Source: a virus
IMG/VR virus record: IMGVR_UViG_3300034072_001466
Location: 1-28,064 of that record
Reading direction: 5' to 3' (one strand)
DNA length: 28,064 nt
Shown piece by piece: positions 1-28,064 of this stretch. Both the position numbers and the translations under genes were made by a program. Numbering within the stretch: the stretch's first letter is position 1; every line of letters starts with the position of its first letter. The notes under the pieces are model-generated. The model ran no database searches and was not told the DNA's origin. It worked only from the letters and a program-made list of their open reading frames with translations.

Positions 1-2
1 AG

Positions 3-794
3 GAGTTCCACCAAGATAAGAATCTTCCAACTAACATTCCAGAAAACTCTCCAGCCGCTGGCGCGGAAGAGGGAGTTTTGAAAAAGGTTGATCGAAAAAA
101 GATAGAGCACGCTTTCACGCTGTGGTTCGCGACGTGGAAAAAGGGCGATATCGAATATGCTCGCAACGCGTGGTTCGCTCTTTCCCCGGAAGATCGGACC
201 GAGTGCGTGGAGCGGACGCCCGCCTATCTACGTTGGGCCAAGCCTGCCGACCTGATGGCCGCAGCGGTCTACCTCAAAAACCGTCATTGGCGCGACCTGC
301 CGGAACATGTTCTTGCTGAGCCGATCAACGCCCATGGCATTGCCAAGGTTTGCGGCAAGCTCTGGATGGGAACGCGCTTTGAGGCGTTGTCGAAAGAGCC
401 GACCGGCCTGTTGTATGTGACCAGCTTTGACGAAACCCGTATCGCCAAGGGCATGATTTCCCGCGAACAGCTTCTGTTCGAAAAGCGCCGTGACAATGGC
501 TGGCCACTCGTCAACACCATGCGCGACCTTGCCCGTCGCCGCGAGCCTTTCAACACTTCGCTCTCGCTTCTCCCTTTGGTGCAGGACTTCCGGCAGGTGC
601 ACCGCGACAGCGATCTGTTCGCGGCTTGGAAGCACCTGCATGAGCGCAACGGCTGGCCCTTTATCGAGCATCCGCCCGAATGGGTCTACTTCCCACCGGT
701 CGATGACGGGGCCGACGATCTTGAAGCGGCAGTTGATGCCGCGCTTTCCAAATTTCTTTCCACCATCAGCGAGGGACGCACCAATGATGCATAA
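3..794 (+). CDS. C-terminal part of a probable phage replication / helix-turn-helix protein (5' end outside window)
   Basis: The frame is open from the first bases of the window with no stop before a possible TTG start at 78, so the gene very probably begins upstream and only its C-terminal part is seen. A TTG start at 78, preceded by GAGGGA, would give 238 residues and cannot be excluded. The stretch around the KKIEHAF, WFATWKKGD and NAWFALSPEDR motifs resembles the C-terminal region of rhizobial phage replication-type proteins that carry an N-terminal winged helix; that comparison is from memory. The C-terminus is acidic. Its last 11 bases overlap the start of the NusG-like gene, so the two are translationally coupled. 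It lies at the early-to-late boundary of the phage. Function is inferred, not shown. Confidence 0.6.
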   Translation, partial: EFHQDKNLPTNIPENSPAAGAEEGVLKKVDRKKIEHAFTLWFATWKKGDIEYARNAWFALSPEDRTECVERTPAYLRWAKPADLMAAAVYLKNRHWRDLPEHVLAEPINAHGIAKVCGKLWMGTRFEALSKEPTGLLYVTSFDETRIAKGMISREQLLFEKRRDNGWPLVNTMRDLARRREPFNTSLSLLPLVQDFRQVHRDSDLFAAWKHLHERNGWPFIEHPPEWVYFPPVDDGADDLEAAVDAALSKFLSTISEGRTNDA

Positions 795-1470
795 CGTGAA
801 GATTTATGCCGCCAGCAAGCCGGTCAACCCGGAGCTTTATGACCTGTCGCGTTTCGCGTCTCTGTTCGACCAGATGCAGAACACGAAGCGACTCAACGTC
901 ACCATGCTTTCCATGGCGGCGGAGAATCAGCCGGGAAAACACGAATGGTTCGTGGTGGAGACGAAGCATAAGGCGGAAAAAACTGTTGAAGACGCCCTTC
1001 GGAAAGCTGGCGTGAAAGTTTTTCTCCCGCTCGAAACCATCGGTGAAACGGTCGTTCGCGGTCGCATTATCCCTGCTGTCTCGCGTCCTCTTCTGCCGGG
1101 ATATGTACTGGTCAACATCGTCTATTCTCCCGCCGCAGTCTGCGGTATTGCCCGGCTGGAAGGTGTCGCGGGCTTCGTTGGCGGGATGGTTCACCCTCAT
1201 CGTGTATCAGACGAGGAAATGAATCGTTTCAAGGCTTTCGGCGATGACGAGACTGCGCCTGACGTGAAGCACTGCGAACAGTTCAAGCGCGGCGATAAGG
1301 TTCGTTTCGTGCTTGGCCCCTTCGCCAGTTTCGGCGGCACCATCCTGAAATTGCGCAAGGATCGGACCGTTGACGGCGAGCGTGTTGCTACCGGCGCTGT
1401 GGTGGCGGTGGACGTGTTCGGCAAGGTTTCGACCATCGAAGCCCCTCTTGCATTGCTCGAACAGTTGTGA
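784..1470 (+). CDS. Phage NusG-family transcription (anti)termination protein
   Basis: A 228-residue NusG paralogue. Residues about 54-150 form an NGN domain (begins HEWFVVETKHKAEK; LPGYVLVNI core strand near 104-112), the part of NusG/RfaH that binds the RNA polymerase clamp. Residues about 168-186 form a KOW motif (RGDKVRFVLGPFASFGG). An extension of roughly 50 residues before the NGN domain is not typical of housekeeping NusG. The start at 784 is chosen for GAGGGA seven bases upstream; a second ATG at 787 is possible. The longer frame open from 490 is shadow sequence of the upstream gene. It sits directly before a multi-hairpin region, a terminator and the late operon, which suggests a specialised antiterminator like RfaH or LoaP rather than general NusG. 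Family assignment is firm; the late-switch role is inference. Confidence 0.9.
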   Translation: MMHNVKIYAASKPVNPELYDLSRFASLFDQMQNTKRLNVTMLSMAAENQPGKHEWFVVETKHKAEKTVEDALRKAGVKVFLPLETIGETVVRGRIIPAVSRPLLPGYVLVNIVYSPAAVCGIARLEGVAGFVGGMVHPHRVSDEEMNRFKAFGDDETAPDVKHCEQFKRGDKVRFVLGPFASFGGTILKLRKDRTVDGERVATGAVVAVDVFGKVSTIEAPLALLEQL

Positions 1471-1479
1471 CTATGCATA

Positions 1480-1614
1480 GCGCAGGATGATCTGCTGATC
1501 CTGTGCAGGCGCGCCGGTTTCGACCGGCGAGTGGGGTTCCAAAAACCTCCACGCTGGTAAGCCGGGGCGGACCCTGCCTTGACCCTCTCGCCAGAGAGAC
1601 CGATTCAAGGCCAG
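1480..1614 (+). ncRNA. Multi-hairpin structured RNA leader upstream of the late genes
   Basis: Between the NusG-like gene and the first structural gene the + strand folds by eye into consecutive hairpins. Hairpin 1 pairs 1480-1488 with 1498-1506 (one G-U). Hairpin 2 pairs 1512-1518 with 1523-1529, a perfect stem closed by a TTCG tetraloop. Hairpin 3 pairs 1531-1538 with 1544-1552 (one bulged base). Hairpin 4 pairs 1563-1567 with 1572-1576. Hairpin 5 pairs 1577-1582 with 1605-1610, with an inner CTCTC/GAGAG stem. CTGG at 1554-1557 can pair with CCAG at 1611-1614 and close hairpins 4 and 5 into a multiloop. No convincing gene is found in it on either strand. It could be the RNA target of the adjacent NusG-like protein, a terminator-linked leader, or an independent small RNA. 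Folding was done by hand with no energy or covariation test. Confidence 0.55.
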
Positions 1615-1647
1615 TGCGACAGCTATATCATCGGCGGACTTGAGCGA

Positions 1648-1674
1648 AGGCGACCCTAACCCGGTCGCCTTTTT
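1648..1674 (+). terminator. Intrinsic terminator after the structured leader
   Basis: An 8-bp perfect stem AGGCGACC (1648-1655) / GGTCGCCT (1663-1670) with a 7-base loop is followed directly by T residues to 1674. This is a textbook rho-independent terminator. It stands 39 bases ahead of the first late structural gene, so late transcription from upstream must read through it or start downstream. Confidence 0.8.
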
Positions 1675-1712
1675 CGTTTGCATAGGGTGTAGGCAACTTC
1701 CGGAAAAATCTG

Positions 1713-2285
1713 ATGACGCCTGTTCTGTCCATGAAATGGGCCGACCGCAATCTTGCGGAATACGGCAACCGGATAGTGGCCCTGAAAACCAAGTTTCCGA
1801 CCGTGCTGCCTCGCATCGTCAACGGTGTTGGCAACAGGTCGAAAACTATTGTTGTTCGCACACTGACGAAACAGACCGGATTGCCGCGTGCCACCATCGT
1901 TAAGGCCATCGGCAATCCGGCAACCGCAAGGCCGGGCCGGTTGGTCTACGACATGACCACGCGGGGCGGCAACATTCGCCTCAAATATCTGCGCCCGAAG
2001 GAAACCGAAGCCGGTGTCGTGGCGCGACCCTTTGGAAAGCCGACGCTCTATCCCGGCGCGTTCCTGCGGGGTGGACAGTTCCCCGACCGTAAGCCGGTGT
2101 CGCAGTTCAACGGGCATGCCTACTACCGGCTCAACCGCTCCGGCACGAAGATCACCTTCGCCCGCTCGGGCGTCTTCATCCCGAAGGAAATGACCAGCGG
2201 CGCGACAGCGGAAGCATTCCAGCGCATAGCAGCGCCCTTGCTGAAAGAGCGGGTCGAAGCCGCCCTTGCCAAGCTGGTCCCTTGA
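1713..2285 (+). CDS. Minor tail protein Z-like (tail completion) protein
   Basis: A 190-residue basic protein whose size and features fit the lambda gpZ / minor tail protein Z family (lambda Z is 192 residues): a short N-terminal helix, KTIVVRTLTKQTGLP near residues 43-57, an arginine-rich middle, then KITFARSGVFIP and a C-terminal helix. In lambda, gpZ acts in tail completion and in making tails competent for DNA injection. Here the gene lies upstream of the terminase small subunit rather than between the head-joining and tail genes, an unusual place. The ATG at 1713 has only a weak GGAA-type ribosome site. It is the first gene after the structured leader and terminator. The assignment rests on remembered family features, so an alternative is another neck or virion-morphogenesis protein. 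Confidence 0.6.
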   Translation: MTPVLSMKWADRNLAEYGNRIVALKTKFPTVLPRIVNGVGNRSKTIVVRTLTKQTGLPRATIVKAIGNPATARPGRLVYDMTTRGGNIRLKYLRPKETEAGVVARPFGKPTLYPGAFLRGGQFPDRKPVSQFNGHAYYRLNRSGTKITFARSGVFIPKEMTSGATAEAFQRIAAPLLKERVEAALAKLVP

Positions 2286-2447
2286 CGGGCCACCCCGACC
2301 CCCGACCTTGACCCGCCCCCATACCCCCCCTCGGTCGGGTCCTCCCCCAAAAGAGGCCAAGTAGCGGGTGTGGGCGACTGCGGGATTTCGCTCTGTGAAG
2401 AAAATTATAGGGGGGTTCCACCGCCCTTTCAGTGGAATCGGAATCAG
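2286..2447 (+). other. C-rich intergenic region before terminase (possible cos / G-quadruplex region)
   Basis: This 162-base gap contains no gene. From about 2290 to 2350 the + strand holds repeated C runs of 4 to 7, so the - strand has at least four G runs able to form a G-quadruplex. A run of six G follows at 2410-2415, next to an AT-rich AAAATTATA. In lambda the cos packaging site lies just before the nu1 gene, and this gap holds the same position next to lambda-type terminase genes. A cos role is inference from position only; no cos consensus was recognised. Confidence 0.3.
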
Positions 2448-3182
2448 ATGGCAAAGAGCTATCCTGACGAGTTGCGTGAACAGGTCGTGGCCTTCATGGA
2501 CGAGGGCCACACGGTTCGGGAGGCAGCGGCAAAGTTCAACGTCAGCCCGAGTTTCGCGGCAAAATCGCACAAGAAACATGCGAAAGCTGGCGAAAGCCTC
2601 CCGCTGCTTACCGAAACGGCACCTGCCGAACCGGATAAGCCCTCGCTCGATATCGAAATCACCGCGTCCGAACTGGCGGAACTGCTGAAGGTTTCGAAGC
2701 GGGCGGTATCGGATTTCGTAGAGCGTGGAATCGTGGTGAAGACAGAACGGAATCGCTTCGATCTTCGCCAGTCCATCCAGCTTTATTGCGAGCATTTGCG
2801 TGGTGTCGCCGCCGGTCGCGGCGGTGACGGCGCGGATGTTCTGACCGCCGAACGCGCCCGACTGGCGCGTGAGCAGGCCGACCAGACGGCCATGAAAAAC
2901 GCGGCCATGCGCGGCGAACTGGTTTCGAAAACGGACGTGCGGAACGAATGGGTTTCGATAGGCCGCCGCATCCGCAATGCGGTTCTATCGGTGCCTTCGC
3001 GCTGTCGGCAGATGCTGCCGCACCTCACGACTTACGATGTTGACCTGATCGGCCAAGAAATCCGGTCGGCGCTTTCCGAACTTGGTGACGAGGACGATGA
3101 CAACGGCGCTGGCGACATTGCGGCAAGCGGTATGGGACAGCCTGTTGCCGCCGCCGAAACTCCGGTTGTCGGAATGGATTGA
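2448..3182 (+). CDS. Terminase small subunit, Nu1-like, with extra N-terminal helix-turn-helix
   Basis: A 244-residue protein with two DNA-binding parts. Residues about 6-40 (YPDELREQVVAFMDEG, then TVREAAAKFNVSPSFAAK) look like a transposase-type helix-turn-helix. Residues about 71-110 (ITASELAELLKVSKRAVSDFVERG) match the winged helix-turn-helix at the start of lambda gpNu1, and the rest (TAERARLAREQADQTAMKNAAMRG, arginine-rich helix, C-terminal acidic tail) matches the usual Nu1-family body. The small subunit recognises the phage packaging site and loads the large subunit. The ATG at 2448 was chosen because residues translated upstream of it are not family-like. The gene overlaps the terminase large subunit by 86 bases. 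The additional N-terminal domain is uncommon in Nu1 proteins. Confidence 0.8.
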   Translation: MAKSYPDELREQVVAFMDEGHTVREAAAKFNVSPSFAAKSHKKHAKAGESLPLLTETAPAEPDKPSLDIEITASELAELLKVSKRAVSDFVERGIVVKTERNRFDLRQSIQLYCEHLRGVAAGRGGDGADVLTAERARLAREQADQTAMKNAAMRGELVSKTDVRNEWVSIGRRIRNAVLSVPSRCRQMLPHLTTYDVDLIGQEIRSALSELGDEDDDNGAGDIAASGMGQPVAAAETPVVGMD

Positions 3183-4878
3183 ACAAACCGTCCATCTGCC
3201 GGAAGGCGTTTCATCGCTGACCGGCAAGGTTCGCCTCTGGCCTCCGCAGCGCGAAATTGCCGATGCCATTGGTGATAGTGCAATCGAGCGTGTCACGCTG
3301 GTCAAGCCGGTTCGCGTTGGCTTCACGACGCTGCTGACGAGCGCCATGGCCAGCTTCTGTTCAAACGACCCGTCGCCGATCCTTTCGCTTCTGCCGACAG
3401 AAGCCGACTGCCGCGACTATATGGTTTCGGACGTGGAACCGATTTTCGATGCCTCGCCAGCGCTTCGCGGTCTTTTGACCGGCGATACCAGCGAAGGCGG
3501 ACGCAACACCCTTCTTGCCCGTCGCTTTCCCGGCGGCTTCCTGAAAGTCATTGCCGCCAAGGCACCGCGTAACCTGCGCCGTCACAATGTCCGCATCCTC
3601 TTCATTGACGAAGCGGATGGCATGGACGCGACGAAGGAAGGGTCGCCGATCCTGCTGGCGGAGCGCCGCACGCTGTCTTTTGCGGACCGCAAGATTGTCA
3701 TGGGTTCAACGCCTGTTTACGAGGCGACCAGCCATGTGTTGCGGGCCTACGAGCAATCGGACAAGCGGATTTTCGAAGTGCCGTGCTTCAAGTGCGGGTC
3801 GTTCCACGAAATCGGATGGGAGCATATCCGCTGGCCGGAAGGCCAGCCCGAAAAAGCCGTCTATGTTTGCCCGTCATGTGACCGCGAGATTGAAGAGCGG
3901 CACAAGCCGGGAATGGTTGGTGATGGCGCTTGGCGCGCTCTGCGGCCCGAAATCAAGGACCATGCCGGATTCCGCATGAACGCCCTGATTTCTCTTCTGC
4001 CTAACGCCTCCTGGGGGCGTTTGGCGAAAGAGTTTGTCGCCGTCAAAAACGACCCTTCGACGCTGCAAACCTTCGTCAACACCATCCTTGCCCAAGGATG
4101 GAAAGAGGACGGCGACGAACTGGACGATATCGAGCTTGCAGGCCGCGCCGAAGATTTCGGGCTGGAAAATATCCCGGTCCAAGTGCTGATTATCACGGTC
4201 GGCGTGGACGTGCAGGATGACCGTCTGGAAGCAACCTTCGTCGGTTGGGACAAAGAGGGCATCCCGTATGTTCTCGGCCATACCGTTGTTTGGGGTCGCT
4301 ATGACGACCATACCACATGGGCCGAACTGGACGTTGCCCTGACGACGCAATGGGACCATCCGCTTGGCGGCAGGATCAAGGTCGATGCTGTTTGCGTCGA
4401 TAGCTCGGACGGCGAGACCATGGAAACGGTCTATCGCTTCGCGTTCCCGCGCTTCAATCGCCGTGTTCTGGCGATCAAGGGCGCTGCGGGCAACCGGCCA
4501 TGGATTGAGCGCTCAAAAACGAACGTGAAGGGCGGACGCCTTTTCATCGTCGGCGTGGACGGCATCAAGAGCCATATTTTCGGCAGGCTGACCCGGCCCA
4601 AGTCCATCCGGTTTTCGAAAGACCTGCCGGATGTCTGGTACGAGCAGCTTGCGGGCGAAAAGATGGAAGTCCGCTATTTGCGCGGCCAGCCAAGCCGCCA
4701 GTTCGTCCCGATACCGGGCCGACGCCACGAGGCGCTTGACTGCACCGTTTATGCCTTCGCCGCCCGCCAGATGGTCAATGCCAATTGGGCGCACCGCGAG
4801 GGCGAGCTTTCGACACCGCCGGAACCGGCGGTCGCCACCTACACACAAGAAATCGCGAAACCGGAGTGGCTTGCATAA
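3097..4878 (+). CDS. Terminase large subunit, lambda GpA family
   Basis: A 593-residue packaging motor and nuclease. It shows a GpA-type Walker A variant (VKPVRVGFTT, residues about 69-78), Walker B with catalytic acids (ILFIDEADGMD, about 167-177), a two-CxxC zinc-ribbon-like segment (PCFKCG, then YVCPSCDREI), and a C-terminal RNase-H-like nuclease region starting near ITVGVDVQDDRLE. It cuts concatemeric DNA and drives it into the prohead. In-frame TTG (3082) and GTG (3085) codons lie upstream; ATG 3097 is preferred, with GAGG just before it. Its TAA overlaps the ATG of the gpW gene (TAATG). Length is close to the family norm (lambda gpA 641). Confidence 0.95.
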   Translation: MTTALATLRQAVWDSLLPPPKLRLSEWIEQTVHLPEGVSSLTGKVRLWPPQREIADAIGDSAIERVTLVKPVRVGFTTLLTSAMASFCSNDPSPILSLLPTEADCRDYMVSDVEPIFDASPALRGLLTGDTSEGGRNTLLARRFPGGFLKVIAAKAPRNLRRHNVRILFIDEADGMDATKEGSPILLAERRTLSFADRKIVMGSTPVYEATSHVLRAYEQSDKRIFEVPCFKCGSFHEIGWEHIRWPEGQPEKAVYVCPSCDREIEERHKPGMVGDGAWRALRPEIKDHAGFRMNALISLLPNASWGRLAKEFVAVKNDPSTLQTFVNTILAQGWKEDGDELDDIELAGRAEDFGLENIPVQVLIITVGVDVQDDRLEATFVGWDKEGIPYVLGHTVVWGRYDDHTTWAELDVALTTQWDHPLGGRIKVDAVCVDSSDGETMETVYRFAFPRFNRRVLAIKGAAGNRPWIERSKTNVKGGRLFIVGVDGIKSHIFGRLTRPKSIRFSKDLPDVWYEQLAGEKMEVRYLRGQPSRQFVPIPGRRHEALDCTVYAFAARQMVNANWAHREGELSTPPEPAVATYTQEIAKPEWLA

Positions 4879-5072
4879 TGGCGACTACAGACGATCAAAT
4901 TGCTGCGCTTGAAGATGCAATCGCAATGGGCGCGCGAAAGGTGATATTCCACTCTGGCGGCACGCGCCGCGAGGTGGAATATCACTCTCTCAAAGACATG
5001 AGGGAGGCACTCGCCGCCCTGAAATCCACCCGGTCGGGCGGCTCCCGTACCATCTACGCGGCGCTCGACTGA
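4878..5072 (+). CDS. Head-tail joining protein gpW
   Basis: A 64-residue protein with the gpW family pattern: an N-terminal helix (QIAALEDAIAMGARKV), a short beta hairpin with GGTRREVEYHS, then a second helix (LKDMREALAALKS). Lambda gpW is 68 residues and forms the ring under the portal that prepares the filled head for tail attachment. The start ATG overlaps the terminase stop (TAATG) and its own TGA overlaps the portal ATG (TGATG), so the three genes are translationally coupled. Position between terminase and portal is exactly as in lambda. Confidence 0.9.
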   Translation: MATTDDQIAALEDAIAMGARKVIFHSGGTRREVEYHSLKDMREALAALKSTRSGGSRTIYAALD

Positions 5073-6616
5073 TGGGCCTCGCGACCATTCTTGACCGGAC
5101 CATTGGTTATTTCTCGCCCGAAGCTGGTCTTCGGCGGGTAAAGCACCGCGCCGCGCTGGCCGTCATGTCACGCGCATATGCTGGTGCAGAAACCAGCCGC
5201 CTGAAATCCGGCAGGCGCGCACCATCAACATCGGCGGACGCAGAGATTGCGCGCGCCGGTCGGGCGCTTCGGGACCGCATGCGTGATCTGGCCCGAAACA
5301 ATCCTTATGCTGCCAAGGCCATCCATGAACTTGTCACCCACTCTATCGGTGACGGCATCATTCCCCGTTCTAAGAATAAAAAGCTCAACAAGCTTTTTGC
5401 GGAGTGGAGCAAGGTTTGCGATGCGGACGGCGATCTTGATTTCAACGGCTGTATCAACCTCGCTGGCCGCGAAATGTTTGAGAGCGGTAACGGTCTGATC
5501 CGTCGCCGCCGCCGCAGGCTGGAAGATGGCCTGCCGGTCCCGCTGCAAATACAGGTGCTGGAATCGGACCTGATCGACACCACCAAGGAAGGTGTACTTT
5601 CCGATGGTGGCAAGATCATCCAAGGCATCGAATTTGACGCCATCGGTAGGAAGCGCGCCTATTGGATGTTCGGTTCGCATCCCGGCAACAGCTTCTTTGA
5701 CCCGAAGTCCACGATTGTTTCGAAGCCGGTTCCGGCGTCCGATATTGCCCATGCTTTCGAAAAGCAGCGGACGCAGGTGATGGGCGCACCGTGGGGCGCG
5801 CCAGCAATGGTCGATACCTACGATCTGGCGTCTTATGAACAATCGGAATTGACGCGCAAGCGGCTGGAAGCCTGTATTGTCGGCGTGATGACTGGCGGCG
5901 ACGAAGCCGACCAGCTTGGCATGCCGATGGCGGATAGCCAGCCGACGAAGCCCGGCATCTATGACGTGAACGGCAGGCGTGTCGAAAAATTCGAGCCGGG
6001 CATGTTCTATAATGCTGTTGGCGGGCGGGGCATAGAGTTCTCGCAACCGGCAGTGACGGACAGCTACGATCCGTACAAGAACTCGATGCTGCACACTATT
6101 GCCGCAGGTTGGCGCGTTCCTCATGCGATCCTGTCCGGTCGGCTCGACAAGGTGAACTATTCGTCCAGCAAGGTTGGGCTTGAAGGCTTCCGCCGGACGA
6201 TCTCCGCCGTTCAATGGCTCATCATCATTCCGATGCTGTTGCAGCCTATTTGGGACTGGTTCTGCGAAGCGGCTTACTTCGCTGGCATCATCAAGACGCC
6301 CAAGGTTCCCGTGGAATGGTCGCCGCCGCGCTTCTATTCCGCCGATCCGCTCAAAGACGTGAACGCCCGCATCAAGGAAGTTCGCTCGGGCTTCCGCTCG
6401 CTGTCCAGCGTTATCGCCGAGATGGGTGAAAACCCGGATGACGTGCTGGACGAAATCGCGTCCGACGCGGCCAAGATCGACAAGCGCAAGCTTGTTCTCG
6501 ACAGCGACCCCCGGCGGATGTCTCAGGCCGGGCAGGTGCAGCAGCGGGACGAAACAGACGACCCGCCCGACGACAAGTCGGAAGACGACAAGGAACCCGA
6601 CGATGACGAAACTTGA
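5072..6616 (+). CDS. Portal protein, lambda gpB family
   Basis: A 514-residue portal protein. Family traits include the N-terminal RLKSGRRAPSTSADAE, then ARNNPYAAKAIHELVTHSIGDGI, IQVLESDLID, the SYEQSELTRKRLEA helix and WRVPHAILSGRLDKVNYSS, all typical of lambda-type portals. The C-terminus is a strongly acidic Asp/Glu tail. The dodecameric portal forms the DNA entry and exit channel of the head. It overlaps the preceding gpW stop by one base and the following protease gene by 14 bases. Lambda gpB is 533 residues, so length is normal. Confidence 0.95.
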   Translation: MGLATILDRTIGYFSPEAGLRRVKHRAALAVMSRAYAGAETSRLKSGRRAPSTSADAEIARAGRALRDRMRDLARNNPYAAKAIHELVTHSIGDGIIPRSKNKKLNKLFAEWSKVCDADGDLDFNGCINLAGREMFESGNGLIRRRRRRLEDGLPVPLQIQVLESDLIDTTKEGVLSDGGKIIQGIEFDAIGRKRAYWMFGSHPGNSFFDPKSTIVSKPVPASDIAHAFEKQRTQVMGAPWGAPAMVDTYDLASYEQSELTRKRLEACIVGVMTGGDEADQLGMPMADSQPTKPGIYDVNGRRVEKFEPGMFYNAVGGRGIEFSQPAVTDSYDPYKNSMLHTIAAGWRVPHAILSGRLDKVNYSSSKVGLEGFRRTISAVQWLIIIPMLLQPIWDWFCEAAYFAGIIKTPKVPVEWSPPRFYSADPLKDVNARIKEVRSGFRSLSSVIAEMGENPDDVLDEIASDAAKIDKRKLVLDSDPRRMSQAGQVQQRDETDDPPDDKSEDDKEPDDDET

Positions 6617-7253
6617 ACTGCGCAAAGCCCCTGCGTCCCTGCCGATGCAGGTTCGCGGGCAAGACCTCAATATCGGTTCTATCGATGAAGAGGCGCGCAC
6701 CGTGACGCTGGTATTCACGACCGGCGCGGCGGTGCGCCGCCTGCGCTATACCGGATGGGACACGGCTGTCCCGTTCGATGAAATCCTTGTCGTCAGCGAA
6801 CGGGCGCTGGACCTCACGCGTATGAATTTGGGTGCGCCGGTTCTGGACAGCCATTCCCGGTGGTCCACCTTTTCGCAGATCGCTGTTGTTGAACGGGCAT
6901 GGATCGAAAAGGGCGAAGGATGGGCGACCATCCGTTTCCCGAAGGCCGGGATTGATCTTGCCGCCGACCGCATGTTCGGGCTGGTCTCTGACAAGATCAT
7001 CAAGAATGTGTCGGTAGGATACTCCATCGATAAAATCCGGGTGGAGGAAGCGGCCAAGAAAGGCGAGGTCGAAAAGATTTTCGTGGAGCGCTGGACGCCA
7101 AACGAGATTTCTTTTGTCACTGTTCCCGCCGATCCCGGCGCGCAGGTCCGGTCCAGCGAAGCCACCTTCCCGCTCTCTATCCAGTCTGCCGCCGGTCACG
7201 GCCTTCGTGCCGCCCGCATGCGTATGGCCGAAGAGGCCCGCCGCTTCGGCTGA
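6603..7253 (+). CDS. Prohead maturation protease, HK97 / U35 type
   Basis: A 216-residue protease of the herpesvirus-assemblin-like phage prohead family. The likely catalytic histidine lies in GAPVLDSHSRW and the likely nucleophilic serine in KNVSVGY; the RWTPNEISFVTVPADPGA segment is the conserved region ahead of the C-terminus. The enzyme cleaves scaffold or the capsid N-terminal delta region during head maturation. The start is the ATG at 6603 inside the end of the portal gene; the frame open further upstream from 6426 is portal shadow. It precedes the major capsid gene, the expected order. Pairing a lambda-type portal with this protease rather than the lambda gpC/Nu3 type marks a mosaic head module. 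Confidence 0.9.
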   Translation: MTKLELRKAPASLPMQVRGQDLNIGSIDEEARTVTLVFTTGAAVRRLRYTGWDTAVPFDEILVVSERALDLTRMNLGAPVLDSHSRWSTFSQIAVVERAWIEKGEGWATIRFPKAGIDLAADRMFGLVSDKIIKNVSVGYSIDKIRVEEAAKKGEVEKIFVERWTPNEISFVTVPADPGAQVRSSEATFPLSIQSAAGHGLRAARMRMAEEARRFG

Positions 7254-7351
7254 CACTCATTCCAATTTTTTCAGTTCGCCGCCTGACTTCCACCGGGGAT
7301 GCAGGGCGACGGCGCTTGTCCTGCCCGGTAATACAAAAGGAACCGCACGCC

Positions 7352-9013
7352 ATGAAAAAGGCTGCATATGTTTTCGCGACCGTCGCCGCAATCGTCTGCT
7401 TCGGTCTGGCCTTCACCATTCTTTCCGCCGACCCTTCCCACGCGGCCTCGCTGATCGGTCACGATGCATTCGTGCAGACGCGCGGCATGCTGGATCATGT
7501 CTATCAGGCCACCCCGGCACTGCTGGCCCTGCGGGCGACCGCCGCCGACCTGACGACGCGCGCCGAAAACAAGCGCAAGGAACTGGTGGAAGGTCTTTCC
7601 GATGAAGCTGCCCGCGCCATCGAAAAAGAGCATTCGGACATTCTTGCGGAACTGGATGGCGTCCGCGCCGGGATTGCAACGCTCGAAACTGCGGAGCGCG
7701 GCGGTCCGGCTCCCACGCCAGTCAATACCAGCCCGCAGGCGGTTGCGCAGAACGCGGAGCGGGCCGAACGCGAGCGCGTGACGACTATCGATGATCTGGC
7801 GGCGCGTGCGGGTTTCCCTGACTTCGCGCGTGACCATATCCGTTCCGGCACTTCTCTGGAAAGCTTCCGGGGCCTGCTTCTGGATCACTTGGTGACCAAT
7901 GAGCGCTCCACCCCGACCGACAGTCGCGTTCGCGTCCATGTTGGCAACGACGAAGCCGATACCCTCCGTTCGGCCCGTGTCGAAGCGCTTGCTTATGGTC
8001 TCGGCGCGCCGGTCCCGCAGGCCGGTCCGTCCGCCGCCGCTCGGCAGTATATGGGCCAAGGTCTGGTCGATATCGCTGCCGACTGCGTGAATTTCCACGG
8101 TCGCCGCATGCTGAATGCCCGCGATATCGACAACATCTTCAGCCGTGCCGCGCATTCGACTTCGGATTTCCCGGTGATTTTTGAAGGCGCTGTCAATCGC
8201 ACGCTGGAACAGCGCTACGCGCTGGCGCAGCCGACTTTCAAGCGTTTCGCCCGCAAGAAGAATTTCCGCGACTTCCGCCCGGATACGATCGTCAAGACCG
8301 GCGATTTCCCGATGCTGGAAAAGATTCTGGAAAACGGCAAGATCAAGTTCGGTTCGTTCGGCGAAGGCAAGGAAGCCGTGCAGGCTTTCAGCTACGCCAT
8401 CGCCCTGAATATCAGCCGCCAGATGCTCATCAATGACGATCTTGGCGCCATCGCCGAACTGCTGACGAGCTACGGCGCTTCGGTAGCCCTGTTCGAAGAA
8501 GTCACCTTCTACGGCGGTGCGTACAACGGCAAGCTTGCGGACGGCAAAACCGTCTTCCATGCTGACCATAAGAACCTTGCTGCTGCTGGTTCTGCGATTA
8601 CTGTCGATAGCGTCGGCGAAGGCCGCAAGTCGATGGGTCGGCAAACCTCCTTGGATGGCAAGCCGTTGCTCGCGAACCCGGCGCGTATCATGCTGGTCGG
8701 CCCGAACCAGTTGACCGATGCGGAAAAGCTGCTGGCTTCCATCACGCCCGCCACGGTTTCCACGGTCAATATTTTCTCCGGCAAGTTCGAACTGGTGGAA
8801 ACGTCGCAGATCGCGGACAATTCCTGGGACCTCTTCGCCGATCCTTCGACCGGCTCCAATTACCGTTGGGGTTACCTCGAAGGTTACGAGGCTCCGCGCG
8901 TTCGCATGGACGAACCCTTCGGCTCGCAGGGTTTCAGCATGTCGGTGGAACACGACTTCGGTTGCGGCGCGACCGATTTCCGCTTCGGCTATCACAACCC
9001 CGGCCAAGCGTAA
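7352..9013 (+). CDS. Major capsid protein with signal-peptide-like N-terminus
   Basis: A 553-residue coat protein. The C-terminal two thirds, from about residue 220 (RQYMGQGLVDIAADC, later NISRQMLINDDLGA, FHADHKNLA, VGPNQLTDAEKLL, and near the end DEPFGSQG and TDFRFGYHNPG), matches the HK97-fold coat proteins found with this protease (Mu gpT-like group). Residues about 40-110 are helical and charged, like a scaffold or delta region. Unusually, residues 1-33 look like a Sec signal peptide: MKK, a hydrophobic core at about 5-25, then PSHA before AS. The ATG at 7352 has AAAGGAA about ten bases upstream, so this N-terminus appears translated. A later start without it would need an unassisted internal codon. 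The upstream leader (7306-7328) can form a GGGCGAC/GTC..GCCC hairpin. Confidence 0.85.
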   Translation: MKKAAYVFATVAAIVCFGLAFTILSADPSHAASLIGHDAFVQTRGMLDHVYQATPALLALRATAADLTTRAENKRKELVEGLSDEAARAIEKEHSDILAELDGVRAGIATLETAERGGPAPTPVNTSPQAVAQNAERAERERVTTIDDLAARAGFPDFARDHIRSGTSLESFRGLLLDHLVTNERSTPTDSRVRVHVGNDEADTLRSARVEALAYGLGAPVPQAGPSAAARQYMGQGLVDIAADCVNFHGRRMLNARDIDNIFSRAAHSTSDFPVIFEGAVNRTLEQRYALAQPTFKRFARKKNFRDFRPDTIVKTGDFPMLEKILENGKIKFGSFGEGKEAVQAFSYAIALNISRQMLINDDLGAIAELLTSYGASVALFEEVTFYGGAYNGKLADGKTVFHADHKNLAAAGSAITVDSVGEGRKSMGRQTSLDGKPLLANPARIMLVGPNQLTDAEKLLASITPATVSTVNIFSGKFELVETSQIADNSWDLFADPSTGSNYRWGYLEGYEAPRVRMDEPFGSQGFSMSVEHDFGCGATDFRFGYHNPGQA

Positions 9014-9033
9014 GCCGCCTGCCTGACTTCGTT

Positions 9034-9061
9034 GGGGGAGCCGCCCGGCTCTCCCTTTCTT
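9034..9061 (+). terminator. Terminator-like hairpin after the capsid gene
   Basis: A 9-bp stem (9034-9042 with 9047-9055, one G-U pair, loop GCCC) is followed by TTTCTTC. The U tract is imperfect, so it may be a partial terminator that lowers expression downstream of the capsid gene, or an mRNA-stabilising hairpin. Confidence 0.55.
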
Positions 9062-9089
9062 CGTCACGTTGATCGCAAGGAAGATCACC

Positions 9090-9413
9090 ATGAAAAATTA
9101 TCGAGGCCCCGCCGATACGGTGGAAGTCACCGCGCCTGCCGATGTCAATTCCGGCGACGGCGTTCTTGTCGGCAAGCTGTTCGGCGTGGCGCAGTTTTCC
9201 GCCAAGGCTGGCCAGCGCGTTAACATCGCCCGAGAAGGCGTCTTTACCCTGCCCAAAACGAATGCGCAGGCATGGACCGAAGGCGCACTTCTTTATTGGG
9301 ACGGTGCCAAGCTGACCACCGCCGATAATGCTGGCGCAAACACCAAGGTCGGTTACGCCGCCGCCGTCGCCGCCAATCCGTCGGCGACTGGCGACCTCAT
9401 CTTGCATCAGTAA
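9090..9413 (+). CDS. Head decoration protein, DUF2190 family
   Basis: A 107-residue protein with the DUF2190 pattern: an opening MKNYRGPADTVEVTAPADV, GDGVLVGKLFGVAQ, REGVFTLPK and ALLYWDGAKLTT. Family members sit next to the capsid gene and are thought to be trimeric capsid decoration or cement proteins, like lambda gpD in role. The ATG at 9090 has AAGGAAG upstream. It follows the capsid gene after a terminator-like hairpin and precedes the head-tail joining gene by one base, with probable coupling. Confidence 0.85.
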   Translation: MKNYRGPADTVEVTAPADVNSGDGVLVGKLFGVAQFSAKAGQRVNIAREGVFTLPKTNAQAWTEGALLYWDGAKLTTADNAGANTKVGYAAAVAANPSATGDLILHQ

Positions 9414-9414
9414 G

Positions 9415-9792
9415 ATGGTGGACTGGCGAAAACTGGAAGCTGCCGTTGACCGGAAGGTTGGCGGCGCTTTTGGCGAGACGGTCCGCCTGTCGTTCATGGC
9501 TAACGGCAGGGCGGACCCGGACCGCCCGCAGATCGTCATCCGCTGCGAAGCCCTGCACACGGAAGACGACACAACGCGACCGGCAGGCAATGCCGTTAGC
9601 GGCCCTCATCGCGTTCGGTTCGCTGCGGCGGATGCCGTTCTGTTCATTGACCGCTCGACATACGAAGGCCCGGCGCTTCAATCCGGTGACCGGGTGCGTG
9701 CGATGGATCGGGCTGGCGATCCGGCTTGGTCGGTTGATTTCGTCAGCGACCGGCACAGCAACCTTATCGCTGTCGCCCTGAAAGAGATTTAG
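9415..9792 (+). CDS. Head-tail joining (connector) protein, FII-like
   Basis: A 125-residue protein beginning MVDWRKLEAAVDRKVGGAFGE and ending in beta strands around RVRAMDRAGDPAWSVDFVSD. Small proteins of this size, composition and position (directly after DUF2190 and before the tail genes) are head completion or FII-like connectors that finish the neck after packaging. The ATG at 9415 lies three bases after the previous stop and lacks a clear ribosome site of its own, suggesting reinitiation. The role comes mainly from position and fold-like pattern. Confidence 0.6.
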   Translation: MVDWRKLEAAVDRKVGGAFGETVRLSFMANGRADPDRPQIVIRCEALHTEDDTTRPAGNAVSGPHRVRFAAADAVLFIDRSTYEGPALQSGDRVRAMDRAGDPAWSVDFVSDRHSNLIAVALKEI

Positions 9793-9800
9793 GAGCCTCC

Positions 9801-10547
9801 ATGTCCTTTATTCGCTTTGCCGCTCGCATCTCCGCCGTGGAGGCGACCAAAGGCAACACGGTCGTTGGCGAAAACGTGCTGGATAGCGAAATTGGCGTGC
9901 TCGATATCGCCGCCGATGGCTCTTTGCGAACGGACAAGGATAAGCCATTTATCTCTGTCTACACTGACGGCTCGAAGCTCACTGAGGGTTTGGAGCTTCG
10001 TTCGCTGGCCTCGCCGGGGCAACTCGATATCGTTTTTGAGGCTGGCGTGACTACGGCGCACGCGGTTACCGATACCGAAACGGATGAAAGCGTTATTCTC
10101 GGCATGCCCGCGACGGATGCAACGTTCGAGTTTCATCTTGACTTGGCGCTTCGGCAAACCGGCGATGCCCTGTGTGACTCGGACAATGAATGGGCGGAAA
10201 TCTTCCGCTCTCTTTGCCAGTCGTTTCAATCGGCCACACGGTCGCGCATCAGTGGTGATACCAACGGTATGCGGCTTGCCGCGCACCAACTGAAAATCAC
10301 CGCGAGCATGGTCGCCGAACCGTTACGCGGTGTCCCGCTCAACCCGGATTCGGCGTTCGCCAAGTTCCTCGCCAAATGCGAAAGCGACCTTGTTCCGAAT
10401 GATCCTTCCATGGCCGAAAAGATTGCTCTTATTCGTGCGCAGTTGTCCGGCAACGCCAGCGAATTGCAGACCGCCATGCGGCGATACGGTCTTATTCATG
10501 ACGAGGCCGACGCCATGTTGATCACGCCTTACGAGGGATCGCCCTGA
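9801..10547 (+). CDS. Conserved phage neck/tail protein, candidate tail terminator
   Basis: A 248-residue protein with AGGAG upstream of its ATG. The first half (FIRFAARISAVEATKGNTVV, FISVYTD, GQLDIVFEAGV) has the pattern of phage tail terminators: an N-terminal helix, then beta strands naming the property being set in short coordinates. The second half is helical. It sits between the head-joining gene and baseplate protein V, where a neck or tail-terminator gene is otherwise missing. It overlaps the next gene's ATG by one base. No domain is recognised with certainty; the tail-terminator role is inference from position and a remembered rhizobial family. Confidence 0.45.
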   Translation: MSFIRFAARISAVEATKGNTVVGENVLDSEIGVLDIAADGSLRTDKDKPFISVYTDGSKLTEGLELRSLASPGQLDIVFEAGVTTAHAVTDTETDESVILGMPATDATFEFHLDLALRQTGDALCDSDNEWAEIFRSLCQSFQSATRSRISGDTNGMRLAAHQLKITASMVAEPLRGVPLNPDSAFAKFLAKCESDLVPNDPSMAEKIALIRAQLSGNASELQTAMRRYGLIHDEADAMLITPYEGSP

Positions 10548-11098
10548 TGGCCAGTTTGGTGGACCAGATCACAGACCTTTATGTTCGCATAGCCGAACTT
10601 GAGCGCCGGAACCGCAACCGGCGGCGCAAGGGTACGATTGCCGAAGTCAGTGACGACAAATCCAAGTACCGCGTCAAGCTGTCGGAACAGGCGGGAAAGC
10701 CGTACCTGACGCCATGGATCAAGGCGCGGACGCTTGCTGCCGGTGGCGTCAAGGTGGATGTCCTCTACAGCGTCGGCGAACAGGTGGATGTTGTTTCCGA
10801 AAACGGCGACATGACCGATGCGCAGATAGATTTTTCCACCTACAGCGACGACAACGCCCGCGAAAACAGCGACACGCCGTTTCATATCAAGATCGGCGAC
10901 ACCGTTATTGAAGCATCGGCGGAACAGACGAAAGTCACGTCGCCGAAGGTAATTGTTGAATCGCCAAACGTGCAGCTTGGCGGTAACGGCGGCAAGCGCG
11001 TTGCCCGGATCGGCGACCTTGTACATGTCATGTCCGGTTCTTCATCGGGCAAGTGGCCGATTGTCGAAGGCTCGGAACACGTCTTCGCGGTGGACTGA
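10547..11098 (+). CDS. Baseplate assembly protein V (tail spike)
   Basis: A 183-residue homologue of P2 gpV. It opens with a coiled-coil helix (LVDQITDLYVRIAELERRN), continues with an OB-fold domain (RRKGTIAEVSDDKSKYRVKL, LYSVGEQVDVVSENGD), and ends with repetitive beta strands (IKIGDTVIEASAEQTKVTSPKVIVES) as in the trimeric spike beta-helix. The spike is the membrane-piercing tip under the baseplate. It is directly coupled to the previous gene (TGATG). P2 gpV is 211 residues, so length is normal. No HxH iron-binding motif was found at the tip. Confidence 0.9.
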   Translation: MASLVDQITDLYVRIAELERRNRNRRRKGTIAEVSDDKSKYRVKLSEQAGKPYLTPWIKARTLAAGGVKVDVLYSVGEQVDVVSENGDMTDAQIDFSTYSDDNARENSDTPFHIKIGDTVIEASAEQTKVTSPKVIVESPNVQLGGNGGKRVARIGDLVHVMSGSSSGKWPIVEGSEHVFAVD

Positions 11099-11107
11099 GG
11101 AACGCCC

Positions 11108-11305
11108 ATGAAAAATTACAAGGTTCGAACCGGCTGCGAAATCGCCGGGCGCTGGCGGTCGGCTGGCGAAACCATCTCCCTGACCGACGACGAAGCCCGC
11201 GAGCTTGCGCCGCCCTTCGGCAATGTCGTTTTCCCTGAAAAAGAGGATAGCGCCCATGGCAAGCTCAACCGGCGTAAACGGCCAGACCGGCGCACCGCTG
11301 AATGA
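11108..11305 (+). CDS. Small conserved baseplate-region protein of unknown function
   Basis: A 65-residue protein with GAGGAA upstream of its ATG. It contains GRWRSAGETISLTDDEARELAPPFGNVV and a very basic C-terminal end (KLNRRKRPDRRTAE). It lies between the spike and gp25-like genes, and its last 50 bases overlap the start of the gp25-like gene in another frame. A similar small gene occurs in many phages between these two; its function is not known to me. Confidence 0.7.
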   Translation: MKNYKVRTGCEIAGRWRSAGETISLTDDEARELAPPFGNVVFPEKEDSAHGKLNRRKRPDRRTAE

Positions 11306-11633
11306 TTGGCCGCATACGCAGCAATCAATCCGCAAAATCCTGAAAACGCCGAAAGGCTCCCGCGTCATGCGGCGGACCTTCGGCAGCAATGTTCCTGATT
11401 TCATCGACAGCAAGATGACGCGGCGGAACGTGCTTGCGCTCTACTCTGCCGCCGCAACCGCAATCCTTGAATGGGAACCGCGCTTCCGCATGACTGCCGG
11501 GCGCGTAACCGAAGCGGATGCCGGTGGCGTCATCGCGCTCGATATCTTCGGCACCTATTACCCTCGCGGCCATCGTGGCGATTACTCCATTGCGGAGAGC
11601 GCCACCGTCCGCGTCATTTATCCGGGCAAATGA
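11256..11633 (+). CDS. Baseplate wedge protein, gpW / T4 gp25 family
   Basis: A 125-residue protein with the gp25-like pattern: QSIRKILKTPKGSRVMRRTFGSN, then IDSKMTRRN, an EWEPRF segment and a C-terminal strand. In P2 and T4 this protein is part of the inner baseplate wedge that nucleates the sheath. ATG 11256 has AGAGGA upstream; the extension to 11205 overlaps the preceding small gene. Its TGA overlaps the ATG of the J gene (ATGA), showing coupling. Confidence 0.9.
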   Translation: MASSTGVNGQTGAPLNDWPHTQQSIRKILKTPKGSRVMRRTFGSNVPDFIDSKMTRRNVLALYSAAATAILEWEPRFRMTAGRVTEADAGGVIALDIFGTYYPRGHRGDYSIAESATVRVIYPGK

Positions 11634-12583
11634 CCATGGCGATTTACGCACCGACGACGATTGATGTTTCCCGCCTGCCGTTGCCCGACGCGATTAGCCC
11701 GCTGGATTTCGAGACGCTGTACAGCGAATTCAAGGTGCGCTTCCTCGCGTTCTGGAACACGCTACGGGCGGTCGATCCGTCGCTACCGGAATATGACGTG
11801 CAGGATCTCGAAACGGACCCGGCGGGCGTCGTCGGTGAAGCGTGGTCATACCTGCGCCTTCTGGACCGCCAGAACGTCAATGACACTTTCCGTTCGCTTC
11901 TGGCGGCATATGCGAAGGGGTCCAATCTGGATGCCATCGCCGCAAACCGGAACATTCTCCGCCTGACTGTGGTTCCCGCAACAGCGAATGCGGCGGCGAT
12001 CATGGAGGGCGATGACGCACTGTTGCGTCGTTATCTGCTGTCCTACGATCTGCCGTCCGCCGGTTCTGCCGGTCGCTACCTTTATGATGCGTGGACGGCT
12101 TGGCCGCAATCTGCTGACAAGGCCCTTGGGCTTTGGGATGCGCGGGTGAATGGCCGGGCTGTCCATGGCCGTCGCGGTGACACGGATGTTGTTGTCATCG
12201 GTCCGATGGGCAGGCTTCCGACTGCCTTGGAGCTGGATACAGTCCGGGCGTCGGTAACGAACCCGAACCGTGCGCCGGAAGCTGTGGCTATCTCGGTCAT
12301 GGCCGCCGGGCGGACGGAATATGCGGTCTCGCTTGTCCTCGAAATTCCGGCCGTTGGGCCGTCTGCGGATATCGTCCGGCAGGAAGCGGAAAAGCGTGTC
12401 ACCGCAGCGGCGACCGCCCGCATCCTGATCGGCGGCGAAATCCCCGAAGCGCTGTTTTCGGGGGCGGCGTTTGGGGACGGCGTTATCAGGGTGCGCGACC
12501 TCGCACCTGTCGTCATCCAGCCTGACGCCTACAAGGTGCCAGTCATGGCCAGCCTTAACATCGCTGTCGAGGTGCGGGCATGA
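11630..12583 (+). CDS. Baseplate J-like protein
   Basis: A 317-residue homologue of P2 gpJ (302 residues) and Mu gp47, a wedge subunit at the baseplate edge. It contains PLDFETLYSEFKVRF, SLPEYDVQDLETDPAGVVGEAWSYL, the arginine-rich ADALLRRY-type helix and the SADIVRQEAEKRVTAA helix followed by RILIGGEIPEAL. ATG 11630 overlaps the previous stop; a second ATG at 11636 is possible. The end overlaps the I gene by four bases (ATGA). Confidence 0.92.
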   Translation: MTMAIYAPTTIDVSRLPLPDAISPLDFETLYSEFKVRFLAFWNTLRAVDPSLPEYDVQDLETDPAGVVGEAWSYLRLLDRQNVNDTFRSLLAAYAKGSNLDAIAANRNILRLTVVPATANAAAIMEGDDALLRRYLLSYDLPSAGSAGRYLYDAWTAWPQSADKALGLWDARVNGRAVHGRRGDTDVVVIGPMGRLPTALELDTVRASVTNPNRAPEAVAISVMAAGRTEYAVSLVLEIPAVGPSADIVRQEAEKRVTAAATARILIGGEIPEALFSGAAFGDGVIRVRDLAPVVIQPDAYKVPVMASLNIAVEVRA

Positions 12584-13245
12584 GCGATGTAGGTGTGTTG
12601 CTGCCGTCATCGGCGGAGCCATTCGAAAAGGCGCTTGCCGCCGGTATGTCGGATGAACTGCCGATACCTTACGCGGTTCTGATGGACCCCTACCAGACGC
12701 CCGCACGGTTTCTGCCGTGGCTGGCCGTGCATCATTCGGTCGATCTCTGGTTTGATGATTGGACAGAAGAGCGCAAGCGGGAAATGATTGCACAGTGTGC
12801 CGGGGTTTCCACGCTCTATCCCGCGTCTCCCTTGGCGGCTTTGAAAGGCACGCTTGTCGGGCTGAAACGCTACCTTGCCTTCGTTGATGCGGAAATTGTG
12901 GACCGCATCGCCCATCCGAACCGCTTCACCTTCGGGCGGGCGGTGATTGGCCGAACGCCAATAGCGCATCAGCCCTATGTCGCGCATTACCTTATCCGCG
13001 TCACGCTGACAGCGCCGAAGAACCGCTTTCAGATAGGCCGCAGCGCCTTCGGGCGAGCGGCGATGACGGCCATCAACCTCGAACCCATCCGCCGCGCCAA
13101 GCGCGCCATGACGACCGCCAAGACGCCGGAAACGCTCTATTCGGTTTCCTTCGCATGGCGGCGCGGCATCACCTTTAACGACAACATTTTCATCGACGGA
13201 AGCCATGCCATCGGCGGTTACATGGATCGCAAGCGGCTGGATTGA
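12580..13245 (+). CDS. Tail protein I (baseplate wedge)
   Basis: A 221-residue P2 gpI family protein. The hallmark is the N-terminal PSSAEPFEKALAAGM, then QTPARFLPWLAVHHSVDLW and WTEERKREMIAQCAGVST, the region that binds J in the wedge. The C-terminal half (GRAVIGRTPIAHQPY and HAIGGYMDRKRLD) is longer than in P2 gpI (176 residues) and may contact the fibre protein. Translationally coupled to J. Confidence 0.9.
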   Translation: MSDVGVLLPSSAEPFEKALAAGMSDELPIPYAVLMDPYQTPARFLPWLAVHHSVDLWFDDWTEERKREMIAQCAGVSTLYPASPLAALKGTLVGLKRYLAFVDAEIVDRIAHPNRFTFGRAVIGRTPIAHQPYVAHYLIRVTLTAPKNRFQIGRSAFGRAAMTAINLEPIRRAKRAMTTAKTPETLYSVSFAWRRGITFNDNIFIDGSHAIGGYMDRKRLD

Positions 13246-13257
13246 GGGTAACGACAC

Positions 13258-15528
13258 ATGCAGCGCACTTCCTTTGCAGAAGCTGAAATCGCCGATCATG
13301 CGGATTTCGAAGCCATCGGTTTGCAGGCGCAGGCCGCGACGGATGGTCTTTGGCTGGATGCTATCGGCTATCCCGCCCATTGGGCCGCTTTTACCGTCGC
13401 GCGTAAATCGGCGCAGGAAATCACGGTTTCGGCTGGCCGCTATGTCGCCGGGGAAATCGTTTATGCGCAGGAAGCGCCGAACGATATGAACCTCCAGATT
13501 TATATCCCGGCGGCAGCTTCCGACCAGCGTTGGGTTGCGATCCTGCTGCGCGGAAAGGAGGTGACGGACACGGCAATGCGGCCGTTTGAAACATCCGATG
13601 ATCCTGAAACCAGCATCATCGTCAGCCGCACCACGCCCAAGACTATCCGCCGGGTTGTCGAATTGATTGTGCAGGCAGGCGAAGCTAACCCGGTTCCGGT
13701 CAAGCCGGTGGTAGCCTCCACGGATGCATGCATTGCCTACGTTTTGCTGACCTCTTCGGGTATTGATGCCAATGCCATCGAGCCGGGCAACAGCGACCGT
13801 GTGAAAACCCTCTACGAAGTCGAAGGCCGCGTGACCGCGCTGGAAGTCGATCTGGACGGCCTCTTCATGAGGACCGAGACGATTGAAACGCAGATCGTCA
13901 ATATTCAGGGCAAGCTTACCGAAATCCCGCGTCCGGTCATCATTCGCCAGATGCAACGTGATATCGGCGCGGCCCGGCTCAAAGTCGATCTGCCTGACGA
14001 GGCGCGCGCCTATGTGTTCGATGACGGCCTTATTCCCGACCGTTGGGACATGGCGCATGTGGACTGGCTAGCGCGGATTGAAGAGGGCATTCGTTTCGGG
14101 TTCGCCGCCGAAGGTCAGGCCCGCCTTGAAGTGCAGGCGGAAGATGATCCGAAGATTGTATTTCGCGGTCGCCGCATGGTGCCTGCCTTTGACGAGGTGA
14201 CGCGCATTGCAAACACGTCGCTGGATGGCACACTGAATATCTCGCAGTTGGTGCATACCGAAACCACGCTTGTCCGTAAGGAGGCGTCCCGCATCCGTAT
14301 CACCTACGGGCCGACCATGCACGCGTGCGAGAATGCGGCAGGCTGGTCGGGCCTTGGCGGTGATTCCAGGGTGGGTCAGATGCTCAATGTGGGCGATGAA
14401 GTTTTTCAGGTCGTTTACGTTGGCGCTAACTATGGTCCCGGCCATCAGACCTACGGTGTCCAGCAGGTTCGTTATGAAATCTACAGCGAGCCCTATTGGG
14501 AGTATGTGACCGAAGAGGTGGGCATTAACGGCTCCATCTACGGCCAATCCTTCCTTGTGGCGCAGCCGATGCAGGTCACGAGTCTTGATCTGTCATTTGC
14601 TCGCGTTGGAGCGGATGGCGATGTGCATGTGTTCATCGTGGAAACCACGACCGGCGGCATGCCGCGTTTCGATGCCGTGCTTGCGCAGGGCAAACTGGAC
14701 CATGCCAATCTTGTGGTTGGCTGGAACAAGGTGGAGCTTCCAATCACGCTGCTGGAAAGCGGCAAGCGTTATGCCTTCGTCACGGTGACGACTGGCGCGC
14801 ATGCGCTGCATATCTCCGGGTCGAACAAGTACACGGGCGGCACGCAGTTCCTGACGACAGACGGCGCATTCGCGCAGGGATCGACGGAAACAGATATTTG
14901 CTTCCGGCTGAATGCCGCCCGTTATCGCAGCCCGCGCACGGTCATTCCGATGCAGGCCTTGAACCTCGCGGACGGCATGACGCAAATCGACATGTTGTTT
15001 GCCGGGTGGGTGCCGGGCGGCTGCACGCTCGGTTGGGAAATCCGGCCCTCCGGTTCGACCGTCTGGACGGAACTGGATGACGGCGACCCGGCGACGAACC
15101 CGCTTGTTGGCCTTCCGGCCTCGGTGGAATTGCGCATGGTCATGATGGGTACGGCTGATTTGCAGCCGATGATCCAGCTTGACCAGAAAGCGATTTCCCG
15201 TGTTGCCCGCAACCGCAATAGCATGCGGGCGGTGAGTAAAAGCTTTCCGTTCGGGTTTGCGACAACCAGCATTCAGACGCAATACACGCTGGATTCCTTC
15301 GATCCTGACCGCCACACGTTCACGCCCGCCATCATGGTGGGCAATACGGTTGTCAATCCTAGCACCACTGAAATCACGGTTGACCCGCAGATGCCTGCGC
15401 GCCGCACCTATCTTTCAACCTACGTGCTGGGCGCGTCGGCCACAGCCGCCCGCATGCGCCCTGCCGCCACCACCAATAATGTCGTGTCCGTGCCGTTCGT
15501 GCAGGACGCGTTCATTGCAGCACTTTAG
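13258..15528 (+). CDS. Large tail fibre / baseplate-attached protein
   Basis: A 756-residue protein located right after gpI, where P2-like phages carry the fibre gene. The first 150 residues resemble an attachment region; residues about 180-225 (TLYEVEGRVTALEVDLDGL, TIETQIVNIQGKLTEI) form a coiled coil. A later part (VTSLDLSFARVGADGDVHVFIVETTTGG, LLESGKRYAFVTVTTG) looks like a carbohydrate-binding or jelly-roll-like domain. ATG 13258 has GAGGG upstream. It could bind the host surface or connect the side fibre to the baseplate. Family name not recognised; structural role is inference. Confidence 0.6.
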   Translation: MQRTSFAEAEIADHADFEAIGLQAQAATDGLWLDAIGYPAHWAAFTVARKSAQEITVSAGRYVAGEIVYAQEAPNDMNLQIYIPAAASDQRWVAILLRGKEVTDTAMRPFETSDDPETSIIVSRTTPKTIRRVVELIVQAGEANPVPVKPVVASTDACIAYVLLTSSGIDANAIEPGNSDRVKTLYEVEGRVTALEVDLDGLFMRTETIETQIVNIQGKLTEIPRPVIIRQMQRDIGAARLKVDLPDEARAYVFDDGLIPDRWDMAHVDWLARIEEGIRFGFAAEGQARLEVQAEDDPKIVFRGRRMVPAFDEVTRIANTSLDGTLNISQLVHTETTLVRKEASRIRITYGPTMHACENAAGWSGLGGDSRVGQMLNVGDEVFQVVYVGANYGPGHQTYGVQQVRYEIYSEPYWEYVTEEVGINGSIYGQSFLVAQPMQVTSLDLSFARVGADGDVHVFIVETTTGGMPRFDAVLAQGKLDHANLVVGWNKVELPITLLESGKRYAFVTVTTGAHALHISGSNKYTGGTQFLTTDGAFAQGSTETDICFRLNAARYRSPRTVIPMQALNLADGMTQIDMLFAGWVPGGCTLGWEIRPSGSTVWTELDDGDPATNPLVGLPASVELRMVMMGTADLQPMIQLDQKAISRVARNRNSMRAVSKSFPFGFATTSIQTQYTLDSFDPDRHTFTPAIMVGNTVVNPSTTEITVDPQMPARRTYLSTYVLGASATAARMRPAATTNNVVSVPFVQDAFIAAL

Positions 15529-15536
15529 GGGTTCCC

Positions 15537-15710
15537 ATGGCTTTTAAGATCGACCCGGAAAAATCCTACGATGTGAAGCTGTCGCGCATCGTGAAATGGG
15601 GACGTTTCACCTACTACCCCTTGAACATAATCAACATGAGCGGATCGCTGGTTGCAGCGATCATTGCGCAGGAAGGTGAGGAGGTGCTTGACTATGTCAG
15701 ACAGGTCTAG
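15537..15710 (+). CDS. Small protein of 57 residues before the tail fibre gene
   Basis: A short frame starting MAFKIDPEKSYDVKLSRIVK, followed by WGRFTYYPLN and a C-terminal ALIA-like helix ending EGEEVLDYVRQV. ATG 15537 lies nine bases after the previous stop, with AGGGG just upstream, and its last 17 bases overlap the fibre start. Similar small genes precede fibre genes in other rhizobial phages as I recall. Function unknown. Confidence 0.6.
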   Translation: MAFKIDPEKSYDVKLSRIVKWGRFTYYPLNIINMSGSLVAAIIAQEGEEVLDYVRQV

Positions 15711-16749
15711 CGGCTATCAGCTTCCGTCTTGGCCGAAAACTCTTATTGATCGGCTATTGTGGAATACCACCATGGCCGACCTTCACGCTCGGCTGACCGC
15801 TCGCGAGGAACTGGAAGCATCATTCGAAAGCCTGAAAGCGGAAGGCATTCAGGCGTCGCTCGATTACATCCAAGTCAACGTTGCACCGCAGATCGCCAGT
15901 CTGCAAACCAAAATCACTTTGGCACAAGAGCAGATTGACCAGATTATCGTTGGCGGCAAAGCTCCCGATACTCTGAAATTCGGCGGGCAGCTACCTGAAT
16001 ATTACGCGACAGCCGCAGGCTTGCAGGGCGTCCAGAACAGTCTTTCAGACTATATGCGCAACGACCAGCGAGACCAGCCGGAGGGCGTGGCACCGCTCGG
16101 CGTTGACGGCAAGGTGCCGTTGGCTAACCTTCCGGCATTGACCACGACCGCTACGGTGGGCGCAGCCATTGCCGGGGCGAACGGCCTCACAACGCCCGAT
16201 GACGGCGATACCTTGGCTGGCGTGAAGTCTGGTGCGTCCACGATGTTCCGATGGACATGGGGAAACATCAAGGCTGCACTGACGGCCTTGTTTGATGGTC
16301 GTTATCTGCGGCTTGTCGGTGGTGTTATCAATGGCTCGGTTACGATCCAGCCCTCAGCCGACGCGGCCATACTCGAAATGCGGTCCGCCGCAAACGCCGC
16401 ATGCCTTATCGACTTTTCGCCGAACGGCTATGGCGGTGATTTCAACTGGCGGATAATCGCGCAGCCAAACAACAACGAATTCGACGTGTTTCATAACGGA
16501 ACGCATCGGTTCCGAATTCGCAATGATGGACACGTTTGGACTTCGGCTTACGGCTGGCTTAGTGAGCGTTTCGCGGACCGTGGCGCACGCGTCCAGCGCG
16601 AGGGCGGCATATGGGAATTTGGATCAATTGACCCGAATTACAACGCTCGCACTACCGACGCTCCGGCACCATACGTACTCGTAGGTCTGCGCAGTTCGAA
16701 CGGTACGAATGTCATCAATTTGCGTGCCGAACTGTTGAGGAATAACTGA
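15694..16749 (+). CDS. Tail fibre protein
   Basis: A 351-residue fibre. Residues about 27-85 are helical and coiled-coil-like (TMADLHARLTAREELEASFE, LQTKITLAQEQIDQI); KAPDTLKFGGQLPEYYATAA near 89-108 is a typical fibre repeat motif, and residues 110-200 include SLSDYMRN and LGVDGKVPLANLPAL. The C-terminus is a beta-rich tip domain (DFNWRIIAQPNNNEFDVFHN, HRFRIRNDGHVWTS, GGIWEFGSIDPNY) that probably recognises the host. Start chosen at ATG 15694, with GAGGAGG eight bases upstream. It is coupled by TGATG to the chaperone gene. Confidence 0.85.
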   Translation: MSDRSSGYQLPSWPKTLIDRLLWNTTMADLHARLTAREELEASFESLKAEGIQASLDYIQVNVAPQIASLQTKITLAQEQIDQIIVGGKAPDTLKFGGQLPEYYATAAGLQGVQNSLSDYMRNDQRDQPEGVAPLGVDGKVPLANLPALTTTATVGAAIAGANGLTTPDDGDTLAGVKSGASTMFRWTWGNIKAALTALFDGRYLRLVGGVINGSVTIQPSADAAILEMRSAANAACLIDFSPNGYGGDFNWRIIAQPNNNEFDVFHNGTHRFRIRNDGHVWTSAYGWLSERFADRGARVQREGGIWEFGSIDPNYNARTTDAPAPYVLVGLRSSNGTNVINLRAELLRNN

Positions 16750-17384
16750 TGAGCGATCCGTATAGCACCGATGATTTGCCCTACGATCTGTCATCGGACG
16801 AACTGGCATTCCTTGTCCGCAAGCTTCATCCTGCGGCAATCCATGGCGTTGACTTCTGGTGCGCCCACAAGGTGAAGCCGAACAGTCCAGACAGGACCAG
16901 TACGGCCATCATCGTTAAATGGGATTTGGCGGGCGAGAAACCAACCCCCGCCGAAATCGAGGCACTGGCGACCACCTACGCCACCGATCTCGTCTTACTT
17001 CGCGGTGTAAACGCGCTTGACGTTGATATTGAGCGAGACCGCCGCATTGATGCGGGTTTCGAATTCGATGGCGTTCTTTACCAGTCCCGCCCGGAAGACC
17101 GGGAAAACATTGCAGGGGCGCAGAAAGCAGCAACTGACGCAGTAGCTATGGGCGCAGCGCCGGGCGATTTCGGTTGGCAGCGTCTTCTCGACCCTAACGC
17201 CCCGGCTGAATTCAGATGGATCGCAGCCGACAACACGACGCACACGATGGATGCTCAGACCGTAATGCGCTTCGGCTACGCGGCGTTAGGTCATAAGCAG
17301 GCCCATATCTTCGCCGCTCGCGCGCTGAAAGATACGGCTCCGATCCCTGCGGATTTCGCGACCAACCCGGCCTATTGGCCGTGA
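16749..17384 (+). CDS. Tail fibre assembly chaperone, DUF4376 domain
   Basis: A 211-residue protein with a DUF4376-like C-terminal part (SRPEDRENIAGAQKAATDAV, then FRWIAADNTTHTMDAQTVMR and FAARALKD). Proteins of this family follow fibre genes and help fold or attach the fibre. The N-terminal half (DLPYDLSSDELAFLVRKLHP, WCAHKVKPNS) is likely specific to this fibre. Position and DUF4376 pattern support the call; the chaperone role is by analogy. Confidence 0.75.
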   Translation: MSDPYSTDDLPYDLSSDELAFLVRKLHPAAIHGVDFWCAHKVKPNSPDRTSTAIIVKWDLAGEKPTPAEIEALATTYATDLVLLRGVNALDVDIERDRRIDAGFEFDGVLYQSRPEDRENIAGAQKAATDAVAMGAAPGDFGWQRLLDPNAPAEFRWIAADNTTHTMDAQTVMRFGYAALGHKQAHIFAARALKDTAPIPADFATNPAYWP

Positions 17385-17394
17385 CGCTTCGCCG

Positions 17395-17442
17395 CCTCGC
17401 CCGAACCGGCGAGGTGCTTCCTCATCTCCGGCCTTAGCCGGA
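17395..17442 (+). terminator. Two hairpins between fibre module and sheath gene
   Basis: Hairpin one pairs CCTCGCC (17395-17401) with GGCGAGG (17408-17414). Hairpin two pairs TCCGGC (17427-17432) with GCCGGA (17437-17442) around a CTTA loop, followed by ACTTCCTTC. Neither has a strong U run, so they may be weak terminators, processing sites or mRNA stabilisers at the module boundary. Confidence 0.45.
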
Positions 17443-17483
17443 ACTTCCTTCAAAACTTGGAACCTTCAACGGAGACCAGCCGA

Positions 17484-18947
17484 ATGGTTGACCTGTCCTA
17501 TTATCATGGCGTCAAGCTTGTCGAAAGCGCCGACACTCCGGCAATCGCACGCGTGACCCGCAGCGGCATTACCTTCGTCAACGGCATCGCGCCGGACGCG
17601 GACCCCGCCGCCTTTCCTCTCGACTATCCGACCATGGTTCGGTCCCTGACGGCAGCAACAGCGCTCGGCGCGGCGGGAACGCTGCTGCAAGACCTTACGA
17701 CCATTTTCGATGAAGGCGGCTCTTGGTGCATCGTCAACCGTGTCCCCGACAGTGCCGACCCGGCGACGCTGCAAAACAACCTGATCGGCGATCCTGTGGC
17801 GCGGACCGGCATCTATTCCGCACTCCGCGCCAAGGCCCTGACCGGCTACCAGCCGCGTGTCATCATCACCGCCGGAGATACCGGCGCGTGGATTGAGGAC
17901 GGCGTGGTTTCGGTGTCGCTGACCTCGCAGGGCGATAACCTGACGGAAGCGCCGGTCGTGACAGCAACTGGCGGCGGCAATGACCCCGGCAAGGTATTGC
18001 CGACGCTGGAGGCCGTGATGGGAACCGGGGCCGACGCCGACAAGGTTGTTTCCGTCAAGGTCGTTGCGCCCGGCAAGAAAATGTCGCAAGCGCCCGTCCT
18101 GACCTTCACGGGCGGCGGGGCTGATGCTGGCAAGGTGCTGCCGACTGCCACCGCGAATGTCGGCGACGTGGCGAACCCCTTTGTTTCGGCACTCAATGCC
18201 GTCACTCCGAAAATCCGCGCTCGCGCCTACATCTCGGGTCCGAACACGACTGACGCCGAAGCCGTGCGTTTCCGCCAGACCGTTAACGGCGGGCGCATCC
18301 TCATCATCGATCCGAAGGTGATCAAGAACGTCAACGGCGTCCCGGTGACGAAGCCTGTTGCCGCTGTCTTCGCAGGCGTCCGCGCCCGTGTCGTGGCGTC
18401 TGCAGAAGGGTTCTCCGGGTCGGTGTCGAACAAGATCATTCGCACCATCGACGGTGTAGCCCGGACGATCTCCTATCCTGATGACAGCAACTACCTGAAC
18501 GAAAATCAGGTCGCCACGATCATCAATGAGCGTGGCGGTTTCAGGACGTGGGGTAGCCGTCTCGCGATTGATGATCCGCTGTGGCAGTTCGACAGCGTGC
18601 GCGCAACCGCCGACATGATCAACGAGTCTCTTGAAGACCTCTATTTCCTCTACGTGGATCGCAAGACCACGAAGGGCAATTTCAAGATGCTCATCGAAGA
18701 CGGCAACGCCGCAATGCGTGTCTTCACGAAGAACGAAGACATTCTCGGCGGCAGCGTCTGGCTGTCCGACCAGAACGACCCGACCTTGATGGTCAACGGC
18801 AAGACCCTGCTTGGGGTCGAATTCGAGCCGGTTGGCCTCATGGAGCAAATCCACATCACCACCCACCGCAACATCGTCCGGTATCAGTTGTTGATTGACG
18901 AGGTGAACGGGGCAATCGAAATCGGCGCGCTCTCGGTCGCCGCGTAA
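17484..18947 (+). CDS. Tail sheath protein with an inserted repeat domain
   Basis: A 487-residue contractile sheath subunit of the P2 FI type (P2 FI is 396). Family parts include MVDLSYYHGVKL near the N-terminus, ARAYISGP and RFRQTVNGGRILIIDPKVIK, then the C-terminal ERGGFRTWGSRLA, DDPLWQFDSVRATADMIN and QLLIDEVNGAIEIGAL. Roughly residues 135-232 form an insertion made of two 40-residue glycine-rich repeats, which explains the extra length. ATG 17484 has GGAG upstream; a TTG at 17457 is rejected. The sheath contracts on infection to drive the tube through the envelope. Forms an operon pair with the tube gene. Confidence 0.95.
   Translation: MVDLSYYHGVKLVESADTPAIARVTRSGITFVNGIAPDADPAAFPLDYPTMVRSLTAATALGAAGTLLQDLTTIFDEGGSWCIVNRVPDSADPATLQNNLIGDPVARTGIYSALRAKALTGYQPRVIITAGDTGAWIEDGVVSVSLTSQGDNLTEAPVVTATGGGNDPGKVLPTLEAVMGTGADADKVVSVKVVAPGKKMSQAPVLTFTGGGADAGKVLPTATANVGDVANPFVSALNAVTPKIRARAYISGPNTTDAEAVRFRQTVNGGRILIIDPKVIKNVNGVPVTKPVAAVFAGVRARVVASAEGFSGSVSNKIIRTIDGVARTISYPDDSNYLNENQVATIINERGGFRTWGSRLAIDDPLWQFDSVRATADMINESLEDLYFLYVDRKTTKGNFKMLIEDGNAAMRVFTKNEDILGGSVWLSDQNDPTLMVNGKTLLGVEFEPVGLMEQIHITTHRNIVRYQLLIDEVNGAIEIGALSVAA
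17904..18164 (+). repeat. Two tandem 40-residue repeats coding within the sheath gene
   Basis: Bases 17904-18023 and 18045-18164 encode two 40-residue units that align without gaps and share 22 of 40 residues by my count. Shared features are a VVSV start, an AP followed by V.T, a T.GGG triplet, D.GK then VLPT, and a final G. The motif AP-V-T-T-GGG is of a type seen in repeats on the surface of other phage proteins. It probably forms a small beta domain on the outer sheath surface. Confidence 0.75.
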
Positions 18948-18959
18948 GGAGCTTTTCAC

Positions 18960-19472
18960 ATGGCGCAAAAAACCCTCCCCGCCTACATCCTGCGGAACTG
19001 CATGCTGTGGGCGGACCGTCAAAGCAAGCTCGGGCAGATCGGCGATATCACGCCGCCGGTTCCCGAAGCCGTCCGCGAGGATGTCCGCAATGCCGGGATG
19101 ATCAAGGCCCGCAAGGTCCATCTCGGTTACAACGCGCTGGAATTCAGCTTCAAGATGCCGGGTGTGGACCCACAGATTCTGAAGCTGCACGGCATCAAGA
19201 TCGGCGAGGAAACGCCCTTCATGATCACCGGGGCGCTGGTGGACGAAGATGGCACCACGCATAGCGCCGTGATGACCATTCGCGGCAGGGTGTACAAGCC
19301 GGACGCCGGGACGTGGAAGGCAGGCGAGCTTTCCGAAAACGACTACGGAGTCGACGTGAACTATTACAAGCTCGAAATCGACGGCGAGCAAATCTACGAG
19401 ATGGACGATTTTGATTTCAAAGTCGGCGGCGTCTCGCAGTTCGGCGATATTCGCAACGCCCTGCTCCTGTAA
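18960..19472 (+). CDS. Tail tube protein (P2 FII type)
   Basis: A 170-residue major tail tube protein. Typical parts are TLPAYILRNCMLWADRQSK near the N-terminus, GDITPPVP, LEFSFKMPGVDPQILKLHG, TIRGRVYKPDAGTWKAGEL and NYYKLEIDGEQIYEMDD. P2 FII is 172 residues. The tube lies inside the sheath and conducts DNA. AAGGAG occurs seven bases before ATG 18960. A strong terminator follows the gene. Confidence 0.95.
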   Translation: MAQKTLPAYILRNCMLWADRQSKLGQIGDITPPVPEAVREDVRNAGMIKARKVHLGYNALEFSFKMPGVDPQILKLHGIKIGEETPFMITGALVDEDGTTHSAVMTIRGRVYKPDAGTWKAGELSENDYGVDVNYYKLEIDGEQIYEMDDFDFKVGGVSQFGDIRNALLL

Positions 19473-19510
19473 CGGCTAGCGCTTCCTTCGCTCCCCAATC
19501 CTTCCAATCC

Positions 19511-19536
19511 GGCCCGCGTTCTGCGGGCCATTTTTT
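19511..19536 (+). terminator. Intrinsic terminator after the tube gene
   Basis: Perfect 7-bp stem GGCCCGC (19511-19517) / GCGGGCC (19523-19529), loop GTTCT, then A and six T. It is the strongest terminator inside the late operon and would give high sheath and tube but low downstream expression. Confidence 0.85.
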
Positions 19537-19547
19537 CAGGTGATACC

Positions 19548-19817
19548 ATGGACGCAATTTCTATAACGCTCGCCAAGCCGGTCGATCTTGAGGGCAAGAC
19601 CTATACCGAACTGACCTTCCGCGAACCGGAGGTCGGTGACCTCATCTTGGCCGACGAAGTCACTTCGGACATTGCCCGACTGGTCACGCTGCTGGCCCTG
19701 ATTTCTGAGGTCCCGTTGCCTGCCTTCAAGAAGATCAAGGGCAGCGATTTCAAGGCTATCGTCACCAAGACAAAGCCGCTTCTGGGAAACGACCAGAAGA
19801 CCACGACTGGCGAATAG
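19548..19817 (+). CDS. Tail assembly chaperone gpE
   Basis: An 89-residue P2 gpE / Mu gp41-like protein: MDAISITLAKPVDLEGKTYT, ELTFREPEVGDLILAD, then a helix LVTLLALISEVPLPAFKKI. With its frameshifted form it is thought to coat the tape measure and support tube growth. ATG 19548 has AGGTGA upstream. It sits between tube and tape measure, as in other contractile-tailed phages. Its 3' end carries a slippery heptamer at 19784-19790 in the correct phase for -1 frameshifting. Confidence 0.88.
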   Translation: MDAISITLAKPVDLEGKTYTELTFREPEVGDLILADEVTSDIARLVTLLALISEVPLPAFKKIKGSDFKAIVTKTKPLLGNDQKTTTGE

Positions 19818-19939
19818 TCGCCGTTTACGTCGCCAACACAACGCACACACCGCTCAACGTGATTGAGCGGTGGCCACCCCGTAAACTCCTGGCTTACTTC
19901 GAGACTGCCAAGGAATTCCGAAAAATCATGAGAGAGTGA
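19548..19939 (+). CDS. gpE-E' frameshift product (tail assembly chaperone, long form)
   Basis: If ribosomes slip at 19784-19790, residues 1-81 of gpE are followed by 49 residues from the -1 frame (RPEDHDWRIVAV, then NVIERWPPRKLLAYFETAKEF, end RKIMRE), 130 residues in total. The extension includes the WPP-plus-helix pattern of P2 gpE'. The frame ends at TGA 19937-19939, three bases before the tape measure ATG. The combination of a right-phase slippery site and a matching open frame argues it is real; actual slippage is not shown by sequence. Confidence 0.75.
19784..19790 (+). promoter_or_regulatory. Programmed -1 ribosomal frameshift slippery site
   Basis: The bases read G GGA AAC in the gpE frame, matching the X XXY YYZ slippery pattern; lambda uses GGGAAAG for its gpG-T frameshift. 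After slipping back one base, reading continues in an open frame to 19939. No clear downstream stimulatory structure was tested. Confidence 0.7.
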
Positions 19940-19941
19940 CC

Positions 19942-22110
19942 ATGGGTGTCCAGCAAAGCAGCCTCCGCATATCGCTGATCGATGATGCGACGGCCACCGC
20001 AAGGCATATTGGCCGGGCGCTGGATGGCCTGCGGGCGCAATCCGCTTCGGCCATTGCGCCGATGCGCGGTTTGATCGGGCAGGCGGTCGCGCTCGGCGCT
20101 GGTTATTTAGGGGTCACTCGCGGTCTGGAAGCGACCGCAGGCGCGGCCATCAGTTTCGAGTCTGCATTTGCAGACGTGAAAAAGGTGGTCGAAGCCAATG
20201 ACGAACAGTTTGAAAACATGCGTCGCAGCATCCGGCGCATGTCTGGCGAAATCCCGCTGGCCGCAAACGACATTGCCGCGCTGTTCGCCGCCGCAGGTGA
20301 AAGCGGCATTGCGACCGAAGATTTGCAAAGCTTTGCGGAAATGGCCGCGCGCGTCGGCATCGCCTTCGATCTCGGCGCAGGCGAGGCGGGCGAAAGCCTC
20401 GCCAAGCTGAAAACGCAGCTTGGTTTGACGGTGGCCGAAACGGGCGACATGGCCGATGCCATCAACCACCTGTCGAATAACATGGCGTCCAAGGCCAAGG
20501 ACGTGACGGAATTCATGTTGCGGGTCGGCTCCTTCGGTGAAATGGGCGGCTTCGCAAAAGAAGAACTTGCGGCCATGGGTAGCGCCATGATCTCCGCCGG
20601 TTCGGATGCCAGCACGGCGGGGACTGCCATGCTGAACGTCATCCGCGCATTGACGAAAGGCGAGTTTGCGAAGAAGTCGCAGCGGGACGCCGCCAAGGCG
20701 CTCGGGCTTCATTTGCCGTCCATCGCCAAGGATATGCAGAAAGACGCGAAAGGCACCATGCGCAAGGTGCTGACGGCGATTGCGAAAGCGCCGAAGGATA
20801 AGCAGGTTTCCTTGCTGTCCGAATTCTTCGGCGACGAAGCCCGGGCCTTCATGCCGCTGGTCGGCAATATCAAGCTTTTGGATCAAGCGCTGGACAGCGT
20901 GGCCGACCGCACGAAATATGCAGGTTCGGCATTCAATGAGTACATCCAGCGCGCCAGCACCACGCAAAACGTTCTGGACCTGCTTGGGAACAAGATTTCC
21001 AATGTCTTTGCAGAAATCGGCGACAGCATGTTGCCGACCATCCGCGAGGGCGCGCAGGGCATCGGCGAGGTGCTGGACACGCTCGGCAACCGCGTAACGA
21101 TCTTCGACCAGATCACGAATTTCACTAAGGGATTTGCGCAGGGCTTTGGTTATACGGGCGGCATGAAGGAATTCATGAACGATCTCGGTGACCTGTTGCT
21201 TGGTCCTGTCGATCCGAATGCCGCCGACCGCATTGGAGCAATCTTCATGCGGGCAAAGGAATGGGGCGCTTCGATCCGCGAATTGAACGATGCGATTAAG
21301 GACAACCCTATCGCCAAGTTTTTCGCGGAAATGTCCGGCTACGGCTTCCAGCTTTTTGCATGGGGCATGGGTATCTCCATGTTGGCGGGCACCATTCGCA
21401 AACTCGCGGCGGCGCTTTTTGTGTTGTCCGGCGCAAGCACGTTGCTCGGTGCTTTGAAAACTGTCGGCTCAATCGCGGCCATTGTGGGCGGCGGTGCTGT
21501 GGCGGGTGGTGCCGCTGCGGGGGCTGGAACTGGTTCGGCGGGTGCGGCGGCAAGCGGAGCGGCGACGGCTGGTTTGCTCGGGCGATGGGGTTCGATCATT
21601 ACCGGTCTGGCCCGCATAGGCACCTATGGAACCGCTGGCGCTGGCCTTTGGGAAATGGGCAAGGCCACCTATACCGGTGACACCTTTTACAAGCAGGGAA
21701 AAGCGTGGCTTCCCGGCCCGGAAGACTTGCTGCACGCGGTCGGAAGTTATTTCGCGTCGTCCCCGCCTTCAACCGCGCTTCCAGCGTCTGCATCGGCGCA
21801 GTTGTCGTTGGATGCAGCGCGTTCGGCTCGGGCTGCGGGCTTTGGCGGGTCTACCGACAACCTGCCGGGCAAAACTATGGATGATCTAGGAATCCGAACG
21901 GTTCGGATTGACTCGTCATCTCTCGCCCAAATGGAGCGGCCCTCCGGCACGCAAGACGTGCGGGTAGTTAATCCACAGCGCCCGGATATTACGATCCATG
22001 CGCCGATTACGATAACAGGGGTGGTTGATCCGCGTGCCGCTGCATCTGCGGCAATCAGCGAGATTTCGAATGCACTAGCTCCGAACCTCGAAGGTTCATT
22101 CAGTGATTAA
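19942..22110 (+). CDS. Tail tape measure protein
   Basis: A 722-residue protein of the TP901 tape measure family. The N-terminal GVQQSSLRISLIDDATATAR is followed by a long helical region including SFESAFADVKKVVEANDEQ, AALFAAAGESGIATEDL, FMLRVGSFGEMGGFAKEELA and SAMISAGSDASTAGTAML, all characteristic of this family. Residues about 466-560 are hydrophobic and glycine/alanine-rich (ISMLAGTIRKLAAALFVLSG, SIAAIVGGGAVAGG), a likely membrane-interacting part used during DNA entry. The ATG at 19942 has GAGAG upstream; GTG at 19936 is an alternative. Its length sets tail length. Confidence 0.93.
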   Translation: MGVQQSSLRISLIDDATATARHIGRALDGLRAQSASAIAPMRGLIGQAVALGAGYLGVTRGLEATAGAAISFESAFADVKKVVEANDEQFENMRRSIRRMSGEIPLAANDIAALFAAAGESGIATEDLQSFAEMAARVGIAFDLGAGEAGESLAKLKTQLGLTVAETGDMADAINHLSNNMASKAKDVTEFMLRVGSFGEMGGFAKEELAAMGSAMISAGSDASTAGTAMLNVIRALTKGEFAKKSQRDAAKALGLHLPSIAKDMQKDAKGTMRKVLTAIAKAPKDKQVSLLSEFFGDEARAFMPLVGNIKLLDQALDSVADRTKYAGSAFNEYIQRASTTQNVLDLLGNKISNVFAEIGDSMLPTIREGAQGIGEVLDTLGNRVTIFDQITNFTKGFAQGFGYTGGMKEFMNDLGDLLLGPVDPNAADRIGAIFMRAKEWGASIRELNDAIKDNPIAKFFAEMSGYGFQLFAWGMGISMLAGTIRKLAAALFVLSGASTLLGALKTVGSIAAIVGGGAVAGGAAAGAGTGSAGAAASGAATAGLLGRWGSIITGLARIGTYGTAGAGLWEMGKATYTGDTFYKQGKAWLPGPEDLLHAVGSYFASSPPSTALPASASAQLSLDAARSARAAGFGGSTDNLPGKTMDDLGIRTVRIDSSSLAQMERPSGTQDVRVVNPQRPDITIHAPITITGVVDPRAAASAAISEISNALAPNLEGSFSD

Positions 22111-22475
22111 GGTTTAGCTTCGTAAACCACCCACCACTGTTCGCCCTCTTCGTATGCGCGGTAGCTGATCGGCGCTTTCTGGCCGTTGGCAAGCATCGCT
22201 GTGCCTTCGCATTCCAAGCGGGTATCAGTTTTTGAAACCTGTTTGGGATCGATAACGCCGACAACCTTGACCTGAAAAGCGTTCGCGTTCTCGGCAGAGA
22301 TTTTCACAACATCGGGCACTAGGCTTTTGCAGGTGTAAGCCGTTGCACCAAAAAGCTGGACGGAAACCGAATCCCAGTTGCTGTAGGCATATATCGCTCC
22401 TGCGATAATCGCTGCCCATATGATGCGCTTCGGCCATTCGTTTGCTGCTGGTGTTTCCGTCTGGCTCTCAGTCAT
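22107..22475 (-). CDS. Reverse-strand membrane-anchored moron protein
   Basis: A 122-residue gene on the opposite strand, lodged between the tape measure (four-base convergent overlap) and gpU genes. Residues 1-16 are hydrophilic, about 17-34 form a membrane helix (RIIWAAIIAGAIYAYSNW), and the rest would be extracytoplasmic, with two cysteines at about 49 and 89 that could form a disulphide. Its start at 22475 has GGGGGA upstream. A TTGACG (-35-like) occurs on - at 22527-22522, but with no good -10 at normal spacing. The layout is that of a moron, a cargo gene added to a prophage and expressed from its own promoter. A related domain occurs in other rhizobial proteins as I recall; a role such as superinfection exclusion or host fitness is possible but unproven. 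Confidence 0.75.
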   Translation of the reverse strand: MTESQTETPAANEWPKRIIWAAIIAGAIYAYSNWDSVSVQLFGATAYTCKSLVPDVVKISAENANAFQVKVVGVIDPKQVSKTDTRLECEGTAMLANGQKAPISYRAYEEGEQWWVVYEAKP

Positions 22476-22508
22476 TCCGCGTCCCCCAACGTTAAATTTA
22501 GGTAGATC

Positions 22509-22973
22509 ATGACCGGCGTAACGTCAATGATGCTCGGGGGCTTCGCCTTCGAGGGGTTGGGCTTTGGCTATCAGGGTGTCAAACGCAAGGTGAACACGCC
22601 TTGGGTGGATATGCCTGTTGGGCAAACCCTCAACCAGCAGCAATGGACCGGCCCCACTTCCGACGAAGTGACAATCTCGGGGGTGCTTTTCCCCGAAGAG
22701 TTCGGCGGGCAGACGCAGCTTGACGGGATTATTGCTGCGTCGATGGCTGGAACCGAAATGATGCTTGTGACCGGCGATGCCGCGCAGGGCGTCATACAAG
22801 GAATGTTCACGGTCCAAAGCGTCGAAGAGGATCGCAGCTACATTAACCGCCGGGGCGAGGCAGGGCGCAACGCCTATTCTATCACGCTCAAGCGCTCCGG
22901 TTCTGGCACGTTGCCAAGTGCGGGCGGTCTTGTGGATCGGGCTGCATCCTTCCTGTCTGAACTGTTCCGGTGA
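22509..22973 (+). CDS. Tail protein U
   Basis: A 154-residue P2 gpU-type protein: MLGGFAFEGLGFGYQGVKRK, then NTPWVDMPVG, PTSDEVTISGVLFPEEFGGQ and VQSVEEDRSYINRRGEAGRN. In P2-like phages U, X and D act at the baseplate hub and tail completion. AGGTAG upstream of ATG 22509. The P2 gene order U-X-D is kept here. Confidence 0.92.
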   Translation: MTGVTSMMLGGFAFEGLGFGYQGVKRKVNTPWVDMPVGQTLNQQQWTGPTSDEVTISGVLFPEEFGGQTQLDGIIAASMAGTEMMLVTGDAAQGVIQGMFTVQSVEEDRSYINRRGEAGRNAYSITLKRSGSGTLPSAGGLVDRAASFLSELFR

Positions 22974-22977
22974 CCAC

Positions 22978-23190
22978 ATGGCGACAATTTACACCACGCG
23001 GCAGGGCGAGACGGTTGATCTCGCGTGCCTCGCTTTTTATGGGCGCACGGCCAAAGTGGTCGAAGCCGTTATTGATGCCAATCCGGGTCTTGCCGCGCTC
23101 GGGCCTGTTATTCCGCTCGGCACGAAAATCACCATGCCGGACATTCCTTCCACGAGTACGGCCAAGCCGTTGACCAGCCTTTGGGACTGA
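22978..23190 (+). CDS. Tail protein X
   Basis: A 70-residue protein of the P2 gpX family, related to LysM-like modules: ATIYTTRQGETVDLACLAFYG then VVEAVIDANPGLAALGPVIP and ITMPDIP. It is a hub-associated peptidoglycan-binding or tail-tip protein. Start at ATG 22978, four bases after the U stop. The upstream extension in this frame to 22777 overlaps gpU and is rejected. Length equals the family norm (P2 gpX 67). Confidence 0.92.
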   Translation: MATIYTTRQGETVDLACLAFYGRTAKVVEAVIDANPGLAALGPVIPLGTKITMPDIPSTSTAKPLTSLWD

Positions 23191-23192
23191 CC

Positions 23193-24353
23193 ATGAAACC
23201 GCGCGTAGAAGTGAGTATCGACGGCGTGCCAGTGGCAGGCCATTTCTATGAGCGTTTGCTTTCCCTTACCGTCACTGATGAGGAGGGAATGAAATCCGAC
23301 ACGGTGGATATTGAACTGAATGACGGTCCGCCGAACTTTCTGGCGATCCCGCGTAAGGGCGCAATTATTTCGGTCAAAATGGGCTTCGGTGATGATCTCG
23401 TGCCGAAAGGTGTCTTCACCGCGGACAAAGTCAATGTCGATTGCCTGCCTTATAAAATGTCGATTTCTGGCAAGGCTGCGGACCTTCGCAGCGGAAAGCT
23501 GAAAGAGCGGCAGGAAAGGTCATGGGATAAAGCGAAGCTCGGCGATATCCTGTCGCAGATCGCCAGCGAAAGTGGGTTAACCCCTGCCGTTGATGATGAC
23601 CTTGCGGACTTTGAATATGACTGGCTGGCGCAACAGGACGAAAGCAACATCAATTTTTTGCGGCGGTTGGCAGAACGGCATAACGGCCTCTTCGCCGTCA
23701 AGCAAAAGCGCCTGATTTTCACCCGGCTTGGCTCCGGTCTTTCTGCGTCGGGTGCGCCGCTCGGCTCGATCATCCTGACGCCCGAGAAAATCAGGGTTGG
23801 AAGCCTGAAAGTCGAAATCAACGACCGCACGAAATACAGCAAGGTCGTGGCGTACTATCAGGACTCCGATAAGGCGGAGCGCGTGGAAATCGACGCGGAT
23901 GCAGATGCGGACGGCGATAGCGTTTATCGTCTGCCGGAACCTTATGCATCGCCCGCCGAAGCCGATAAGGCAGCACAGGCCAAGGCCAAGGAATTGCAGC
24001 GCGGCGAAGGCTCGGTTTCTGTCACCGTCATTGGCGATGCGGGGATTGAGGCAGGCTTGCCGCTGCTGTTTGCCGATGTCCGCCCCGGCGTTGACGGCGT
24101 GCCCTACATCATCAAAACGGCCAAAACGTCCTACACAAAAACCGGCGCTCTTGAAGTCGCGGTTTCGGGCAGGCTCTACGACGGCAAATCAGCAACCGAA
24201 AAATCGGCCGGCACGGAAAGCAGCGGTTCCAGCGCCAGCCCGGACGCCTCGAAAGCAACCGGTAAGGTTGCCCCAAACAGCGCGCCCGGTACGCCTGCCA
24301 CGCCATCCTCTTTCCTGACCCCGCGCCGCTTCGGTCGGACGGACGAAAACTAG
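23193..24353 (+). CDS. Baseplate hub protein gpD (late control D family)
   Basis: A 386-residue protein of the phage late control D / T4 gp27-like hub family: PRVEVSIDGVPVAGHFYERL, then VTDEEGMKSDTVDIELNDG, AIISVKMGFGD, GDILSQIASESGLTP, NFLRRLAERHNGLFAVKQK and GSLKVEINDRTKYSKVVAYY. Residues about 335-385 form a Ser/Pro/Ala-rich tail, probably disordered. The ATG lies two bases after the X stop. P2 gpD is 387 residues. Confidence 0.93.
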   Translation: MKPRVEVSIDGVPVAGHFYERLLSLTVTDEEGMKSDTVDIELNDGPPNFLAIPRKGAIISVKMGFGDDLVPKGVFTADKVNVDCLPYKMSISGKAADLRSGKLKERQERSWDKAKLGDILSQIASESGLTPAVDDDLADFEYDWLAQQDESNINFLRRLAERHNGLFAVKQKRLIFTRLGSGLSASGAPLGSIILTPEKIRVGSLKVEINDRTKYSKVVAYYQDSDKAERVEIDADADADGDSVYRLPEPYASPAEADKAAQAKAKELQRGEGSVSVTVIGDAGIEAGLPLLFADVRPGVDGVPYIIKTAKTSYTKTGALEVAVSGRLYDGKSATEKSAGTESSGSSASPDASKATGKVAPNSAPGTPATPSSFLTPRRFGRTDEN

Positions 24354-24397
24354 CGCGCGGCCCTACCACTCTTCCCTAAAATCTCAAGGAGATATCT

Positions 24398-25327
24398 ATG
24401 TCCGTTGTGACCACGTCACCGCGTGGGCGCGCCTTTATGAGCGCTCATGAAGGAAACCCGCTTACCTGCTACCTTGATCCTGTCCGTATTCCGACCATCG
24501 GGCGCGGTTTCACGATGCGCAGCCGGGCCGTCCGGCGCGAATTGGAAAAGATCGGCATTACAAAATTGGTGCCGGGTAAAACGAAACTCACGTCAGCCCA
24601 ATCGGATGCCATCTTCGCGGCTGTGCTTCGGGATGAATTTGAACCTGCGGTGGTTGCCAAGTCGCCGGACGCTCGCAAACAGCATGAAATGGATGCGGCG
24701 GTTTCGGCGATATTCAACCTTGGCACGGGCGCCATGGATTGGCAGTGGGCGAAATTCTGGCGCGCCGGAAAACAAAAGCAGGCGGCGGATTATCTCGCCA
24801 GCCACTACAACACTGCGGGGGGCAAGAAGCTGCCCGGCCTCGTTCGCAGGCGCAAGGAAGAAGCCCTTTTGTTCGAAAAGGGAATCTACACGGGCGTTGG
24901 TGAAGGGGTGCCGCGCTCCGCGCAAGAGACAGCGCCCCCGCAGCCCGATCCCGTAGTGAAGGAAGCGCAAGCGATCCTTTCTGCGAAGGGCTTCAATCCC
25001 GGCGCAATCGACGGCTGGATGGGCGAAAAGACCGCCGCCGCCGTCAAGGCATACCAGTCTGCGCACCCGCATCTTGTTGCCGATGGGATTATTGGTCCCG
25101 CCACCTTGTCGCAGCTGCGTCGTGACGCTGCCGCCACGAAAGAGGCGGTGCAGGGCGGCGCAGGTTCGCTCTTCGGTTCCGGTTTTGCCGCATGGTCGCT
25201 CGGTTTGCCCTGGGGGTGGATCGCGCTTCTTTTTGCGGCGGTCGTGCTCGGCATCATCGCTTACCGGAAACGCGACGTTATTTCCCGGCGCATCAATAGT
25301 TTGCTTGGTCGCGAGGTCGCGGTGTGA
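24398..25327 (+). CDS. Endolysin: GH24 lysozyme, peptidoglycan-binding domain and C-terminal membrane helix
   Basis: A 309-residue muramidase. Residues 10-165 are a T4-lysozyme-like GH24 domain; the catalytic triad is spaced as in T4 lysozyme: Glu18 (SAHEGN), Asp27 (CYLDP) and Thr33 (IPTIGRGFT). Residues about 186-242 are a peptidoglycan-binding domain (AQAILSAKGFNPGAIDGWMG, AVKAYQSAHP, DGIIGPATLSQL). Residues about 272-289 form a single membrane helix, followed by basic RKRDVISRR. A strong ribosome site AAGGAGATAT precedes the ATG. It cuts cell wall at lysis. No N-terminal signal is seen, and the C-terminal anchor is unusual for a canonical endolysin. Ends overlapping the i-spanin ATG. Confidence 0.93.
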   Translation: MSVVTTSPRGRAFMSAHEGNPLTCYLDPVRIPTIGRGFTMRSRAVRRELEKIGITKLVPGKTKLTSAQSDAIFAAVLRDEFEPAVVAKSPDARKQHEMDAAVSAIFNLGTGAMDWQWAKFWRAGKQKQAADYLASHYNTAGGKKLPGLVRRRKEEALLFEKGIYTGVGEGVPRSAQETAPPQPDPVVKEAQAILSAKGFNPGAIDGWMGEKTAAAVKAYQSAHPHLVADGIIGPATLSQLRRDAAATKEAVQGGAGSLFGSGFAAWSLGLPWGWIALLFAAVVLGIIAYRKRDVISRRINSLLGREVAV

Positions 25328-25566
25328 TGGCGAAGCCGGGACTTTACCTTTTGCTTGGGCTGGCGGCGGTGTCCTTCATCGCCGCTGGCATCCTCTTCAT
25401 CGACCGCAACGCGACGTATCGCGCGGTCATCAACATTGAAAGGCAAAATAATGCGGCTGGGGATCGGGCGGACAGCGCTCGTCATCGTTTCGACGATTGC
25501 GCTGGCGGGGTGTGGGATTTCGGGGCCGGGCGATGTATCCGGTCTGCGCCGGGTGGTCGGAACTGA
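25327..25566 (+). CDS. Inner-membrane spanin-like protein (i-spanin)
   Basis: A 79-residue protein with one N-terminal membrane helix (about residues 6-26, LYLLLGLAAVSFIAAGILFI) and a charged periplasmic part (RQNNAAGDRADSARHRF), with cysteines near DDCAGG and GRC. It is shorter than lambda Rz (153) but has the same topology and lies in the lysis cassette. ATG 25327 overlaps the endolysin stop. The second half overlaps a lipoprotein gene in another frame, as Rz/Rz1 do, which strongly supports the spanin call. Confidence 0.72.
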   Translation: MAKPGLYLLLGLAAVSFIAAGILFIDRNATYRAVINIERQNNAAGDRADSARHRFDDCAGGVWDFGAGRCIRSAPGGRN

Positions 25567-25690
25567 TCTGGTCGGCGCGCGGGGCGCAACGCAGGAAGAT
25601 CAACGGAAAATTGACAGGACGGTTGCGGGCCTTTGTGGTGGCGACGTTTGGAGCCGGGACGAATGCGCCCGCCATGGAAAAGAGCGCTGA
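25451..25690 (+). CDS. Outer-membrane spanin lipoprotein (o-spanin, Rz1-like), overlapping the i-spanin
   Basis: A 79-residue protein with a lipoprotein signal: MRLGIGRTALVIVSTIALAG then Cys21, a classic lipobox. The mature part is hydrophilic (EDQRKIDRTVAGLCGG, EECARH-like end DECARHGKER) with two further cysteines. It begins inside the i-spanin gene, 124 bases after that start, and runs past its end, an overlapped spanin pair. Its ribosome site is within i-spanin codons (AAGG upstream of ATG 25451). Spanins fuse inner and outer membranes in the last lysis step. Confidence 0.78.
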   Translation: MRLGIGRTALVIVSTIALAGCGISGPGDVSGLRRVVGTDLVGARGATQEDQRKIDRTVAGLCGGDVWSRDECARHGKER

Positions 25691-25691
25691 C

Positions 25692-26015
25692 ATGCCGGAA
25701 AAATACACCTCTTTCATCGAGCTGATGAATGCGTGGGTTGGCGGTGCCTTCACCACCATTATCGCCTCCCTGCTTGGTCGCTTCATGTGGCACGGCAATG
25801 AGGCGCGGAAAGGTCGCCGCAAGTTCTTCGGCATTGAACTTTTTTGGGAACTGCCGGTCGCGCTCGGCATGGCGGTTATCGGCGAAAGTGCCGCCGCCTA
25901 CGCCGATCTTGGTCAACCTGCATCAACGGGTCTGATTGCGCTTCTGGCCTATCTCGGGCCGCGTGGCGTCGAAGCCCTCTTCCATAAATGGTTTGACCGC
26001 CGCATGGCCGGTTGA
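25692..26015 (+). CDS. Holin, LydA-like
   Basis: A 107-residue membrane protein with about three hydrophobic segments at 12-33, 50-72 and 76-95, and a basic cluster HGNEARKGRRK between the first two plus DRRMAG at the end. The pattern (SFIELMNAWVGGAF, ARKGRRKFFGIELFWELPVA, GLIALLAYLGPRGVEALF) matches the LydA / class III phage holin family. ATG 25692 has AAGAG seven bases before it; ATG 25674 gives six more residues. It opens the inner membrane at lysis. It comes one base after the o-spanin stop and is the last gene of the + late operon before a terminator. Confidence 0.8.
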   Translation: MPEKYTSFIELMNAWVGGAFTTIIASLLGRFMWHGNEARKGRRKFFGIELFWELPVALGMAVIGESAAAYADLGQPASTGLIALLAYLGPRGVEALFHKWFDRRMAG

Positions 26016-26038
26016 CGAATCCTATCAGCATTGTCAAA

Positions 26039-26074
26039 GCCGTCCGGTTCGCGCCGGGCGGCTTATTGTGTTTG
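26039..26074 (+). terminator. Terminator-like hairpin after the lysis cassette
   Basis: A 9-bp stem (26039-26047 with 26054-26062, one G-U pair, loop TTCGCG) is followed by TTATTGTGTTTG. The tail is T-rich but interrupted. It marks the likely end of the late operon. Confidence 0.65.
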
Positions 26075-26143
26075 TGGTGTCGGGGGACGTTGCTATGGTT
26101 ACGCCTGCGGGTAGCGCTTCTTATCTGCTGGAGACTGGAGTGG

Positions 26144-26410
26144 ATGAGCGATTTCAGAATAAGCCCTGTAACTATCCAATGGGGCGACCTTGCCACCCTT
26201 GAGACCGTCACGGACTTAGCGCGTTGCCTGCTCGAAAATTGGCCGGGCAACACGACGACCGAAGCTTATGTGACCGCCCTGATGGTCTGTTCCGCTGTTC
26301 TCGAAAACGGCTTGGATGACCGACCAGAAGATGCGCGCGCGGCCTTTATTGATGCCGCCCACGAAGCGCTCCTACCAGTATCGCCAGATGATGACGATTT
26401 GGATTTCTAG
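26144..26410 (+). CDS. DUF982 domain protein
   Basis: An 88-residue protein. From VTIQWGDLATLETVTDLARC through TTEAYVTALMVCSAVLENG and ARAAFIDAAHEALLPV it shows the DUF982 pattern, a small family abundant in Rhizobiales chromosomes, plasmids and phages. Function unknown. ATG 26144 is preceded by GGAG; the upstream extension to 26012 runs through the terminator and is rejected. A poor promoter candidate (TTGTGG at 26072-26077, TATGGT at 26094-26099, 16-base spacing) precedes it. It converges on the next - gene, with three bases between the ends. Confidence 0.82.
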   Translation: MSDFRISPVTIQWGDLATLETVTDLARCLLENWPGNTTTEAYVTALMVCSAVLENGLDDRPEDARAAFIDAAHEALLPVSPDDDDLDF

Positions 26411-26413
26411 CTG

Positions 26414-26836
26414 CTATTTTTCTTCGTCTGATCTCCGCACTATTCGGCCTCCATGCCGCAACCGCACGATGCCGTTTATATTGTGCTTGTAGACCTGATA
26501 GGCGGCGTTCGCCGCCATGATGTTGCCAGCGCCAGCAAGCTCCATACATCGAAAGCCGTCGCCCGTAATTTCATCGACGGTGAAAGGAAATTTGGTGTCG
26601 AAAAACGGCACCTTTTTGGGGTCTGGCAAATCCACCACATGTTGCTCCTGACCTACCTCACAAAAGAAAATGCTTTCCCGGCCATAGACCCATGCGGTGA
26701 CGGTTCGCCAGTCAAGCTTTCCCTTTGCCTTGTAACAAACCTGCCATTCATTCTTGTAGCAAATCAGCATTGGCCAGCTAAGCGGCTTCCTGATTGTGGT
26801 TTGGATTTCGGTTGATCTTAGGAGCGGCGCGGGCAT
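26414..26836 (-). CDS. Hypothetical protein of 140 residues
   Basis: Start 26836 has a strong ribosome site (AAAGGGGAGGG) just upstream, which decides against the longer 221-residue reading from 27079. The protein has a beta-rich first half (SWPMLICYKNEWQVCYK, DWRTVTAWVYGRESIFFCE) and then DKKVPFF-like DPKKVPFFDTKFPF, DEITGDGFRCMEL and a basic tail ending RIVRRSDEEK. No membrane segment or signal peptide. Not recognised. It lies downstream of small - genes that follow a LexA-type box and may be in the same transcription unit, with a 53-base gap. Confidence 0.65.
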   Translation of the reverse strand: MPAPLLRSTEIQTTIRKPLSWPMLICYKNEWQVCYKAKGKLDWRTVTAWVYGRESIFFCEVGQEQHVVDLPDPKKVPFFDTKFPFTVDEITGDGFRCMELAGAGNIMAANAAYQVYKHNINGIVRLRHGGRIVRRSDEEK

Positions 26837-26889
26837 TGTCCCTCCCCTTTCCGTTCTGTGAAACTTTTCATTCCCTAGCGGCCAAAAAC

Positions 26890-27198
26890 CTACGGCCAGT
26901 CCCTTTTTGCACGCGCTAGTACAAAGCTGTTCTTTTCTCGATTGCCACAGCCAAGGCACCGCAACAGCGGCTCCATGGAAATGATCGGGCGGAATTTGCC
27001 GTAACGACGCTGTAGCGCCCACCTGTCCAGCATGCCGACGCGTTTGCAGCGCCAGCATTGTCCACAGACCACATACCATTGCGGCAAATCGGCCAAGGTC
27101 GCCGAGTGGTCCCGCTGCGGCACAAAAATGCCTGTCGGTTTCGGCGGCATGTTGTCATTATTGCCGCCGGTTAGATCGATGCCGCGACGATGGCGCAT
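26890..27198 (-). CDS. Small zinc-ribbon-like protein
   Basis: A 102-residue protein with a cysteine array: Cys45, Cys48, Cys51 (VVCGQCWRCK) and Cys81, Cys84 (LRCLGCGN), about 30 residues apart, suggesting a zinc ribbon. Other parts are GIFVPQRDHS and a basic C-terminal end. The ATG at 27198 follows the stop of the upstream gene by one base, and a GGGA motif lies before it, indicating coupled translation. The larger frame to 27402 reads through the neighbour and is rejected. It may bind DNA or RNA; function unknown. Confidence 0.65.
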   Translation of the reverse strand: MRHRRGIDLTGGNNDNMPPKPTGIFVPQRDHSATLADLPQWYVVCGQCWRCKRVGMLDRWALQRRYGKFRPIISMEPLLRCLGCGNREKNSFVLARAKRDWP

Positions 27199-27199
27199 G

Positions 27200-27394
27200 T
27201 CATTCCCGTTCGGCGCTCGGTTTCCATCCGCGTGTATATCCCCGGCCCATTGCTGCGACGGCGATTGATAGCTGATTTTGCAGATGGTGGATTTCATCCA
27301 GTAGCGTTTCCACGGCGGCAACAGCATTGCCGTCATGACACTGGATGACATAGGCCGCGATATCGTCCGGCTGTTTGATTGCGTTCGGGCGCAC
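27200..27394 (-). CDS. Small helical protein of 64 residues
   Basis: GTG 27394 with AGGAG nine bases upstream is the best start, giving MRPNAIKQPDDIAAYVIQCH and then a long helix (AVAAVETLLDEIHHLQNQLS), ending GWKPSAERE. The length upstream of this GTG is not supported by a ribosome site. Coupled to the zinc-ribbon gene by the TGA-C-ATG arrangement. Not recognised; possible coiled-coil dimer. Confidence 0.55.
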   Translation of the reverse strand: MRPNAIKQPDDIAAYVIQCHDGNAVAAVETLLDEIHHLQNQLSIAVAAMGRGYTRGWKPSAERE

Positions 27395-27467
27395 GTTTCC
27401 AATCTCCTGTTTCAGAGCCGTAAAGTTACCCCTGTCATGAAACGGCGCGCGCCCCCGCGCCGGTAAA

Positions 27468-27707
27468 TCAGTCTGGCATAAGGTCGGCAATTTGGCCGTG
27501 CTGGACCAGCAGACGAGGATTAGCCATGCTGCCGCTTTCCTCGTCCACGGTGACGGCATAAGCCGCTACGCCGATGTGGCGCGGTGCCATGGCGCTCGCC
27601 ATTTTTTCGGCGGATGCTTGGCTGGTTGCGGGGCGCATGTCGCCCGGCACAATGCCGCCGCGACCCTTTTTAAACTGTACTATGATGATCTTTTCAGCGT
27701 CAGACAT
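27468..27707 (-). CDS. Hypothetical protein of 79 residues, first gene of the - strand unit
   Basis: MSDAEKIIIVQFKKGRGGIV is followed by an alpha-beta pattern (QASAEKMASAMAPRHIGVAA, YAVTVDEESGSM) and a C-terminal ADLMPD. It could be a small alpha/beta fold protein. Start 27707 lies 20 bases from the LexA-type box, so this gene is the first in line for regulation by it. Not recognised. Confidence 0.6.
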   Translation of the reverse strand: MSDAEKIIIVQFKKGRGGIVPGDMRPATSQASAEKMASAMAPRHIGVAAYAVTVDEESGSMANPRLLVQHGQIADLMPD

Positions 27708-27726
27708 GTCTCTTGCTCTCTCGTTT

Positions 27727-27741
27727 GTTCTATAAATGTTC
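27727..27741 (-). promoter_or_regulatory. Alphaproteobacterial LexA (SOS) box in a promoter region
   Basis: GTTC at 27727-27730 and GTTC at 27738-27741 separated by exactly seven bases (TATAAAT) match GTTC-N7-GTTC, the direct repeat bound by LexA in Alphaproteobacteria. On -, TATAGA/TTTATA -10-like sequences overlap the box at 27736-27729 and TTGACT is at 27761-27756, with a 19-21 base spacer, longer than ideal. Repressor binding would cover the -10. Confidence 0.65.
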
Positions 27742-27776
27742 TCATTTTAAGAGAGAGTCAATAAGGGGTGTTTTGC

Positions 27777-27968
27777 CTATGGCTGCTTTTGGGCGGTGGA
27801 GATTGTCACGGCATCTGTGCCGTTGGAAGAAGGTTTCACTGCTTGTTGCTCTTTTTTCTCAGCAACATACTTCTTCATGGCCCGGAGCATTTCAATCCGC
27901 CATGTTCCAAGGCTAACAAGCTCTTCGTCATGTCGTCTGTAGTTAACGGAACGCACTCCCGCTACCAC
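27777..27968 (-). CDS. Small hypothetical protein upstream of the SOS-box unit
   Basis: A 63-residue frame with a GTG at 27968 (TGA stop nine bases upstream in frame), or a GTG at 27956 with GGGA upstream. It has YRRHDEELVSLGTWRIEMLR then AMKKYVAEKKEQQ, a lysine- and glutamate-rich helix, and a Ser/Thr-rich end. A + frame on the same bases has no family-like sequence. Not recognised; moderately supported only by amino acid pattern and codon use. Confidence 0.45.
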   Translation of the reverse strand: MVAGVRSVNYRRHDEELVSLGTWRIEMLRAMKKYVAEKKEQQAVKPSSNGTDAVTISTAQKQP

Positions 27969-28064
27969 TTTTCTTCATACGAAAAAACCATACCTCACCG
28001 TGCAGCGCGGGAGTTCGTTGCTTGTCTCGGTGGAAAATAGCAATGGATCAGGCGCCTTTGCCGG
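27969..28064. other. End of window, no gene seen
   Basis: No convincing gene. A - frame starting ATGGTTTTTTCG stops after nine codons. AT-rich stretches could hold promoter elements for the gene at 27777-27968, but none is convincing. Confidence 0.5.

Follow-up and report, generated by a model that had tools for sequence, protein, structure and literature searches.

The window analysed here is the whole 28,064-base viral DNA of IMG/VR record IMGVR_UViG_3300034072_001466 (positions 1 to 28,064). It carries a replication-initiation-type gene (PHROG 270), a NusG paralogue (P0001), a neck/tail-completion gene, terS, terL and a portal gene, in this order. A structured RNA and a terminator lie between nusG and the first late gene (Table 1). 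Where the records permit a comparison, the order is conserved in other phages: an HTH/replication gene precedes nusG and the RNA, which are followed by HNH, hypothetical or terminase genes. Temperate phages of rhizobia and related bacteria encode their own version of NusG, almost always with a folded RNA behind it and usually with a terminator before the virion genes.

Table 1 Features of the NusG-RNA locus and of the late operon in the window
Feature	Position	Strand	Evidence
NusG paralogue P0001, 228 aa, proposed processive antiterminator	784..1470	+	Pfam PF02357, PHROG 6386, AF2, Foldseek
Type I NusG-associated structured RNA, whole element	1481..1626 (about)	+	fold z, conservation, covariation
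Local hairpin GCGCAGGAU/AUCCUGUGC, 9-bp, competitor of P1	1482..1504	+	minimum-energy fold
P1 5' strand: GG (1485-1486), conserved AUGA internal loop, UCUGCU (1491-1496)	1485..1496	+	RNAalifold, anchored pairing test
Two hairpins inside P1: 1512-1529 (UUCG loop) and 1531-1552	1512..1552	+	fold and comparison
P1 3' strand: GGCGGA (1566-1571), CC (1572-1573)	1566..1573	+	RNAalifold, anchored pairing test
P2 stem GCCUUGA (1576-1582)/UCAAGGC (1605-1611), P3 hairpin (1585-1598), conserved CGAYUCA	1576..1611	+	covariation, pairing probability
Near-invariant tail CAGUGC-GACA-GCUAU with 2-bp GNNA hairpin	1612..1626	+	comparison of relatives
Intrinsic terminator between RNA and first late ORF	1646..1676	+	stem-loop 1646-1672 plus T tract
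First late gene (neck/tail completion), opens late operon	1713..2285	+	PHROG 27
Intergenic terminator within late operon, after ORF ending at 9013	9034..9059	+	conserved in L165, L171
Second intergenic terminator within late operon	19511..19536	+	conserved in L165, L166, L167, L171

P0001 consists of an NGN domain followed by a KOW domain and meets the criterion for the NusG/Spt5 family. It matches the Pfam NusG family (PF02357; 1.8e-20, 73.7 bits against a cut-off of 22.2) and the PHROG 6386 'transcription antiterminator' profile (7.3e-37; 5.8e-52 to 9.2e-30 for its relatives). The AlphaFold2 (AF2) model (mean pLDDT 82.9) predicts strands and helices as in NusG, with an N-terminal extension containing a helix (21-43), the NGN domain and a β-barrel KOW C-terminal domain. 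The top PDB matches of this model in Foldseek are NusG proteins, and RfaH, including RfaH-bound structures, is also found among the matches. By the cut-offs of the curated models, the paralogue belongs to neither of two specialised families: the NCBIfam LoaP model scores it at 41.9 bits, far under the cut-off of 125, and the NCBIfam/TIGR RfaH model at 44.4 bits, far under 144.5.

Structure of the type I RNA

The region 1468-1680 has a folding energy of -92.4 kcal/mol (z = -4.0), and none of 200 shuffled sequences is equally stable. From 5' to 3', the structure obtained by comparison consists of a long-range helix (P1) around two hairpins, P2 with P3, a 2-bp GNNA hairpin and the terminator. The hairpins enclosed by P1 vary among phages and are missing from short forms. 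P2 has a pairing probability of about 0.9-1.0 in the thermodynamic ensemble of the window. The 14-pair core formed by P2 and P3 contains 115 cells with two-sided changes, compared with 31.6 in shuffled controls and no more than 20 when the partners are slid. An earlier first alignment gave a concordant result.

The P1 helix emerges from RNAalifold when a more diverse set is used. Its pattern is a conserved GG-AYGA, followed by 5-6 variable bases that pair with the bases directly 5' of the CC preceding P2. An unanchored search for this helix covered too long a stretch to be discriminating and was replaced by a register-anchored test, in which, for the observed and control sets alike, the best anchors among a few candidates were used. 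All five pairs are formed in 31/46 distinct loci, as opposed to 5.9% of mismatched combinations. In the ensemble of the window itself, however, the probability of P1 is near zero and the local hairpin at 1482-1504 is favoured, which is weaker or missing in other relatives. It is possible that P1 requires the protein, or that the RNA has two states; the data do not decide between the two.

Overall, compensatory changes maintain the pairing across about 90 sequences, and a real RNA with conserved structure is present behind nusG. Two additional pairings were considered and rejected. A pseudoknot between the 5' loop and the CAGU 3' of P2 is attractive in the clade of the window and fails in many relatives, and a CACUGG/CCAGUG pairing is present in some relatives only.

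The original prediction described an NGN+KOW protein followed by an RNA, a terminator and the late operon. This holds (Pfam, PHROG, fold z, terminator and late genes), and the extent is larger than was noted. The region was said to begin at 784, which spans nusG itself; the RNA covers only the interval given in Table 1. The 'five tandem hairpins' at 1480-1614 need correction, as relatives share the long-range P1, though the fold of the window prefers a local hairpin. The perfect intrinsic terminator placed at 1648-1674 is confirmed with slightly different ends, and is common in relatives rather than universal.

No known RNA family in Rfam matches the window RNA at the gathering score. A resemblance to the B12 box of cobalamin riboswitches was rejected: a search of Rfam at a threshold as loose as E <= 10 returned no cobalamin family. 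An E. coli-type boxA (<= 1 mismatch) is not found in 1471-1680; the boxA of alphaproteobacteria may differ.

The structural data bear on two alternatives. In the first, the NusG protein reads an ops-like element in the non-template DNA, as RfaH does, and the RNA folds only aid pausing. The protein is indeed a NusG paralogue with RfaH-bound structures among its fold matches. However, no ops-like match (<= 2 mismatches) exists within 1471-1680, P1 spans about 90 nt, which exceeds the transcription bubble, and the RfaH models score far under their cut-off. We regard this reading as very unlikely. In the second, the element is a packaging (cos/pac) site or a similar DNA feature and the hairpins are incidental. 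Cos or pac sites are often located near terS, and the element is near terS as well. This explanation is contradicted by the compensatory changes and by the position of the element: a neck gene intervenes in the window, and in several phages annotated genes, including HNH, separate the RNA from terS or from the end of the record. It also leaves the coupling to the type of NusG, described below, unexplained, and there is very little to recommend it.

The RNA is strictly linked to the NusG paralogue

The same RNA is located directly 3' of the nusG stop codon in 24/24 close relatives (viral contigs, NusG identity 68-99%). A recognisable homologue occupies the same place in six phages with as little as 27-36% NusG identity: phi3LM21, PPF1, phi2LM21, vB_MseS-P1, Rivra and Nsp-JY10. 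As a blind test of the linkage, viral and bacterial contigs were searched for the RNA core with nothing but a DNA pattern. Among 34 matches, 31 are preceded on the same strand by a NusG ORF at a distance of 92-161 bases and the remaining three end too near to judge, so that NusG is present in 31/31 evaluable loci.

We used a covariance model of the type I RNA (R1; 60 positions, 14 pairs) to extend the search. Exactly one strong match is found in 32/32 phage records, one of which contains a second, weak match of 13 bits. R1 matches occur in 31 of 298 Rhizobiaceae genomes, while 385 genomes drawn from the class give a single weak match outside the centre genome. NusG is encoded directly upstream of all 31 genome matches tested at >= 37.7 bits. 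Four weak matches (<= 30.5 bits) lack a neighbouring NusG, and we attribute them to chance. These RNA-first searches reach NusG identities down to about 22-30%. In the opposite direction, two replicons found by NusG protein search alone carry R1 at 54 and 66 bits immediately downstream, with no match in two controls. The type I RNA is therefore strictly linked to the NusG paralogue and is present in a single copy per phage.

The two replicons found by protein search are plasmids of 46 and 50 kb (A. salinitolerans pAtCFBP5507b, L175, and S. medicae pMl3, L176). Their phage gene order with NusG and the RNA indicates that they are probably phage-plasmids. The NusG and RNA of the Nostoc phage Nsp-JY10 group with those of Rhizobium prophages, which casts doubt on its stated cyanobacterial host.

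Other RNA types follow the NusG phylogeny

For the converse test, a profile of the NusG paralogues (A2), which distinguishes the phage-type proteins from the shorter housekeeping NusG, was run on the same 298 Rhizobiaceae genomes. Counted from the list, 35 places score >= 139 bits, and R1 is present in 31 of them. We inspected the other four, together with twelve lower-scoring paralogues, for different RNAs. Eight of these loci contain a type II RNA with its own covarying P1 and a hairpin, in one copy per genome and directly 3' of nusG. As the type II model was built from those very loci, only copy number and place are informative. Scans of the order and the class with R2 gave no matches, in a sample that included none of the genomes already known to carry the RNA, and are uninformative. 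Other loci without R1 carry variants IIb and III, which were assigned by eye only (L149-L161 span types II, IIb and III). NusG relatives lacking R1 thus mostly have a different RNA in the same place, with the GGAYGA-plus-P1 motif in common. Terminase genes come next after three examined type II loci and one type IIb locus.

The sole inspected paralogue without an evident downstream RNA is L148 (G262:C4). The large ORF downstream of it was tested and matched no Pfam family, and the locus may therefore be a decayed prophage. In L156 (G136), a type III locus, NusG and RNA are followed by an ORF with a GGDEF domain, not by a recognised phage late gene.

In a tree of 88 NusG proteins, the distribution of RNA types needs 9 changes, compared with a mean of 25.3 after shuffling, although near-copies inflate such tests. 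The type II proteins form one fully supported group that includes the NusG of L038. The RNA of this locus is a hybrid, combining a type II 5' half with a type I 3' core. RNA type tracks NusG phylogeny, which supports matched pairs, with the near-copies helping the test.

It is conceivable that the RNA alone acts on RNA polymerase, as in the put system, and that the NusG paralogue is accessory or active elsewhere. The fold is large and appears autonomous, and no dedicated protein takes part in antitermination by put RNAs (PMC9378689). Against this stand the strict linkage to NusG and the RNA type following the NusG tree. The HK022 put element, which is likewise a nascent phage RNA structure tied to antitermination, is also smaller (about 70 nt, two stems) than the NusG-linked RNA, and the window RNA has no match in Rfam. 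We consider a put-like mechanism unlikely.

Terminators and the late operon

A terminator hairpin with a T tract is found 3' of the RNA core in 70/88 loci, but only in 6/400 control windows. In about a fifth of the loci no terminator is recognised. The distance from the terminator to the first late ORF is mostly no more than some tens of bases; the ORF starts used for these distances are automatic and approximate, and some overlap the terminator. This leaves too little room for a promoter, so the late genes need read-through. No promoter-like site is found on the + strand at 1-6000, and synonymous positions at the 3' end of nusG are not unusually conserved, giving no sign of a promoter there.

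These observations also concern the possibility that the RNA is a 3' element regulating nusG, by autoregulation, mRNA stability or as a processed small RNA, with a terminator that merely closes the early operon. The location of the RNA directly behind the nusG stop codon in all loci favours such a role. It would not remove the need for read-through into the late genes, and neither a promoter-like site in 1-6000 nor extra synonymous-site conservation marks a separate late promoter. We judge this explanation unlikely.

Two strong terminators are located inside the late operon of the window. The ORF preceding the first is probably the capsid gene, although it was not identified by search. The second follows the ORF next after the tail sheath gene. 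Both are conserved in close relatives only, and no internal late-operon terminators were found in more distant phages.

A putative NusG-RNA antitermination module

Our preferred interpretation is that the NusG paralogue and the RNA form a matched processive-antitermination module that switches on the late genes, which we consider likely. In this model, the early operon ends with the gene for a specialised phage NusG. While NusG is scarce, most transcripts would end at the terminator. A polymerase that has passed nusG would next synthesise the RNA immediately behind it, and the folded RNA would capture the phage NusG or load it onto that same polymerase. In type I, the putative recognition parts are the GGAYGA internal loop on P1, the P2/P3 core and the CAGUGC-GNNA-GCUAU tail. 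The NusG-loaded polymerase would become resistant to termination, cross the adjacent terminator and transcribe the late operon, passing later terminators as well.

What is established is the protein family, the single-copy, NusG-linked RNA with its conserved structure, the presence of the terminator and the absence of space for a promoter ahead of the first late ORF. RNA-protein binding, modification of RNA polymerase, antitermination and the role in timing are inferred, and there are no direct binding or transcription data. We favour the module because RNA-first searches always yield an upstream NusG and the protein-first phage-plasmids yield the RNA; because the RNA is single-copy, covaries and tracks the NusG tree; because the terminator is enriched, with the first late ORF close behind and a shared gene order; and because of the internal late-operon terminators in the clade of the window and the precedent of LoaP (PMC12691694). 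Several observations count against it. The terminator is missing in some loci, P1 is disfavoured in the window fold and distant phages lack internal late terminators. It also remains possible that an RNA directly downstream of nusG regulates nusG itself.

The matched late-gene switch of the original prediction is accordingly supported by linkage, covariation and position, with its function still inferred. The sequence-based checks it suggested favour it: the RNA is recovered from related prophages with a covariance model, compensatory stem changes are well above shuffled and slid controls, and the RNA co-occurs with the NusG gene in every evaluable case and in the two phage-plasmids found by protein alone. 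One refuting outcome would have been phages that keep NusG and lose the hairpins; those without R1 mostly have another RNA type there. Another was late transcription starting downstream of 1674, for which there is mostly no promoter room between the terminator and the first late ORF, as judged from sequence alone. The remark that the combination is not known as a described system agrees with Rfam and the open-access literature searched.

A bolder reading, towards which we remain more sceptical than not, is that the late genes of Rhizobiaceae phages are switched on by an entire class of RNA-guided NusG paralogues, which would be a third route next to those of Q-type antiterminators and promoter activators. 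The RNAs would have diversified around the GGAYGA/P1 motif, and some may flip between the local hairpin and P1 upon NusG capture.

Comparison with known systems

LoaP, a NusG paralogue, acts on a terminator in the leader by way of a hairpin in the nascent RNA, and deletion of the leader hairpin abolishes LoaP-dependent read-through (PMC12691694). The LoaP-dfn system of Bacillus velezensis and the phage system both combine a NusG paralogue with a cognate leader RNA that adjoins a terminator and precedes a long operon. Read-through of an intrinsic terminator is demonstrated for LoaP, but only inferred for the phage system. The dfn RNA is one small UNCG-type hairpin, whereas the phage RNAs are about 100-180 nt long and of several types. 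The UUCG loop of the window is present in some close relatives, unconserved and missing elsewhere, which does not meet the criterion for a UNCG-type dfn hairpin. LoaP serves antibiotic operons and the phage NusG would serve late genes. Unlike in LoaP-dfn, the phage NusG is encoded upstream of the RNA on the same transcript.

Lambda Q, Q21 and GafZ also use antitermination to switch on a late operon or a GTA cluster. Loading of Q and GafZ takes place at promoter DNA, and they are unrelated in sequence (PMC11150451). The phage system instead combines a NusG-like protein with a linked RNA element. A 'transcription antiterminator' ORF is present in all phiLM21-like prophages studied (PMC12429752), apparently of the same gene class and located where the early region ends, ahead of an HNH gene. 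That study reports the ORF only; the word hairpin is absent and no RNA element is described. We found no phage NusG-RNA system in the literature searched, which was limited to open-access papers. Judged by the literature and Rfam searches, the annotation of the ORF as an antiterminator and antitermination by NusG paralogues are already known, while the RNA class, in a phage setting, is new.

Late-gene activation appears to be little studied in alphaproteobacterial temperate phages. The NusG-RNA pair is recognisable by sequence across very different phages, which makes late-gene switching directly testable. It extends the specialised NusG proteins by a phage branch and provides, beside LoaP-dfn, a second natural NusG-RNA pairing for the study of how RNA loads NusG onto polymerase.

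RfaH is likewise a NusG paralogue devoted to few operons. It recognises the non-template DNA strand at ops, and its models score P0001 under their cut-off. The C-terminal domain of autoinhibited RfaH is an α-hairpin, whereas AF2 predicts a β-barrel for P0001; the prediction is not proof.

One position of the KOW domain in alignment A2 is F or Y in most phage paralogues and Q or M in some. By an alignment made by eye, we take it to be the equivalent of F165 of E. coli NusG, the S10/Rho contact.
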